A stretch of 64,000 bases of DNA, taken from the NCBI RefSeq assembly GCF_003664255.1, contig NZ_RCCV01000001.1, forward strand, positions 806,001-870,000, written 5' to 3'. Below are positions 1-64,000 of this stretch, in pieces; position 1 is the first letter of the stretch; each line of letters begins with the position of its first letter. The stretch is from Micromonospora sp. M71_S20. GTDB taxonomy: Bacteria; Actinomycetota; Actinomycetes; Mycobacteriales; Micromonosporaceae. Under the pieces are notes generated by a model. The model saw only the letters and a list, made by a program, of their open reading frames with translations, ran no database searches and was not told where the DNA came from. Made by a program: the position numbers and the translations under genes.

Positions 1-349
1 CCGGGCAGCCGGGCGGGAGGTCGGGACGGCCCGTGGCGCGGTGCGCCCAGCGGCGGCGCAGCACCCGGCCGAGACAGAGCAGCCGGCCGAGGTCGCAGAA
101 GACCAGCAGGTCGGCGCGGGGCAGGCGCAGGTCGAGCGTGCCGCCGTAGTTGCCGTCCATCACCCAGGCCGGCCGGTCGGCGAGTTCGGCGACCGTGGCC
201 CGCCAGCGGGCGTCGCCCAGGGCCACCCAGCCGGGCTGCCAGTAGTGCCGGTCGAGGTGGATCAGCGGAAGGTCGAGCCGGCGGGCGACCTCACGCGAGA
301 GGGTGCTCTTACCGGCGCCCGCGCTGCCGACGATGAGGATCCGGCGCAT
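1..349 (-). CDS. P-loop kinase of the adenylate-kinase/topology-modulation type, cut by window edge
   Basis: The N-terminal 116 residues are present and the 3' end lies beyond position 1. The protein opens with MRRILIVGSAGAGKST, a Walker A loop GSAGAGKST at residues 8-16. It continues with LPLIHLDRHYWQPGW and WVMDGNYGGTLDLRLPRAD, both typical of the small P-loop NTPases annotated as topology modulation protein or FlaR-like adenylate kinase. The substrate is unknown; phosphoryl transfer to a nucleotide or small molecule is the family expectation. There is no Shine-Dalgarno sequence. A TACGGT box ends 7 bases before the ATG, suggesting a leaderless transcript. The family call is secure; the exact function is not. 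Confidence 0.8.
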   Translation of the reverse strand, partial: MRRILIVGSAGAGKSTLSREVARRLDLPLIHLDRHYWQPGWVALGDARWRATVAELADRPAWVMDGNYGGTLDLRLPRADLLVFCDLGRLLCLGRVLRRRWAHRATGRPDLPPGCP

Positions 350-356
350 GCGGGGA

Positions 357-362
357 ACCGTA
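357..362 (-). promoter_or_regulatory. Candidate -10 box of a leaderless promoter for the P-loop kinase
   Basis: On the minus strand TACGGT matches the TAnnnT -10 pattern and lies 7 bases before the ATG at 349, so transcription would begin at or next to the start codon. No convincing -35 hexamer is visible. The same arrangement precedes several other genes in this window. Confidence 0.35.
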
Positions 363-496
363 ACGGTCCACCGGGTTGGACGATAAGTCGTTTCCTGGCC
401 AGGGTCGACGGACGCCCGCGACCGGAGGCCGGGGCCGGGTGGGCGGTGACGCTGTCGGCGCGGGACGCCGGCGGCGTCACCGCCGGTCGGCGTCGG

Positions 497-586
497 TCAC
501 TGACGGGTGTCCATGGACGTCTGCAGCGCGCGGCGCATCTGCTCGCGGGCCTCGTCGGTGGTCTGCGGCTTGGGCTTGCTCGGCAT
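497..586 (-). CDS. 29-residue hypothetical small protein
   Basis: A short ORF reads MPSKPKPQTTDEAREQMRRA and then nine more residues ending DTRQ. The ATG at 586 is preceded by GGAAGGGG at good spacing, a clear ribosome binding site. The N-terminus is Pro/Lys rich and the rest is a likely amphipathic helix. It stands alone between the P-loop kinase and the DUF6186 gene, with no domain recognised. The strong ribosome site and absence of a competing ORF argue that it is translated, but this rests on sequence inspection only. It may be a small conserved actinomycete protein; I do not know a function. Confidence 0.5.
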   Translation of the reverse strand: MPSKPKPQTTDEAREQMRRALQTSMDTRQ

Positions 587-894
587 GGTGGTCCCCTTCC
601 AGGGCGTGGGCCGCCGGCGAACGGCAGCCCTCACGGGCGGTCGTGCTGAGCGCCCGTGAGCGGCCCGGGGTCACCGGAGCGGCTGTGGGCAGCGGAAGCC
701 CGGGTCGGTCCGACCCTGGAGGGAAGCGCCACCGGGTGTGGCGACACCGCCCACGGCCAGCGCCGCCACACGACGCCGGCCGATTCCCAAGCTATCGTTC
801 AGGTCCACATACTGCCCATGGTTCCCGCGATTTGGACTCGCGTTCGCGGCCGGGGCCGCCGCGGCACGGGCCCCGGAGGATGCGGGGCACGCGG
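587..894. other. Intergenic stretch with no gene seen
   Basis: These 308 bases separate the 29-residue ORF from the end of the DUF6186 gene. Reading frames here are GC-driven and lack plausible starts or domain similarity. The promoter of the small ORF is presumably here, but I cannot place a convincing -10/-35 pair. Confidence 0.4.
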
Positions 895-1107
895 TCAGCG
901 GGCCAGGAAGTGCCAGCCCAGCCACCACCAGAAGCCGAACAGGCCGATCCGGCCGACCGGCACCGGGCCCACCTCGTAGCGCATCACGTAGGCGCAGACC
1001 TCGCCGAGCGTGGGGATCCGCGAGCCCTCGCGGCGGGCCGCCCACTCGACGGCCGCGAAGAACACCAGGGAGGCCAGGAAGCCCCCGATGGCCAGCATCC
1101 GCATCAT
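895..1107 (-). CDS. DUF6186-like small membrane protein
   Basis: This 70-residue protein has a hydrophobic segment near residues 5-22 (LAIGGFLASLVFFAAVEWAA) and a second near the C-terminus (GLFGFWWWLGWHFLAR). Between them sits EVCAYVMRYEVGPVPVGRI. That layout matches the small actinomycete membrane family DUF6186 as I remember it. The start overlaps the end of the upstream gene in an ATGATG context (stop of the upstream gene at 1104-1106), so translation is probably coupled and the two proteins may act together. Function is unknown. Confidence 0.7.
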   Translation of the reverse strand: MMRMLAIGGFLASLVFFAAVEWAARREGSRIPTLGEVCAYVMRYEVGPVPVGRIGLFGFWWWLGWHFLAR

Positions 1108-1511
1108 CGCCGCACCAGCCCCCAGAACGCCGAAAGCCAGCCCAGCCAGACCGCCGAGCGGACCAGTTGGTCCTCCAGCAGCGGATCGGCCAGCCGCGAG
1201 AAGGTGGGAAAGTCGTCCCCCGCCGCCAGCACGAACGTGGTCCCCTCGAAGACCCCGAAGACCACCACCGGCAGGGCCCACCAGGCCGCCGGGGCGCCCA
1301 GCCGGCGTGGCGCGGGCCGCCGGGGCACCCGGTTGCTCAGGCCCAGCCAGATCAGCACCCCGCCGGTGCCGAGGGTCCAGAGATTGGCCTCGGTCGAGAA
1401 GGACGGGAACCGGCCGCCGACCAGCGAGAGGCAGACGAGCACCGGCACGGTGACGGCGGGACGGTCCCAGGCGCGGGGCGCCTCGACGGTGAGGTCGTGG
1501 GGCTGTTCCAT
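1104..1511 (-). CDS. Hypothetical membrane protein coupled to the DUF6186 gene
   Basis: This 135-residue protein has hydrophobic stretches near residues 19-30, 43-56 and 69-85, and a tryptophan-rich C-terminal segment (SAVWLGWLSAFWGLVRR). Three or four membrane passes are likely. The ATG at 1511 was chosen because GGGAGA lies upstream and because an upstream in-frame start would add a basic, non-hydrophobic extension. It precedes and overlaps the DUF6186 gene by four bases. I do not recognise the family. Confidence 0.65.
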   Translation of the reverse strand: MEQPHDLTVEAPRAWDRPAVTVPVLVCLSLVGGRFPSFSTEANLWTLGTGGVLIWLGLSNRVPRRPAPRRLGAPAAWWALPVVVFGVFEGTTFVLAAGDDFPTFSRLADPLLEDQLVRSAVWLGWLSAFWGLVRR

Positions 1512-1599
1512 CCCGCGATTCTCCCCGTACTCGCCGGAACCGGGAAGACGGACACTCCCCGAGCTCACCCTGATCTTCCCGCGCCGGGCCCTTTCCGGA

Positions 1600-2682
1600 T
1601 CAGTGCCGGCCGGGGCCGGTCAGCGCGCCGTCGAGCTCCGCGCGGATGCGGTCGACGACCTCGTCGACAGTCCCCGAACCCGTGAAGCCGGCGGCGAAGC
1701 GGTGCCCGCCGCCGCCCAGCGCGACCGCCACCCGGCTGACGTCGACCGCGCCCTTGCTCCGCATCGACACCGCCCAGTCGCCGGCCGGCGTCTGCTTGAC
1801 CACGCAGCTCACGTCGGCCTCGGCGGTGCACCGGACCGAGTCGATAAGCGCCTCCAACACGTACGGGCGCTGGTCGTGCCGGGCCAGGTCGTCCTGTGTC
1901 GCGTACGTCCACACCAGACCGTGCCCGGCGGCCCGGGCGGGTTCCAGGCGGGCCCGGCCGAGCACCTCGCCGAAGAGGCGGACGGCGCCGAACGGCCGGG
2001 TGTCGAAGATCCGGCGGGAGATGTCACCGGGCCGGATGCCGGTCGCCAGCAGGCGGGCCGCCAGCTGGTGCACCGCCGGGGTGGTCGCCTCGAACCGGAA
2101 GGAGCCGGTGTCGGTGCTCAGGGCGACGTAGAGGCACTCCGCGATCCCGGCGTCCAGCCCGACGCCGAGCCGGGCGAGCAGCCCCTCCGCGACCACCGAG
2201 GTGGCCGCCGCGTGCGGGTCCACCAGGTTGATCCGGCCAAAGCGGGTGTTCGACGCGTGGTGGTCGAGCACCAGCGCCTCGCCGGCGGTCTCCAGCCGGT
2301 CGACCAGGTCGCCGAGGCGCGACTCGCTGGCCGCGTCGAAGCAGATCACCAGGTCCGGGTCCGGGTACGCCTCGGTCGCCGGCACCAGCAGGTCGAGACC
2401 GGGCAGCCCACGGAACGGCTCCGGCACCTCCGGCGGGCCGGGGAAGGTCGCCTGCATCCGCCGCACACCCAGCCGACGCAGCCCAAGCCCGAAGCCGAGC
2501 ATGCTGCCCAGCGCGTCCCCGTCCGGGTTGACGTGGCAGATCAGCAGCACCCGCCCGTCCGGCGGCAGGTCCCGCACGGCCGCGACGCCGGCGGCCCAGT
2601 CCGCCTCGGTCGGGTTGGAGTCGACGGGTGGCGGCGCCTCGGCGAGGGCGCCACCGGTCGTGCCGCCGGAGGGCTCGGTCAC
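1600..2682 (-). CDS. nrnA: DHH/DHHA1 phosphoesterase, NrnA-type oligoribonuclease/pAp phosphatase
   Basis: The 360-residue protein carries the DHH signatures: HVNPDGDALGS near residue 50, a CFDAAS motif near 115, DHHASNTRFG near 140, and the C-terminal DHHA1 motif GGGGHRFAAGF near 325. The family degrades nanoRNA (2-5 nt) and dephosphorylates 3'-phosphoadenosine 5'-phosphate in the cytoplasm using metal ions held by the DHH and NPDGD aspartates and histidines. All are present. The start overlaps the rbfA stop by four bases, placing it last in the rimP-nusA-infB operon, its usual place in actinobacteria. Confidence 0.93.
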   Translation of the reverse strand: MTEPSGGTTGGALAEAPPPVDSNPTEADWAAGVAAVRDLPPDGRVLLICHVNPDGDALGSMLGFGLGLRRLGVRRMQATFPGPPEVPEPFRGLPGLDLLVPATEAYPDPDLVICFDAASESRLGDLVDRLETAGEALVLDHHASNTRFGRINLVDPHAAATSVVAEGLLARLGVGLDAGIAECLYVALSTDTGSFRFEATTPAVHQLAARLLATGIRPGDISRRIFDTRPFGAVRLFGEVLGRARLEPARAAGHGLVWTYATQDDLARHDQRPYVLEALIDSVRCTAEADVSCVVKQTPAGDWAVSMRSKGAVDVSRVAVALGGGGHRFAAGFTGSGTVDEVVDRIRAELDGALTGPGRH

Positions 2683-3179
2683 CGGGGGTCCCCACCCCGG
2701 GGCGGGGTCTCGTCGGCGTCGCGTGCCTCGTCGGCGTCGCGTGCCTCGTCGGCGTCCTCGTCCTCGTCCAGCCGGTACGGCTGGGGTTCGCCCGCGTACT
2801 CGGCCCGGGCAGCGATGCGCTGCACCTCGGCGTCGGCGTTGCGGGCCTGGGCGAGCAGGTCGTCGATGTGCTTGACCTGGTCCTGCACGTCGTCCAGGAC
2901 GAAGGTCAGCGTCGGCGAGTGCCGCAGCCCGAGCGCCTTGCCGACGGTGCTGCGCAGCATGCCCTTGGCGCTCTCCAGCGCCGCCGCCGTGCCCGCCTGG
3001 GCCGCCGCGTCGCCGAGCACCGTGTAGAAGACGGTCGCGTCGCGCAGGTCGGCGGTGATCCGGGCGTCGGTGATGGTGATCATGCCGAGCCGGGGATCCT
3101 TGATCTGGCTTCGCACCACCGACGCGACCAGTTCACGCACCCGCTCCGCGTGCCGGCGTACCTTGGCCGGATCCGACAT
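2679..3179 (-). CDS. rbfA: Ribosome-binding factor A
   Basis: RbfA is a small KH-fold protein that binds the 30S subunit and helps mature the 5' end of 16S rRNA. The 166-residue product begins MSDPAKVRRHAERVRELVAS and contains the family block IKDPRLGMITITDARITADL near residues 32-51. The start at 3179 follows GGAGGTG at 7 bases; an in-frame codon 15 bases earlier lacks this. The C-terminus has an acidic tail with an imperfect six-residue repeat (ADEARD), encoded by an 18-bp tandem repeat near 2712-2760 and absent from the core fold. It overlaps nrnA by four bases. Confidence 0.95.
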   Translation of the reverse strand: MSDPAKVRRHAERVRELVASVVRSQIKDPRLGMITITDARITADLRDATVFYTVLGDAAAQAGTAAALESAKGMLRSTVGKALGLRHSPTLTFVLDDVQDQVKHIDDLLAQARNADAEVQRIAARAEYAGEPQPYRLDEDEDADEARDADEARDADETPPRGGDPR

Positions 3180-3335
3180 CTTCGCCACCTCCACGGCGTC
3201 CCGCTCCCGGCCGTCGTCCGGCGACGCGGAGCGCCCCGGAGCCGACGGCCCAACAACCCGAACACTACCCGCGCGGCCACCCGCGCCGCGCGGCGCCGGC
3301 TCCGTCCCGGCTTCCGACGGACAGGCGCCGCCGGG

Positions 3336-3629
3336 TCAGTCCTCTTCGCCGTACAGCCGTCGGCGCACCGAGAGCAACTCGGTCTCCGGCCGACCGGCCA
3401 CCAGGCGCTCGCAGGAGTCCAGCACCTCGCGGACGTGCGACGCCTCGGCGGCCACCACGGCCACGGCTATCTCGGCCCGACCGTGCAGGTCGAGCGCTCC
3501 CACTTCGGCGGCCGAGACCTCGAAGCGGCGCAGCGCCGCCACGATCGGCCGTACGTATGATCTCTTGGCCTTGAGCGACCGGGAGTCGCCCGGCAGCAGC
3601 AGGTCGAAGACCGCGGTTCCGGTGAACAT
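3336..3629 (-). CDS. DUF503 family protein (YlxP-like)
   Basis: The 97-residue protein starts MFTGTAVFDLLLPGDSRSLK, followed by KRSYVRPIVAALRR, the defining block of DUF503. It is a small alpha/beta protein commonly found between infB and rbfA. A role in ribosome assembly is suspected from context and from work on Bacillus YlxP, but no activity is certain. The ATG at 3629 was chosen because family members begin with this motif. A strong hairpin separates it from infB upstream, so its expression may differ from the first half of the operon. Confidence 0.88.
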   Translation of the reverse strand: MFTGTAVFDLLLPGDSRSLKAKRSYVRPIVAALRRFEVSAAEVGALDLHGRAEIAVAVVAAEASHVREVLDSCERLVAGRPETELLSVRRRLYGEED

Positions 3630-3660
3630 CGCCCCGGACGATACCCGCAGGGCCCCCCAC

Positions 3661-3704
3661 ATGATCAAGGGGTTTACGCCTTTCGGCGCAAACCCCTCGA
3701 TCAG
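3661..3704 (-). terminator. Hairpin between infB and the DUF503 gene
   Basis: Arms 3661-3680 and 3685-3704 pair at 18 of 20 positions around a 4-base loop (TTTC). The stem contains AGGGGTTT and has GATC near its base. It begins 13 bases after the infB stop, in the correct place for an intrinsic terminator or partial attenuator inside the operon. There is no long T tract, common in high-GC actinobacteria. Confidence 0.6.
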
Positions 3705-3716
3705 TGGTTCACCGGA

Positions 3717-6700
3717 TCAGGCGCGAACCTTCTCGCGCATCTCGAAGGTCTCGATGATGTCGCCGACCTGGACGTTGTTGTAACCACCCAGGGTCAGACC
3801 ACACTCGAAGCCCTCGCGCACCTCCGTGGCGTCGTCCTTGAACCGCTTGAGCGAGCTGACGGTGAGGTTGTCCGCCACCACCGACCCGTCCCGCAGCAGG
3901 CGCGCCTTGGCGTTGCGCCGGATGATGCCCGACCGGACGATGCAGCCGGAGATGTTGCCGATCTTGGACGAGCGGAAGACGTCGCGGATCTCCGCGGTGC
4001 CCAGCTCGACCTCCTCGTACTCCGGCTTGAGCAGGCCCTTGAGCGCCGCCTCGATCTCCTCGATGGCCTGGTAGATCACGGTGTAGTACCGGATCTCCAC
4101 AGCCTCGCGGTCGGCGATCTCGCGGACCTTGTTGGCGGCCCGCACGTTGAACCCGATGATCGTGACCGGCTCGGACGACGCGCTCGCGAGCATGACGTCG
4201 CTCTCGGTGATCGCGCCCACGCCCCGGTGGATGATCCTGAGCTGGACCTCCTCCGGGATGTCGAGGTTGAACAGCGCGTCCTCGAGGGCCTCCACGGAAC
4301 CGGAGACGTCGCCCTTGAGCACCAGGTTGAGCGAGGTCTTCTCGCCCTCCTTGAGCTGCTCCATGAGCGTCTCGAGGGTGGCCCGGCCGCGGGAGTTGGC
4401 GAAGGACGCCGCCCGCCGCCGTGCCTGCCGCTGCTCGGCGATCTGGCGCACCGTGCGGTCGTCCTCGGCCGCCAGGAACGTGTCGCCGGCACCGGGCACC
4501 GCGGTCAGACCGAGCACCAGGACCGGACGGGCCGGACCTGCCTCGGCGACCTGGTTGCCGTTCTCGTCGAGCATCGCCCGGACCCGGCCGTGCGCCCCAC
4601 CGGCGACGATGGAGTCGCCCGCCCGCAGGGTGCCCTTCTGCACCAGCACCGTCGCCACCGCACCGCGGCCCTTGTCCAGGTGCGCCTCGATGGCCACACC
4701 CTGCGCCGGCCCGTCGATCGGAGCGGTCAGCTCCAGCGACGCGTCGGCGGTCAGCAGGACCGCCTCGAGCAGCTCGTCGATGCCGATGCCCGGCTTCGCC
4801 GCCACGTTGACGAACATGGTGTCGCCGCCGTACTCCTCGGCGACCAGGCCGTACTCGGTCAGCTGCTGGCGGACCTTGTCCGGGTTCGCCTCCGGCTTGT
4901 CGACCTTGTTGACCGCCACCACGATCGGCACGTCGGCCGCCTTGGCGTGGTTCAACGCCTCGATCGTCTGCGGCATGACACCGTCGTCGGCCGCGACGAC
5001 GAGCACCACGATGTCGGTGACCTGGGCACCACGGGCACGCATGGCGGTGAACGCCTCGTGACCCGGGGTGTCGATGAAGGTCACCGCGCGGTCCTCGCCC
5101 TCGTGCGGCACGTGGACCTGGTAGGCACCGATGTGCTGGGTGATGCCACCCGCCTCGCCGGCCACGACGTTCGCCTTGCGGATCGCGTCGAGCAGCTTGG
5201 TCTTACCGTGGTCGACGTGACCCATGACGGTCACCACCGGCGCACGGTCGACCAGGCGGTCCTCCGCGACCTCGGCGTCGAGGTCGATGTTGAACTGCGC
5301 GAGCAGCTCGCGGTCCTCGTCCTCCGGGCTGACGATCTGCACGTTGAAGCCGAGGTGCTCACCCAGCAGGAGCAGGGTGTCGTCGGAGCACGACTGGGTC
5401 GCCGTGACCATCTCGCCCAGGTTGAACATCTCCTGGACCAGCGAACCCGGGTTGGCGTTGATCTTGTCGGCGAAGTCCGACAGCGAGGCGCCACGGGAGA
5501 GCCGGACGACCTGACCCTGACCTCGGGGGGCACCCGAGCTCATGGTCGGGGCCGACAGGTTGTCGAACTCCTGTCTGCGCTGCTTCTTGGACTTGCGACC
5601 GCGCGTCGGCCGGCCACCCGGACGCCCGAAGGCACCCGCGGCACCGCCGCCACGGCCACGACCGCCACCACCCGGACGACCGCCGCCGCCGGCCGGAGCA
5701 CCCGGACGGAAACCGCCGCCCGGCGCGCCACCGCCGCCGCCACCGGGACCGCCACGGTAGCCACCGCCACCGCCGCCGCCACCGGGACCGCCGCGGAAGC
5801 CACCGCCACCGCCGCCGCCACCGGGACCGCCGCGGAAGCCACCGCCACCGCCGGCGCCACCGGGACGACCCGCGCCGCCACCGGGGCCGCGACCGGCGCC
5901 ACCGGGGCCGGGGCGACCGGTGGCGGGACGCTGGCTCGGCATGGAGGCCGGGCTCGGACGGGGCGGCATGGAGGCCGGGCTCGGACGCGGCGGCATGCCG
6001 GCCGGGCTGGGCCGGGGACCACCCGCACCGGCGGCCGGGGGCCGCTGCTGCTGCTGGCTGCCCTGGATGCCGAACGGGTTGTTACCGGCGCCGCGCGCCG
6101 GCGGACGCCCGCCCGGACGACCACCCGGACCCGGCGCTGGCGCGCCGGGACGACCGGCGGCCGGGGAACCCGGGCGGGGCGGCATGGCACCCGGACCCGG
6201 TCGGGGACCGGGACGGTTGCCACCGTCCGCCGGGGGCTCCCGGCGGACGTTCTCACGCTGCTGCTGCCGAGCGGCCTGGGCGGCCTTGACCGCCGCCTCC
6301 TGCTCGGCCTTCAGCGCGGCGGCACGCGCCTCGGCGGCCGCCACCTCGATGTCGTGGGCACTCGCCGGCTTGGCGACCGGGGCCGCGGGCTGCGGCGGAC
6401 CGGGCACCGGGCCCTTGGGCTTGGGACCGGGCGTCGGCGCGGCCGGCCGCCGGGGCGGCATCGGCTTGGCCGAGACCCGGGGCCCACCGGGGGCCGGGGA
6501 GGGCGTCGGGGTCGGGGTCGGCGCCGGGGCGGCCGCCGGTGGGGCGGCCGGTGCCGGAGATCCGGCGGAGGCGACGAATGCGCTACGCAGCCGTCGGGCG
6601 ACGGGCGCCTCGACGGTGCTGGACGCGGACTTCACGAACTCGCCCATCTCCTTGAGCTTGGCGAGAACGGTCTTGCTTTCGACCCCGAGCTCTTTTGCAA

Positions 6701-6728
6701 GCTCGTGTACGCGGGCCTTACCTGCCAC
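3717..6728 (-). CDS. infB: Translation initiation factor IF-2
   Basis: IF-2 is the GTPase that brings initiator fMet-tRNA to the 30S subunit and promotes 50S joining. The 1003-residue product opens with [15 protein letters not shown], an IF2N motif. Residues about 60-370 are Pro/Ala/Gly-rich, with a 13-residue repeat of FRGGP plus eight glycines encoded by a 39-bp tandem repeat near 5740-5860. A second IF2N-like block follows, then the G domain with GHVDHGKT near residue 501, DTPGHEAF near 552 and NKVD near 606, then domains II-IV. The GTG at 6728 follows AGGAG; this start matches the usual (M)[10 protein letters not shown]-terminus. Confidence 0.97.
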
Positions 6729-6821
6729 TGCACTCCTCACTCCGAGGTCGTGCGGGCAGCACCCGCAGCGACCTCACTCGTGCACTTGAAGCCTGGTCAT
6801 TTCAGGGACTTCATCGTGTGC

Positions 6822-7154
6822 TCATGTCGGTCGTCCTACCTTGCTAGCGACCCTCGCCCGGTCGGGCTGACCGGACGTAGTGGTTGGCGCATCGACGTGC
6901 TCCGCAAGCTCACCGTGGTCGGGGACCCCGGTGATGCGCAGCGCACGCCCGAAAGCGCGTCGCCGCACCGCTTGCGCGAAGCAGGCCGGATCCGGGTGCA
7001 TGTTCGCTCCCCGACCCGGCAGCCTGCGGGCCGGATCGGGCCGAAGGCTGTGACCAGCCTCGTCGCCGACCGCGACGATCCGCAGCAATTCGCTGGCCGG
7101 CGCACGTCGTCGGCAACCCACACAGGTGCGTTCCGGCAGCGCGCGTCGTACCAC
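6822..7154 (-). CDS. ylxR: YlxR (DUF448) RNA-binding protein
   Basis: The 110-residue product shows the YlxR signature: RTCVGCRRRAP near the N-terminus, then GRGANMHPDPACF and RRRAFGRALR. Members are small, basic, nucleic-acid-binding proteins found between nusA and infB; proposed roles include modulating RNase P or ribosome assembly, none shown here. The GTG at 7154 is the best start because it lies just before the conserved PERTCVGC block, 16 bases after nusA; the AGGGG upstream is somewhat distant (13 bases). The start is less certain than the identity. Confidence 0.87.
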   Translation of the reverse strand: MVRRALPERTCVGCRRRAPASELLRIVAVGDEAGHSLRPDPARRLPGRGANMHPDPACFAQAVRRRAFGRALRITGVPDHGELAEHVDAPTTTSGQPDRARVASKVGRPT

Positions 7155-7170
7155 TGGAGAAAGTCTACCC

Positions 7171-8214
7171 CTAGGCGCCCGAGATCGCGCCGCCCGGCTC
7201 CGGGACGTGATCAGCTCCGCCCCGGCCGGTGGCACCGGACTGCTCGGCGTCGGACCGGATGTCGATCCGCCAACCGGTCAACCGGGCAGCAAGTCGGGCG
7301 TTCTGCCCCTCCCGGCCGATGGCGAGGGAGAGCTGGAAGTCCGGCACGGTCACCCGGGCGGTGCGGGTGGCCAGGTCGACCACCTCGACCCGCAGGGCCT
7401 TGGCCGGCGACAGGGCGTTGCCGACGAACGTCGCCGGGTCGTCCGACCAGTCGATGATGTCGATCTTCTCGCCGTGCAGCTCGCTCATCACGGCACGTAC
7501 CCGCTGCCCCATCGGACCGATGCAGGCGCCCTTGGCGTTGACGCCCTGGGTGGTGGAGCGGACCGCGATCTTCGTGCGGTGACCCGCCTCACGTGCGATC
7601 GCGCCGATCTCGACCGTGCCGTCGGCGATCTCCGGCACCTCGAGCGCGAAGAGCTTCTTGACCAGCGCCGGGTGCGACCGGGAGAGGGTGATCTGCGGCC
7701 CGCGCATCCCCTTGGCCACGTGCACCACCACGCAGCGGATCCGCTCGCCGTGCACGTAGCGCTCGCCGGGCACCTGCTCGGACTGGGGCAGGACGCCCTC
7801 CAGCTTGCCGAGGTCGACGCTGACGATGCCCTTCTCGCTGCGCGCCTCGTGCGCCTGCACCACGCCGGTGACCAGGTCACCGTCGCGGCCCACGTACTCG
7901 CCGAAGTGCACCTCGTCGGTGGCCTCCCGCAGCCGCTGGAGGATCACCTGCTTGGCGGTCATGGCGGCGATCCGGCCGAAGTCGTGCGGGGTGTCGTCCC
8001 ACTCCCGTACGACGGCGCCGTCGTCGTCCAGCTCCTGCGCGTAGACCAGGGCCGCGCCGGACTTGCGGTCGATCTCCACCCGGGCGTGCGACTCCGCACC
8101 CTCGGTGTGCCGGTAGGCGGTCAGCAGCGCGGTCTCGATCGCCGCGAGGATCGTGTCGAACGGGATCTCCCGCTCGCGCTCGAGTGCGCGCAGCGCCGCG
8201 AGGTCGATGTTCAC
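7171..8214 (-). CDS. nusA: Transcription termination/antitermination factor NusA
   Basis: NusA binds RNA polymerase and nascent RNA and controls pausing, termination and rRNA antitermination. The 347-residue product has the N-terminal polymerase-binding domain ([18 protein letters not shown]), an S1 domain near residues 110-180 ([20 protein letters not shown]), and two KH domains with [14 protein letters not shown] and [20 protein letters not shown]. The length is normal for actinobacteria, which lack the C-terminal acidic repeats of E. coli NusA. Its GTG start at 8214 overlaps the rimP stop (GTGA), indicating coupling. Confidence 0.96.
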
Positions 8215-8912
8215 CTCTCCTCGTCCTCCACATCATCTTCGTCGTCGAAGTCGTCGGTGTCGTCCATGTCGTCGGGTTCGTCCGTCTCCTCGATCTCGTC
8301 GAGGCGGTGGAACTCGACCTGCACCCGGCCGGGGCCGAGCTCTGCGTACGTCCATACGGCGCGGCCGGCGTCGGTCTCCAGCACCACGCGCTCGTCGTCG
8401 GCCTCGACCACCCGGCCGGTGACCTGCCGGTCGCCGGTGGGCTGCCCGGCCTGCTGGCCGGTCGGGGCGCCCGCGCCGCGGGCGGTCACCTTCACCAGCC
8501 GGCCGACGTTGCGCCGCCAGTGCCGGGGCAGGGTGAGCGGCCGGTCCACGCCGGGGGAGCTGACCTCCAGCTGGTACTCCCCGGCGACGATGTCGCCCCC
8601 GGCCTCCTCGGCCGCGTCGAGGGCCGCGGAGACGGCCCGGGAGACCACGGCGACGGCATCCAGGTTGATCCCGCCGTCGGCGTCCACGATCACCCGCACC
8701 ACGTGCCGCCGGCCGGCGCGGGACACGGAGAGGTCCTCCAGGTCGTAACCGGCGCCGGCGACCACCGGCTCGATCACCTCACGCAGCCGGGCCCGCCGGG
8801 CGGCGAGGTCGCCGCGCGGGCCGCCGGCACGCTCCCCGCCCCGTGGGGCGTCGGCGCGTCGGGGTCTCCCCGCCGGACCCGTCGACCTCGTGGCACGGCC
8901 ACGCTGCGTCAT
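8211..8912 (-). CDS. rimP: Ribosome maturation factor RimP
   Basis: RimP assists late 30S assembly. The 233-residue protein contains [20 protein letters not shown] near residues 55-75 and [20 protein letters not shown] near 115-135, the two conserved RimP blocks. The start at 8912 is preceded by AGGAGGG. The first ~35 residues are basic, and the C-terminus ends in an unusually acidic tail of about 30 residues rich in Asp/Glu. It is the first gene of the rimP-nusA-ylxR-infB-ylxP-rbfA-nrnA operon, and the 154 bases upstream, shared with a divergent gene, should hold its promoter. Confidence 0.94.
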
Positions 8913-9066
8913 CTCCGCACCCTCCTGCTGATCGACGGCACCCGGTCGGCCGCCATGCCGGCACGCCACCGGAGCTGACGCGCCGGTGGCTGCGCAGAGC
9001 GTAACGCGCCCGCCGCGTGCCGGGCCGGGCGGCGCACCGACGCCGATCGCCCACGTACGGCCGGTG

Positions 9067-9591
9067 ATGGTGTTGACTTGTCCGGTGGCGACGGGCAGAA
9101 CGACACGACGCGGCGAGACGACCGGGCATTCCCGGCGCAAGGTGCTGCGCGCCGGGGCTCTCCTGGCGCTCGGCGGGGCGGCGGCGCCGCTGACCGGCTG
9201 CGGCCTCCTCGACCGCGACGACGAGCCCACCCCGGGGCCGGATCCGCTCACCCCGCTGCTCGACGAGTCGCTCCGGCTCGCCGCCGGGCACCGGGACGCC
9301 GCCGCCGCGCACCCCGCGCTCGCCGGCCTGCTCACGCCGATCGCCGAGGCGCACCGCGCGCACGCGGCCGAACTGGCCCGGGTCGTCGGCGTACCGCTGC
9401 CCTCGGCGTCCGCCGCGGCCACGCCCGCCGCGCCGGGCGACCCGGCGGCGGCGCGGGCCGCGCTGCGCGAGGACGAACGCGCCGCCCGGGAGGCGGCGAC
9501 CAGGGCCTGCGCGGCGGCGCCGGCCGAACGGGCCGCGCTGCTCGCCTCGATCGCCGCCGCCCGGGCCACGCACGTGGAGGCGTTGCGGTGA
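9067..9591 (+). CDS. Predicted Tat-exported lipoprotein, helical, paired with a DUF4439 gene
   Basis: The N-terminus holds a twin-arginine motif (SRRKVLR), a hydrophobic core ([13 protein letters not shown]) and a lipobox LTGC, so the product should be exported by Tat and lipidated at that cysteine. The mature part is Ala/Arg/Glu-rich and almost entirely helical, with [15 protein letters not shown] and [14 protein letters not shown] resembling a ferritin-like helical pair. The stop overlaps the next GTG, so the two are probably co-translated. The start is uncertain: the ATG at 9067 and the GTG at 9085 both lack a ribosome site. Function is unknown. Confidence 0.65.
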
Positions 9592-10034
9592 CCGCGCCGA
9601 CACCGTCGGGTCCGGCCGGGGCGCTGGGCGCGGCGCTCTCCGCCGAGTACGCCGCGATCTGGGCGTACGGGCCCATCGGGGTACGCCTCACCGGCGCCGC
9701 CCGCAACGCCGCGAAGGAGGCGGAGGCCGCGCACCGGCGCCGCCGTGACGACCTGATCGTGCAGCTGAGCGCCGCCGGCGGGAACGTCCCGCCGGACCGG
9801 GCCGGCTACACGCTGCCGTTCCCGGTCACCGACCGGGTGAGCGCGCTACGGCTGGCCGTCGAGGTGGAGGAGCGCACGGCCGCGTTCTGGCGGGCGGCGG
9901 TGCCGGCCACCAGCGGCGCCGACCGGGACAGGGCCCTGGCCGCCCTGGTCGAGTACGCCCTGCGGGCCACCCGCTGGCGGCGGACGGCCGGGATCACCCC
10001 GCTGACGGTGCCGTTCCCGGGCCGCCCCGCCTGA
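9588..10034 (+). CDS. DUF4439 ferritin-like protein
   Basis: This 148-residue protein begins with GTG overlapping the upstream stop. It reads [19 protein letters not shown], then [14 protein letters not shown] and [27 protein letters not shown], the pattern of DUF4439, a four-helix ferritin-like family of actinobacteria. Conserved Glu/His pairs suggest but do not prove a metal site. No signal peptide is visible, so it is probably cytoplasmic although its partner appears to be a lipoprotein. Confidence 0.78.
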
Positions 10035-10070
10035 TCGGCGGCCCCTCGGCGCCTGCTCCGGTTGCGGGTC

Positions 10071-10085
10071 GCATACCAGGTATGC
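10071..10085. promoter_or_regulatory. Inverted repeat, likely PadR operator
   Basis: GCATACC-A-GGTATGC is a perfect 7-bp inverted repeat around one base, ending 13 bases before the PadR start codon. The adjoining GTATGCATAC is itself palindromic. ATAC/GTAT half sites are typical of PadR operators, so autoregulation of the regulator and the ABC exporter is likely. Confidence 0.65.
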
Positions 10086-10098
10086 ATACTCCGTTGCC

Positions 10099-10686
10099 AT
10101 GTCCATCCGTCACGGGCTGCTCGCCCTGCTCGAACGCGGCCAGATGTACGGCTACCAGCTCCGCGCCGCGTTCGAGGAGTCGACCGGTTCGACCTGGCCG
10201 CTCAACATCGGGCAGGTCTACACCACCCTGTCCCGCCTGGAACGGGACGGGCTGGTCCGGTCGCTGCCCGAGAGCGAGACGGGACAGCGCCCGTACGAGA
10301 TCACCGACGCCGGGCGGACGGACCTGGCCCTGTGGTTCGCCACCCCGATCAGCCGCACCGACCGGCCCCGCGACGAGCTGGCGATCAAGCTCGCCCTCGC
10401 GCTGACCACCCCCGGGGTGGATGTCCGGTCGGTGGTGCAGACCCAGCGCAGCGCGACCATGCGGACGTTGCAGGAGTTGACGCGGTTGAAGTACGCCAGC
10501 GACCGCCCCGAGGACCTGCCGTGGCGGCTGGTGCTGGACGCCATGGTCTTCCAGGCCGAGGCCGAGGTGCGCTGGCTGGACCACTGCGAGAGCAGCCTCG
10601 TGCGCTACCGTCCGGCGGAGCCCGGCCGCGTCCCGACGACGCCTGACGAGGCGGTGGACCGGGCGGACGAGGAGGCGCGACGGTGA
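10099..10686 (+). CDS. PadR family transcriptional regulator
   Basis: The 195-residue protein has the PadR winged helix at its N-terminus: HGLLALLERGQMYGYQLRAA, then NIGQVYTTLSRLERDGLV and PYEITDAGRTDLALW. The C-terminal helical part (residues ~95-180) has the length of the Vir_act_alpha_C dimerisation region of larger PadR proteins. A palindrome ends 13 bases upstream. Its stop overlaps the GTG of the ABC ATPase, so it is co-transcribed with the exporter and probably represses it until a ligand binds, by analogy with LmrR-type systems. The ligand is unknown. Confidence 0.92.
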   Translation: MSIRHGLLALLERGQMYGYQLRAAFEESTGSTWPLNIGQVYTTLSRLERDGLVRSLPESETGQRPYEITDAGRTDLALWFATPISRTDRPRDELAIKLALALTTPGVDVRSVVQTQRSATMRTLQELTRLKYASDRPEDLPWRLVLDAMVFQAEAEVRWLDHCESSLVRYRPAEPGRVPTTPDEAVDRADEEARR

Positions 10687-11441
10687 GCACGGGGAACCGG
10701 CCGGCGGACGGCAGCCCGGGCACGCCAGTGCTGGACGTGCGTGACGTGCACCGCACCCACGGCGCCGGCGCGGCGGCCGTGCACGCGCTGCGCGGGGTGA
10801 GCCTCGCCGTGCGCGCGGGGGAACTCGTCGCCGTGATGGGACCGTCCGGCTCGGGGAAGTCGACGCTGCTCGCCCTGGCCGGCGGGCTGGACGGCCCGAC
10901 CGCGGGCGAGGTGTACGTGGAGGGCGAGCCGCTCGGCGCCCTGGACCGGCGGCGACTGGCCCAGGTGCGGCGCCGCCGCATCGGCTACGTCTTCCAGGAC
11001 CTCAACCTGCTCGGCAGCCTCAGCGCCGTGGAGAACGTCGCCCTCCCCCTCGAACTCGACGGCACCGGCGTGCGGCGGGCCCGCCGCCTGGCGCTGGACG
11101 CGCTGGCCGAGGTGGGCCTGACCGAGCTGGGCGACCGGTTCCCCGACCAGCTCTCCGGCGGGCAGCAGCAGCGGGTGGCCATCGCCCGCGCGCTCGTCGG
11201 GGAGCGCCGGCTGGTGCTCGCCGACGAACCGACCGGCGCGCTGGACTCGCAGACCGGCGAGGCGGTGCTGCACCTGCTGCGCCGGCGGGTCGACGCCGGG
11301 GCCGCCGCCGTGCTGGTCACCCACGAGGCGCGGCACGCCGCCTGGGCCGACCGGGTGGTCTTCCTCCGCGACGGGGTCCTGGTCGACACGACGGCCCCGC
11401 TGGGCAGCGTGGAGCAGCTGCTGAGCGGCAGCGGTCGGTGA
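10683..11441 (+). CDS. ABC transporter ATP-binding protein (MacB/LolD type)
   Basis: This is the cytoplasmic ATPase of an exporter whose membrane partner follows with a four-base overlap. The 252-residue protein has Walker A GPSGSGKST near residue 56, Q-loop FQDLNLL near 104, signature LSGGQQQRVAIARAL near 157, Walker B LVLADEPTGALDS near 180 and the H-loop THEAR near 213. All catalytic residues are intact. GTG at 10683 follows GAGGAGG. It lies in a padR-ATPase-permease operon, usually linked to efflux of antibiotics or lipophilic compounds. Confidence 0.94.
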   Translation: MSTGNRPADGSPGTPVLDVRDVHRTHGAGAAAVHALRGVSLAVRAGELVAVMGPSGSGKSTLLALAGGLDGPTAGEVYVEGEPLGALDRRRLAQVRRRRIGYVFQDLNLLGSLSAVENVALPLELDGTGVRRARRLALDALAEVGLTELGDRFPDQLSGGQQQRVAIARALVGERRLVLADEPTGALDSQTGEAVLHLLRRRVDAGAAAVLVTHEARHAAWADRVVFLRDGVLVDTTAPLGSVEQLLSGSGR

Positions 11442-14143
11442 GCCCGGGCCGGGGCGGCCGACTCGCCCGGGCGGCCGGCTCCTGGTGGGCCGCGCTGCGC
11501 ATCGCCCGGCGGGAGGCCCGGCGGGCCCGGGGGCGTACGGCGCTGGTACTGGCGATGATCACGCTTCCGGTGCTGGTGCTGACCTTCACCGCGGTGAGCT
11601 GGCGGATGTCCGAGCTGACTCCCGCCGAGCGGACCGACCGCCAGCTCGGGGCGGCCGACGCGGAGCTGGGCTGGATGGTGCGGCAGCCGATCGTGCAGAG
11701 CGCCTGGGGCGACGCCTGGCAGGCCGACCGGGAGGACGCGCCCCCGGCCGGGGTCGTCACCGCCGAGCAGGTCACCGCCCTGCTGCCGGCCGGGAGCCGG
11801 GTGGTCCCGCTGCGCCGCTGGGTGTCGTTCGACGCCCGGGTCGGCGAGCGGATCGACGACACGATCGTGGGACGCGCCGTCGACCTCACCGATCCGCTCG
11901 GGCGGGGGCTGGTCCGGTTCCACTCGGGGCGGGCGCCGGCCGGGCCGGACGAGATCGCGGTCAGCCCGGCGGCGCTGCGCCGCCTCGACGCCCGCCTCGG
12001 CGGCATCGTCACCTCCGGCGACGGCGCCCGCTCCTGGCGGGTGGTCGGGGTGGCCGAGTACCCCGACGACCTGGGCGCGGTGGTGACGCTGCACCCGTCG
12101 GAAGGGCGGATGGAGACCGAGCCGGACACGAGCTGGCTGGTCGACCTGCCCGGGCCCCCCGACGAGGGACTGTTCCGCCGGCTCAACGGGCACGGCATCC
12201 TGGTCCACGCCCGCACTCCCGCCCCCGCGTCGGACCTCGTCGCGTTCGGACCGGACGTCCGACTTCCGATGGACGTGGAGGGGATGAGCGTCTCGGTGCT
12301 CGTCGGCGGGCTGGGGCTGCTGGAGGTGGTGCTGCTCGTCGGGCCGGCGTTCGCGGTCGGCGTACGGCGGCGACGGCGGGACCTCGCGCTGGTGGCGGTG
12401 GCCGGCGGCGACGACGCCCACCTGCGCCGGATCGTGCTGGCCGACGGCGTGGTGCTGGGCGCCCTCGGCGCCGCCGTCGGGGTCGCGCTGGGCGTCGCCG
12501 CCGCGTTCGCCGGGCGCCCGCTGGTGGAGCAGCACCTCTTCGGCGCACGCTTCGGCGCGTACCGCTGCTGGCCGGAGGCCCTCGCGGCGATCGCGGCCGT
12601 CGCGGTGCTGGCCGGGGTGCTGGCCGCGCTGGCCCCGGCCTGGACGGCCGCCCGGCAGGACGTGGTGGCGGGGCTCGCCGGCCGGCGCACCCCGCCCGGG
12701 CACCGGCGACGCTGGCTCACCGCCGGGGTGGCCCTGGCCGTCGGCGGGGCCGCGGTGGCCGCGTTCGGGGCGGCCCGGACCGCGCCGGCGGTGATCCTCG
12801 CCGGCCTGGTCCTCGGCGAACTGGGGTTGGTCTTCGCCACCCCGACCCTGGTCGGGCTGCTCGCCCGCCTCGGACGGTCGCTGCCGCTGGCGCCCCGGAT
12901 CGCGCTGCGCGACGCCAGCCGCAACCGGTCGTCCACCGCCCCGGCGATCTCCGCCGTGATGGCGGCCGTCGCCGGGAGCGTCGCCATCGGCGTGTACCTG
13001 GCCAGCGACGACGCCCGGTCGGCCACGATGTACCGGCCCGCCCTGCCGGCCGGCACCGTGCTGGTGACCAGCCACGGCCCGAACGAGCCGCCCGCCCTGC
13101 CCCGGGTCGCCGAGGCGGCCCGCGCCCACCTGGGGGTGCGGGCCGTGGCGCCGCTCGCGGAACCCGGGTGCGGCGGCCCCGACACCGACCCGTGCGTGGT
13201 CTCGCCGGTGCTGCCGGTCGAGCGCGCCTGCCCGTGGACGCCCGGCGACCGGCTCAGCCCGGCGCAGCAGCGCCGGGCCCGCGCGGACGCCCGCTGCACG
13301 GTCCCGGAGGACCACCTCGGCGGGTACTTCCACGTGGTGGTGGACGACGGTGCGGCGCTGCCGGTGCTCACCGGCGCCGCCCCCGCCGAGGTCGCCGCCG
13401 CCACCGCCGTGCTGCGGGCCGGGGGCGCGGTGGTGACCGATCCGCGCTACGTGCGCGACGGGCGGGTCGACGTCAGGGTGACCCGCCCCGGGCAGGCCCG
13501 GCCCGACACCCCGACCAGCACCACCGTCGCCGGGTACCCGCTGCCCACCGGGCTGGGCGCGCACCGGCTGCTGCTCTCCCGGCCCGCCGCCGAGCGGCTC
13601 GGGCTGACCGTCCGCCCGCTCGGCTGGGCGATCACCGCCGACGGCGTGCCCGACGAGGACCGGCAGAACCGGTTCGTCGCCGCCGTACGCCCGCTCGGCG
13701 CGCAGGTGGAGATCGAGCGGGGTGCCCTGGCGGACACGGGACGGCCGCTGCTGCTCCTGCTGGCCGCCGCGGCCGGGGTGATCACCGTGGGCGCCGCCGG
13801 CATCGCCACCGGGCTGGCCGCGGCCGAGGGGCGGGCGGACCTGTCCACCCTCGCGGCGGTCGGCGCCGGCCCGGGGCTGCGTCGGCTGCTCTCGCTCTGC
13901 CAGTCCGGGGTCATCGCCGTGCTGGGCTCCGCGCTCGGCATCGTCGCCGGCCTCGGCTCCGCGTCGATCATCCTGACCGCCCTCAACCGCCGTTACGCCG
14001 GCCTGTGGCCGGTCGCGGAGCCGTACCCGGTGGTCATTCCCTGGACCACGCTCGGCGTCCTGGTGGTGGTGCCGCTGGTCGCGATGCTCGGCGCGGGCCT
14101 CTTCACCCGGTCCCGCCTGCCGGTCGAGCGACGTCTCGACTGA
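11438..14143 (+). CDS. FtsX-like ABC transporter permease
   Basis: The 901-residue membrane protein is the partner of the ATPase just upstream. It has a basic N-terminus, a first membrane helix near residues 34-51 (ALVLAMITLPVLVLTFTAVS), a large extracytoplasmic region, a first FtsX bundle of helices near residues 285-480, a second extracytoplasmic region of ~250 residues with cysteines (GCGGPDTDPCVV), and a final FtsX bundle near 770-890. This two-FtsX layout is typical of actinobacterial MacB-like permeases that extrude peptides, lipoproteins or drugs. The GTG overlaps the ATPase stop. Confidence 0.9.
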   Translation: MSPGRGGRLARAAGSWWAALRIARREARRARGRTALVLAMITLPVLVLTFTAVSWRMSELTPAERTDRQLGAADAELGWMVRQPIVQSAWGDAWQADREDAPPAGVVTAEQVTALLPAGSRVVPLRRWVSFDARVGERIDDTIVGRAVDLTDPLGRGLVRFHSGRAPAGPDEIAVSPAALRRLDARLGGIVTSGDGARSWRVVGVAEYPDDLGAVVTLHPSEGRMETEPDTSWLVDLPGPPDEGLFRRLNGHGILVHARTPAPASDLVAFGPDVRLPMDVEGMSVSVLVGGLGLLEVVLLVGPAFAVGVRRRRRDLALVAVAGGDDAHLRRIVLADGVVLGALGAAVGVALGVAAAFAGRPLVEQHLFGARFGAYRCWPEALAAIAAVAVLAGVLAALAPAWTAARQDVVAGLAGRRTPPGHRRRWLTAGVALAVGGAAVAAFGAARTAPAVILAGLVLGELGLVFATPTLVGLLARLGRSLPLAPRIALRDASRNRSSTAPAISAVMAAVAGSVAIGVYLASDDARSATMYRPALPAGTVLVTSHGPNEPPALPRVAEAARAHLGVRAVAPLAEPGCGGPDTDPCVVSPVLPVERACPWTPGDRLSPAQQRRARADARCTVPEDHLGGYFHVVVDDGAALPVLTGAAPAEVAAATAVLRAGGAVVTDPRYVRDGRVDVRVTRPGQARPDTPTSTTVAGYPLPTGLGAHRLLLSRPAAERLGLTVRPLGWAITADGVPDEDRQNRFVAAVRPLGAQVEIERGALADTGRPLLLLLAAAAGVITVGAAGIATGLAAAEGRADLSTLAAVGAGPGLRRLLSLCQSGVIAVLGSALGIVAGLGSASIILTALNRRYAGLWPVAEPYPVVIPWTTLGVLVVVPLVAMLGAGLFTRSRLPVERRLD

Positions 14144-14158
14144 CGGGCCGGGAGCGGG

Positions 14159-14164
14159 CACACT
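14159..14164 (+). promoter_or_regulatory. Candidate -10 box, leaderless promoter of the F420-type reductase
   Basis: CACACT ends 7 bases before the GTG at 14172 and no Shine-Dalgarno sequence is present. It differs from TAnnnT at its first base, so this is a weaker example of the leaderless arrangement. Confidence 0.25.
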
Positions 14165-14171
14165 GGTCGCC

Positions 14172-14672
14172 GTGCCCGTGCTGGGAGCCCTGACCCGCCG
14201 TGTCGGTCACCACCGCTGGTTCGGCGCCGCCGTCCGCCTGCTCGTCCCCGCCGACCGGATGGTGGGGCGGCTCACCCGGGGGCGGGTGGTCGCGCTCGGG
14301 CTCATCCCGTCGCTGGTGATCACGACCACCGGCCGCCGCTCCGGCAAGCCGCGCAGCAATCCGCTGCTCTACGTGCCCGACGGCGACGCGTACGTGGTGG
14401 TCGGCTCCAACTTCGGCCAGACCCACCAGCCCGGCTGGGCGATGAACCTGCGCGCCGATCCCGCCGCCGAGGTGGCCGTCAAGGGCCGCCGCGTCCCGGT
14501 GCGCGCCCAGGTCGCCACCGGCGCCGAACGGGACCGCCTCTGGACGCTGCTGGTCACCGAGTGGCCCGCCTACCGGACGTACGCCCAGCGGGCCGGCGGC
14601 CGGGAGATCCTCGTCTTCCGGCTGGTGCCCACCGGGCGCGGCGTGCCGGGCGGGCCGACCGGGCGCGAATAG
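14172..14672 (+). CDS. Deazaflavin (F420)-dependent nitroreductase family protein
   Basis: The 166-residue protein resembles the Ddn/Rv1155 split-barrel family: TTTGRRSGKPRSNPLLYV near residues 51-68, GDAYVVVGSNFGQTHQPGW near 71-90, and NLRADPAAEVAVKGRRVPV near 92-110. Members bind reduced coenzyme F420 and reduce quinones or nitro compounds, or serve as F420-dependent reductases of unknown substrate. The family assignment is firm and the substrate unknown. The gene starts with GTG without a ribosome site, 28 bases after the permease, so it may have its own leaderless promoter. Confidence 0.88.
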   Translation: MPVLGALTRRVGHHRWFGAAVRLLVPADRMVGRLTRGRVVALGLIPSLVITTTGRRSGKPRSNPLLYVPDGDAYVVVGSNFGQTHQPGWAMNLRADPAAEVAVKGRRVPVRAQVATGAERDRLWTLLVTEWPAYRTYAQRAGGREILVFRLVPTGRGVPGGPTGRE

Positions 14673-14675
14673 GCT
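14670..14675 (+). promoter_or_regulatory. Candidate -10 box of a leaderless promoter
   Basis: TAGGCT lies 6 bases before the GTG at 14682. Its first three bases are also the stop codon of the preceding gene. No ribosome binding site precedes the GTG, which fits leaderless translation. Confidence 0.4.
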
Positions 14676-14681
14676 GGTGCG

Positions 14682-15407
14682 GTGACCGGCGCCGACGGCG
14701 AACCCCACTCCGACGATCCACGGTGGGCGGTGGCCGAGCGGGTCGCCGACGCCGCGCGCCGGCGGTTCCCGGCCGACGTGCTGGCGGTCGCGGTGCACGG
14801 GCCGCTCGCCCACGGCGACGACGACGGCGGCGGGGACGGCGAGGTCGGGCTGCTGGTCGTGACGTACCGGCCCGGCGGCGGACCGTCCCCGGCGACCCGG
14901 CGGGTCGACGGCGTGCTGGTCGACCTGACCGTGGCCGGCGCGGACGACTACCTGCGCCAGGCCCGGGTGATCTCCCCGCTCTGGCCGTTGACCGCCGACC
15001 GCTACGTCAGCACCCGGGCGCTGCACGACCCCACCGGCTGGCTGCGCACGCTGCGCGACGAGCACCTGGGCCGGCTGGCCCGGGCCCGGCCGGCCGAGTT
15101 CAGCACGGCGGCCCGCCGGGCCTGGTACCGGGGCGGCGCGGCGCACGCCCGGGCCGCCCGGCTGGCCGAGTGGTACGAGACCGACCAGGCGCTGCTGATG
15201 CTCGGCGAGGCACGGCTGGCGGCGGCCACGGTCGCCGGCCTGCTCAGCCGCACCTACTTCCGCGACCCGGGCGACGCGGTGCGCCGGACCGGCCTGGCGG
15301 GCGCGGACATGACCGAGGTGGGCGTCGTCCTGGCCCGCCAGGCGGACGAGCTGGCGGCCCGGGGCCGCCCCGTCGACGGCACGGTCGACGACCTGCTCGA
15401 CGGCTGA
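14682..15407 (+). CDS. Degenerate nucleotidyltransferase-like protein (kanamycin nucleotidyltransferase fold suspected)
   Basis: The 241-residue protein has AVAVHGPLAHGDDDGGGDGE followed by VGLLVVTY near residues 33-60, which aligns by eye with the GSxxRGTxxxxSDIE...V pattern of aminoglycoside 4'-nucleotidyltransferases. The usual G-S is G-P and the SDIE aspartate pair is weak (GDGEVGL). A later VLVDLTVAGADDYL and an all-helical C-terminal half (AARRAWYRGGAAHARAARLAEW) fit the helical domain of that fold. The catalytic aspartates are not clearly conserved, so enzymatic activity is doubtful. The gene begins with GTG after a leaderless-type TAGGCT box. Confidence 0.5.
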   Translation: MTGADGEPHSDDPRWAVAERVADAARRRFPADVLAVAVHGPLAHGDDDGGGDGEVGLLVVTYRPGGGPSPATRRVDGVLVDLTVAGADDYLRQARVISPLWPLTADRYVSTRALHDPTGWLRTLRDEHLGRLARARPAEFSTAARRAWYRGGAAHARAARLAEWYETDQALLMLGEARLAAATVAGLLSRTYFRDPGDAVRRTGLAGADMTEVGVVLARQADELAARGRPVDGTVDDLLDG

Positions 15408-15420
15408 GGAGGCCCCGCGC

Positions 15421-16137
15421 TCAGCCGAGCCCGCCCTGCACCCCGATGAGGGTGCCGACGAGGTACGTGGCGCCGGCCGCCGCCGCGCCGAGCAGGAGCT
15501 GACGCAGACCGCCGGACCACCAGGACCGGGCGGTGAACCGGGCGACCACCGCCCCGGCCACGAAGAGCCCGAGCCCGCCGACCGCGAGCGCCAGCCACAG
15601 GCTCGTCGCGCCGAACAGGTACGTCAGCAGCGGCACCAGCGCCCCGACCGAGAAGAACAGGAACGACGAGATCGCGGCCGCCCAGGGGCTGGGCTGCTCG
15701 TCGGGGTCGACGCCGAGCTCCTCCCGTACGTGCACCCGCAGGGCCTCGTCCGGGTTGCGGCGGACGGCCTGGGCGACCTCCATGGCCAGGTCGCGCGGCA
15801 GTCCCCGGGCGACCCACGCCTCGGCCAGCTCGCGCGCCTCGGCCTCGGGGTGCCGCTCCAGCTCGCGACGCTCCTTGGCGACCTCGGCCGCCACCTGTTC
15901 GTTCGCCGAGCGGACGCTGGTGTACTCCCCCAGCCCCATCGAGATGGCGCCGGCCACCAGGCCTGCCACGCCGGTGAGCACGACGCTGCGGGGCGACACC
16001 CCGCCACCCGCCACCCCGGCGATCAGGGCGATGTTGGTGACCAGCCCGTCCATCGCCCCGAAGACGGCGGGGCGCAGCCAGCCGCCGGAGACGTCCGCGT
16101 GGTGCGCCTCACGCAGCGCCGCCGGGGTGTCCGTCAC
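15421..16137 (-). CDS. VIT1/CCC1 family iron/manganese transporter
   Basis: The 238-residue membrane protein has the VIT1 hallmark [20 protein letters not shown] near residues 25-44, then [20 protein letters not shown], a cytoplasmic metal-binding helical region rich in Glu ([20 protein letters not shown]) and three C-terminal helices. Family members export Fe2+ or Mn2+ using a proton gradient. The GTG at 16137 overlaps the stop of map upstream by four bases, so the two genes are co-translated. It converges on the nucleotidyltransferase-like gene with only 13 bases between stops. Confidence 0.9.
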
Positions 16138-16991
16138 GGCAGCGTCAGGATCTCGTGCCCGTCCTCGGTCACCACGATGGTGTGCTCGAACTGGGCCGTC
16201 CACCTGCGGTCCTTCGTCACCACGGTCCAGCCGTCGTCCCACATGTCGTACTCGTGGGTGCCGAGGGTGATCATCGGCTCGATGGTGAAGGTCATCCCCG
16301 GCTCCATCACGTCCGTGGGGCGGGGGCTGTCGTAGTGCGGCACGTAGAGTCCGCTGTGGAACGCCTCGCCGATCCCGTGGCCGGTGAAGTCGCGGACGAC
16401 GCCGTAGCCGAAGCGCTTCGCGTACGACTCGATGACCCGACCGATCACGTTGATCTGGCGGCCCGGGGCGACGGCGCGGATGCCGCGCATCATCGCCTCG
16501 TGGGTCCGCTCGACCAGCAGCCGGGCCTCCTCGCTGACCTCGCCCACGCAGAAGGTGGCGTCCGTGTCGCCGTGCACCCCGTCGAGGTACGCGGTCACGT
16601 CGACGTTGATGATGTCGCCGTCGGCGAGCACGGTGGAGTCGGGGATGCCGTGGCAGATCACCTCGTTGAGGCTGGTGCAGCACGACTTCGGGAAGCCCCT
16701 GTAGCCCAGCGTCGACGGGTACGCGCCGTGGTCGCAGAGGAACTCGTGCACGACCCGGTCGATCTCGTCGGTGGTCACGCCGGGCTTGCAGTGCTCGCCG
16801 GCGAGCTGGGTGGCCTGCGCCGCGAGCCGACCGGCGACCCGCATCTTCTCGATGGTCTCCGGCGTCTGCACGTGCGAGCCGCGCCACTCCTGCGGACGCT
16901 TCTTGCCCACGTACTCCGGGCGGACGATGTGGGCGGGCACGGGCCGCAACGGGGTGAGCGTGCCGGGGGTCAGCGGCGCACGGACGGTCAT
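16134..16991 (-). CDS. map: Type I methionine aminopeptidase
   Basis: The enzyme removes the initiator methionine from nascent proteins. The 285-residue product shows the metal ligands in order: [19 protein letters not shown] (both Asp), [11 protein letters not shown] (His), TFTIEPM (Glu) and [12 protein letters not shown] (Glu). An N-terminal proline-containing extension ([20 protein letters not shown]) marks it as MetAP Ic, the actinobacterial form that docks at the ribosome. It sits near ispG/dxr in several actinobacteria, as here at a distance. The VIT-like gene follows with a four-base overlap. Confidence 0.96.
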
Positions 16992-17086
16992 GACGCGAGT
17001 TTATCGCCGCGCGCGGTGGTGACCCCCGCCACCGCCCACCCGGAGCGGTTGTTGCCGTGCCCGGTCCGCTGTGCAATTGTGGCTCC

Positions 17087-17404
17087 GTGGATCAAGGGGG
17101 TGGCACGACTCCCGTCTTCTCCGCCCAGGCGGAGATCGACGGCGGCCACCTCCGCGTCCTGATCACCGGCGAGGTGGACATGGCGACCGCCGACGTCATG
17201 TTCCAGACCGCGCTGCGGGAGTCGGCCGAGCGGGTGACGCTCGATCTCCGGGCAGTCACCTTCTTCGACTCGGCGGCGATCCACGCCGTGGTCCGGCTGG
17301 CCCAGCATCTTCCCGGCACGCTCACCGTGCTGCCGTCGCGGCAGGTCCACCGGGTGCTGGACATCTCCGGCCTGGGCGATCAGGCCTGGCTCCGCCCGGC
17401 CTGA
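17087..17404 (+). CDS. STAS-domain anti-sigma factor antagonist-like protein
   Basis: The 105-residue protein is a single STAS domain: LRVLITGEVDMATADVMFQ, then VTLDLRAVTFFDSAAIHAVV with the phosphorylatable serine in the DS motif (usual DSxG, here DSAA) near residue 63, and a C-terminal VLDISGLGD. Such proteins bind RsbW-type kinases and are inactivated by serine phosphorylation and reactivated by PP2C phosphatases. Directly downstream, on the opposite strand, is a protein carrying both those activities, so the two are natural partners. GTG 17087 was chosen; GTG 17057 is also possible, and neither has a ribosome site. Confidence 0.83.
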   Translation: MDQGGGTTPVFSAQAEIDGGHLRVLITGEVDMATADVMFQTALRESAERVTLDLRAVTFFDSAAIHAVVRLAQHLPGTLTVLPSRQVHRVLDISGLGDQAWLRPA

Positions 17405-17469
17405 GCCCTCCCGCCCTGGGCCCCCGCCGCACCGCCGGTCGCGCGCCGGAGCACCGCCGGTCGGCGCGC

Positions 17470-20400
17470 TCAGTCCGCCAGTCGCCGCCGCAGCGTCACC
17501 TCGGTCCCCTCGGCGGTACGGTTCACCGACAGCTCCCCGAGCGCCTCGATCAGCGACAGCCCCCGCCCCCGGAAGCCCGATCCGGTCGACTCCCGCCACC
17601 GGCCGCTGTCGCGCACCGTGGCGACCACCGTGCGGTCGGAGACGGTCACCTCCACGCTGATCGTCGGCTCGGCCGGCTCGACCGGGTGCTCGATGGCGTT
17701 GGCGGCGGCCTCGGAGACGGCGACCGTCAGGTCGAACAGGTCCGTCTCGCTGACCTTGTGCGCGACGAGGAAGTCCTCCAGCCGTTTGCGCAGCACGCTG
17801 AGCCGGGTGGGATCGGCCGGCAGCCGCAGCGCGAACCGGTTGAGTTCCGCCGCCTCCAGGGCGAGCACCGCGACGTCGTCGCGCAACGGTCGCCCGGCGA
17901 CCCGCTCCACCACGGCGTCGATCAGGTCGGTCACGTGCTCGCCGGGGGTGGCCGCGTCCTGCCGCAGCGTGGCCAGCGCGGCGTCGATGCCCAGCTGCCG
18001 GTCCTCGATCAGCCCGTCGGTGTAGAGCAGCAGCCGGCTCCCGGCGGCCAGCTCCCCCTCGACCGTCCGGTAGGCCGTGTCGGGGATCGCGCCGACCGGC
18101 GGCCCGAGCGCCCGGTCGTGCAGGAACGCCACGTCGTCTCCTCGGATCAGCAGGGGGGACGGGTGACCGGCGCTGGCGTACCGCATCCGGCCAGTGCGGG
18201 GGCTGAACCACAGGCAGAACACCGTCGCGAAGGAACGCCCCTCGTTGGTGCCGACGAGCCGGTTGAGCCGGGTCAGCGACTCGCCGGGATCGAAGCCCTC
18301 CAGGACGTACGCCCGCAGCGCGTTGCGGAGCTGGCCCATCGCGGCGGCCGCCCGTACGCCCTTGCCGACGACGTCGCCGATCGCCAGCACCAGCTCGTCG
18401 TCGCCGAGCGCGACGACGTCGTACCAGTCCCCGCCGACCTCCACGTCGGCGCTGCCCGGCAGGTAGCGGCTGGCCACCAGGGCGCCCGGCAGCTGCGGCA
18501 GCGACCGGGGCAGCAGGCTGTGCTGGAGCGTGGTGGCGATGCGGTGCTCGGCCTCGTAGAGCTGGGCGTTCTCCAGCCGCACCCCGACCAGCCGGGCGAG
18601 CTGGGTGAGCGCGGCCTCGTCGGTGTGGGTCCCGTCACCGTCCGGGCGCCAGACCCGCAGCTCGCCGAGCCGTTCGCCGGTGGTGCCGGTCAGCGGCAGC
18701 ACGAAGGACGGCTCGATCGAGGCCAGCCCGCCGCCGTCGGCCTCGAAGCGCATCCCGGTGGCCGAGACCACCACCCGGGCGGCCTCGGCGAGGCTCAGGG
18801 CGTGCCGCGCGGCGACCTGGAGCACGTCGGCCGTGGAGCGGGCGGTGTTGACCGCGACCGCCGCGTCGGCCAGGGCCCGCAGCCCACGGATGATCTGCCC
18901 GCGGAGCTGGCCCAGCTCGACGTTGGCCCGTACCCGGGCGGTCAGCTCCTGACCGGAGAAGGGCTTCGTGAGGTAGTCGTCGGCGCCGACCGCGAGCCCG
19001 GCGACCTCCTCGGCGGAGCCGGCCCGGGCGGAGAGCAGCACGATCGGCACGTGCCGGGTACGCGGATCCGCGCGCAACGCGGCGACCAGCCCGAACCCGT
19101 CGAGCCGGGGCATCATCACGTCGGTCAGCACCAGGTCGAACGAGCCGTCGACGGCGTGCCGCAGCGCCTCCACGCCATCGGTGACCGCGACCACCTCCCA
19201 GGACGGGGCGAGCAGCCGGGTGACGTGCTCGCGCAGGTCGGCGTTGTCGTCGGCGACCAGGATCCGGCCGGCGGCGCCGCTCCCCCGCGTCGAGCCGGCG
19301 CCGTCGGCCGGCCCGACGGCGCCGGTCCAGAGCGCCGTCTCCGCGACGTAGAGGTCGGCCTGCGCCAGCTCGACCTGCCCCGGGGGGCCGGCGTCGACGA
19401 CCCGCTCGGCCGGCAGGTGCCCGGCGCCGAACGGGACGGTCACCGTGAACGTGCTGCCCTCGTCGACGCCGCTGCGCACGGCCACCTCGCCGCCGTGCAT
19501 CTCGACCAGCTCGCGGACCAGCGCCAGGCCGATCCCGGTGCCCTCGTGGCTGCGCGAACGCACCCCGGGCACCCGGTGGAAGCGCTCGAAGATCTGCGGC
19601 AGCTCCTCCGGCACGATGCCGACGCCGGTGTCGGTGACCTCCAGCCGGGCGGCCCCGTCGACCGCGCGGATCCGCACCCGGATCTCGCCGTCGAAGGTGA
19701 ACTTCACCGCGTTCGAGACCAGGTTGAGGACGACCTTCTCCCACATGTCCCGGTCCACGAAGACCGGCGCCGGCAGCGGCGGGCAGTCCACGACCAGGCG
19801 CAGCCCGGTCCGCTGGGTGGCCGACCGGAACGTGCTGGCCAGCCGGGCGGTGTAGTCGGCGAGGTCGGTGGGCTGGTAGCGGGCGGACAGCCGCCCGGAC
19901 TCCAGCCGGGAGAAGTCGAGCACCGTGTTGACCAGCTTGAGCAGCCGCAGCGCGTTGCGGTGCATGGTGGCGAGGCGGTCGGTGTACGTCTCGGGCAGCG
20001 CCGGGTCGGCCAGCAGGTCCTCCAGCGGGCCGAGCACCAGGGTCAGCGGGGTGCGGAATTCGTGGCTGACGTTGGCGAAGAAGTTGGTCTTGGCCCGGTC
20101 CAGGGCGGCCAGCTCGGCGGCGCGGGTGCGTTCCTGCTCGTACGCCTGCTGCCGCCCCACGGCCCGGGAGATCTGCGCGGCGACCAGGTCGAAGAAGTCC
20201 CGGTACTCGTCGGTGAGCGGCAGCCGGCGGGCGACGCCGACGACCACCGTGCCCACGGTCTCGTTCCCGGCGGTGACCGGCAGCACCAGCGCCTCGCCGG
20301 TCGCGTCGGCCGGCGCCTCGGTGAGCAGGTCCGTCACGGCGACGCTGGCGGCGGTGCCGGCGGCCGTGACCTCGGCGAGCCGCGCCGGCAAGGGCGTGGC

Positions 20401-21138
20401 GACCGCCCGGGGGCCGACGCCGCCGCACCCGGTCAGGGCCAGCTCGCCGGCCTCGTCGAGCAGGTACACCAGCGAGAACGGCACGTCCGACCGGTGCCGG
20501 TCGAGCACCGCCGCAGCGGTGCGACCCAGCTCGGGCCTGCTGTCCACCTCGGCCAGTTCGGTGCCCAGCTCGGCCAGCAGCCGCAGCCGACGCTCCCCGA
20601 CCACCCGGCCGGTGGTCTCGTTGACGATGCAGAAGACACCGTCGACGGCGCCGTCGGCGCCCAGGATCGGGTCGTAGGAGACGTCGAAGTAGGTCTCCTC
20701 CAGAAAACCGCGCCGGTCGAGCGGGAAGGGGTGGTCCTGCGCGCGGTACGACCGGCTGTCCCGCCGGACGCCCTCCAGCAGCGGCCCGAGCACGCTCCAG
20801 GTCTCCGCCCAGTGCTCACGGGCCGGCTGGCCCAGCACGTCCGGGTGCTTGCCACCGATGGTGGGGCGGTAGGCGTCGTTGTAGAAGGCGAGCTCGTCCT
20901 CGCCCCAGAACATGACGATCTGCGAGCTGGAGGCGAGCATCAGGCCGATCGCCGAGCAGAGCGTCGCCGGCCAGCGGTCGGGGGTGCCGAGCGGATGGGC
21001 GGACCAGTCGAGGCGGCCCATCAGCTCGCCCATCTCACCGCCGCCGGCGAAGGCGGCGGCCAGCATCGGGGGGAACTCGACGCTCTGCCCTCCCTCGGAC
21101 GGGCAACCCTCGTCCATGCCCCCCTGGGCCGAGCTCAT
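17470..21138 (-). CDS. Multidomain PAS-GAF-histidine kinase-receiver-GAF-PP2C-RsbW-like regulator
   Basis: This 1222-residue soluble protein joins two signalling systems. In order: PAS-like region (~65-190), GAF (~195-345), HisKA with phosphorylatable His near 359 (SHEFRTPL), HATPase (N-box NLVSNAVKF, DTGVGI, GTGIGLALV), a receiver near 625-740 with phosphoacceptor Asp near 674 (LTDVMMPRLDG), a second GAF (~750-860), a SpoIIE-type PP2C phosphatase (~865-1090; GGDWYDV, IGDVVGKG, YTDGLIE, LRDDVAVLALE) and an RsbW-like HATPase (~1105-1220; SEAAANAIEH, RDSGRW, GRGLSLIEALGE). Motifs look intact. Phosphorelay input could control dephosphorylation and rephosphorylation of a STAS partner. ATG 21138 follows GGGAGGA. 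Confidence 0.93.
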   Translation of the reverse strand: MSSAQGGMDEGCPSEGGQSVEFPPMLAAAFAGGGEMGELMGRLDWSAHPLGTPDRWPATLCSAIGLMLASSSQIVMFWGEDELAFYNDAYRPTIGGKHPDVLGQPAREHWAETWSVLGPLLEGVRRDSRSYRAQDHPFPLDRRGFLEETYFDVSYDPILGADGAVDGVFCIVNETTGRVVGERRLRLLAELGTELAEVDSRPELGRTAAAVLDRHRSDVPFSLVYLLDEAGELALTGCGGVGPRAVATPLPARLAEVTAAGTAASVAVTDLLTEAPADATGEALVLPVTAGNETVGTVVVGVARRLPLTDEYRDFFDLVAAQISRAVGRQQAYEQERTRAAELAALDRAKTNFFANVSHEFRTPLTLVLGPLEDLLADPALPETYTDRLATMHRNALRLLKLVNTVLDFSRLESGRLSARYQPTDLADYTARLASTFRSATQRTGLRLVVDCPPLPAPVFVDRDMWEKVVLNLVSNAVKFTFDGEIRVRIRAVDGAARLEVTDTGVGIVPEELPQIFERFHRVPGVRSRSHEGTGIGLALVRELVEMHGGEVAVRSGVDEGSTFTVTVPFGAGHLPAERVVDAGPPGQVELAQADLYVAETALWTGAVGPADGAGSTRGSGAAGRILVADDNADLREHVTRLLAPSWEVVAVTDGVEALRHAVDGSFDLVLTDVMMPRLDGFGLVAALRADPRTRHVPIVLLSARAGSAEEVAGLAVGADDYLTKPFSGQELTARVRANVELGQLRGQIIRGLRALADAAVAVNTARSTADVLQVAARHALSLAEAARVVVSATGMRFEADGGGLASIEPSFVLPLTGTTGERLGELRVWRPDGDGTHTDEAALTQLARLVGVRLENAQLYEAEHRIATTLQHSLLPRSLPQLPGALVASRYLPGSADVEVGGDWYDVVALGDDELVLAIGDVVGKGVRAAAAMGQLRNALRAYVLEGFDPGESLTRLNRLVGTNEGRSFATVFCLWFSPRTGRMRYASAGHPSPLLIRGDDVAFLHDRALGPPVGAIPDTAYRTVEGELAAGSRLLLYTDGLIEDRQLGIDAALATLRQDAATPGEHVTDLIDAVVERVAGRPLRDDVAVLALEAAELNRFALRLPADPTRLSVLRKRLEDFLVAHKVSETDLFDLTVAVSEAAANAIEHPVEPAEPTISVEVTVSDRTVVATVRDSGRWRESTGSGFRGRGLSLIEALGELSVNRTAEGTEVTLRRRLAD

Positions 21139-21201
21139 AGTTCCTCCCGCTCCGGCCATCACCGCCTCGGCCCGGTGATCCGACCGGCCGTGCCCCGCTT
21201 G

Positions 21202-21227
21202 GTACCCCGACGGACGAGCAACGTAAC
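21202..21227 (-). promoter_or_regulatory. Possible stress-sigma (SigB/SigF-type) promoter upstream of the multidomain regulator
   Basis: On the minus strand GTTA and GGGTAC are separated by 16 bases, close to the GTTT-N14-16-GGGTAT pattern of general-stress sigma factors. The -10 element lies about 64 bases before the start codon at 21138. The match is visual and imperfect. Confidence 0.3.
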
Positions 21228-21454
21228 GCATACCGCCCGCCGTGCGCTGTTCATGTCCGCCACACCCGGCCGCCGCTCTCCGGCAGCGGCGTCGCGGGCG
21301 GGATCCACACGGGACTGCCGGTCACCCGAATCTGGACCAGCGCGGCATTTCAGTCCCGTGGACGGGACGATGCGGAGCCGGTCAGGCGCCACCCGGCGGG
21401 CGACTGTGATCTGCGACACCTCCCACGCCCGCCGGAACGGTGGAGGGAGCGGTG
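21228..21454. other. Intergenic stretch with a short palindrome
   Basis: These bases, with the candidate promoter, make a 316-base gap between the multidomain regulator and the class C26 amidase upstream. GTCCCG-TGGA-CGGGAC at 21353-21368 forms a perfect 6-bp stem with a 4-base loop. Being 86 bases downstream of the amidase stop, it may be a weak terminator or a regulatory site. I see no gene here. Confidence 0.35.
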
Positions 21455-22168
21455 TCAGCGACGCGCCAGAGCGGCCCGGCCTTCCCGGGCGGCCCCGACC
21501 AGTGCGGCGATCGGTCGCGGGTCGGGCTCGTTCTCCGGGTGCCACTGCACGCCGAGCAGGAAGGGCCGGTGCGGATCCTCGACCGCCTCGACCACCCCGT
21601 CGTCGGACCAGCCCGTCGCCGTCAGCCGGCCCGGGTCGGCCACCGCCTGGTGGTGGTAGGAGTTGACCCGCCCCACCCCGGCCATCACCGTCGCGGCCAG
21701 GCTGCCCGGGGCGAACCGCACGCCGTGCCCGCCGTAGACGCCGGGGGCGGGGCGGTGCAGGTCGTGTCCCACCAGGTCCGGCAGGTGCTGGTGCAGCGAC
21801 CCGCCGGCCGCCACGGCGAGCAGCTGCATCCCCCGGCAGACCCCGAGCACCGGCAGGTCCGTTTCGAGGGCGGCGGTGAGCAGGGCCAACTCGCCCGCGT
21901 CGCGCTCTGGGCGGCTCTCGGTGCGGGGCGCCGGAAGCTGGCCGTACCGGGCCGGGTCGACGTCCGCGCCGCCGGCCAGGACCAGGCCGCCGAGCACCCG
22001 CAGCACGTCCGCGTCACGGTCGTCCGGGGGCAGCACCACCGCCCGACCCCCGGCCGCGGTGACCGCCCGGACGTACGCCTCGGGCACCAGCACCGCCGGC
22101 ACGTCCCGCCACACCCCCCAGCCGACCGGCTCGACGTACGCGGTGATCCCGATCAGTGGCCGGCTCAC
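21455..22168 (-). CDS. Class I glutamine amidotransferase-like hydrolase (peptidase C26, PuuD type)
   Basis: The 237-residue protein matches gamma-glutamyl-gamma-aminobutyrate hydrolase (PuuD): N-terminal RPLIGITAYVEP, the LVLAGGADVDPARYG block, the nucleophile cysteine in PVLGVCRGMQLLAVAAGGSLHQ cut here to GVCRGMQ near residue 111, YHHQAV near 173, and the catalytic His-Glu in GVQWHPE near 210. The predicted reaction is hydrolysis of the gamma-glutamyl amide from a gamma-glutamylated amine product. It overlaps the SDR gene by four bases and ends the glnA-like operon, which supplies the matching ligase and dehydrogenases. Confidence 0.9.
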   Translation of the reverse strand: MSRPLIGITAYVEPVGWGVWRDVPAVLVPEAYVRAVTAAGGRAVVLPPDDRDADVLRVLGGLVLAGGADVDPARYGQLPAPRTESRPERDAGELALLTAALETDLPVLGVCRGMQLLAVAAGGSLHQHLPDLVGHDLHRPAPGVYGGHGVRFAPGSLAATVMAGVGRVNSYHHQAVADPGRLTATGWSDDGVVEAVEDPHRPFLLGVQWHPENEPDPRPIAALVGAAREGRAALARR

Positions 22169-22932
22169 AGCGGGGTGACGTACGCGCCGGTGATGCCGCC
22201 GTCCACGACGAACTGCGCGGCGGTCATGAAGGACGAGTCGTCGCTGGCCAGGAACGCCACTGCCGCGGCGATCTCCTCCGGCTTCCCGAACCGCCCCATC
22301 GGCACGTGCACCAGCCGGCGGGCGGCCCGCTCCGGGTCGGCGGCGAAGAGTTCCAGCAGCAGCGGGGTGGCGACCGGGCCGGGGCAGAGCGCGTTGACCC
22401 GGATGCCCTCCCGGGCGAACTGCACGCCCAGCTCCCGCGTCATCGCCAGCACCCCGCCCTTGCTCGCCGTGTACGCGATCTGCGAGGTGGCCGCTCCCAT
22501 CAGGGCCACGAACGACGCGGTGTTGATGATCGAACCCCGGCCCTGCCGGCGCATGTGCGGGATGACGTGCTTGCAGCAGAGGTAGACGCTCGTGGTGTTG
22601 ACCCGCAGCACGCGTTCCCAGGCGTCCAGCCCGGTGGTCAGGATGGAGTCGTCCTCCGGCGGGGAGATGCCGGCGTTGTTGAACGCCACGTCGATGCGCC
22701 CGTGCCGCTCGGCCACCCCGTCGAACAGGTCCCGTACGGCCGACTCGTCGGCGACGTCCGTGGCGACGAACTCGCCGCCGACCTCCTCGGCGGCCCGCCC
22801 GCCCGCCTCCGGGTCGACGTCCACGCAGACCACCCGGGCCCCCTCGGCGGCGAACCGCCGCACGGTGGCCAGCCCGATCCCGCTGCCCGCTCCGGTGACC
22901 ACGGCCACCCGGCCCTCAAGACGACCCCGCAC
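22165..22932 (-). CDS. Short-chain dehydrogenase/reductase
   Basis: The 255-residue protein is a classical SDR. It has the cofactor loop TGAGSGIG near residue 14, acidic residue VCVDVDPEAGG near 36 (favouring NAD over NADP), NNAGISPPE near 86, the catalytic Ser region INTASFVALMGA, and YTASKGGV with the Tyr-x-x-x-Lys pair near 156-160. The GPVATPLL and GRFGKPEEIAAAVAFLASD motifs are also typical. The substrate is unknown; context suggests oxidation or reduction of an intermediate of amine catabolism. It lies four bases downstream of the aldehyde dehydrogenase stop. Confidence 0.92.
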   Translation of the reverse strand: MRGRLEGRVAVVTGAGSGIGLATVRRFAAEGARVVCVDVDPEAGGRAAEEVGGEFVATDVADESAVRDLFDGVAERHGRIDVAFNNAGISPPEDDSILTTGLDAWERVLRVNTTSVYLCCKHVIPHMRRQGRGSIINTASFVALMGAATSQIAYTASKGGVLAMTRELGVQFAREGIRVNALCPGPVATPLLLELFAADPERAARRLVHVPMGRFGKPEEIAAAVAFLASDDSSFMTAAQFVVDGGITGAYVTPL

Positions 22933-22936
22933 CTGA

Positions 22937-24292
22937 TCACTCCTCCGTCGCGATGAACACGTTCTTGACGTCCGTGAAGGCGTGCAGCGCGTCGGGGCCC
23001 AGCTCGCGGCCCAGCCCGGAGCGCTTCATCCCGCCGAAGGGCGTCCAGTACCGCACCGAGGAGTGCGAGTTGACGCTGAGGTTGCCCGCCTCCACCGCCC
23101 GCGCCACCCGCACCGCCCGGCCCACGTCCCGGGTCCAGACCGAGCCGGACAGGCCGTATTCGGTGTCGTTGGCCAGCCGGAACGCGTCGGCCTCGTCGTC
23201 GAACGGCAGCACCGAGACGACCGGGCCGAAGATCTCCTCGCGCCAGTGCCGGTCCGCGGGCGAGTCGGCGAGCAGCACCGTCGGGGCGTACCAGAAGCCG
23301 GGGCCGTCGGGGCGGGAGCCGGCGAAGGCCACGTTCGCCCCGTCGACGTACCCGGCCACCCGGTCCCGCTGGGCCGCGGAGATCAGCGGCCCCATCTCGG
23401 CGGTCTCCCGGGCCGGGTCCTCCACCCGCAGCGCGCGCACCCCCGGTTCGAGCAACTTCAGGAAGCGGTCGTACGCCGGCCGCTGGACCAGGATCCGCGA
23501 CCGGGCGCAGCAGTCCTGACCGGCGTTGTCGAAGACGGCGTACGGGGCGGTGGCCGCCGCCCGCTCCAGGTCGGCGTCGGCGAAGACGAGGTTGGCGCTC
23601 TTGCCGCCCAGCTCCAGGGTCAGCCGCTTCACCTGCGCGGCGCAGCCGGCCATGATCCGGGTGCCCACCTCGGTGGAGCCGGTGAAGCAGACCTTGCGGA
23701 CGGCGGGGTGGGTGACGAACCGCTCCCCCACCACCGACCCGGCGCCCGGCAGCACGGTGAACACGTCGTCGGGCACCCCCGCCTCGCGCGCCAGCTCGGC
23801 CAGGCGCAGGGCGGTCAGCGGGGTCAGCTCGGCGGGCTTGAGCACCACGGTGTTGCCGGCGGCGAGCGCCGGCGCGAACCCCCAGGCGGCGATGGGCATG
23901 GGGAAGTTCCACGGCACGATCACCCCGACCACGCCGAGCGGCTCGTGGAACGTCACGTCGAGGCCGCCCGGCACGGGAATCTGCCGCCCGGTCAGCCGCT
24001 CCGGCGCGCCCGCGTAGTAGTCGAGGACGTCGCGGACGTTGCCTGCCTCCCACCGCGCGTTGCCGATGGTGTGCCCGGAGTTGCGCACCTCCAGCCGCGC
24101 CAGCTCCTCCAGGTGCGCGTCGACCACCGCGGCGAACCGCCGCAGCACCCGCGCCCGCTCCCCCGGCGCCACCCCCCGCCAGCGCCGGAAGGCCGCGTCC
24201 GCCCGCGCTATCGCCGCATCGACCTCCCCGATCGACGTGGCGGGCACGAACCCCACGACCTCCCCGGTAGCCGGATCCACCACCTCACTCAA
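22937..24292 (-). CDS. NAD-dependent aldehyde dehydrogenase (AldC/PuuC-like)
   Basis: The 451-residue protein is a standard aldehyde dehydrogenase. Motifs: PWNFPMPIAAWGFAPALAAG (cofactor binding), the general-base Glu in LELGGKSANLVF near 230, and the nucleophile Cys in NAGQDCCARSRILV near 265. Two adjacent cysteines are present at the active site, a common variation. In this operon it probably oxidises the gamma-glutamylated aminoaldehyde to the acid. TTG at 24292 was chosen because GGAGGG lies 6 bases upstream; a longer N-terminus starting further upstream runs through the intergenic hairpin and is unlikely. Confidence 0.92.
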   Translation of the reverse strand: MSEVVDPATGEVVGFVPATSIGEVDAAIARADAAFRRWRGVAPGERARVLRRFAAVVDAHLEELARLEVRNSGHTIGNARWEAGNVRDVLDYYAGAPERLTGRQIPVPGGLDVTFHEPLGVVGVIVPWNFPMPIAAWGFAPALAAGNTVVLKPAELTPLTALRLAELAREAGVPDDVFTVLPGAGSVVGERFVTHPAVRKVCFTGSTEVGTRIMAGCAAQVKRLTLELGGKSANLVFADADLERAAATAPYAVFDNAGQDCCARSRILVQRPAYDRFLKLLEPGVRALRVEDPARETAEMGPLISAAQRDRVAGYVDGANVAFAGSRPDGPGFWYAPTVLLADSPADRHWREEIFGPVVSVLPFDDEADAFRLANDTEYGLSGSVWTRDVGRAVRVARAVEAGNLSVNSHSSVRYWTPFGGMKRSGLGRELGPDALHAFTDVKNVFIATEE

Positions 24293-24345
24293 GCCCACCC
24301 CTCCCCTCTCCCTGCCGCTGTCTGCGGCGTCTGCGACGTCTGCGG

Positions 24346-24422
24346 CGTCGATGATGCAGTTGTGGTGCCTCACGAAAGCCACGGACCGCCACCAAACGGC
24401 CACCACAACTCCTTGATCGACG
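24346..24422. repeat. Long imperfect inverted repeat between glnA-like and aldehyde dehydrogenase genes
   Basis: Arms 24346-24367 and 24401-24422 pair at both ends (CGTCGAT and AGTTGTGGTG) around an internal 5-base bubble. The right arm CACCACAACTCCTTGATCGA plus CG nearly equals the right arm of the element at 53749-53825 (19 of 22 bases). It starts 18 bases after the glnA-like stop, so it could terminate or attenuate that transcript. It may be a dispersed repeat. Confidence 0.6.
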
Positions 24423-24439
24423 GAACGGGGGGTGGGGGG

Positions 24440-25801
24440 TCAGAGGCGTTCGAAGCCACGGGTCAGTTCCCAGTCCGTCACGGCGGCGTCGAAGGCCGTC
24501 AGCTCGATCCGTGCCTGGTTGGCGTAGTGGGCCGTCACCTCGTCGCCGAACGCCTCGGCGGCCACCGTCGAGCCCTCCCAGAGGGCCAGGGCGTCGCGGA
24601 GCGTGCCGGGAACCCGGTCGGCGGCCGGATCGTCGTACGCGTTGCCGGTGCACTCCTCGCCCAGTTCCAGCTCCCGCTCGATGCCGTGCACCGCGCCCGC
24701 GACGAGTGCCGCGATCGCCAGGTACGGGTTCACGTCCGCCCCGGGCACCCGGTTCTCCACCCGCATGCCCTGCCCGTGCCCGACCAGCCGCAGCGCGCAG
24801 GTGCGGTTGTCCGTGCCCCAGCGCAGCGCGGTGGGGGCGAACGACCCGGGCTGGTAGCGCTTGTACGAGTTGATGTTCGGAGCGAACAGGAGGCTGAACT
24901 CGCGCATCGTGGCCAGCAGTCCGGCCAGCACCCGCTGCCCGGTCGTCGACAGGTGCGCCGGCCCGTCGCCGAGCATCGCCGAGCGGCCGTCGGCGTCGCG
25001 CAGCGAGAAGTGGATGTGGCAGGAGTTGCCCTCCCGCGCGTTCGGCTTGGCCATGAAGGTGATCGACATACCCTCCTGGGCGGCGATCTCCTTCGCCCCG
25101 TTCTTGTAGATCACGTGGTGGTCGGCGCAGGCCACCGCCTCGTCGTAGCGGAAGGCGATCTCGTGCTGGCCGAGGTTGCACTCCCCCTTCGCGCTCTCCG
25201 GGGTGAGCCCCGCGCCGGCCATCTCCCGCCGGATGCGGCGCAGCAGCGGCTCCACCCGGGCGGTGCCGAGCAGGGAGTAGTCCACGTTGTACTGGTTGGC
25301 CGGGGTCAGGTCCCGGTAGCCGCGCCGCCAGGCGTCCTCGTACGAGTCGCGGAACAGCACGAACTCCAACTCGGTGCCGGCGTACGCGGTCAGCCCGTGC
25401 GCCGCCAGCCGGTCGAGTTGCCGGCGCAGGATCTGCCGGGGCGAGGCGACCACCGGGGACCCGTCCAGCCAGGCCAGGTCGGCCAGGAGCAGCGCGCTGC
25501 CCGGCTGCCAGGGCACCCGGCGCAGCGTGTCGAGGTCCGGCACCATGGCGAAGTCGCCGTAGCCGCGTTCCCAGCTCGACATCGCGTACCCGTCGACCGT
25601 GTTCATGTCGACGTCCACGGCCAGCAGGTAGTTGCAGCCCTCGCTGCCGTGTGCGGCCACCTCGTCGAGGAAGTAGGGCGCGTGGAACCGCTTGCCCTGC
25701 AACCGGCCCTGCATGTCGACCAGGGCCAGCACCACGGTGTCGATCTCGCCCTCGGCGACGGCGACCCGCAACTGTTCCAACGTGAGCGGAGCTTTCCTCA
25801 T
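24440..25801 (-). CDS. glnA: Glutamine synthetase-like ligase (GlnA4 type, gamma-glutamylation of an amine)
   Basis: The 453-residue protein has glutamine synthetase signatures: AGTELEFVLF near residue 128, ECNLGQHEIAF near 205, NSCHIHFSL near 258, and GTDNRTCALRLVG near 330. It lacks the features of the canonical housekeeping GlnA and groups by eye with GlnA3/GlnA4, which ligate glutamate to polyamines or ethanolamine. The neighbouring aldehyde dehydrogenase, SDR and PuuD-like hydrolase fit a gamma-glutamyl amine pathway. I recall the same four gene types next to mapB in Mycobacterium tuberculosis. ATG 25801 follows GGAGG; a promoter with palindromic spacer lies just upstream. Confidence 0.88.
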   Translation of the reverse strand: MRKAPLTLEQLRVAVAEGEIDTVVLALVDMQGRLQGKRFHAPYFLDEVAAHGSEGCNYLLAVDVDMNTVDGYAMSSWERGYGDFAMVPDLDTLRRVPWQPGSALLLADLAWLDGSPVVASPRQILRRQLDRLAAHGLTAYAGTELEFVLFRDSYEDAWRRGYRDLTPANQYNVDYSLLGTARVEPLLRRIRREMAGAGLTPESAKGECNLGQHEIAFRYDEAVACADHHVIYKNGAKEIAAQEGMSITFMAKPNAREGNSCHIHFSLRDADGRSAMLGDGPAHLSTTGQRVLAGLLATMREFSLLFAPNINSYKRYQPGSFAPTALRWGTDNRTCALRLVGHGQGMRVENRVPGADVNPYLAIAALVAGAVHGIERELELGEECTGNAYDDPAADRVPGTLRDALALWEGSTVAAEAFGDEVTAHYANQARIELTAFDAAVTDWELTRGFERL

Positions 25802-25821
25802 CGGCGGGCCTCCATCACCAA

Positions 25822-25850
25822 GGTCTACTGGCTAACCGGTTGACCGTCAA
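25822..25850 (-). promoter_or_regulatory. glnA-like promoter with a palindrome in the spacer
   Basis: The minus strand shows TTGACG, a 17-base spacer, then TAGACC, an excellent sigma-70 match. The spacer and edge contain GGTCAACCGGTTAGCC (25830-25845), a near-perfect palindrome centred on AACCGGTT. Transcription would begin near 25815, giving a leader of about 15 bases that contains the GGAGG ribosome site. An operator in this position suits repression. Confidence 0.65.
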
Positions 25851-26566
25851 TGCCCTGCCCGGCATCCCGGCAACCGCCCCCGGGGCGGCGGGTGTTGCCG
25901 GCGGCCCGTGTCGAGCTGCCACGTCCATGAGACCGGCGCCCACCGTGCGAGCCGGGCTGGACCGGACCGAGGCGGAGACCGCACACCGGGCCGATCCGGA
26001 CCGAGCCCGACCGCGCAGACCCAAGCCGGCCGGATCGAGCCGGACCGGACCAGACCAGGCCGAACAAGACCGGACCGGACCGGACCGGACCGGATCAGGC
26101 CGGACCGGGCGAAGCCGGCCCGGACTGCGCCGGGCGGCACGCACGCCGGGGACCGCGCACTGGGCCGGGCCGAGCGCCCCGCCCGACGGGGCAGCTCGAC
26201 AGGCGGTCGCGCGGTGCACAGCTCCGCTACCGGCCCGTCCGGCGCTCCCGGCGGGCGACCAGGCGACCCGGCGGGCGGTCGGGCGGGCAAATTGCGTTGC
26301 CGTGCCGGGCGCGTGCGCCGCATGCTTGAGCCCGTGACCAGGCCCGATCGCGACGGGCCACCGCCGGGCGCTCGGACCGCCCGGCACGCGGCGGCGCGGG
26401 GCACGTCACCTCTCTCTCACCGTACGGCGCTGCGCCGTACCCGACGCACGCCCCACGCCGCCGCCTCCCACCGCACCGACCCGCACAACCGCGCCCGCAC
26501 TGCCCCGGCCCCGCACTGCCCCGGCCCCGCACTGCCCCGCAGCGCACCGGCCCGGCTCGCACCGTC
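25851..26566. repeat. Intergenic island of degenerate tandem repeats
   Basis: With the promoter it fills 765 bases between the glnA-like gene and DUF456. About 25950-26110 is a degenerate array of CCGGA/GGACC pentamers, cleanest at 26070-26095. At 26497-26540 a 16-base unit (GCACTGCCCCGGCCCC) occurs about 2.7 times. Frames that stay open here are low-complexity Arg/Pro/Gly and have no ribosome sites, so I see no gene. Confidence 0.55.
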
Positions 26567-27067
26567 TCAGGTGAGCAGCAGGCCGGCGACCCAGAGCGCG
26601 GCGACGAGCAGACCGGCGAGGAACTCGACCAGCATGGACAGGCCGGCCGCCGCGACCGCCTGCTTCGTCGCCGGCCAGGCCAGCCGGGAGTCGCCCAGCC
26701 GCAGCCGCTCCGCCGCCCACACCCCGCCGACGAAGCCGAGCACCAGCCCGATCACCGGGATCACGAAGAAGCCGACCAACCCCAGCAGGCCACCGGCGAG
26801 CAGCGACGAGGTGGGCACCCCGGTGCGTTTCAGGTTCCGCCCCGGCCAGGCGTACTTGACGACGGTGCCGCCGGCGGCGACGACGGTCGCGGCGGCGAGC
26901 ACCGCCCAGCGGCCGGGCCCGGCGCCGCCGAAGATCGCCCAGACCAGCACCCCGCCCCAGCACAGCGGCAGCGCCGGCAGGCCGGGCACCACCACCCCGG
27001 CGAGCCCGGCGAGGATCGCCAACCCGGCGAGTACGGCGACCGCCGCCTCGCTGTCCGTCAGGCTCAT
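26567..27067 (-). CDS. DUF456 membrane protein
   Basis: The 166-residue protein is almost entirely hydrophobic with about five or six helices. It shows the DUF456 pattern: GLAGVVVPGLPALPLCWGGV near residues 22-41, a central glycine-rich block (GFVGGVWAAERLRLGD) and a C-terminal helix. The ATG at 27067 overlaps the stop of the upstream GGDEF-EAL gene by four bases. Function is unknown. Coupling to a cyclic-di-GMP enzyme is notable but may be incidental. Confidence 0.83.
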   Translation of the reverse strand: MSLTDSEAAVAVLAGLAILAGLAGVVVPGLPALPLCWGGVLVWAIFGGAGPGRWAVLAAATVVAAGGTVVKYAWPGRNLKRTGVPTSSLLAGGLLGLVGFFVIPVIGLVLGFVGGVWAAERLRLGDSRLAWPATKQAVAAAGLSMLVEFLAGLLVAALWVAGLLLT

Positions 27068-29238
27068 GCCGTCGCTCCCCGCTCGTCGCCGCGCAGCCGG
27101 GCGGTGATCTCCGCCGCCGGGGCGGGCGGCCCGAAGAACCGCCCCTGCCCGGTGTCGCAGCGCAGCGCGCGCAGCCGCTCGGCCTGCACCCCGGTCTCCA
27201 CCGCCTCGGCGGTGACCCACAGCTCCAGCGCGTGCGCCAGCCGGACCAGCGCGTCCACGATCCGTTCGTCCCGGTGGTCGGGCGCCGCCTCGGCATCCTC
27301 ACCCCGGATGCCCTCGACGAACGGCCCGGCCAACTTCAGGCAGTGGATCGGCAACCGGCGCAGGTACGCCAGATTGGAGTAACCGGTGCCGAAGTCGTCG
27401 ATCGCCATCCGTACGCCGAGGGCGGCCAGCCGGTGCAGCGACCGCAGCGGCTCCCCGGCGGTGCCCATCACCGCGCTCTCGGTCAGCTCCAGTTGCAGCA
27501 GGTCCGCCGGCAGCCCGGTGGAGGCCAGCGCGTCGGCGACGGTGTCCACGATCCCCGGGTCGTCGGCCTGCCGGGCGGCCAGGTTGACGCTGACCACCAG
27601 CTGGGCCCGGGGGAACTCGCGTCGCCACGCCTCGGCGTCCCGGCAGGCCTGGCGCAGCACCCACTCACCGAGCCGGACGATCAGGCCGGTCTCCTCGGCG
27701 AGCCCGATGAACCGGTCCGGCCCGATCAGTCCCAGCTCCGGGTGCTGCCACCGGACCAGCGCCTCCACGGCCAGCATCGAGCCCTCCAGCAGGGACACGA
27801 TCGGCTGGTAGTGCACGACGAACTCGCCCCGGTCCAGCGCCGCCGGCAGCCCGGCGGCCAGGGCGGAACGGGCGATGTCCCGGGCGCCGCGCTCCGGGTC
27901 GTAGACCGCCCACCGGCCCCGACCCTCAGCCTTCGCCCAGTAGAGCGTGGTGTCCGCGGCCTTCATCAGCTCCGAGGCGCTCGTCCCGCCGACCGGGCAC
28001 TCGACGATGCCGACGCTCGCCGACACCGCGAGCTGCTGCTCGCCGATGCGGACCGGGGCGGAGACCGCCGCCAGGGCCTCCTCGGCGACGCGTACGGCGT
28101 CGTCGATGCCGGCGCCGTCGTCGACCAGGATGACGAACTCGTCCCCACCCATCCGGGCGACGAGGTGGCCGCGGCCCGCGACGCAGTCGGCCAGCCGCTT
28201 GGCGATCACCACGAGCAGCCGGTCGCCGAGGTCGTGGCCGAGGCTGTCGTTGACCGCCTTGAAGCCGTCCAGGTCGAGGAAGCAGACCCCGACCCGCCGG
28301 GCCGCGTCGGCGACCTCGAAGACCCGGCCCAGCGTCTCGAAGAACAGGGTCCGGTTGGGCAGGCCGGTGAGCGGGTCGTGCAGCGCCTGGAAGCGCAGCC
28401 GCTGCTGGAGTTCGTGCCGCTCGGTGATGTCCTCGATCATCGCGACGGTGAACCGTGGCCGGCCGTCGTCGTGGCGGATCAGCGAGACGGACAGGTCCGT
28501 CCAGACCACGCTGCCGTCCTTGCGGTAGTAGCGCTTCTCCACCCGGGCCCTGTCCTGCTTGCCCTCCGTCAACTCCTGGTAGAGCTCCCACATCCCGGCT
28601 GCGTCGTCGGGGTGGAACAGCGCGGCCACGTTGGTCTGCCGCAGCTCCTCGATGGAGTAGCCGAGCATGTCCGCGAACGCCTGGTTGACGTCGATGATCT
28701 GGCCGTCGACACCGGCGATGCCGATGCCCGTGGCCGCTCCCACGAAGACCGCCCGGAACCGGGCCTCGCTGTCCCGCAGGGCCTGCTCCACGTCGTCGCG
28801 GGCCTGCCAGGCCGAGCGGGCGATCCGCTCCTGCTGGGCGAAGGTACGGTCGCGCAGGGCGCGGGCGAAGCCGGCGGCGAGCCCGCCCTGCAACGCCGCG
28901 ACCCGTTGCGCCGTCTCGTCCCGGTGCGCCCGGCCCGGCACCACCCGGGCGGGGAACCGGTCGCCGAGGGCCCGCACCGACCAGTCGAGCACCCGGGGCT
29001 CGGTCAGGTGCTCCTCGACCAGCGCGCGCCCCACCTCCTCGGCCGGCAGGGCCGAGAAGGGCTCGGCGAGCAGGGCCTGGGCCAGCCGGACGGTGTGCAG
29101 GTGCAGCAGGCGCTCGGTCTCGGCCGCGCTGCGCGGCACGAAACCGAGCCGGCGCACCGCCCGGGCCCACTCGGCCGCGTACCGCTGGGCGCCCGACCGG
29201 CTGAGGTCGTCGCCGCCGGGCTCCGGGACGGCGGCCAT
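27064..29238 (-). CDS. PAS-GGDEF-EAL cyclic-di-GMP enzyme
   Basis: The 724-residue cytoplasmic protein has a ~140-residue helical N-terminal domain, a PAS domain (~150-275), a GGDEF domain with intact MGGDEF near residue 363, and an EAL domain with EAL near 490, [19 protein letters not shown] and QG motifs. Both cyclase and phosphodiesterase activities are possible. The inhibitory RxxD site before GGDEF is absent (RGHL), and the KID motif of EAL reads KLA. It starts 4 bases after the methyltransferase stop and overlaps DUF456, forming a three-gene operon. No membrane segment is visible. Confidence 0.93.
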
Positions 29239-29242
29239 CGGC

Positions 29243-30061
29243 TCAGGCGGTGGGCTGGTCGTACCGGGCGACGCCGCCGAAGGCGCCGAACCGCTCCGGG
29301 TGCTCGTCGACGTCGGAGGGCGAGTCGGGGCGCCACCGCGGCATGTGCACCACACCCGGCTCCAGGAGCGTCCAGTCGCCGAAGAAGCTCGTCACCTCGG
29401 CCCGGGAGCGCAGCGTGATCTCGGTGTCGGTACGCGCCGAGAGTCGCTGCGCGTCGAGCATCTCCTGCGGCTGGTCCTCGAACGTGGAGTGCGAGACGAC
29501 CAGGTGGCTGCCCGGGGCCGCGGCGGCCCGGAGGGTGGCCAGGATGTCACCGGGGCGGTCGGCGTCTCCGACGAAGTGCACCACCCCGGCGAGCAGAATC
29601 CCGAGCGGCCGGTTGAAGTCGAGCAGTCCGAGGTCACGGGCCGCGGCCAGGATCCGCTCCGGCTCGCGCAGGTCGCCGTGGATCACCCCGGTCAGTTCGT
29701 CGCCGGCGAGCAGCTCCCGGCTGTGCGCCACCGCGACCGGGTCGATGTCGACGTAGACGACCCGGGCCTTCGGGTTGGCCGTCTGGGCGACCTCGTGCAC
29801 GTTGCCCACGGTGGGGATGCCGGAGCCGATGTCGAGGAACTGGTCGATGCCGGCGTCGAGCAGCGTGCGTACGGCGCGACGCAGGAACTCCCGGCCGGCG
29901 CGCATGGTCGCCGCCAGGTTAGGGGTCATGCCGGCGATCTGCTCGGCCAACTGCCGGTCGATCTCGAAGTTGTGCGCCCCGCCGAGGAAGTAGTCGTAGA
30001 CCCGGGCCGCGCTCGGCCGGGAGAGGTCGATCTCGGCGGGAAGTCCGTCCGGCATCTGCAC
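29243..30061 (-). CDS. SAM-dependent methyltransferase, DUF574/Methyltransf_19 family
   Basis: The 272-residue protein has the DUF574 features: an N-terminal [18 protein letters not shown] near residues 18-36, then the SAM-binding [18 protein letters not shown] near 75-93, [18 protein letters not shown] and VIHGDLREP. This family is widespread and highly multiplied in actinomycetes, with substrates mostly unknown. GTG 30061 was selected because GAGGTG lies 6 bases upstream. It is first in the operon with the GGDEF-EAL protein, so methylation and cyclic-di-GMP turnover may be linked, though this is only context. Confidence 0.9.
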
Positions 30062-30438
30062 TGCTGCACCTCATGGTCGTCGCCGCGGTGCGGGAGGGAA
30101 CCGCTGCCGGGGTGCGTGGGGCACGCGAGGCACCGGCCGACCCGCGGGTCGTGTGGTGCTCACCACTCTAGGCCGGGAACGCCCGGGTCCGGGAGGTCCC
30201 ATGACCCACTTCGTCGGCCCGTCGGATGTCCGTCACGGACCAGACACCGCACCCGGAACCGGCCCCGTCACGGTCCGACCACGCACGGGGACCGGGCGGG
30301 CCGGCGAACGGACCTCCCGCGCGCCCGGTCCCGCTGGTCGGCTACACGCCTGGGCCCCGTGTCCTGCCGCGTGGCGGAGAAGGCCGGCTACGGCCGGAGC
30401 GGGACCGACTGGCTCCGCCGTGGCGCCCGGGTCACGGG
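30062..30438. other. Intergenic stretch with no gene seen
   Basis: These 377 bases lie between the thiolase stop and the methyltransferase start, both on the minus strand. They are GC-rich with short repeats of CCGG-type words but no convincing ORF, ribosome site or RNA fold that I can see. The promoter of the methyltransferase operon is presumably here. Confidence 0.4.
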
Positions 30439-31641
<1,203 letters not shown>

Positions 31642-31736
31642 CAGCGCGATCCTTCGGGGGGTGGGAAGGGGCGGGGGGCGGGCGGTTCCGGGTCGCGGGG
31701 ACGCCCGGCCGCCAGGATATCCGCGCGCGCAGCGGA

Positions 31737-31742
31737 TAGGTT
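31737..31742 (+). promoter_or_regulatory. Candidate -10 box of a leaderless promoter
   Basis: TAGGTT ends 6 bases before the ATG at 31749, and no ribosome binding site is present. The transcript would start at the A of ATG. Confidence 0.45.
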
Positions 31743-31748
31743 GGCGGC

Positions 31749-32714
31749 ATGGCCCGGGCCCAGTTCAGCGCAGAGACCAGCGGCGGTGGCGAGTTCGTCC
31801 GCCAGCCCAACCGGTTCACCGGTCGGGTCACCCCGGACTCCGACTCGCCGCCCGGTGGCGGGCCGGACGCGCAGGGCCGGTGGCCGCTGGAGCCGGGCCG
31901 CTACCGGCTGGTCTGGTGCCGGGCCTGCCCGTGGGCGCACCGGGCCCGGATCGTCCGCGGCCTGCTCGGCCTGGAGGACGCGATCTCCCTTGGCACGGTC
32001 GACCCGATCCGCGACGAACGCGGCTGGCGGTTCGCCCTCGACCCCGACGGCTTCGACCCGGTGCTCGGCATCGGCTTCCTCTCCGAGGCCTACCTCGCCA
32101 CCGATCCCGACTACACCGGGCGGGTCACCGTGCCGGCGCTGGTCGACACGCGCACCGGCCGGGTGGTCACGAACGACTATCCGCAGCTCACCCTGGATCT
32201 GTCCACCGAGTGGCGCAGCCTGCACCGGCCCGGGGCGCCCGACCTCTACCCGGAGGCGCTGCGGCCGGAGCTGGACGCCCTGATGGCGGAGATCCACCGG
32301 GACGTCAACAACGGGGTCTACCGGTGCGGCTTCGCCACCTCGCAGGCCGCGTACGACGAGGCGTACACGGCGCTGTTCGCCCGGCTCGACGCGCTGTCGG
32401 AACGGCTGGCGGACCGGCGCTACCTGATGGGCGACGCGATCACCGAGGCCGACGTGCGGCTGTTCACCACCCTGGTCCGCTTCGACGTGGCGTACCACGG
32501 TCACTTCAAGTGCAACCGGCAGAAGCTCACCGAGCTGCCGGTGCTCTGGGCGTACGCGCGGGACCTGTTCCAGACCCCGGGCTTCGGCGAGACGGTCGAC
32601 TTCGACCACATCAAGCGGCACTACTACGGCACCCATGCGGCGATCAACCCGACGGGGATAGTCCCGCTGGGCCCCGACACCTCCGGCTGGACCACGCCGC
32701 ACGGGCGTGGCTGA
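31749..32714 (+). CDS. Glutathionyl-hydroquinone-reductase-like protein (Xi-class GST family)
   Basis: The 321-residue protein matches the ECM4/YqjG family: N-terminal catalytic motif VWCRACPWAHRARIV near residues 56-70 with the CPWAH cysteine, then LWTLG-like DPIRDERGWRFALD, VPALVDTRTGRVVTND and a helical C-terminal domain with GDAITEADVRLFTTLVRFD near 230. These enzymes remove a thiol adduct from hydroquinones; in actinobacteria mycothiol would replace glutathione. The start lacks a ribosome site and has a leaderless-type box. Confidence 0.93.
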   Translation: MARAQFSAETSGGGEFVRQPNRFTGRVTPDSDSPPGGGPDAQGRWPLEPGRYRLVWCRACPWAHRARIVRGLLGLEDAISLGTVDPIRDERGWRFALDPDGFDPVLGIGFLSEAYLATDPDYTGRVTVPALVDTRTGRVVTNDYPQLTLDLSTEWRSLHRPGAPDLYPEALRPELDALMAEIHRDVNNGVYRCGFATSQAAYDEAYTALFARLDALSERLADRRYLMGDAITEADVRLFTTLVRFDVAYHGHFKCNRQKLTELPVLWAYARDLFQTPGFGETVDFDHIKRHYYGTHAAINPTGIVPLGPDTSGWTTPHGRG

Positions 32715-33342
32715 GCCGCGCCGGGCCGGCCCGCGTACCGCCCCGCCCCGGGCCGCCGCCGCGTCGGCCTCCGCCGCCTGCGTCGTCGGGGGCGCCCTCG
32801 CGGTGACCGTCGCCGTGGTCGCCGGTCCCGGGCCGGGCCTGACGGGGTACGTCAGCGAGGCGGGCGTCACCGACAGCGCGTACGCCCCGGCGTACCGGAT
32901 CGGGGTCTTCGCCCTGGCGGCCGGGTTGCTGCTGCTCGCGACGGCGCTGCCCCCGGTGCTGCGGGCGGCGGCCGGGCTGCTCGCGGCCGGGAGCGTCCTC
33001 GCGCTGGTCTCCGGGGCGGTGACGTGCAGCGCCGGCTGCCCGCTGCCGCCGTTCGAACGGGCGACCGCGGCGGATCTGGTGCACGGCGCGGCGAGCATCC
33101 TCGCGGTGGCCGCGGTGGTCCTCGCGATGCTGGCGGTCACGCTCACCCGGGCGGCGCCGTCGGCGCTGCGCCGGCTGGCCGCGGCGGCCGTGGCGGTGGC
33201 CCTGCCGCTGGCGGGCGCCACGGCCGTGACCCTGGTCTTCGTGGGGCGCGGCGGCCTGATCGCGGTCCTGGAGCGGCTGCTGCTGCTGGTGGCCGTCCTG
33301 TGGGGTACGGCCTCCGCGACCGCCGTCGCCCTCCGCAGGTGA
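32707..33342 (+). CDS. DUF998-like integral membrane protein
   Basis: The 211-residue protein has six hydrophobic segments, near residues 18-40, 65-80, 86-104, 126-146, 158-178 and 187-203. An extracytoplasmic loop carries two cysteines (TCSAGCPLPP). Length and layout fit DUF998, a family of six-helix membrane proteins without assigned activity. The GTG at 32707 lies inside the end of the GST-like gene (overlap of eight bases), indicating co-translation. Function unknown. Confidence 0.75.
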   Translation: MAEPRRAGPRTAPPRAAAASASAACVVGGALAVTVAVVAGPGPGLTGYVSEAGVTDSAYAPAYRIGVFALAAGLLLLATALPPVLRAAAGLLAAGSVLALVSGAVTCSAGCPLPPFERATAADLVHGAASILAVAAVVLAMLAVTLTRAAPSALRRLAAAAVAVALPLAGATAVTLVFVGRGGLIAVLERLLLLVAVLWGTASATAVALRR

Positions 33343-33446
33343 CCGCGGGCACCTGTGCCGCCGGGGATGGGGGAACGGTCCCTTCTTGCACCTGCTGTAA
33401 GGAGCGTCACCGCGGAGACTCCTTCCGCAGCATCGACGGCCGGCGT

Positions 33447-33452
33447 TACCCT
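33447..33452 (+). promoter_or_regulatory. Candidate -10 box of the leader-peptide transcript
   Basis: TACCCT ends 8 bases before the ATG of the leader peptide at 33461, and there is no ribosome site, so the transcript is probably leaderless or nearly so. A -35 hexamer is not clear. Confidence 0.4.
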
Positions 33453-33460
33453 CGGCGGCG

Positions 33461-33550
33461 ATGACCAACGTCTGGCACCTGACCGTGCGCCTGTATGTCG
33501 ACCTCCGACTGCAGGCCAGCGGCGTCTGTCCGGCGCAGCCGCTCTCCTGA
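33461..33550 (+). CDS. 29-residue leader peptide upstream of a symporter
   Basis: A short ORF begins MTNVWHLTVRLYVDLRLQAS and ends with a single Cys codon (TGT) near residue 23 and PAQPLS. It resembles the actinomycete 'putative leader peptide' family, whose members share a hydrophobic start, (R)xxVDLxRxA and a cysteine near the end, and which precede sulfur or cysteine genes. It ends 40 bases before the symporter. Stalling at the Cys codon would couple symporter expression to Cys-tRNA supply. This is inference from family resemblance; translation of the ORF is not shown. Confidence 0.6.
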   Translation: MTNVWHLTVRLYVDLRLQASGVCPAQPLS

Positions 33551-33590
33551 CGCTGCCCGTTCCGACCACCAGACCCTGGGACACACCCTG

Positions 33591-34907
33591 ATGGCTTCCG
33601 CCCTGCGCAAGATTCCCTTCTCCGTGCAGATCCTGCTCGGCCTCGTCCTCGGCGTGGCGCTCGGCTTCCTCGCCCGCGCCAACGACCTCAGCTGGCTCAC
33701 CAGCACCCTCGACACCGTCGGCGGCCTCTTCGTCCAGCTGCTCAAGCTGGCCGTTCCGCCGCTGGTCTTCACCGCCATCGTGGTCAGCGTGGTCAGCCTG
33801 CGCGGGGTGGCCAACGCCGCCCGGCTGGCCCTGAAGACCCTGCTCTGGTTCGGCGTCACCGCGCTGATCGCGGTGGGCGTCGGCATCGGGCTCGGTGTGC
33901 TGACCGACCCGGGCCGCGGCGTCACCCTCGACACCGCCGGCGCCAGCGCGCCCACGAGGACCGGCTCGTGGACCGACTTCCTCACCGGCATCGTGCCGAC
34001 CAACCCGGTCGGCGCGTTCGTCGACGGCAACGTGCTCCAGATCGTCTTCCTGGCCCTCGTCGTCGGCGCGGCGGCGCTGCTGGTCGGCGAACCCGCGGAG
34101 CCGTTCGTGGCGATCAACCGCGCGCTGCTGGAGATCGTCCAGAAGGCGCTGTGGTGGGTCATCCGGCTCGCCCCGATCGGCACCCTCGGCCTGATCGGCA
34201 ACGCCGTCGCCTCGTACGGCTGGGACCTGGTGGCCCCGCTCGCCAAGTTCACCACCGCCGTCTACGTCGGCTGCGCGATCGTGCTGTTCGTGGTCTACCC
34301 GCTGCTGCTGGTGGGCGCCGGCCGGCTCAACCCGCTGCGCTTCTTCGCCGGCGCCTGGCCCGCCATCGAGCTGGCCTTCGTGTCCCGCTCCTCGGTGGGC
34401 ACGATGCCGGTGACCCAGCGCTCGGTCGAGCGCCTCGGCGTCCCCCGCGAGTACGCCTCCTTCGCGGTGCCGTTCGGCGCCACCACGAAGATGGACGGCT
34501 GCGCGGCGGTCTACCCGGCGCTGGCCGCGATCTTCGTCGCCCAGGTCTTCGGAATGGACCTCGGGATCACCGACTACCTGCTGATCGCCTTCGTCTCGGT
34601 GGTCGGTTCGGCGGCCACCGCCGGCCTGACCGGCGCGATCGTGATGCTCACCCTGACGCTGAGCACGCTGGGCCTGCCGCTGGCCGGCGCCGGCCTGCTG
34701 CTGGCGATCGACCCGATCCTGGACATGATCCGCACCGCCACCAACGTCGCCGGCCAGGCGCTGGTGCCGACCATCGTCGCCGCCCGCGAGGGCACCCTGG
34801 ACCGGGCCGCGTACGACTCGGCGGGCCGGCGCTCGCCGCTCGCCCCGGCGGACGCCGACGCCGACGGCCCGCGCCGCTCGGAGGAGCTGAGCCCCGTCCC
34901 GGCCTGA
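33591..34907 (+). CDS. Dicarboxylate/amino acid:cation symporter (DAACS family)
   Basis: The 438-residue membrane protein is of the GltP/DctA/TcyP family. It begins MASALRKIPFSVQILLGLVLG and shows LKLAVPPLVFTAIVVSVVSL near residues 46-65, the serine-rich loop LAFVSRSSVGTMPVTQ near 260-276, FAVPFGATTKMDGCAAVYP near 285-305, and DPILDMIRTATNVAGQ near 374. About eight helices and two re-entrant hairpins are expected. Substrates in the family are glutamate, C4-dicarboxylates or L-cystine. The upstream cysteine leader peptide suggests cystine. ATG 33591 has only a weak ribosome site (GGGA). Confidence 0.92.
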   Translation: MASALRKIPFSVQILLGLVLGVALGFLARANDLSWLTSTLDTVGGLFVQLLKLAVPPLVFTAIVVSVVSLRGVANAARLALKTLLWFGVTALIAVGVGIGLGVLTDPGRGVTLDTAGASAPTRTGSWTDFLTGIVPTNPVGAFVDGNVLQIVFLALVVGAAALLVGEPAEPFVAINRALLEIVQKALWWVIRLAPIGTLGLIGNAVASYGWDLVAPLAKFTTAVYVGCAIVLFVVYPLLLVGAGRLNPLRFFAGAWPAIELAFVSRSSVGTMPVTQRSVERLGVPREYASFAVPFGATTKMDGCAAVYPALAAIFVAQVFGMDLGITDYLLIAFVSVVGSAATAGLTGAIVMLTLTLSTLGLPLAGAGLLLAIDPILDMIRTATNVAGQALVPTIVAAREGTLDRAAYDSAGRRSPLAPADADADGPRRSEELSPVPA

Positions 34908-34996
34908 GCCGCCCGAAACGCTCGCGGGCGCCCGGGGCGGGCCTGGACCGCTCCGGGCGTTCGCGGCGAGCCTGCCTGGCGCTGCGGCGCGCCTGA

Positions 34997-36154
<1,158 letters not shown>

Positions 36155-36163
36155 CCCCACCCG

Positions 36164-36232
36164 CCACGTCGATCATGAGGTTGGCGGCACGGATGGAGAT
36201 CGACATCGCCGCCAACCTCATGATCGACGTGG
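36164..36232. terminator. Perfect 25-bp palindrome between convergent genes
   Basis: Arms 36164-36188 and 36208-36232 are exact reverse complements with a 19-base loop. The stem has CGTCGATCATGAGGTTGG near its base. It starts 10 bases after the old yellow enzyme stop and lies 69 bases from the ABC exporter stop, so it probably terminates transcription from both sides. Confidence 0.7.
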
Positions 36233-36300
36233 TCGGGGCGGGGCGGGGCGGGGCGGGGCGGGGGACGGGATGGGGCGGGGGCGGGGTGCGGGTTGGTGGG

Positions 36301-39300
36301 TCAGCCGGCCAGGTGGGACCAGTGGGGTTCCAGGTCGCGCCAGGGGCCCTGGGCGGCGACCGTGCCCGAGCGGAGGACCACGACGTGGTCGGCCCGGACC
36401 AGGGCGGCGCGCTTCGAGGTCGAACCCACCACGGTCACGCCGTGCTCGCGTAGCGCCTGCCACAACGCCAGCTCGGTGGTGACGTCCAGCGCCGAGGACA
36501 CGTCGTCGGCCACCAGCAGCTCGGTACGCGGGGCGAGCGCCCGGGCCAGCGCGAGGCGCTGCAACTGCCCGCCCGAGAGCCGGGTGCCCTTGTGCCCGAT
36601 CAGCAGCCCGAGCCCACCCCCGGCCGCGGCCAGGTCGTGGTCGAGCTGGGCGGTCGACACCGCCGCCGCGGCGTCCACCTGGTGGCCGAGGGTGATGTTG
36701 TCCGCGACCGTGCCGGAGAGCACCCGGGGCAGCTGGCCGACGTAGCCCACCTGGTGCGGGCGCAGGAACAGTTCCGGCTCGGTTACCCGGTCGCCGTTCC
36801 AGGTCAGCCGGCCGGTGTGCGGCGCGATGCCGGCCAGCGCCCGCAGCAGCGACGACTTGCCCGAGCCGACCGGGCCGACGACCAGCACCAACTGGCCGCG
36901 TTCCACCGTCAGGTCGACGTCGCGTACGGCCACCGTCCCGTCGGTGTGCCGGACGCCGAAGCCGGTCAGCTCCAGCCGGCGCAGCGGGTGCCGGGGCGGC
37001 ACGACGGGCGCCGGGGCGGTCCCCGCGCCCAGGTCCACCTCCGGCACCGCCGCCGAGTACGCCTCCACTCCGGTCATCGCCACCGTCCGCCGGGTCCACA
37101 CCCGCGCCGACGGGATCTGCGAGATCAGCGACGCCGTCGTCCAGGCGAACCAGCGGGCGGCGGCCAGGGTGGCGACCGCCACCAGCGTGGCGCCGGCCGA
37201 CAGCTGCCCGGCCAGGAACAGCGCCCACGCGCCGATCGGCAACAGGCCGCTGACCAGCGACGGGGTCGACCGGGACCAGACCTGCACCGAGATCTCCCGG
37301 CGTTGCCGGTCGCTGCGGACCACGTCGAGGTCGGCCAGGTGGGTCAGCACCGGGCGGGTGGCCCCGGCGAGTTTGACCGTACGGGCGGCCGACAGCGAGG
37401 AGACCAGCGCGGTGGCGAACGCGGCCCGCGCCGCGACGGTGGCCCGCGCGGAACGTTCCAGCTTGGGGCCGAACAGCGTCGCGGCCAGCCCGGAGACCAG
37501 CATCGTGCCCGCGAAGAAGAGCCCGGGCACCACGCTCCCGGTGACGGCGGTCATGGTGACCAGGAGCACGAGCGAGAGCCCCTGGTCCATCACGTTGTCG
37601 GCGAGCTGCACCACCCGCTCGGTGTCGCCGCCCTGGGCCACCACCTCGGCCGGCGTGTGCCCGCTGACCCGGCGGGGCCCGGTCTGACCGTGCACCAGGC
37701 GCAGGCTGATCCGCAGCATCTGCCGGACCCACCACTGCGGGAACCGCAGGCCGTTGACGTACGGCACCGGCAGGGTCACCAGCAGGCCGAGGACGATCCC
37801 CAGCGCCGGCTTCCACGGGTCGCCGGTGCCGTCGACCAGATCGGCCCAGAGCCAGGGCAGCACCGGCCCCTCCAGCCCGAGGAGCACGAGCAGCAGGAAC
37901 AGCGAGAGCGAGGCGAGTCCGTACCGCGCGTCGTTGACGCACAGCCGCAGGATCTCCCGCAGCCCCCGTAGCCCACGCAGGGCCGGCTCCCCGGCCTCCC
38001 CGGACGTGCCCGTTCCATCGCCGGCCGACCCGACCGGCGGCACGGCCGACGACTCCGTCGGGGTCACGGTGGACGACCCGTCCGGAGGCGCGCCGGCCAG
38101 GAGCGCGACCGGCGGCACGGCCGGGGGCGCGGCCGGCGGGAGGGCCTCGTCCGCGCCGGCGGGCGGCCACGGGTCCGACGGGCCGGTCAGCAGGTCCACC
38201 CCGCCGGAGCGACCCGGCGCCGCGTGGGCGTACGCGGTGGCGTGGCTGGTGGCGAGCAGCTCGGCGAAGCGTTCCGAGGAGTGCAGCGGCCCGGCCTCGA
38301 CGACCGCGCCGTCGGCCATCACCACCACCTCGTCACAGCGGCGTACGGAGGAGAGGCGGTGCGCGATGACGATGCCGATCCGGTCGCGCAACAGCCGTTC
38401 GGTGGCCTGCTGCACCCGTGCCTCGGTCACCGGGTCGAGGCGGGCGGTGGCCTCGTCGAGGATCACCACGTGCGGATCGCGCACCAGGATCCGGGCGAAG
38501 GCGACCAGCTGCTCCTGGCCCGCCGAGAGCACGTGGCCGCCGTCGCCCAGCCGGGTGTCCAGGCCGGCGGGCAGCTCGGCGATCCAGCCGCCCAGCCCCA
38601 GCTCGCGCAGTGCCCGGGCGGCGGCGTCGAGCAGGTTCGGATCGAACAGCGCGACGTTCTCGGCGAGGGTGCCGGCGAGGATCTCGGTGCGCTGGGGCAC
38701 CACGGCGATCCACCGGCGCAGCGCCTCGACGTCGAGGTCGCACACGTCGTCGCCGGCCAGGAAGACCGTCCCGGGCGGCACATCGACGGCCCGGGTGAGC
38801 ACCTTGGCCAGTGTCGACTTGCCGGAGCCGGTCCGGCCGACCAGGGCGTACGAGCGGCCCCGCGTGAAGGTCAGGTCGACGTCGCGCAGCGCGGGCCCGC
38901 GCCCGTCGTCGGCACCCGCGTAGCGGAAGGTGAGGCCCCGCACCACCAGGTCCCCCTCGGCCGGGGCGGCCCCGCCCTCGGGTTCCTGGGGGGAGTTCGC
39001 CAGCAGCTGCACCCGTCCCCACGCGCCGAGGGCGTACTGGAGTTCGGGGACCATCCGGCTGACGTGCTCGACGGTCATGCCGAAGCCGACGACGAGCAGC
39101 CAGATCGCGGTGAGGCGGGCGCCGTCGATGCGGCCGCTGACCAGCGCCCACGCGCCGCCGAGCACCACGGCCGCGATGCCGGCCCGGATCACGCCGGCGG
39201 CCACGGTGGTGACCTGGGCGGACATCCGCCACACGCGCACCCCGCGACTGAGCACCTCGGCGGCCCGGCGGGCGTAGAGGCGCAGCACGTACGGCCGGGC

Positions 39301-39903
39301 GAGGCTGGTGCGCACGTCGTCCTGGCCGTGGATGGCCTCCTCCATCACGGCGGCGAGGTCCGACCAGGCCTCCTCCTCGGCCATCCGGGCCGGACCGATC
39401 CGCGCGGTGGGCTTGCGCAGGCCGACGGCCAGCAGCACGGTGAGCAGCAGCATCCCGACGCCGGCCGGCCACCACACCGCGAGGGCGACGGCGGTCGACA
39501 GCACGCCCGCGGCCAGCCCCTGCGCGATCCGTACGCCCTGGTTGCGCACCGCGGCGGCGACCTGGTAGACGTCGCCGTCGATGCGGTCGAGCAGCTCGCC
39601 GACCGGGGTGGTCTCCAGGGTGGGCAGGTCCTGCCCGAGCGCGACCCGACACAGCCGGCGCCGCACGTCGGCGGACCAGTCGGCCGTCAGCCCGGCCATC
39701 AGCAGGCTCACCGCGAGGTCGGTCAGGACTGCGGCGACCAGCGCCACGGCGAGCAGTGCGAAGAACCCGGCGGCGCGGTGCACCAGGACGGGGCCAGCCA
39801 GCGCGGCGGCGGCGGCCTGGCCGCCGGCACCGAGCACGATCAGGCAGGTCACGATCGTCATTCGGCGGGGCGAGGTGGCCCACATGTCCCGGAGCAGACG
39901 CAT
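36301..39903 (-). CDS. Fused heterodimeric-type ABC exporter (two permease-ATPase halves in one chain)
   Basis: The 1200-residue protein repeats TMD-NBD twice. NBD1 has Walker A GRTGSGKST, LSAGQEQLVAFARIL, Walker B VVILDEAT and H-loop IAHRLSS. NBD2 has Walker A GPVGSGKSS, LSGGQLQRLALARAL, but LLVADDVSS in place of a catalytic Glu and no H-loop His (VVGSTSKR). A Pro/Ala-rich linker of ~90 residues joins the halves. The asymmetry is typical of heterodimeric ABC exporters such as TM287/288, which move drugs or lipids. The start at 39903 follows GAAGGGA; the longer version has no such site. Confidence 0.93.
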   Translation of the reverse strand: MRLLRDMWATSPRRMTIVTCLIVLGAGGQAAAAALAGPVLVHRAAGFFALLAVALVAAVLTDLAVSLLMAGLTADWSADVRRRLCRVALGQDLPTLETTPVGELLDRIDGDVYQVAAAVRNQGVRIAQGLAAGVLSTAVALAVWWPAGVGMLLLTVLLAVGLRKPTARIGPARMAEEEAWSDLAAVMEEAIHGQDDVRTSLARPYVLRLYARRAAEVLSRGVRVWRMSAQVTTVAAGVIRAGIAAVVLGGAWALVSGRIDGARLTAIWLLVVGFGMTVEHVSRMVPELQYALGAWGRVQLLANSPQEPEGGAAPAEGDLVVRGLTFRYAGADDGRGPALRDVDLTFTRGRSYALVGRTGSGKSTLAKVLTRAVDVPPGTVFLAGDDVCDLDVEALRRWIAVVPQRTEILAGTLAENVALFDPNLLDAAARALRELGLGGWIAELPAGLDTRLGDGGHVLSAGQEQLVAFARILVRDPHVVILDEATARLDPVTEARVQQATERLLRDRIGIVIAHRLSSVRRCDEVVVMADGAVVEAGPLHSSERFAELLATSHATAYAHAAPGRSGGVDLLTGPSDPWPPAGADEALPPAAPPAVPPVALLAGAPPDGSSTVTPTESSAVPPVGSAGDGTGTSGEAGEPALRGLRGLREILRLCVNDARYGLASLSLFLLLVLLGLEGPVLPWLWADLVDGTGDPWKPALGIVLGLLVTLPVPYVNGLRFPQWWVRQMLRISLRLVHGQTGPRRVSGHTPAEVVAQGGDTERVVQLADNVMDQGLSLVLLVTMTAVTGSVVPGLFFAGTMLVSGLAATLFGPKLERSARATVAARAAFATALVSSLSAARTVKLAGATRPVLTHLADLDVVRSDRQRREISVQVWSRSTPSLVSGLLPIGAWALFLAGQLSAGATLVAVATLAAARWFAWTTASLISQIPSARVWTRRTVAMTGVEAYSAAVPEVDLGAGTAPAPVVPPRHPLRRLELTGFGVRHTDGTVAVRDVDLTVERGQLVLVVGPVGSGKSSLLRALAGIAPHTGRLTWNGDRVTEPELFLRPHQVGYVGQLPRVLSGTVADNITLGHQVDAAAAVSTAQLDHDLAAAGGGLGLLIGHKGTRLSGGQLQRLALARALAPRTELLVADDVSSALDVTTELALWQALREHGVTVVGSTSKRAALVRADHVVVLRSGTVAAQGPWRDLEPHWSHLAG

Positions 39904-40000
39904 GACGGAGTCCCTTCGGGCAGAACGGGGCGGAGCATCCAGCCTGGTCGGTGGGGCCGGCCGGCTCAACGCATTTACCCGCCGTTCACCTGGCCGGAGG

Positions 40001-40111
40001 CCGGTGGCGTGGGCCGCGCCGGCAGGGGGCCGCCCCGGGGACGCCGCGGCCGGTGGCGTGGCCGGTGGCGTGGCCGCGCTGACAAGGGGGCCGCCCCGCG
40101 CGGACGCCGCG
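40001..40111. repeat. Direct repeat of about 49 bases in the ABC exporter upstream region
   Basis: Two copies (about 40001-40049 and 40062-40111) share CCGGTGGCGTGG, GGGGGCCGCCCC and GGACGCCGCG in the same order. They lie between the GNAT gene and the ABC exporter. Their origin is unknown; each contains the palindromic core GGGGCCGCCCC-like sequence. Confidence 0.5.
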
Positions 40112-40120
40112 CGGGACGGC

Positions 40121-40960
40121 TCAGAAGAGCACGGTGGCGAGCGTGCCGACCGGGCGGAATCCGCAGCGCTCGTAGACCCGGCGGGCCGGCAGGTTGAAGT
40201 CGTTGACGTAGAGGCTGACGGTCGGGGCGACCCGCAGCAGCGCGTCGCGCACCACCGCCGCCATCGCCGCCGACGCGATGCCCCGGCCCCGCCAGTCGGG
40301 CGCCACCCAGACGCCCTGCACCTGGGCGGTCCGGCGGGTCACCACCGCCAGCTCGGCCTTGAACACCACCTGGCCGTCGACGAACCGGGCGTACGCCCGC
40401 CCGGTCCGGACCAGGTCGGTGACCCGCCGCCGGTAGCCGCGCCCGCCGTCGTCGGCGAGCGGCGAGACGCCCACCTCCTCGGTGTACATCGCCACCGCCG
40501 CCGGGAAGAGCCGGTCGACCTCGCTGGCGCGCACCCGCCGCACCTCCGGGTCCGCCCGCAGCGCCGGCAGCGCGTCGGTCGCCAGCAACGGCTGGTTGGG
40601 GCGTACGTCCCGGGCCGGCCCCCAGACGGCGGAGAGGCGGTCCCAGAGCCCGAGCACCGCGTCGGCCCGGCCCACGATCGACGAGCAGAGCCGCTCCTCG
40701 CCGGCGAGCAGGTCGGCGTAGGCGGCGACGGCCGGCTCGGTGGCGAGCACGGGGGTGAGGTTGCCGCCGAGCCAGCAGATCGACTCCAGGTTGCGGCGGC
40801 TGCCGTAGCCCAGCACCCGCCCCTCGGCGCGCCACCAGGCCAGGCCACGCGCCGTGATCCGCTCGGCGACCTGCGCGCCCGCGAACGGGTCGAGGTCGAG
40901 CAGCCGCTCGACCGCGCGGCGCTCCGACTCCCCCAGTTGCCGTACCGGCACCGTCAGCAC
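40121..40960 (-). CDS. GNAT N-acetyltransferase with DUF4081 N-terminal domain
   Basis: The 279-residue protein has an N-terminal ~115-residue region with LDLDPFAGAQVAERITARG and LGYGSRRNLESICWLGGNL (DUF4081 type), then a GNAT domain with acetyl-CoA-binding GVWVAPDWRGRGIASAAMAA near residues 216-235 and a C-terminal YVNDFNLPARRVYERCGF block. Acetyl-CoA-dependent acylation is expected; the acceptor is unknown. It follows ispG in the same orientation, as I recall for Rv2867c next to gcpE in M. tuberculosis, so linkage with the isoprenoid genes is conserved. Confidence 0.87.
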   Translation of the reverse strand: MLTVPVRQLGESERRAVERLLDLDPFAGAQVAERITARGLAWWRAEGRVLGYGSRRNLESICWLGGNLTPVLATEPAVAAYADLLAGEERLCSSIVGRADAVLGLWDRLSAVWGPARDVRPNQPLLATDALPALRADPEVRRVRASEVDRLFPAAVAMYTEEVGVSPLADDGGRGYRRRVTDLVRTGRAYARFVDGQVVFKAELAVVTRRTAQVQGVWVAPDWRGRGIASAAMAAVVRDALLRVAPTVSLYVNDFNLPARRVYERCGFRPVGTLATVLF

Positions 40961-41053
40961 GGATACCAGCCTGCCAGATCCGCCCGGTGCCGCGCGGGCC
41001 GAGTGACGAGTGGGACCACGACACCGTGACCGCCCGGCCGGCGGCGCGACGGG

Positions 41054-42226
41054 TCAGTGCACGGTGACGGTGGCACCGGGGAGCAGGCTGCGCAGCTCCT
41101 CGGGCAGCTCGGCGCCCATCTCGTCGGCGATGCGCAGCGCCTCCTCGATCAGGGTCTCCACGATCTGCGCCTCGGGCACGGTCTTGACCACCTTGCCCTT
41201 GACGAAGATCTGGCCCTTGCCGTTGCCGGAGGCGACCCCGAGGTCGGCCTCGCGGGCCTCGCCCGGACCGTTCACGACGCAGCCCATCACCGCGACCCGC
41301 AGCGGCACCGGCAGCCCCTCCAGGCCGGCGGTGACCTCCTCGGCCAGCTTGTAGACGTCGACCTGGGCGCGACCGCAGGACGGGCAGGAGACGATCTCCA
41401 GGCCCCGCTCGCGCAGCCCGAGCGACTCCAGGATCTGGTTGCCGACCTTGATCTCCTCCACCGGCGGGGCCGACAGCGAGACCCGGATCGTGTCGCCGAT
41501 CCCCTCGGCCAGCAGCGCGCCGAAGGCGACCGCCGACTTGATGGTGCCCTGGAAGGCCGGGCCGGCCTCGGTGACGCCCAGGTGCAGCGGGTAGTCGCAC
41601 TTCTCGGCGAGCTGGCGGTACGCCCGGATCATCACCACCGGGTCGTTGTGCTTGACCGAGATCTTGATGTCGCGGAAGCCGTGCTCCTCGAACAGCGAGC
41701 ACTCCCACAGCGCCGACTCGACCAGCGCCTCGGCGGTGGCCTTGCCGTACTTGGCGAGCAGCCGCTTGTCGAGCGAGCCGGCGTTGACGCCGATCCGGAT
41801 CGGCACGCCCGCGTCGCCGGCCGCCTTGGCGATCTCCTTGACCTTGTCGTCGAACTGACGGATGTTGCCCGGGTTGACCCGGACCGCCGCGCAGCCGGCG
41901 TCGATCGCGGCGAAGACGTACTTCGGCTGGAAGTGGATGTCGGCGATCACCGGGATCTGCGACTTCTTCGCGATCGCCGGCAGCGCCTCCACGTCGTCCT
42001 GGCTGGGCACGGCGACCCGGACGATCTGGCAGCCGGACGCGGTCAGCTCGGCGATCTGCTGGAGTGTGGCGTTGACGTCGGAGGTGAGGGTGGTGGTCAT
42101 CGACTGCACCGACACCGGCGCGCCCCCGCCGACCGGCACCGAGCCGACCATGATCTGGCGGCTGAGCCGACGCGGGGCGAGCGGCGGGGGCGGCACGGAG
42201 GGGATACCGAGACTGACAGCGGTCAC
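41054..42226 (-). CDS. ispG: 4-hydroxy-3-methylbut-2-enyl diphosphate synthase
   Basis: IspG is a [4Fe-4S] enzyme that converts MEcPP to HMBPP in the MEP isoprenoid pathway. The 390-residue protein opens [20 protein letters not shown] and has [29 protein letters not shown] and [16 protein letters not shown], with the cluster cysteines in [12 protein letters not shown] and [21 protein letters not shown] 42226 was chosen because AGGTGAG is 8 bases upstream and the resulting N-terminus is usual; a GTG nine bases earlier is possible. It lies directly after rseP, with dxr upstream in the same operon. Confidence 0.96.
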
Positions 42227-42235
42227 TTCAGGCAC

Positions 42236-43486
42236 TCACCTTGAGAAGAGCGTGATCGGGTTGACGACGTCCGCGGTGATGGTCAGCAGCGTGAACACGC
42301 CACCGACCAGGATCACCGCGTACGTCAGGGGCATGAGCTTGAGGTAGTCGACGCGGCCGGGGTCGGCGCGGCCGATCCGGGCGTAGAGCCAGGAGCGGGC
42401 CCGCTCGAACCAGGCAATCGCGATGTGCCCGCCGTCGAGCGGCAGCAGCGGCAGCAGGTTGAACACGCCGATGAAGAAGTTCAGCGAGACGAAGAGCATG
42501 AAGAACAGCAGCCAGGCGTTGTTCTCCACCGCCTCGCCGCCGAGCCGGCTGGCGCCGACCACGCTGATCGGGGTGTCGATGTCCCGCTCGCCGCCGGTGA
42601 TCGCCGTCCAGAGGGCCGGGACCTTCTGCGGGATGCGCTTCATCGCCTCGAAGGTGTTGACGGCCATGTCGCCGGTGAAGTCGGCGGTCGCGCCGAACGC
42701 GCCGACCGGCCCGTACGTCACCCGGGTCGGGGTGCTGGGGACGAGGCCGACGCCGAGCGCGGCGACCGCGGTGACCTGGCCCTTCGGGTCGTCGAGCGGG
42801 GGCCGCTGGGTCTGCGCGAGCACCGTGCTGGCCGTGGCCGGCTGGCCGTCGCGGACGTACGCGATCTGCGCCGTGTCGCCCGGCTTGAGGCTGCGCAGGG
42901 TGGTGAGCAGCTGGCCGTAGTCGTTGATCGGCGTGCCGTTGATGGCGGTGATCCGGTCGCCGTCGCGCAGCTGCGCCTGGGCGGCGGGGCTGGCGGGGTC
43001 GGCGGTGGTGCACTCGCGCAGCGTGTTCTCCGGGACCACGCACTTCGACAGCGCGATGACCGCCGGCTCCTTGCGGATCTCGGCCTCGGTGCTCGGGAAC
43101 TCCGGGTTGGGCAGGCCGGCGGAGACCGCGATGATCCAGAGGGCGATCAGGGCGAGGGCGAAGTGGGTGATCGAGCCGGCGGACATCACGATCGTCCGCT
43201 TCCACACCGGGAACCGCCACATCGCGCGCGGCTCGTCGGCCGGGTCGACGTCGTCGTCCTGGGGGGTCATCCCGACGATCTTGCAGAAGCCGCCGAGCGG
43301 GATGCCCTTGATGCCGTACTCCGTCTCGCCCCGCTTGAAGGACCAGAGCGTGGGGCCGAAGCCGACGAAGTAGCGGGTGACCTTCATGCCGAAGGCCTTG
43401 GCGGTGAGCATGTGCCCCGCCTCGTGCAGGCTCACCGAGATGAGGATCGCGAGGGCGAAGAGCACCACCCCGAGCAGGTACGCCAT
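42236..43486 (-). CDS. rseP: Site-2 intramembrane metalloprotease (RseP/Rip1 family)
   Basis: The 416-residue membrane protease has the zinc-binding HEAGH motif near residues 21-25 in the first helix, a PDZ domain (~170-250, DGDRITAINGTPINDYGQLL) and the second active-site motif NLLPLLPLDGGH near 340 with the metal-binding Asp. It cleaves membrane-embedded anti-sigma factors or similar substrates. Its gene overlaps dxr by one base (TGATG) and precedes ispG, an order I recall from M. tuberculosis (dxr-rip1-ispG). ATG 43486 follows GGAAGGAG. Confidence 0.94.
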   Translation of the reverse strand: MAYLLGVVLFALAILISVSLHEAGHMLTAKAFGMKVTRYFVGFGPTLWSFKRGETEYGIKGIPLGGFCKIVGMTPQDDDVDPADEPRAMWRFPVWKRTIVMSAGSITHFALALIALWIIAVSAGLPNPEFPSTEAEIRKEPAVIALSKCVVPENTLRECTTADPASPAAQAQLRDGDRITAINGTPINDYGQLLTTLRSLKPGDTAQIAYVRDGQPATASTVLAQTQRPPLDDPKGQVTAVAALGVGLVPSTPTRVTYGPVGAFGATADFTGDMAVNTFEAMKRIPQKVPALWTAITGGERDIDTPISVVGASRLGGEAVENNAWLLFFMLFVSLNFFIGVFNLLPLLPLDGGHIAIAWFERARSWLYARIGRADPGRVDYLKLMPLTYAVILVGGVFTLLTITADVVNPITLFSR

Positions 43487-44700
43487 CAAGCTCCTTCCAC
43501 CGAACCCGCGATGATGATCTCCTGCGCGTGCGCGCGCGCCCACGACTCCGCCGCGAGCACGTCCTCGACGGTACCCGGTTCGTCGAAATCGGGAGCGTCC
43601 TCCAGCACCCGCCGGAGGGTGTCGACGATGCCGAGGAAGGGCAGTCGGCCGGCCACGAACGCGGCCACGCACTCCTCGTTCGCCGCGTTGTAGATCGCCG
43701 GCCGGCAGCGGCCGGCCTCGCCGGCGGCCTTGGCCAGCGCGACCGCCGGGAACGCCTCGTCGTCCAGCGGCGCGAACTCCCAGGTGTGGGCCTTCGTCCA
43801 GTCGACCGCGGCGGCGGCGTCGGCGACCCGGTCGGGCCAGCCGAGGCCGAGCGCGATCGGCAGCCGCATGTCCGGCGGGCTGGCCTGGGCGAGGGTGGAC
43901 CCGTCGGTGAACTCGACCATCGAGTGGATCACCGACTGCGGGTGCACCATCACGGCGATGTCGGCGTACGGCACGTCGAAGAGCTCGTGCGCCTCGATCA
44001 CCTCCAGCGCCTTGTTGACCATCGTGGCGGAGTTGATCGTGACGACCGGCCCCATGTTCCAGGTCGGGTGCGCCAGCGCCTGCTCGGGCGTGACCTGTGT
44101 CAACTCGTCGCGCCGCTTGCCCCGGAACGGGCCGCCGCTGGCGGTGACGACCAGCCGCCGCACCTCGCCCCGGGTGCCGCCGCGCAGGCACTGGGCCAGC
44201 GCCGAGTGCTCCGAGTCGACCGGCACGATCTGCTCCGGCCGCGTCACCGCGGCCTTCACGAGAGAGCCGCCGGCCACGAGCGACTCCTTGTTGGCCAGCG
44301 CGAGCGTACGCCCGGCGCGCAGCGCGGCCAGCGTCGGCGCGAGCCCGAGCGAGCCGACCACGCCGTTGAGCACGACGTCGCAGGGCCACTGCGCCAGCTC
44401 GGTCATCGCGTCCGGGCCGGCCACGATCTTGGGAAGCTTGAAGTCCCCGCTGCTCCATCCGCGCCGGCTCGCCTCGGCGTAGAACGCGAGCTGGAGATCC
44501 TGCGCGGCGGACGCCTTCGCCACGCCGACCGCGTCGACGCGCAGTTCGAGGGCCTGGGCGGCGAGCAACTCGACGTTGCCGCCACCGGCGCCGAGCGCGA
44601 CCACCCGGAACCAGTCCGGGTTACGCCGCACGATGTCGATGGCCTGTGTGCCGACCGAACCGGTGGAGCCGAGCAGGACGAGTTCCCGGAGCGAAGTCAC
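43486..44700 (-). CDS. dxr: 1-deoxy-D-xylulose 5-phosphate reductoisomerase
   Basis: Dxr makes MEP from DXP with NADPH, the first committed step of the MEP pathway. The 404-residue protein has the dinucleotide motif [16 protein letters not shown] near residues 8-23, [15 protein letters not shown] near 120-134, [13 protein letters not shown] near 148-160 and the catalytic loop [10 protein letters not shown] near 175-184. It starts with GTG and lacks a strong ribosome site. The upstream DNA holds a coding remnant and two hairpins. It is followed by rseP and ispG in one operon. Confidence 0.96.
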
Positions 44701-44743
44701 CGGGCCATTCTTCCCCACCACCGCTGTGCCCCCGCTGGGAGCC

Positions 44744-44866
44744 TCAGCCTTCCGCCTCGGCCTGCTCTTCCGATGCCTCCACGCTTTCCTCCGGCGCCGC
44801 CTCGTCGAGGAGGTCCGCCGGTTGGGCGTTGCCGTCGCGGTGGGCGCTGACGACGCGCTTCTTGGA
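44744..44866 (-). pseudogene. Coding-like remnant lacking a start, upstream of dxr
   Basis: A 40-residue open stretch reads [20 protein letters not shown] and then an acidic Ala/Glu tail ending EAEAEG, stopping at TGA 44744-44746. Its codon usage looks coding (GC-rich third positions) but the frame opens directly after a TAG with no ATG, GTG or TTG before the acidic tail. It may be the 3' end of a gene that lost its 5' end, or a frame translated from an unusual start. The frames just upstream (44867-44950) read basic residues and do not continue it. Confidence 0.4.
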
Positions 44867-44962
44867 CTACCGCACATTGCCTCTTGCACGACGGATGCGC
44901 CGCGAAAGCACACGCCCCTTGCCCGCACCTGGTCGAGTTCGGCAGCAACCACGTCGGGGCCC

Positions 44963-45023
44963 GGTGATCAGGACCTCATGGACGTTGCCGGGCCGCTTTG
45001 AGGTACACGGCGTCCTGATCACC
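44963..45023. repeat. Inverted repeat GGTGATCAGGAC / GTCCTGATCACC
   Basis: Arms 44963-44974 and 45012-45023 are perfect 12-bp complements with a 37-base loop. It lies in the divergent region between dxr and the GH43 gene, where a terminator is not expected. Together with the neighbouring repeat and the remnant upstream of dxr it may mark a deleted gene. Confidence 0.55.
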
Positions 45024-45027
45024 ACTG

Positions 45028-45081
45028 ACCGGTCCGGCGTTCGCGAACTGCGTCAGCAGTCAGTGAAGAGTTCGGACCGGT
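45028..45081. repeat. Inverted repeat ACCGGTCCG / CGGACCGGT
   Basis: Arms 45028-45036 and 45073-45081 pair perfectly (9 bp), with further partial pairing inside (AACT/AGTT). It follows the preceding inverted repeat by only four bases, giving two tandem hairpins. The rest of the 44867-45378 interval shows no gene; AT-rich words before 45379 (AAAACTTTCC) may belong to the GH43 promoter. Confidence 0.45.
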
Positions 45082-45378
45082 GTGGCGCAGCGTCGTCCGC
45101 ACCAGCCCGCATGCCATGATCGGTCGACGCTCACCCGGGCGGGACGCGGCCGGGAGCCCGGCGGAACGTCACCCGACCTTCAGCACCGCCGGCCCGGCGC
45201 TCCTTGACGGCACCGCTGCCACCACAGCCCCGCCCACACCTGGGCAGAGGCGGACAGCAGCGCCGCCGTCGGCACTCCGGACGCGACCGGGACGGGATGC
45301 CGATCCCTGGGCGCGCCTCAGAGTCGGCCCCCGCGAAGAAAACTTTCCACGTATCGATGACTGTGGTTGACTTTCGTC

Positions 45379-46695
45379 ATGCGGAGAGCTCTCGTCTGGC
45401 TGGCGGCCGTGCTGGTCGCCGCCCCACTGCTCGTCAGCCCGGGAGTGGCCCAGGCTGCCACCACGACACCGTCGCTGGTCATCGCCAGCGACTTCCCGGA
45501 CCCCGACGTCGTCAAGTTCGGCGGCACCTACTACGCGTACTCGACGAACAACGGCCACGGCAACGTCCCGGTCGCCACGGCCACCTCGCTGACCGGAGCC
45601 TGGACCAGGCGGGCCGACGCGATGCCGACCCTCGGCGCCTGGGCCAACGGGGGCCTGACCTGGGCGCCCGACGTGTCCCAGCGGGCCGACGGGCGTTACC
45701 TGCTCTACTACACCGCCCGCAGCCGGGCCACCGGTCGGCAGTGCCTGGGCGCGGCGCTGGCCACGTCGCCGCTCGGCCCGTTCACCTCCGTCGGCACCCA
45801 GCCGCTGGTGTGCAACGCCGGCGAGGGTGGCGACATCGACGCGGCGAGCTTCACCGACAGCACCGGCCTGCGGTACCTGCTCTACAAGGACGACGGCAAC
45901 GCCATCGGCCAGCCGACGAGCCTCTGGCTGCAACGGGTCGCGGCCGACGGGGTGACCCTCCAGGGCGCCCGGGTCGAATTGCTGCGCAGCGGTCGCGCCG
46001 AGGAGGCCGGCATCATCGAGGCGCCGGTGCTGACCAAGGTCGGCGCGCAGTACGTGCTGTTCTACTCGCTCGGCGGCTACGGCGGCGACGGCTACCAGAC
46101 CAGCTACGCCACCTCGACCTCGCTGACCGGCCCCTACACCAAGGCGTACCGCTCGCTGATGACCACGGCGTCGCTGGACTCGGCCGTGCGGGGGCCCGGC
46201 GGGGCGGACGTGGTGCGCGAGGCGGGCGGCGACCACATCGTGTTCCACGGCTGGATCAACAACTACTCCGCCCGGGGCATGTACGTGGCGGCGCTGGGCT
46301 GGGCCGGCGGAAACCCCGTGGTGCGGGGCAGCCGGGTGCGGTACGAGGCCGAGCGCGGCGGGCTCAACCGGTGCGCCGTGCGCGCCGCCCCGAACACGTC
46401 CCAGGGACAGGTGGTGGCGTACATCGACCACGCGGACAGCTGGGTCGAGGTCACGGTCTTCGCGCCCCGGGCCGGCGGCTACCGCGCCCACGTCGCCTAC
46501 GCCGCCGGCTACGGCGACGCCCAGCACACGCTGACGGTCAACGGCGCGAACCCGAAGGTCGTCACCTATCCCAACACGGGCTGGGACGTCTGGCGCCAGG
46601 CGGGCGTCGACGTCACGCTCAACGCGGGCTTCAACACCCTCCGGTTCACCCACCTGAGCCGCTGGGCGGAACTCGACTTCGTCGAGGTGGCGTAG
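45379..46695 (+). CDS. Secreted GH43 family glycoside hydrolase with C-terminal carbohydrate-binding module
   Basis: The 438-residue protein starts with a Sec signal peptide (MRRALVWLAAVLVAAPLLVS, cleavage near AQA-A). The five-blade propeller carries the GH43 triad: base Asp in ASDFPDPDVVKFGGTYYAYS, pKa-modulating Asp in GDIDAASFTD and acid Glu in GIIEAPVLTK. Residues ~315-438 form a CBM35/CBM6-like beta-sandwich (VRYEAERGGLNRC, WVEVTVFAPRAGGYR, LRFTHLSRWAELDFVEVA). Likely action is on arabinan, xylan or galactan side chains. It ends before a hairpin shared with the opposing GNAT gene. ATG 45379 gives the best signal peptide. Confidence 0.92.
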   Translation: MRRALVWLAAVLVAAPLLVSPGVAQAATTTPSLVIASDFPDPDVVKFGGTYYAYSTNNGHGNVPVATATSLTGAWTRRADAMPTLGAWANGGLTWAPDVSQRADGRYLLYYTARSRATGRQCLGAALATSPLGPFTSVGTQPLVCNAGEGGDIDAASFTDSTGLRYLLYKDDGNAIGQPTSLWLQRVAADGVTLQGARVELLRSGRAEEAGIIEAPVLTKVGAQYVLFYSLGGYGGDGYQTSYATSTSLTGPYTKAYRSLMTTASLDSAVRGPGGADVVREAGGDHIVFHGWINNYSARGMYVAALGWAGGNPVVRGSRVRYEAERGGLNRCAVRAAPNTSQGQVVAYIDHADSWVEVTVFAPRAGGYRAHVAYAAGYGDAQHTLTVNGANPKVVTYPNTGWDVWRQAGVDVTLNAGFNTLRFTHLSRWAELDFVEVA

Positions 46696-46715
46696 CCCGC
46701 GCCGGGAACGCGTGG

Positions 46716-46765
46716 AGATCTTGGTGGAAAGGTGCCCCTCCAGGGGCCGTTTCCTACCAAGATCT
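46716..46765. terminator. Bidirectional terminator hairpin with GATC-containing base
   Basis: AGATCTTGGT (46716-46725) pairs with ACCAAGATCT (46756-46765). GGAAA pairs with TTTCC, and the inner stem is GCCCCT-CC-AGGGGC. It sits between the converging GH43 and GNAT genes and should stop transcription from both. Confidence 0.7.
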
Positions 46766-46781
46766 GCATGCGGAGTGGGGT

Positions 46782-47336
46782 TCAGGCCCCGGCGGCGGGT
46801 GCGGCCAGCACGAAGGTCTCCAGGGACTCGCCGCCGTACCAGTCCGAGCGGCGGCCCACGTGGGTCATGCCGAGCCGGCGGGCCACCGCCATCGACGCCT
46901 CGTTGCCGGGCGCCACGACGGCGTACACCTCCCGCGTGCCGGCGGCCAGTTCCCGCGCCGCCGCCGCCCGGGCCGCCTCGGTGGCGTACCCGTGGCCCCA
47001 CGAGTCGGGGTGCAGGTGCCAGCCCACCTCGATGTCCTCGGTCGGCACGTTCTCATCCCGGCCGGGCAGCGGCTTGAGCAGCACCGTGCCGGCCACCATG
47101 CCGGTGTCGCGGACCTCGATCGCCCAGGTGCCGTACCGGCCGCCGTGCCCCGCGTGCCGCTCCCGCCACATCGCGAGCCGGTCGGCGGCCTGCGCCGGGT
47201 CCGTCAGCGGCAGGCCGGGCGCGCCCAGCCAGCGGGTGACCTCGGGCCGGGAGTAGATGTCGAAGAGCCGGGCCAGGTCGGCCGGGTCCTCGGTCCACTC
47301 CCGCAGTACCAGGCGCTGGGTGGTGAGAACGGTCAT
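46782..47336 (-). CDS. GNAT family N-acetyltransferase (RimJ/RimL type)
   Basis: The 184-residue protein resembles RimJ/RimL acetyltransferases: LTTQRLVLREWTEDPADLARL at the N-terminus, TWAIEVRDTGMVAGTVLL near 75-92, EVGWHLHPDSWGHGYATEA near 107-125 (the acetyl-CoA loop), and VVAPGNEASMAVARRLGMTH near 140-160. Such enzymes acetylate N-termini or small amines. It is a single gene; the ATG at 47336 lies 51 bases from the YihY start on the other strand. Confidence 0.9.
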   Translation of the reverse strand: MTVLTTQRLVLREWTEDPADLARLFDIYSRPEVTRWLGAPGLPLTDPAQAADRLAMWRERHAGHGGRYGTWAIEVRDTGMVAGTVLLKPLPGRDENVPTEDIEVGWHLHPDSWGHGYATEAARAAAARELAAGTREVYAVVAPGNEASMAVARRLGMTHVGRRSDWYGGESLETFVLAAPAAGA

Positions 47337-47387
47337 GGGCCGTGATCATAATGAGTGACGCGGGAGGGTACGGGGAAAGAAGCCGCG

Positions 47388-48263
47388 ATGGGCGGCGGAT
47401 GGCAACGGGCGAAGCGGATCACCAGTGCGGCGTTCCGCCCGCTGCGGGGCCGGGACCTGTCCCTGCACGCCGCCGCCATCACCTTCTACGGGGCGATCGC
47501 CGTGGTGCCGGTGGCCCTGCTGGCGATCTGGCTGACCTCGCTGCTCGCGGGAGCCGAGCGGGTGCACCGGCTCACCTCGTACGCCGTGGACACGCTGCCG
47601 GACGCGATCGGCGCGCCCCACGCGGTGCAGGCGCTGGTCGAGGCCGGGGTGGGGCTGACCCCGCTGCTGGCCCTGGCGTCGCTGCTGCCGGCGTCGCTCT
47701 ACGGCGAGGGGCTGCGCCGTGCCTTCGTCTCGGTCGCCGTGCCGCGCAGCGAGGAGTCGCTGGTCGGCTGGCGGGGCCGGCTGCTGCTGCTGCCGCTGCT
47801 GGCGCCGGCCCCGGCCCTGCTGCTGTCGATCCTGCTCGCGCTGCCCACGACGACCGGGCTGGTCCGGCAGGGCGGCTGGACCGGCGCGCTGGGGGTGGTG
47901 CTGTCGTTCCTGGCGGTCTGGCTGGTGCTCACCCCGGTGCTGCTCTGGCTGTTCCGGGTGGTCGGCCCGGCGTCGCCGGACTGGCTCTCCGCGCTGGCCG
48001 TCGGGTCGTTCACCGCCGCCAACCTCTCCGGTTTCCTGCACGGCTTCGTGCTCTTCGCCTCGCTCCCGATCGACCTGGGGGTGCCGTTCGGGGGCTTCGA
48101 CGAGATCGGCGCGGGGGTGGCGGTCCTGCTCTGGCTCTACCTCTTCCACGTGATCGTGCTGGCCGGCTACTCCGCGACCCTCGCGCTGTCCCGGTGGCGC
48201 AGCGCCCGCTCCGGGGCCGCCGGCCCGGGCTCGTCGGACTCCTTGATGCCGAAGCGGCGGTAG
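47388..48263 (+). CDS. YihY/BrkB-like membrane protein
   Basis: The 291-residue protein starts WQRAKRITSAAFRPLRGRDL and has AAAITFYGAIAVVPVALLAI near residues 31-50, the usual YihY signature, followed by five more helices and a hydrophilic tail. Family members are inner-membrane proteins of unclear role (once called ribonuclease BN). ATG 47388 was chosen because GGGGAAAG lies upstream; an earlier GTG at 47355 is possible. The last 97 bases overlap the 3' end of the MMPL gene on the other strand. Confidence 0.86.
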   Translation: MGGGWQRAKRITSAAFRPLRGRDLSLHAAAITFYGAIAVVPVALLAIWLTSLLAGAERVHRLTSYAVDTLPDAIGAPHAVQALVEAGVGLTPLLALASLLPASLYGEGLRRAFVSVAVPRSEESLVGWRGRLLLLPLLAPAPALLLSILLALPTTTGLVRQGGWTGALGVVLSFLAVWLVLTPVLLWLFRVVGPASPDWLSALAVGSFTAANLSGFLHGFVLFASLPIDLGVPFGGFDEIGAGVAVLLWLYLFHVIVLAGYSATLALSRWRSARSGAAGPGSSDSLMPKRR

Positions 48264-50365
48264 ACGCGGGCCAGCGGGCCGGGGGCCCACCAGTTCCAGC
48301 GGCCGAGCAGCCGCATCGTGGCCGGCACCAGCAGCGCCCGGACCAGCGTCGCGTCCACCACGATCGCCACGATCATGCCGATCCCGATGAGCTTGATGTA
48401 CGCCATCTCGCCCGTCGCGAAGCCGGCCACCACGATGATCAGCAGCAGCGCGGCGGCGGTGATGATCCGCCCGGTGCGCTGGAGCGCGACGGCCACCGAC
48501 GCGGTGTTGTCGCCCGTGCGGTCCCACTCCTCGCGCACCCGGGAGAGCAGGAACACCTCGTAGTCGGTCGCCAGCCCGAAGAGCACGGCGAGCATGAGGA
48601 TCGGGTTGCTCGGCTCGATGAACCCGGTCGGGGTGAAGCCGAGCAGGTCGGCGAAGTGCCCGTCCTGGAAGATCCAGACCACGACGCCGAACGACGCGCC
48701 GATCGACACCAGGTTCATCAGCACCGCCTTGACCGGCAGCACCACCGAACCGAAGGCGAGGAAGAGCAGGACCAGGATCGCGGCGGCCATCAGCAGGGCC
48801 ATCCAGGGCAGCCGCTCGGCGAGACCGTCGATCAGGTCGAGGTCGACGCCGGGCCGGCCGCCGACGAGCACCTCGGCGTCGGCCGGCGGCGGCAGGTCGC
48901 GCAGCGCCCGGACCACGTCGTGCGCCGCGTCGCCCGTCGGCTCGCCCGGGTAGGTCACCGTCAGCAGCGTCGACGCGCCCCGGTTGGCCGCCACCTGCAC
49001 CCCGGTCACGCCCGGCACGGCGGCCACCCGGTCGGCGAAGGGCTGCACCTGCTCCGGGGACGCCCCGGAGACCAGCACGTCGATCGGCGCGATCGTGCCG
49101 CCGGGGAACTCGGCGGCGATCCGCTCGGAGACCACCCGGGGCTCGGCGGTCGCGGGCAGCACCCGGTCGTCGAACCCGCCGAACTCCATCCGCAGGATCG
49201 GCGTGGCCAGCAGCAGGAGCAGCACGGTCACCCCGACCAGGTAGCGCACCGGGCGGCGCATCACGCTGTGCGCGATCCGGGCCCAGGCGCCGCCCGTCGC
49301 ACCGTTCGCCGGCCGCGCACCGCGCGCCCCACGCCGCCACGGCAGCGGTACGCGCAGCGCGTCGATCCGGTGGCCGAGCACCGCGAGCAGGGCCGGCAGC
49401 ACGGTCAACGCCGCCAGCATGGCGACCAGCACGGCGGCCATCCCGCCGAGCGCCATCGAGCGCAGGAACGCCTGCGGGAAGATCAGCAGGCTGGCCATGG
49501 CGGTCGCGATGGTGAGCCCGGAGACCAGCACCGTCCGCCCGGCCGTGGCCATGGTCCGCCGGATCGCGGCCGGGGTGTCGTGCCCGGCGGCCAATTCCTC
49601 GCGGAACCGGCTGACCACGAAGAGGGCGTAGTCGACCGCCATGCCCAGGCCGATCAGGGTGATCACGTTGATCGCGAAGACCGACACGTCGGTGACCATG
49701 TTGACCAGCCGGACGGCGACGAACGCGCCGAGGATGGCGAGCCCGCCGATCAGCAGGGGCGTGGAGGCGGCCACCAGCCCGCCGAAGATCAGCACGAGCA
49801 GCACCAGGAGCACCGGCATGGAGAGCAGCTCCGCGCGCGTGATGTCCTTGGTGGTCTGGGTGTTCGACTCCTGCAGGGCCGCCGTGGCGCCGCCGACCTC
49901 GGTCCGTACGCCGGGCGCCGCGAGCGCCGGCCGCAGCTCCTCGTACGCGGCGGCCTTGTCGTCCTTGTCGGCGGCCCGGAGCTGGACCAGGGCGTAGGTG
50001 GCCCGGCGGTCGGTGGAGAGCAGCACGGGGGCCTGGGTGTCGTACCAGGTGGTGACGCTGGTGATCTCCGGGCGCTCGCGCAGCCGGGCGACGGTGGCCG
50101 CGACCGGGTCACGGAAGGCGGGCTGGTCGACGGTCGAGGCGTCGCTGGACCAGAGCACGACGAGGTCGGCCCCCTGCGGCCCCAGCTCCCGGGTGATCCG
50201 CTCGGCGGCCCGGCTGGACTCGCTGGCCGGGTCGTCGAAGCCGCCGCCGGTCAGCTGCCCGAAGACCCCGACCCCCCAGGTGGAACCGACCGCGACGAGC
50301 ACCAGGGCGGCGGCCAGCACCGACCAGCGCAGCCGCACGACCATGTGTCCCCACCAGGCGAACAT
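48167..50365 (-). CDS. MMPL/RND family membrane transporter
   Basis: The 732-residue protein has two RND halves. The first helix is near 13-30 and a ~130-residue extracytoplasmic loop follows. The first helix block (~180-350) contains GLGMAVDYALFVVSRFREEL, the MMPL proton-relay motif. A second loop and helix block (~560-700) contain LFGLATDYEVFLLSRVREEW. It likely exports lipids or drugs using the proton gradient. The divergent TetR gene and palindrome suggest regulated efflux. ATG 50365 follows GGAGGGGGAGG. The 3' end overlaps yihY by 97 bases, an unusually long convergent overlap. Confidence 0.93.
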   Translation of the reverse strand: MFAWWGHMVVRLRWSVLAAALVLVAVGSTWGVGVFGQLTGGGFDDPASESSRAAERITRELGPQGADLVVLWSSDASTVDQPAFRDPVAATVARLRERPEITSVTTWYDTQAPVLLSTDRRATYALVQLRAADKDDKAAAYEELRPALAAPGVRTEVGGATAALQESNTQTTKDITRAELLSMPVLLVLLVLIFGGLVAASTPLLIGGLAILGAFVAVRLVNMVTDVSVFAINVITLIGLGMAVDYALFVVSRFREELAAGHDTPAAIRRTMATAGRTVLVSGLTIATAMASLLIFPQAFLRSMALGGMAAVLVAMLAALTVLPALLAVLGHRIDALRVPLPWRRGARGARPANGATGGAWARIAHSVMRRPVRYLVGVTVLLLLLATPILRMEFGGFDDRVLPATAEPRVVSERIAAEFPGGTIAPIDVLVSGASPEQVQPFADRVAAVPGVTGVQVAANRGASTLLTVTYPGEPTGDAAHDVVRALRDLPPPADAEVLVGGRPGVDLDLIDGLAERLPWMALLMAAAILVLLFLAFGSVVLPVKAVLMNLVSIGASFGVVVWIFQDGHFADLLGFTPTGFIEPSNPILMLAVLFGLATDYEVFLLSRVREEWDRTGDNTASVAVALQRTGRIITAAALLLIIVVAGFATGEMAYIKLIGIGMIVAIVVDATLVRALLVPATMRLLGRWNWWAPGPLARVYRRFGIKESDEPGPAAPERALRHRDSARVAE

Positions 50366-50418
50366 TCGCCTCCCCCTCCGACGACGGCTACGCTGTGACC
50401 ATCGCTTATTTGAGTGAA

Positions 50419-50441
50419 CGCCGTTAACTATCGCAACGGCG
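50419..50441. promoter_or_regulatory. Inverted repeat between MMPL and TetR genes, likely TetR operator
   Basis: CGCCGTT-N9-AACGGCG is a perfect 7-bp repeat in the 103-base divergent space. The size and position are typical of a TetR operator that controls both genes. The surrounding DNA (TTATTTGAGTGAA, GTTAACTAT) is more AT-rich than average, as expected for overlapping promoters. Confidence 0.65.
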
Positions 50442-50468
50442 GTCGTTTCGGTCAAGGGAGTCAGCCGG

Positions 50469-51197
50469 ATGGGCGCACCGAGCCGACGGGAACGCCTGCG
50501 CTCGGCGACGGTCGCCGAGATCAAGGACGGGGCTCGGCGGCTGCTGGTGACGGGCGGGGTCGACGCCGTGTCGCTGCGGGCCATCGCCCGCGACATGGGC
50601 ATGACCGCGCCGGCCATCTACCGCTACTTCCCCAGCCTGGAGGCGCTCGTCGCGGCGCTGGCCGGCGACCTCTACGACGAGCTGCGGCTGCGGCTGGAGG
50701 CGGCCCGGGACGACGCCGGGGGCGAGCCGGTCGACCAACTGATGGCCATGTCCCGGACGTTCCGCGCCTGGTCCGTGGCGCACCCCGCCGAGTTCGGGCT
50801 GATCTTCGGCGCCCCGACCCCCGGGCGCAACGCGCCCGTCGACGACGGCGCCGATCCGGACCATCCCGGCGCCCGCCTCGGCGCGGTCTTCGTCCGACCG
50901 ATCCTCGACCTCTGGCGCCGCTCCCCCTTCCGCACCCCGCCGCCCGAGCTGCTCCGGCGGCACCTGGGCGGGCGGCGGCTGGAGCCGCTGCGGCTCAGCC
51001 ACGGCGAGGTGCCCGTCGAGGTCGCGTACGCCTTCCTCGCCGGCTGGACCCGGCTCTACGGGCTGGTGGCCATGGAGGTCTTCCACCAGTTCGACTGGGC
51101 GGTCACCGACGCCGAGGCACTCTTCGAGCTGGAGCTGGAGACGTTCACCGCCCAGCTGCTGGCCGACCCGCCCACGGGCGACGACGCGCCCTCCTGA
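50469..51197 (+). CDS. TetR family transcriptional regulator
   Basis: The 242-residue protein has an N-terminal TetR HTH, TVAEIKDGARRLLVTGG then LRAIARDMGMTAPAIYRYF near residues 36-54, and a C-terminal domain of the TetR_C_13 type (TFRAWSVAHPAEFGLIF, FLAGWTRLYGLVAMEVF). It is divergent from the MMPL transporter, with a palindrome between, so it is likely the ligand-sensing repressor of that pump. An ATG at 50469 preceded by AAGGGAGTCAGCCGG gives a good ribosome site. Confidence 0.92.
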   Translation: MGAPSRRERLRSATVAEIKDGARRLLVTGGVDAVSLRAIARDMGMTAPAIYRYFPSLEALVAALAGDLYDELRLRLEAARDDAGGEPVDQLMAMSRTFRAWSVAHPAEFGLIFGAPTPGRNAPVDDGADPDHPGARLGAVFVRPILDLWRRSPFRTPPPELLRRHLGGRRLEPLRLSHGEVPVEVAYAFLAGWTRLYGLVAMEVFHQFDWAVTDAEALFELELETFTAQLLADPPTGDDAPS

Positions 51198-51252
51198 GGG
51201 ACACGGCCGGCCTCTCCGGCGGCGTCTGGGGCCGGCAGATCGGCGGGACGGA

Positions 51253-51900
51253 CTATCGCCCTCGCGCCCGGGTCCGCTCCCGGTGCCCGGCGCGGTCGGG
51301 CCGGCCGATGTGGCTGCGCTCGCGCCAGGATTCACCGAGCCAGAGGTGCGGCGCGTAGTGGCGGACCGCCGCCACCGCCACGGGCACGTCGGCGGCCTCG
51401 ACCCGGAGCCGGTGGCGCAGGCGGGGCAGCCCGGGACGGAACGGTTCCTCCTCGCGCACCAGCGTCCACAGCACCGGATCGTCGCGGTCGACGGGGCCCG
51501 TCGGGTACAGCTCCAGCGAGTGGAAGCTGGACCTGTGCCCCTGGCTGTGGAACAGGCCGACGCCGGCGAGCGTGCGCCACGGTATGACCTGGCGCCGGGT
51601 GCCCGTGTCGAACCACATGCCGGCGTGGTCGACGAGGATCCTCGCCCGCCGCTGCCGCCAGAACGCCACGAGGAGCAGGCCGCCCGGCACACCGAGGGCC
51701 GCCAGGATGCCCGCCGCGACGAGCCCCGCGACGGGTGACCGTGGCTGGTGGCTCCCGCCGATGACCGCGACGGCCGCGACGAGCCCGCCGACCCCGGCCA
51801 GGACGAGGAGCAGGGCGAGGGGCAGCCCGATCCGGGCGCGACGTCGCCCGGTGGGTATCACCGCGGCGTTCGGGGCGGGGGCGGTGAAGGGTGCTGCCAT
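51253..51900 (-). CDS. Hypothetical membrane protein with PH-like domain
   Basis: The 215-residue protein has two hydrophobic helices near residues 25-45 (LPLALLLVLAGVGGLVAAVA) and 55-78, followed by a soluble domain: ARILVDHAGMWFDTGTRRQV, IPWRTLAGVGLF and SLELYPTGPVDRDDPV. That pattern (two helices then a beta-rich region with WxT/IPW near the turn) recalls bacterial PH-like (bPH) proteins. A basic C-terminal tail follows. Function unknown. ATG 51900 was chosen; an upstream TTG at 51909 is in frame. Confidence 0.6.
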   Translation of the reverse strand: MAAPFTAPAPNAAVIPTGRRRARIGLPLALLLVLAGVGGLVAAVAVIGGSHQPRSPVAGLVAAGILAALGVPGGLLLVAFWRQRRARILVDHAGMWFDTGTRRQVIPWRTLAGVGLFHSQGHRSSFHSLELYPTGPVDRDDPVLWTLVREEEPFRPGLPRLRHRLRVEAADVPVAVAAVRHYAPHLWLGESWRERSHIGRPDRAGHRERTRARGR

Positions 51901-52091
51901 GGCAGGCAAGCCTAACGGGACCTACCTGCCCTTCCACCTGCCCCTTCGTCGTGATCCACACTGTGGGCCCCGCGGCGCACCTGTGGGCCCCACGGTCGCC
52001 CCCCCGGGGGCACCGGGCTCGCCGGCAACGGGCCCCCGACGACGAGAGGCCGACAGGCGGCGAAGGGCTGACCGGCGGCGGCTGCGGGCAG

Positions 52092-52097
52092 TAGGCT
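52092..52097 (+). promoter_or_regulatory. Candidate -10 box of a leaderless promoter
   Basis: TAGGCT ends 8 bases before the ATG at 52106, with no ribosome site. It repeats the pattern seen before the genes at 14682 and 31749. Confidence 0.4.
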
Positions 52098-52105
52098 CCC
52101 CCGGC

Positions 52106-53701
52106 ATGGGTGACGAGCTGCCACCCCGGGCCGACGTGGTGATCGTCGGCGCCGGGCACAACGGTCTGGTGTCCGCGATCCTGCTGGCCCGCGCCGGGCT
52201 GGACGTGCTGGTGCTGGAGGCGGCGGACGTGATCGGCGGGGCCACCCGCACCGAGGCGCCGTTCCGCAAGGTGCCGGGGCTGCGCCACTCCACCGGGTCG
52301 TACCTGCTCGGGCTGATGCCGCCGGAGCTGCTCGCCACGCTGGACGTGCGGATCCCCGTGCTGCGCCGCGACCCGCACTACTTCCTGCCCACCCCCGGCG
52401 GCCCGGGCTCGCCGTACCTGCTCTTCGGCAGCGACACGGCGGCCACCCGGGCGCAGCTCGCGGAGTTCTTCTCCCCCGCCGACGTGGCCGCCGACGACGC
52501 CCTCCAGGCCGAGCTGGCCGCGCTTCGGGAGGATCTCGCCCCGGCCTGGCTGGCCGAGCCGCTGTCCGTCGAGGAGACCGCCGAGCGGCACGTCCGGCCG
52601 GCGCTGCGGCAGGTCTTCGTCGACCTGGTCCGCGGCTCCGTCGCCGACCACCTGGCCCGCTTCGACTTCCGCTCCGAGCTGCTGGTCAGCATGTACGCCG
52701 TCACCGACGGCCTCTCCGGGCTCAACGCCGGCCCCGACGACCCCGGCACCGGGCACAACTTCCTCGTGCACAACATGTGCCGGTTGCCCGGCTCCGACGG
52801 CACGTGGATGATCACCGAGGGCGGGATGGGCACCGTGTCGCGCGTCTTCGCCGAGGCCGCCCGGGCCGCCGGCGCGACGATCCTGACCGGCACGCAGGTC
52901 AGCGCGATCACCCTGGACGGCGGCGCGGCGGGCGGGGTGGTCCTCGCCGACGGACGGGAGGTCGCGGCCCGGGTGGTGCTCGGCGCCTGCGACCCGTACC
53001 GGCTGATGGACCTGCTGCCCGACGGCGCGCTCCCGGCGCCGCTGGCCGACCGGATGGCGGCGGTCCGCCGCCCCGGCACCACGCTCAAGCTCAACCTGGC
53101 GCTGACCGGCCTGCCCCGCTTCTCCTGCCTGCCCGGCGACGCGCCGAGCCCGTTCGGCTCGACGATCCACCTGCTGCCCGGCTCGGACTCGCTGACCGGC
53201 GGGGGCGGCGAGCCGCCGATGGCGGCGCTACGCGCGATGTGGGCGGACGTGCAGGCGGGGCGGCTGCCCGACGAGCCGACCATCGAGTGGTACCTGCACA
53301 CCACCGTGGACCCGTCGCTGTCGGACGGCCGGGGGCACCACTCGTCGGCGCTCTTCGTGCAGTCGGTGCCGTACGAGCTGGCCGGTACCACCTGGGACGA
53401 GGCGCTGCCCGGCTACGTGGACCGCCTGATCGGGGTCTGCGAGCGGTACGCCCCCGGCACCGGCGACCTGATCGCCGACGCGGTGCCCCTGCCGCCGCCC
53501 GGCATCGAGGCGCACTTCGGGATCACCGGCGGGCACATCCACCACGTCGACAACACGGTCTCGTTCACCGACCGGATGCCGTACGCCACGGGGGTCGACG
53601 GCGTCTACGCCGGCAGTGCCGGCTGCCACCCGGCGGGCAGCGTCATCGGCGCCGCCGGCCACAACGCCGCCCGCCGCATCCTCACCGACCTCTCCCCCTG
53701 A
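52106..53701 (+). CDS. FAD-dependent oxidoreductase of the phytoene desaturase family
   Basis: The 531-residue protein has the N-terminal dinucleotide-binding motif VVIVGAGHNGLVSAILLA near residues 11-28, an Ala/Glu sugar-binding continuation (VLVLEAADVIGGATRT), GGMGTVSRVFAEAARAAGA near 240-258, and a C-terminal FAD-binding GVDGVYAGSAGCHPAGSVIG near 495-514. It resembles CrtI-like NAD(P)/FAD-dependent oxidoreductases that act on polyene or other substrates. No carotenoid genes are nearby, so the substrate is open. Translation is probably leaderless. It converges on the MBL-Rieske gene across a palindromic repeat. Confidence 0.88.
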   Translation: MGDELPPRADVVIVGAGHNGLVSAILLARAGLDVLVLEAADVIGGATRTEAPFRKVPGLRHSTGSYLLGLMPPELLATLDVRIPVLRRDPHYFLPTPGGPGSPYLLFGSDTAATRAQLAEFFSPADVAADDALQAELAALREDLAPAWLAEPLSVEETAERHVRPALRQVFVDLVRGSVADHLARFDFRSELLVSMYAVTDGLSGLNAGPDDPGTGHNFLVHNMCRLPGSDGTWMITEGGMGTVSRVFAEAARAAGATILTGTQVSAITLDGGAAGGVVLADGREVAARVVLGACDPYRLMDLLPDGALPAPLADRMAAVRRPGTTLKLNLALTGLPRFSCLPGDAPSPFGSTIHLLPGSDSLTGGGGEPPMAALRAMWADVQAGRLPDEPTIEWYLHTTVDPSLSDGRGHHSSALFVQSVPYELAGTTWDEALPGYVDRLIGVCERYAPGTGDLIADAVPLPPPGIEAHFGITGGHIHHVDNTVSFTDRMPYATGVDGVYAGSAGCHPAGSVIGAAGHNAARRILTDLSP

Positions 53702-53748
53702 CCACCCGCCCCCTGCTCCCCTGCTCGCTGTGCTCGCGCGCCCGGGAG

Positions 53749-53825
53749 CGTCGATCATGCACTCATGGCGCCTGATTCAGGCCGCTTGGGGCGGTTTGTC
53801 ATCCACCACAACTGCATGATCGACG
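53749..53825. terminator. Inverted repeat between convergent genes, sister of the 24.3-kb element
   Basis: Arms CGTCGATCATGCA (53749-53761) and TGCATGATCGACG (53813-53825) are perfect complements with a 51-base interior. The right flank CACCACAACTGCATGATCGA plus CG is 19/22 identical with the right arm of 24346-24422. It lies between the ends of two converging genes and could terminate both. Confidence 0.65.
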
Positions 53826-53848
53826 CGGGAGAGGGCGGGGGGTTGCCG

Positions 53849-55432
53849 TCAGCTGGCCGCGTCGGCCGCCGGGGCGGGGGTCTGCTGCTCGCCGGCCCGG
53901 TGCGCCCGGACCTTGTGGCCGACGCTGGTCAGGCAGCGGCCGCTGGGCAGGTCGAACTTCCAGCCGTGCAGCTGGCAGGTGAGCTGGTCGCCGTCGACGA
54001 TGCCGAACCGGGTCAGGTCGGCCTTCAGGTGCGGGCAGCGCCGCTGCACCACCCAGTCGCCGAGGGTGATGTCCTCGGCGTCGCTGGTCCGCTCGTGCTC
54101 GTCGTACCAGCCCTCGGCGTACTGGAGGCGCTCCGTGGAGAGGCACTTGAAGAAGGCGTAGACGAACTCGTTGTACTGGCCGATCCGGGCCGCCGAGAAG
54201 CGGCAGGAGAGGAAGAGGGAGTTGACCCAGTCCACCTCGCCGATGTGCAGCAGGTGCTCGATCAGCGCCCGCTCGGTACGGAACCGGTAGCGGACCTTCT
54301 CGTCGGCGTACGGCCGGACCTGCTTGCCGGGGAAGTCCACCACGATGGATTCGACGCTCTCGCCGTCGTAGCCCACCAGGTCGAAGCGGACCGGGCCGCC
54401 GACCCCCTTGGCCAGGTAGATCGACTCCTCCAGCAGGGGCTCGACGCGGCGCTGCATCTCCTTGAGCACGTCCACCTCGGGGTGCCGCCAGGAGGCCTTC
54501 TCGGCCTCGATGACGGGCCGCTTGCGCTCGCGCATCTCCTCCAGGTGGGCGACCTTGTTCGCGAAGAACTCCTCCACCGGCACCGGGTGGCTGGTCTCGC
54601 AGCTCTCCGTGGTGACCTCGGCGACGCTGCCCGGGAGCAGCACGACGCCGTTGGTGCCGCCGACCTTGGCGTACTCGCTCAGGAAGACCGACTGGTCGGG
54701 GAAGATGTTGCCCTCGTCGCCGTGGATGTCGTTGAACTGCCACAGCTCGTCGTCGAGGAAGCAGGGCGGCCCGGCGATCGGGAAGACGTGGTCGGCCTTC
54801 AGGTCGTCGATGTAGCGCCAGGTGCGGTCGAACTGCCGGTCCCGCTTCTGCTTGCCGAACGCCGTCTTCGCCGCCTGCGGCAGCTCGTAGACCATCGGGT
54901 ACCAGATCGCGCCGGAGAACTGGAGCATGTGCGCGTGCACGTGGCCCAGCTCGGCGAAGACGCTCAGGTCGGTCGGGCGGGCGTCGTTCTGGTTGAGCAG
55001 CCGGACCCCGTCGTACTCCACCCACAGCGAGGAGTCGCCGATCGGGCCGTCGGTCGGGCTGGTCAGCGCCTGGATCATGATCTTCAGGCCGCCGTCCAGC
55101 TCCACGACCTGCTCGTTCGGCGCCTTCAGGAACTTGGTGAAGCCCAGCTCCCGCAGCTCGTCCTCCATCTCGGAGGTGGGGAACGCGGGCAGCAGCACGG
55201 TGGCCGACTTCGACACGAAGCGCTTCAGGTGCGCCGCGTCGAAGTGGTCCCGGTGCAGGTGGGAGACGTAGAGGTAGTCGACGTCGCCGAGCGCCTCCCA
55301 GTCGAGCAGGGAGTTGTCCGGAAACGGGAACCACGAGGCGAAATAGGCCGGATTGACCCACGGGTCGCACAGGATGCTGCCCGCGGCCGTGTCGATCCGC
55401 ATGCTGGCGTGCCCCGTACCGGTCACTCGCAC
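53849..55432 (-). CDS. Metallo-beta-lactamase fold protein fused to a C-terminal Rieske domain
   Basis: The 527-residue protein begins with an MBL-fold domain: VTGTGHASMRIDTAAGSILC, DYLYVSHLHRDHFDAAHLK near residues 53-71 (HxHxDH metal motif), and further His/Asp ligands including LNQNDARP. The C-terminal region (~425-510) is a Rieske domain with RRCPHLKADL and CQLHGWKFDL, giving C-x-H ... C-x2-H for a [2Fe-2S] cluster. The same two folds occur in CMP-N-acetylneuraminate hydroxylase, though in the other order. The substrate is unknown. GTG 55432 follows GGGGGAAC. Confidence 0.88.
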   Translation of the reverse strand: MRVTGTGHASMRIDTAAGSILCDPWVNPAYFASWFPFPDNSLLDWEALGDVDYLYVSHLHRDHFDAAHLKRFVSKSATVLLPAFPTSEMEDELRELGFTKFLKAPNEQVVELDGGLKIMIQALTSPTDGPIGDSSLWVEYDGVRLLNQNDARPTDLSVFAELGHVHAHMLQFSGAIWYPMVYELPQAAKTAFGKQKRDRQFDRTWRYIDDLKADHVFPIAGPPCFLDDELWQFNDIHGDEGNIFPDQSVFLSEYAKVGGTNGVVLLPGSVAEVTTESCETSHPVPVEEFFANKVAHLEEMRERKRPVIEAEKASWRHPEVDVLKEMQRRVEPLLEESIYLAKGVGGPVRFDLVGYDGESVESIVVDFPGKQVRPYADEKVRYRFRTERALIEHLLHIGEVDWVNSLFLSCRFSAARIGQYNEFVYAFFKCLSTERLQYAEGWYDEHERTSDAEDITLGDWVVQRRCPHLKADLTRFGIVDGDQLTCQLHGWKFDLPSGRCLTSVGHKVRAHRAGEQQTPAPAADAAS

Positions 55433-55704
55433 CGCAGTTCCCCCTCAAAACGACAAACAAGGTGTACGCCAGAAACGCTACCGGAGGGAGTCTGGCGACC
55501 TACCCGCGACGCCGGTAGTGCCGATGCGCCCGGGTGGGGCCGGGCCCTTGGTCCCGACCTGCCGGCCCGCGTACGTCCACCGGTCCGACGCCCACCTCGC
55601 CCGGTCGGATCGTGCGGTCCGCCCCATCGGTCGGACCCAGCGCCGGGCCCGGCACGGGGCGTGCCAGACTAACCGGAGATCCGATCGCGAGGGAAGGACC
55701 GACA

Positions 55705-55926
55705 GTGGCAGGAAGCGAGCCGGTAACGTCGCCAGACCAGCACAAGCCCGGGCACCGCAAGTCCGGGCGGATCGGCGCGGTGGTCTCCGCGCTGGCCCTG
55801 CTGGCGATGCTCTGCGGCAACCACGAGGGCAGGGTCGAGAACATCTGGCTGATCGGCCTGGCCGTGCTGCTGCTGCTCATCGTCATCGGCGACACCGTGC
55901 TGCGGCGCAACGGCCTGCGGTCCTGA
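55705..55926 (+). CDS. DUF2631 small membrane protein
   Basis: The 73-residue protein has a hydrophilic N-terminus, a helix near 26-38, GNHEGRVENIWLIGLAVLLL near 40-59 and a basic C-terminal tail. This GNHxGxVE(N/D)xxLIG block matches DUF2631, a small actinobacterial family with two helices that often lies near dxr/rlmN. The GTG at 55705 follows GGGAAGGA at 7 bases. Function is unknown. It converges on the DivIVA-like gene over a strong terminator. Confidence 0.82.
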   Translation: MAGSEPVTSPDQHKPGHRKSGRIGAVVSALALLAMLCGNHEGRVENIWLIGLAVLLLLIVIGDTVLRRNGLRS

Positions 55927-55981
55927 CCGCACCCGCGTCAGCCGGCGTCGCACCGGTCCGCGCGCCGGAGGCCACACGCAC

Positions 55982-56014
55982 GAGGGCCCGCCCCCGACCG
56001 GGGAGCGGGCCCTC
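55982..56014. terminator. Bidirectional terminator between DUF2631 and the DivIVA-like gene
   Basis: GAGGGCCCGC (55982-55991) and GCGGGCCCTC (56005-56014) form a 10-bp stem, and the inner CCCC-GA-CGGGG adds pairing. The gap between the two converging genes is 100 bases. Confidence 0.75.
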
Positions 56015-56026
56015 GCCGTACGCGGA

Positions 56027-57409
56027 TCAGCGGCCGAACAGGATGTCCTGCACGTCCTTGAGCGCGGCGTCGACCTCGGCCTCGAAGTAGCCGCCGGGCA
56101 CCAGCCCGAAGCGCAGGGTGTCCAGTTCCTTCGGGTTCACCGGCATCGGGTTGCGCCCCTGCATGCCGCCCAGCAGCGTGTCGAAGAACCGGTCGACCTG
56201 GTCGGGGTCGTACCCGCTGCCGAACCGGCGCACCTGGAAGCTGCGCCGGATCTGGTCGACGCGGTAGAGGTCGCTGCCGGGCGGGCCGGCCATCGGCGGG
56301 CCCGCCATCGGCGGCGGGCCACCGACGGGTGGGCCACCCCCGGGTGGGCCACCGACCGGCGGACCACCGACCGGCGGGCCGGCGTGCGGTGGGCCGCCGA
56401 AGCCCGGCTGCGGAGGCGGCCCGGCCGGGCCCCGGCCCCGCAGTTCACGCAGGTCCCGCTCGGGCATCCGGATCTCGGCGGTCATGTCGGCGCGAGCACG
56501 CCGGCCGGCCTCGAACCCGTCGAAACGCGGCTCGTCGCCGTAGCCACCGGGGCCGTCGCCGTAGTTGCCGGGGCCGTCGCCGTAGCCGCCCGGACGGTCG
56601 CCGTAGTTACCCGGGCCGTCGGCGTAGCCGCCGCCCGGACCGTCGGCGTAGCCACCACCCGGCGCGTCGGCGTACTTGCCGGGACCGTCGCCGTAGCCGC
56701 CGCCCGGACCGTCGGCGTACTTGCCCGGACCGTCGCCGTAGCCGCCGGGGCGGTCGCCGTAGTTGCCGGGGCCGTCGCCGTAGCCGCTGGGGCCGGCGGG
56801 CAGGCCGCGCGGCGGCGGGGCGCCGTGGCCCATCGGGGCGCCCGGTCCCATCGGGCCGGGGCCGCCGGGGCCGCGCGGCGGCTCGTAGCCGCCCCGGGGG
56901 GCGTCGTACCCACCGGCGAAGGCGCCGGTGGGCTCGTCGTAGCGGCCGTAGCGGTCGCCGGGCGGACCGGCCTGGGCCGGCATCGGTCGGGGCGGCATCG
57001 GCTGCGGGACCGGCGACATGCCGCGGTCGTCGCGCACGGGCGGGCCCATCCGGTCCGGGGGACCCATCCGGTCTGGCGGACCCATGCGGTCGGGCGGGCC
57101 GAGGCGGTCCGGCGGGCCCAGGCGATCGGCGTCGCGGGGGTCGCCGCCGCGGCCGCCGGCGCCACCGCGCTCCTCCAGCTCGGCCAGCTGCCGCTCGACC
57201 CGGTCGAGGTGCAGGTCGACCTGCCACTCGTCGTAGCCGTTGAAGCGGACCCGGAAGACGACGTCGTGGACCTCCTGGGAGGCGACGGGGGCACCCACCG
57301 GCCGGCCGTCGAGCGTCGCCTCGACCCGGTCCAGGAAGGCGTCGACCTCGTCGACCTTGTATCCCCGGCGGAGCGCCTTACGCCGGAAACGCTGACCCTG
57401 ACTCGCCAC
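56027..57409 (-). CDS. DivIVA-domain protein with Gly/Pro-rich repeat region
   Basis: The 460-residue protein has an N-terminal DivIVA-like motif, RFRRKALRRGYKVDEVDAFL (residues ~7-26), and a similar C-terminal one, IRRSFQVRRFGSGYDPDQVD then RFFDTLLGGM. Between them are a GPPDR(M/L) hexapeptide repeat, a YGDGPG-type repeat (56540-56790), and a GGPPVGGPP stretch. DivIVA proteins bind curved membrane and guide polar growth. This one lacks a long coiled coil, so it may be a divergent relative. It lies 31 bases downstream of rlmN's stop side, in the same direction as the rpsB-cdsA block. Confidence 0.72.
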   Translation of the reverse strand: MASQGQRFRRKALRRGYKVDEVDAFLDRVEATLDGRPVGAPVASQEVHDVVFRVRFNGYDEWQVDLHLDRVERQLAELEERGGAGGRGGDPRDADRLGPPDRLGPPDRMGPPDRMGPPDRMGPPVRDDRGMSPVPQPMPPRPMPAQAGPPGDRYGRYDEPTGAFAGGYDAPRGGYEPPRGPGGPGPMGPGAPMGHGAPPPRGLPAGPSGYGDGPGNYGDRPGGYGDGPGKYADGPGGGYGDGPGKYADAPGGGYADGPGGGYADGPGNYGDRPGGYGDGPGNYGDGPGGYGDEPRFDGFEAGRRARADMTAEIRMPERDLRELRGRGPAGPPPQPGFGGPPHAGPPVGGPPVGGPPGGGPPVGGPPPMAGPPMAGPPGSDLYRVDQIRRSFQVRRFGSGYDPDQVDRFFDTLLGGMQGRNPMPVNPKELDTLRFGLVPGGYFEAEVDAALKDVQDILFGR

Positions 57410-57440
57410 TATGTCTCCTGGTCTCGTTCGCTACGCCCGG

Positions 57441-58592
57441 TCACGCCTTCTCCCCGGCCCGGTCGGTGTCGGTGTCCATGTCCTCGGCGGCGGCGAGCTG
57501 CCCGCACGCTCCGTCGATCTCGCGACCCCGGGTGTCCCGCACGGTCGTCGACACCCCGGCCTCGCGCAACCGCCGGACGAACTCCCGCTCCACCGGCTTG
57601 GGGCTGGCGTCCCAACGGCTGCCCGGAGTCGGGTTGAGGGGGATGAGGTTCACGTGGGTCAGCTTCCCGGCCAGCAGCCGCCCGAGCAGATCGGCTCGCC
57701 ACGGCTGGTCGTTCACGTCTCTGATCATCGCGTACTCGATCGACACGCGACGCCCCGTGCGGGCCGCGTAGTCCCACGCCGCGTCCAGCACCTCGGACAC
57801 CTTCCAGCGCTGGTTGACCGGCACGAGTTCGTCGCGCAGCTCATCATCGGGGGCGTGCAGCGACAACGCAAGGGTCACCGAGAGGTCTTCGCTGGCCAGT
57901 CGGCGGATGGCCGGGACCAGGCCGACCGTGGAGACCGTGATGTGACGCTGCGACAGCCCGAGCCCCTCGGGCGCCGGGGCGACCAGCCGACGGATCGCCG
58001 CGACCACCCGGGAGTAGTTGGCCAGTGGCTCGCCCATGCCCATGAAGACCACGTGCGACAGGCGCGGCGGAGAACCCGCCACCGCTCCGGAGGCGGCCAC
58101 CCCGGCCAGGTAGACCGCCTGGTCGACGATCTCGGCGGTGGAGAGGTTGCGGGTCAGTCCCGCCTGGCCGGTGGCGCAGAACGGGCAGGCCATGCCGCAG
58201 CCGGCCTGGCTGGAGATGCAGACGGTGACGCGGTCCGGGTAACCCATCAGCACGCTCTCCACCAGCGCGCCGTCGTGCAGCCGCCAGAGCGCCTTGCGGG
58301 TCGCGCCGTCGTCGCAGGCCAGCTCGCGGACCGGGGTGAGCAGCCGGGGCAGGAGCTGGTCGGCGAGCTTCTCCCGGGTGGCAGCCGGCAGGTCGGTCAT
58401 CTGCCCCGGATCACGCACCAGTCGACCGAAGTAGTGGGTGGAGACCTGCTTGGCGCGGAACGCCGGCTCCCCCAGCTCGGCGACCAGGGCCCGGCGGCCG
58501 GCGAGGTCGAGATCGGCGAGGTGACGGGGAGGCATCGCGGGCCGCCGCCCGGGGGCGTCGGGGTCTGCGGGGATCAGGGGCAAGCTCGTCAT
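57441..58592 (-). CDS. rlmN: 23S rRNA (adenine-2503)-C2 methyltransferase
   Basis: RlmN is a radical-SAM enzyme that methylates A2503 of 23S rRNA (and A37 of some tRNAs). The 383-residue protein has the cluster motif [12 protein letters not shown] near residues 131-142, GMGEPLANY near 191, [17 protein letters not shown] near 245-261 and the catalytic C-terminal cysteine in DGACGQLA near 368. The N-terminal cysteine/FRAKQ region is also typical. It sits next to cdsA in the conserved actinobacterial order. Confidence 0.95.
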
Positions 58593-58696
58593 GGCGCGTC
58601 CAGTCTGTCACGCCGGACGGCCGACACACCCGTCCGGAGGTGCCGAATCGCCCCCCGCCGCCCGGGCGGGACCACTGACGACGGGTGATTCACGCC

Positions 58697-59893
58697 TCAC
58701 TCCAGCACCGGGACGAAGACCGCCAGGAGCAGGTACGCGGTCGGCAGCGCGAAGAGGATCGAGTCCAACCGGTCCATCAGGCCGCCGTGCCCCGGGAGCA
58801 GGTTGCTCATGTCCTTCACCCCGAGGTCCCGCTTGATCATGGACTCGGCGAGGTCCCCGAGGACGGCGGCGCCGGAGACCGCCAGCCCGAAGAGCGCGCC
58901 CCACCACGGGGCCACGTCGAGGAGCAGCCAGAGCAGCAGGGCGCTGCCCAGCGCCGCGGCGGTGACCGAGCCGGCGAAGCCCTCCCAGGACTTCTTCGGG
59001 CTCACCGAGGGGGCCATCGGATGCTTGCCGAAGCTGACGCCGGCGGCGTACCCGCCGGTGTCGGAGAGGACCACCGCGGCCAGCGTCACCAGCACCCGCA
59101 GGTCGCCGTCCTCTGGCACGGCCGCCAGCAGCGCGGCGAAGCCGCCGAGGAACGGCACGTACACCGCGATGAGGGTGGCGGCGGTCAGGTCACGCTGGAA
59201 GCCGCCCGGCCCGTCGCCGAGCCGCCAGACCATGGTGCCCAGCACCGTCACCAGGAGGCCGAGGCTGAGCGCGTCGGGACCGGAGAACCAGGCCAGCCCG
59301 ACGGTGAGCACCCCGCCGGCGATCAGCGGCACCAGCGGCGGATGCGCGCCGCTGCGGCGTACCGCCCGGGCCATCTCCCACATGCCGACGGCGACCGCCG
59401 CGGCCACCACCACCAGGAAGGCGGTCCGGTAGAAGAACAGCGGCACCACGATCAGGGCGCCGAGGCCCACGCCGACGGCGATGGCCGCGGGCAGGTTGCG
59501 CCCGGCCCGGCTCGGGACGGGCTGCTGGGTCGGGGGCCGGTCGGCACCGGCCCGGCGCCGACCGCGCTGCCGGCGGCCCGGGGGCCGCGCGGGCTCCGGC
59601 TCCGGCTCGACGTCCCGGACCGGTTCGAGCTGGGTGGTCGGGTATTCGGAATCGTCGGGATGGTCGCGGTGGCCGTTCATCGCCGCCGGGTCACCGGCCG
59701 CCGCCACGTCGGCCTGCGGGCGGGAGCGGGCCGGCGCCTCGGCGTACGCGTCGGGGAGCACGGCGGGCCGGCGGTGCCACTGCCCCGGGTCGATCTCGGG
59801 CTCCGGCCAGGGGAGGGCGGGCGCCGGTGCGGGGGCTTCGGGGCGGTCCCAGCCGCGGGGCTCGGCGCTGCCGTGGGGATCGAGGTGGGACAT
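58697..59893 (-). CDS. cdsA: Phosphatidate cytidylyltransferase
   Basis: CdsA makes CDP-diacylglycerol from CTP and phosphatidic acid at the membrane. The 398-residue protein has a hydrophilic, Pro/Arg-rich N-terminal region of ~130 residues, then about eight helices. The signature GDLAESMIKRDLGVKDMSNL with LPGHGGLMDRLDS lies near residues 345-378. The long N-terminus is typical of actinomycete CdsA. The ATG at 59893 was selected; a GTG directly before it is also possible. Confidence 0.94.
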   Translation of the reverse strand: MSHLDPHGSAEPRGWDRPEAPAPAPALPWPEPEIDPGQWHRRPAVLPDAYAEAPARSRPQADVAAAGDPAAMNGHRDHPDDSEYPTTQLEPVRDVEPEPEPARPPGRRQRGRRRAGADRPPTQQPVPSRAGRNLPAAIAVGVGLGALIVVPLFFYRTAFLVVVAAAVAVGMWEMARAVRRSGAHPPLVPLIAGGVLTVGLAWFSGPDALSLGLLVTVLGTMVWRLGDGPGGFQRDLTAATLIAVYVPFLGGFAALLAAVPEDGDLRVLVTLAAVVLSDTGGYAAGVSFGKHPMAPSVSPKKSWEGFAGSVTAAALGSALLLWLLLDVAPWWGALFGLAVSGAAVLGDLAESMIKRDLGVKDMSNLLPGHGGLMDRLDSILFALPTAYLLLAVFVPVLE

Positions 59894-60185
59894 CACGCAC
59901 CGAGCGGGACCGGTACGAGATCCACCAGATGACGCACAACCACAACCATTCCCCTACCCGCGCGACTGTTCCGTCCGGTCGACCCGCCCGACGGCCGGCC
60001 GATCCCCAGCGTTCACCGCAGGGTGGCCGGGAATCCTGCCGAGCCTACTGCACCCACCGATCCCTCACGTCGGACCGGCCCCGTGCCGGCCCTCCTACGA
60101 CGGTGGCACCGGGCCCGCCGCCCGGGATCGGACGATGGAGCGCCGGTGCCACGATGTCGTCGCCGGTGGGGTGCCGGCGTACGGC
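59894..60185. other. Intergenic stretch between frr and cdsA
   Basis: A 292-base gap with no gene seen. It contains moderately AT-rich words (GGTTGTGGTTGTGC on the minus strand) that may belong to a cdsA promoter, but no clear -10/-35 pair. Distance alone suggests that cdsA has its own promoter. Confidence 0.35.
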
Positions 60186-60743
60186 TCACACCTCGAGAAG
60201 CTCGTTCTCCTTGTGCTTGACCAGGTCGTCGACGGCGGCGACGAAGCGCTGGGTCAGGTCGTCGAGTTCCTTCTCGGCGCGGCGGCCGTCGTCCTCGCCG
60301 ACCTCGCCGTCCTTGACGAGCCGGTCCAGCTCTTCCTTGCCCTTGCGGCGGATGTTGCGGATGGCCACCTTGGCCTCCTCACCCTTGTGCCGGGCGACCT
60401 TGATCATCTCTCGGCGGCGCTCCTCGGTCATCTGCGGGAGCAGGATGCGGAGCTGGTTGCCCTCGTTGTTCGGGTTGGCGCCGAGGTCGGAGTCGCGGAT
60501 CGCCTTCTCCATGGCGTTGATCTGCGAGTTGTCGTACGGCTTGATGATGACCATGCGCGGCTCGGGGACCCCGATGGACGCCATCTGGGGCAGCGGGGTG
60601 GGGCTGCCGTAGTAGTCGATGATGATCTTGGAGAACATGGCGGCGTTGGCGCGACCGGTGCGGATCGCGCCGAACTCCTCCTTGGCGTGCTCGATCGCAC
60701 GCTCCATCTTCTCCTCGGCCTCGAGGAGGGTGTCGTCGATCAC
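60186..60743 (-). CDS. frr: Ribosome recycling factor
   Basis: RRF splits post-termination ribosomes together with EF-G. The 185-residue product reads [20 protein letters not shown], then [21 protein letters not shown], the LEU-type [20 protein letters not shown] and a coiled-coil C-terminus with [20 protein letters not shown]. It starts with GTG after GAAGGAGG. The adjacent pyrH-frr-cdsA order is conserved. Confidence 0.97.
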
Positions 60744-60819
60744 CGGTCTCCTCGCCTCCTTCTGTGCTCGTCGTGGGCTTGTCGTGTCGGAGGGACCGCT
60801 GAGGTCGGGGTCAGACCGC

Positions 60820-61587
60820 TCAGGCGGTGATCAGGGTGCCGATCTTGTCGCCACCCACGGCCCGGATGATGGTGTCGTCGCCCTGCGCGCCGAAGACCAG
60901 CATCGGCAGGCCGTTCTCCATGCACAGGCTGAACGCGGCGGCGTCGGCGACCCGCAGGTTACGCCGCAGCACCTCGGAGAAGGTGATCGAGTCGAACTTG
61001 CTGGCGGTCGGGTCGACCCGCGGGTCGGCGGTGTAGACGCCGTCCACGCCGTTCTTGCTCATCAGCACCACGTCGGCGCGGATCTCCAGGGCCCGCTGGG
61101 CGGCCACGGTGTCGGTGGAGAAGTAGGGCATCCCGGCACCCGCGCCGAAGATCACCACGCGGCCCTTCTCCAGGTGCCGGATGGCGCGCAGCGGGATGTA
61201 GGGCTCGGCGACCTGGGCCATCGTGATCGCGCTCTGCACGCGCGTCTCGATGCCCTCCTTCTCCAGGAAGTCCTGCAACGCGAGGCAGTTCATCACGGTG
61301 CCGAGCATGCCCATGTAGTCGGCCCGGGCCCGGTCCATGCCGCGCTTCTGCAACTCCGCGCCCCGGAAGAAGTTGCCGCCGCCGACCACCACCGAGACCT
61401 GCACGCCGCGGCGGACCACGGTGGCGATCTGCCGGGCGATGGCCTGCACGACGTCCGGGTCCACCCCGATCGCGCCCCCGCCGAACACCTCACCGGAGAG
61501 CTTCAGCACCACCCGGCGGGCCCGACCGGGGGGTGGCGCCGTCGGATCGTCCGCCGCCAGACTCCGGTCACTCACAACCTGCGTCAT
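60820..61587 (-). CDS. pyrH: Uridylate kinase
   Basis: PyrH phosphorylates UMP to UDP. The 255-residue protein has [15 protein letters not shown] near residues 24-38, [14 protein letters not shown] near 66-80, [17 protein letters not shown] near 87-104 and [18 protein letters not shown] near 183-200, the standard amino-acid-kinase fold motifs. A short N-terminal extension of about 20 residues precedes them. A terminator separates it from tsf. Confidence 0.97.
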
Positions 61588-61658
61588 CCGCCCCGCCCTT
61601 CCCCATGCGCACGTCCCGTACGCCCCGTACCGCGAAACTGCCGTAGCCGACCCTATGT

Positions 61659-61706
61659 GACGAGGAGGCCGCGGTGCCTGTCACGTACACCGGCGGCCTC
61701 CTCGTC
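61659..61706 (-). terminator. Terminator hairpin between tsf and pyrH
   Basis: Arms GACGAGGAGGCCGC (61659-61672) and GCGGCCTCCTCGTC (61693-61706) are perfect 14-bp complements, with an inner GGTG/CACC pair in the 20-base loop. The stem lies 42 bases after the tsf stop, implying that pyrH has its own promoter. Confidence 0.8.
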
Positions 61707-61747
61707 GACGTTTCCCTGCCCGCGGCGCGCGGAGCGCCCGGGGCGGC

Positions 61748-62578
61748 TCAGGCCTGGCCGACCTCGAACCGCACGAAGCGGGTGACCTCGATGCCGGCCT
61801 CGGCCAGCAGCTGCTTCACCGACTTCTTGTTGTCGGCGACCGACGCCTGCTCCAGCAGGACGTAGTCCTTGAAGAACGCGTTCACCCGACCCTCGACGAT
61901 CTTCGGCAGGGCCGCCTCGGGCTTGTTCTCCTCGCGGGCGGTCTGCTCGGCGATGCGCCGCTCGGACTCGACGACGTCGGCCGGCACCTCGTCCCGGGTG
62001 AGGTACTTCGGCCGCATGGCGGCGATCTGCATCGCCACGCCCCGGGCGTCCGAGTCGGACGCCTCGTCGCCGGCCGTGCTGGTGTACTGCACCAGCACGC
62101 CGACCGCCGGGGGCAGGTCCTGGCTCTTGCGGTGCAGGTAGACGGCGGTGGTGCCGTCGAGCTTGGCGAAGCGGTTGAGGACGAGCTTCTCGCCGATTTT
62201 GGCGGACTGCTCCTGCACCAGGTCGGCGACGGTCTTGCCGTCCAGCTCGGTGGCGAGCAGCTCCTCGGCGGTGCCGACGCCGCTGCGCTCGCCGTGCTCC
62301 ACCAGCTGCTGGGCCAGCTCGATGAAGGCGTCGGTCTTGGCGACGAAGTCGGTCTCGCAGTTGAGTTCGAGCAGCGCCTTGCCGGAGTGGGCGATCAGAC
62401 CGTTGGCGGCCGTACGGCCGGCCCGCTTGCCGACGTCCTTGGCGCCCTTGACGCGCAGGATCTCGACGGCCTTGTCGAAGTCGCCCTCGGCCTCGGTCAG
62501 CGCCTTCTTGCAGTCCATCATGCCGGCGCCGGTGAGGTCGCGGAGCTTCTTGACGTCCGCGGCGGTGAAGTTGGACAT
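61748..62578 (-). CDS. tsf: Elongation factor Ts
   Basis: EF-Ts is the nucleotide exchange factor for EF-Tu. The 276-residue protein begins with a UBA domain ([19 protein letters not shown]), then [20 protein letters not shown], the [14 protein letters not shown] motif near residues 76-89 and VRFEVGQA at the C-terminus. Length and motifs are normal. It follows rpsB after 136 bases. Confidence 0.97.
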
Positions 62579-62714
62579 GGCTCTCTCTTCGGTGTTGAGA
62601 CTGCGGGTGGGTTGGTCCTGGTGCCGGTTACCCGGATCCGGGCGCGACGTGCCCGGCGTACCTGCCGCTCCCCCGCCGCCCGGGAGAACGGGCGGCGGGG
62701 AAGCGGCGGTGCGG

Positions 62715-63629
62715 TCACTCCGCGGCGGCGGTCGCCGGCTGCTCGACCGGCTGGGCCTGCTCGGCCTGCGGGGCCTGCTCGGCCTGCGGGGCCTGCTCGG
62801 CCTGGGGAGCCTGCTCGGCCTGCGGGGCCTGCTCGTCGGCCTTCTTCGGCTCCTCGAGCAGCTCGCGCTCCCACTCGGCCAGCGGCTCGTCGGAGGCGAC
62901 GCCCGGCTCCGGCTTCTCGTCGCTGCCACGACGACGGCCGGAACGGGCGATCAGGCCGTCGGCGACGGCGGCGGCCACGACCTTGGTCAGCAGCTCGGCC
63001 GAGCGGATCGCGTCGTCGTTGCCCGGGATCGGGAAGTCGACCTCGTCCGGGTCGCAGTTGGTGTCCAGCACCGCGATCACCGGGATGCCCAGCTTGCGGG
63101 CCTCGTCGACGGCGATGTGCTCCTTCTTGGTGTCGACCACCCAGATCGCGGCCGGGAGCTTCTGCATGTCCCGCAGACCGCCGAGCGTGCGGGTCAGCTT
63201 GATCTTCTCGCGGGAGAGCTGCAGGGTCTCCTTCTTGGTGTAGCCGGCGGCGGTGCCGCTCAGGTCACCCAGAGCCTCCAGCTCCTTCATCCGCTGGAGC
63301 CGCTTGTAGACCGTCTGGAAGTTGGTCAGCATGCCGCCGAGCCAGCGGTGGTTGACGTACGGCTGACCGACCCGGGTCGCCTGCTCGGCGATGGCCTCCT
63401 GGGCCTGCTTCTTGGTGCCGACGAAGAGGATGCTGCCACCCTCGGCGACGGTCCCGCGCACGAACGAGTAGGCCTTCTCGATGTAGTCGAGGGTCTGGCG
63501 CAGGTCGATGATGTAGATACCGTTGCGCTCGGTGAAGATGAAACGCTTCATCTTCGGGTTCCAGCGCCGGGTCTGGTGCCCGAAGTGGACACCGCTCTCC
63601 AGCAGCTGACGCATGGTCACGACGGCCAT
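62715..63629 (-). CDS. rpsB: 30S ribosomal protein S2
   Basis: S2 is a 30S protein needed for S1-type assembly and mRNA docking. The 304-residue protein shows [47 protein letters not shown] and [20 protein letters not shown]. The last ~45 residues are an Ala/Gln/Pro tail made of a six-residue repeat QAPQAE, encoded by an 18-bp tandem repeat at 62756-62840, beyond the normal end of S2. Upstream, a TACACT box and a 40-base hairpin mark a long 5' region. Confidence 0.96.
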
Positions 63630-63808
63630 GGTGGGGTACTCCTCGTGGTCCCTGGTTGTCCCGCCCGGCCAGGCGGCCGGGCGTCCTGGCGCCCGGTCGG
63701 CGGCCATGGCGGGCCCGACCAAGATCGGGACCAGGGAGGCCGTCGCCCCACGACGGCTCGTGGAGAGGGCGCGCGAGGTCGACCGCGCGAGGCGGTCGCC
63801 AGTCGACC

Positions 63809-63814
63809 AGTGTA
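63809..63814 (-). promoter_or_regulatory. Candidate rpsB -10 box with long leader
   Basis: TACACT on the minus strand would start transcription near 63802, giving a leader of about 170 bases before the rpsB ATG. No good -35 hexamer is visible because that region falls inside the hairpin 63817-63856. Confidence 0.35.
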
Positions 63815-63816
63815 CG

Positions 63817-63856
63817 CCCCTTCCCCGCCCCCGATGCCTCGGGTGCGGGGAAGGGG
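63817..63856 (-). terminator. 40-base GC hairpin upstream of rpsB
   Basis: CCCCTTCCCCGC (63817-63828) pairs perfectly with GCGGGGAAGGGG (63845-63856), and the inner CCCGA-TGCC-TCGGG extends the stem. It could end a leftward transcript arriving from beyond the window or take part in rpsB regulation. Confidence 0.5.
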
Positions 63857-64000
63857 TCGGAACGCCCATTTCCGGCACTCGGCGCGCCCGCCCCGGCCGG
63901 TGCTCGCCGTCAGGCGGAGCGCTCTCTGAGGGCGTCAGGCGCAGCGGTCCCGCCGGCGTCGGACCCGGACGGCGTCAGGCCTGAGGGAGTCGGCCCCGAC
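63857..64000. other. Window end: possible 3' tail of an upstream minus-strand gene
   Basis: One minus-strand frame is open from the window edge to a TGA at 63910-63912, reading a Ser/Gly/Pro-rich tail and ending [16 protein letters not shown] occurs three times (63908, 63933, 63971 areas). With the hairpin 54 bases further on, this would suit a gene end plus terminator, but about 30 codons of low-complexity sequence are too few to be sure. Confidence 0.25.

Follow-up and report, generated by a model that had tools for sequence, protein, structure and literature searches.

The window analysed here is a 64,000-nucleotide stretch from Micromonospora sp. M71_S20, a soil actinobacterium. It carries a gene encoding a histidine kinase fused to partner-switching domains and, converging on it as judged from the open reading frames (ORFs), a gene for a single-domain STAS protein. 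The features are given below in window coordinates; Pfam matches were accepted above curated cut-offs, and residue numbers refer to the full 1222-aa fusion kinase.

17087-17404, + strand: single-domain STAS gene, RsbV/SpoIIAA-like, 105 aa from GTG; predicted substrate
17405-17469, no strand: intergenic gap of 65 bp between the convergent stop codons (ORF ends)
17470-21138, - strand: fusion kinase gene, 1222 aa from ATG (ORF and Pfam)
20536-21087, - strand: N-terminal PAS-like domain, residues ~18-201 (fold only: AlphaFold, Foldseek)
20158-20529, - strand: first GAF, GAF_2 PF13185, residues 204-327 (Pfam)
19429-20094, - strand: His-kinase core, HisKA 349-415 and HATPase_c 462-570, His359 (Pfam)
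18928-19263, - strand: receiver, Response_reg 626-737, Asp673 (Pfam)
18514-18903, - strand: second GAF-like fold and long helix into PP2C (AlphaFold, mean pLDDT 88.7)
17854-18402, - strand: PP2C/SpoIIE phosphatase, PF07228, residues 913-1095 (Pfam E 7e-49; fold)
17488-17823, - strand: RsbW-like serine kinase, HATPase_c_2 PF13581, residues 1106-1217 (Pfam E 9e-23)

The domain content assigned to the 1222-residue protein by the original prediction, and the lone STAS gene 65 bp away, were confirmed from the ORFs and by the Pfam search that it had proposed, which recovered HisKA, HATPase_c, Response_reg, SpoIIE, HATPase_c_2 and STAS. Pfam and AlphaFold together give the order PAS-GAF-HisKA-HATPase-receiver-GAF-PP2C-RsbW-like, and the presence in one chain of a HisKA domain with its His, a HATPase_c domain and a receiver (REC) with its Asp identifies the protein as a hybrid histidine kinase. 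The N-terminal PAS region has no Pfam match at E<=0.01; in its AlphaFold model (mean pLDDT 84.5), elements resembling PAS and GAF domains are present, and the best PDB matches found by Foldseek were the PAS-GAF modules of phytochromes and DosP. Between receiver and PP2C, a region without a Pfam match is modelled as a second fold followed by a 35-residue helix (residues ~841-875), the fold being read as GAF-like from the order of its elements. The RsbU-RsbW structure of Rv1364c (3ke6) is the top match to the C-terminal part by both sequence (E 2e-42) and fold; Rv1364c is not known to have a His-kinase or receiver and, unlike the window kinase, includes a STAS domain in its own chain. The STAS protein matches PF01740 and PF13466, as well as the SpoIIAA structure 1auz at E 0.035.

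The motifs described as intact in the original prediction proved to be so, the catalytic residues and the STAS Ser being invariant in readable orthologues. His359 and Asp673 are kept in all 72 orthologues that still have the His-kinase-receiver part, the PP2C Asps in 77/77 readable sequences (in one further sequence an unread stretch covers the site), both RsbW N-box residues, Glu1143 and Asn1147, in 78/78, and the Ser within the FFD-S-AAI site in 88/88 STAS rows; these counts include genome G026 twice among the kinases and the STAS of the window's own genome twice among the STAS rows. The N-box Glu/Asn, the PP2C metal Asps and the STAS phosphosite Ser, which we take to be the functional marks of partner-switch enzymes, are therefore all present. 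The fastest-diverging region of the fusion kinase is the first GAF, with a mean distance of 0.71 compared to 0.27 for the His-kinase (HK) and REC.

The expectation that the two genes co-occur in related genomes was upheld. Among 121 congeneric genomes, 106 encode both, four the STAS only, one the kinase only (at a contig end) and 10 neither (Fisher p 8e-11, phylogeny ignored). The two genes share a contig in all 106, lying within 200 bp of each other in 98, with a median gap of 40 bp between the matches. Micromonospora rosaria DSM 803 (L174) also has the pair. Across 150 genomes of the family, 46 hold both, seven the STAS only and 97 neither; no window-type kinase lacking a STAS was seen among these 150, one of the 97 (G122) being undecided as its contig stops inside the gene. 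Here 'neither' means no match at cut-offs of 1e-150 or 1e-120 for the kinase and 1e-15 or 1e-12 for the STAS; the kinase search scored the best few candidates per genome, and G063, with a paralogue match only, was left out of the congener kinase count. Inserted genes separate the pair in eight of the 106 congeners, all of which were inspected. These include FUSC-like genes in at least five of the eight loci, a 731-aa ORF in L081 and L082, of which the L081 copy matches no Pfam family, a GNAT gene in L088 and, by eye, a short toxin-antitoxin-looking stretch in L084. An inserted gene as a missing common partner was rejected on the grounds of this varied content and its presence in 8/106 congeners.

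An M24 peptidase (methionine-aminopeptidase-like) gene is divergent from the STAS gene in 55/55 loci, and no response regulator gene was found among the neighbours scanned. In many of the retrieved family loci no VIT1 or Peptidase_C26 gene was detected. A profile search of the genome returned 17 SpoIIE and 25 STAS matches. No sigma factor gene was seen beside the pair within the window, so that a sigma output is inferential; three SigB/F/G-class sigma genes lie elsewhere in the genome, over the curated cut-off.

Natural variants dissect the fusion. The His-kinase-receiver block is absent from six of the 78 readable kinases, in which PP2C, the RsbW domain and the STAS remain, and these block-less forms are nested among block-bearing ones as one clade in the window's own genus (g1) and at three places in genus g29. 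This repeated absence indicates a core made up of PP2C, RsbW and STAS, to which the His-kinase-receiver adds an optional input. Conversely, 10 of the loci retrieved (three congeners with the kinase deleted, one with a broken remnant and six of genus g18) keep the STAS gene, with its Ser, but have no intact kinase. Decay of the STAS after kinase loss was rejected, since the kinase-less copies evolve no faster: the STAS/M24-peptidase divergence ratio is 3.75 in four kinase-less versus 3.83 in 14 kinase-bearing congeners, and 2.67 in the six g18 loci versus 3.70 in 31 other family loci. The persistence of the STAS without an intact kinase implies another role or other partners. The route is thus not the self-contained one originally envisaged, and the 17 SpoIIE and 25 STAS matches in the genome, together with the fixed M24 peptidase neighbour of the STAS, speak against self-containment as well.

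That one protein joins a hybrid histidine kinase with a partner-switching module, as the original prediction emphasised, holds for this protein; the architecture is, however, common in Actinobacteria and not special to it. The fusion is a conserved variant of this common design, the variant itself being new. Actinobacterial kinases of ~1340-1560 residues show, like the window kinase, the order PAS-GAF-HisKA-HATPase-REC-...-PP2C-RsbW, as seen in the relatives scanned with Pfam, Streptomyces cellulosae L211 and the loci L160 and L163. They differ from it in the spacing between REC and PP2C, which is ~300 residues with a PAS (plus a GAF in L160) against ~150 in the window kinase, and in the STAS gene, which is mostly co-directional in these long-spaced relatives whereas the window pair is convergent. 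From 80 loci, the 20 with HK, REC, PP2C and RsbW matches and a ~300-aa REC-PP2C spacing were chosen, leaving out window-type loci, the shorter-spaced type, and L235 and L237, which have the ~300-aa spacing, no detected RsbW domain and no 3' STAS. A STAS gene lies immediately 3' of the fusion in all 20, on the same strand in 19; the count includes low STAS scores (22-25 bits) in L187, L191 and L211. In the L243 STAS, Gly replaces the Asp before the Ser. The same arrangement holds in 12/15 further long-spaced loci, leaving out L165 (2026 aa, no RsbW match). By contrast, among 13 relatives that have these domains at a shorter spacing (L127-L131, L167-L169, L183, L184, L207, L212 and L236, L179 being the L130 locus), a STAS is found directly 3' in L131 only. 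As 12 of these 13 have no STAS directly 3', and the long paralogue of the fusion kinase in the window's own genome has none either, such a fusion can evidently exist with no STAS gene next to it.

Window-type and long-spaced proteins form separate clades for both PP2C-RsbW (support 100/99) and STAS (99/97). The STAS tree parts the window STAS from most STAS of the other clade; with 96 columns its deep forks are weak, and the two groups may have a common or separate origin. The long-spaced clade, given the working name 'OsaD-type', probably includes Streptomyces coelicolor SCO7327 ('OsaD'), a placement based on gene order rather than on its sequence, SCO7325 nearby being an RsbV according to the part of PMC8346170 concerned. 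A 2022 review describes SCO7327 as an orphan hybrid kinase whose Asp can be phosphorylated and as one of three S. coelicolor hybrid kinases with unclear cascades, in principle no HPt protein existing in that species (PMC9739842). The window kinase shares the HisKA, HATPase_c, REC, PP2C, RsbW order of the OsaD type and lacks its ~300-residue PAS spacer, its same-strand downstream STAS and membership of its clade.

Likenesses extend to better known systems, as far as the sections of the papers cited describe them. HsbR is a REC-PP2C-RsbW protein acting on the STAS protein HsbA (PMC6482189), and HsbR-HsbA and CrsR-CrsA of Pseudomonas and Shewanella combine such a chain with a small STAS partner, as here; their receivers, however, take their input from separate hybrid kinases via HptB, whereas in the window kinase HisKA-HATPase precede REC, which sets it apart from the HsbR/CrsR type. 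In RsfS-RsfR-RsfB of Mycobacterium smegmatis and RsbK-RsbY of Bacillus cereus, a His-kinase controls a receiver-PP2C protein that dephosphorylates a STAS-type antagonist, and the PP2C of RsfR is less active on the STAS RsfB once the receiver is phosphorylated (PMC10950880); sensor kinase, phosphatase and RsbW kinase are separate proteins there and are fused in the window kinase.

Together, it is suggested that the gene pair is probably an input-gated partner switch, in which the fusion kinase acts on the neighbouring STAS. The scheme that we infer takes this STAS as the substrate and the phosphotransfer as intramolecular, and assigns a direction of control and a downstream target. It would run as follows. 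The RsbW-like domain would phosphorylate the Ser of the FFDSAAI motif in the STAS protein and the PP2C domain would dephosphorylate the same Ser, making the C-terminal part a bifunctional enzyme whose balance may be set by the PAS-GAF-His-kinase-receiver half. Phosphate would pass from His359 to Asp673 within the same protein, without recourse to a separate response regulator or to an HPt protein, and the phosphorylated receiver may alter PP2C activity by way of the second GAF-like fold and the helix that leads into PP2C, control of a PP2C through a helical linker being described in PMC12143880. Unphosphorylated STAS would then bind an unlinked RsbW-type anti-sigma factor or another target.

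Binding of RpoS by CrsR and HsbR through their RsbW-like domains, as given in part of PMC6482189, raises the alternative that the RsbW-like domain is itself an anti-sigma factor, holding a sigma factor until displaced by unphosphorylated STAS in the manner of CrsR-CrsA. The three SigB/F/G-class sigma genes would provide candidates, but none was seen next to the pair within the window, and we regard this alternative as unlikely. Less likely again, the adjacency could be inherited synteny without function, the STAS using other kinases and phosphatases and the kinase acting on another STAS. Retention of the STAS at an unchanged rate without the kinase, its constant divergence from the M24 peptidase gene and the many STAS and SpoIIE matches in the genome would all agree with this, as would the mirror-tree analysis, which used those 65 of 68 loci in which each of the nine regions reached 75% coverage. 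In the raw data every region correlated with the STAS at 0.83-0.91, RsbW not being favoured; partial correlations given all other regions were -0.05 for RsbW, 0.00 for GAF1, 0.06 for GAF2, 0.17 for PAS, 0.23 for REC, 0.27 for PP2C and 0.31 for HK, so that RsbW-specific co-evolution was not detected in these loci and the signal was neutral to negative. Mere synteny is, however, at odds with the kinase not being seen without a STAS except at contig ends, with the pair being kept even where genes are inserted between its members while other neighbours (VIT1, Peptidase_C26) come and go, and with the adjacent STAS that is found also in an independent clade of such fusions.

The least likely of these alternatives, which we consider improbable, is that the main target of the His-kinase-receiver block is a separate regulator, the receiver controlling neither PP2C nor RsbW. 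The output domains are kept even where the block is missing, and the PAS-GAF-HK-REC front half is found with other outputs in several phyla; yet the neighbours scanned include no response regulator gene, and the receivers of HsbR and RsfR do control their PP2C proteins, according to the parts of the literature cited above.

More broadly, the fusions may be one-protein His-Asp-to-serine converters that control how far an adjacent STAS is phosphorylated, with no response regulator needed, the His-kinase-receiver being a plug-in sensor that evolution has removed from or added to a stand-alone partner switch; we rate this broader proposal as evenly balanced. The natural deletions, namely the block-less kinases and the STAS genes without an intact kinase, separate the switch core from its input. 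If true, the proposal would cover SCO7327 of S. coelicolor, a species with no known HPt protein. For two clades of such hybrid kinases, the conserved pairing of fusion and STAS offers a direct answer that can be put to the test.

The kinase and STAS genes converge, at exactly the coordinates originally predicted:

21138 down to 17470, minus strand: kinase gene, 1222 residues
17087-17404, plus strand: STAS gene, pointing toward the kinase gene, 65 bp left between them

A Pfam search recovered the expected domains above cut-off, namely GAF, HisKA, HATPase_c, receiver, SpoIIE/PP2C and HATPase_c_2 in the kinase and, in the small protein, STAS. For neither protein did any NCBIfam model among the matches listed reach its curated cut-off, and Pfam gave no PAS match in the N-terminal 200 residues of the kinase. 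PAS- and GAF-like parts were built there by AlphaFold (alignment input of 21 sequences), the best PDB matches being the PAS-GAF modules of phytochromes and DosP (Foldseek); with a TM of ~0.3 over the whole model, this supports PAS/GAF folds rather than a role in light sensing. In the model of the C-terminal 478 residues, a GAF-like part is followed by a 35-residue helix, then PP2C and a GHKL kinase; RsbU-RsbW of Rv1364c is the top match in both sequence and fold.

Co-occurrence of the two genes in related genomes had been proposed as a check, and it was found. Among 121 genomes of the genus, at the cut-offs used, 106 carried both genes, 4 STAS only, 1 the kinase only (G070, where the contig stops at this gene) and 10 neither (Fisher p 8e-11, shared ancestry ignored). 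The two lay on one contig in 106/106, separated by <200 bp in 98 and by 0.7-3.6 kb in 8. Across 150 family genomes (16 of the own genus), 46 had both, 7 STAS only and 97 neither, with none surely kinase-only; one of the 97 (G122) has a partial match, 53% identical over residues 25-777, which breaks off where its 3.8-kb contig ends. An M24 peptidase gene, by its look a methionine aminopeptidase, is the fixed divergent neighbour of the STAS gene (55/55 fetched loci), and the other neighbours vary among family loci. Upstream of the window kinase (21455-25801, minus strand) lie Peptidase_C26/GATase, short-chain dehydrogenase, aldehyde dehydrogenase and glutamine-synthetase genes, which look like polyamine-type catabolism. 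In one genome (G018), a short ORF between STAS and kinase (L084:4023-4415), a RelE/HigB-type toxin by eye, is probably a toxin-antitoxin insert.

The motifs described as intact in the original prediction proved conserved across readable orthologues. Among 89 loci from genus and family, a single ORF with PP2C and RsbW parts was present in 78 (G026 counted twice). The His that accepts phosphate and the Asp of the receiver were kept in 72/72 kinases having the His-kinase-receiver (HK-REC) block, the PP2C acidic residues in 77/77 readable kinases, the RsbW N-box Glu and Asn in 78/78 and the STAS serine in 88/88 rows, 10 of these from loci without an intact kinase. The fastest-diverging region was the first GAF (mean distance 0.71 vs 0.27 for HK and REC), which would fit a change in the signal sensed. 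Sequencing error or decay affects two loci, L079 (G104), with PP2C spread over two frames, and L080 (G119), with part of the kinase as unknown letters.

This domain order is widespread in Actinobacteria. A class-level search matched 50/296 genomes (E<=1e-120), many matches covering the PAS-GAF-HK-REC half of ~1300-1500-residue ORFs. In L185-L250 this front half also occurs under Proteobacteria, Chloroflexi, Cyanobacteria and Planctomycetota titles, and what follows it there is often another HK or HK-REC in place of PP2C-RsbW. A long type, with HK, REC, PP2C and RsbW and ~300 residues from REC to PP2C, was seen at 20/80 loci (Streptomyces, Mycolicibacterium, Saccharothrix, Actinoplanes and others); STAS lies <=100 bp on its 3' side in 20/20, on the same strand in 19, Pseudonocardia acaciae being the sole convergent case, like the window. 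STAS was directly 3' in 12/15 further long-type loci and in 1/13 shorter-spaced relatives. Pfam confirmed the domain order in L160, L163 and L211, and in L243 over the part scanned; all four have a PAS separating REC from PP2C, and L160 also a GAF there and a PAS_4 match in its N-terminal region. The window type forms a clade of its own in both the PP2C-RsbW and STAS trees.

According to the papers cited here, the hybrid kinase SCO7327 of S. coelicolor lacks a transmembrane helix and is among three whose signalling cascades are unclear, in a species with in principle no HPt (PMC9739842); it carries the name OsaD and has a suspected role in osmosensing (PMC9739823), and SCO7325 is an RsbV used for SigB activation (PMC8346170, PMC5733086, PMC11472566). 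The kinase-STAS-STAS order of Streptomyces L196 and L211 fits SCO7327-7326-7325, by gene order only. No paper on a window-type pair was found among the matches listed by a literature search covering few subscription journals. As further papers describe, HsbR (REC-PP2C-RsbW) acts on the STAS protein HsbA (PMC6482189), receiver phosphorylation lowers PP2C activity on the STAS protein RsfB in RsfR and, oppositely, raises PP2C activity in RsbKY (PMC10950880), and signals pass through the helix leading into PP2C in RsbU and, as predicted, in further phosphatases (PMC12143880). Because the window protein unites all these parts in one chain, we favour reading it, by analogy, as a putative input-gated bifunctional STAS kinase-phosphatase. 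The adjoining STAS protein is its predicted substrate, resting on neighbourhood and conservation; a mirror-tree test gave no support for a specific RsbW-STAS pairing.

The original prediction suggested for this pair a self-contained route, a reading that was not supported, since the genome offers many other partners and STAS is retained at 10 loci without an intact kinase. Own-genome matches over cut-off numbered 17 for SpoIIE, 25 for STAS and 30 for HATPase_c_2, where some are probably ordinary His-kinases. No sigma factor gene accompanies the pair in the window; elsewhere in the genome lie three SigB-class genes that pass the cut-off. Paralogues and other switch proteins were as follows (L, positions within fetched loci; G000, own genome):

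L151:5561-9739 (G000:C1 about 4732560-4736738): second paralogue, long type, 1392 aa, HK-REC-PP2C-RsbW, no adjoining STAS
L251:5312-8320 (G000:C1 about 4509311-4512319): third paralogue, 1002 aa, PAS-GAF-HK-REC joined directly to an RsbW-like kinase, no PP2C match, no STAS detected in fetched stretches
L252:4803-7745 and L253:5326-8124: relatives of the third paralogue, 980 and 932 aa, no PP2C match, no STAS in fetched stretches
L254:4533-5672: SigB-class sigma with C-terminal STAS in one 379-aa ORF
L254:7838-8566: 242-aa protein with STAS and HATPase_c_2, near the 379-aa ORF

The L254 ORF and its neighbour may be alike to the Actinoplanes SsdA system, as far as the available part of PMC10733313 describes it.

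Natural deletions bear on both proteins. The kinase was not found at the locus in G076, G090 and G113, where the Peptidase_C26 gene is gone with it, is a broken remnant in G014 and is absent in six genomes of genus g18 (in one, G137, the contig ends just beyond STAS and a genome-wide search gave no kinase); STAS stays with its serine throughout. Relative to the M24 peptidase, no faster STAS evolution was found at kinase-less than at kinase-bearing loci. Because STAS thus persists, serine kept and evolving no faster, its sequence record argues for partners beyond the window kinase. Conversely, the kinase of G016, G020 and G069, one clade (support 100/97), is PAS-GAF-GAF-PP2C-RsbW of ~830 residues without the HK-REC block, matches 1-329 and 746-1221 abutting in G069; block-less kinases of genus g29 (G247, 804 residues; G251, 782; G193, 626) are placed at three points among block-bearing forms. 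In all six, PP2C, RsbW and STAS remain and their catalytic residues are unaltered, so PP2C-RsbW-STAS is the core that selection holds together, and the His-kinase-receiver part a removable input.
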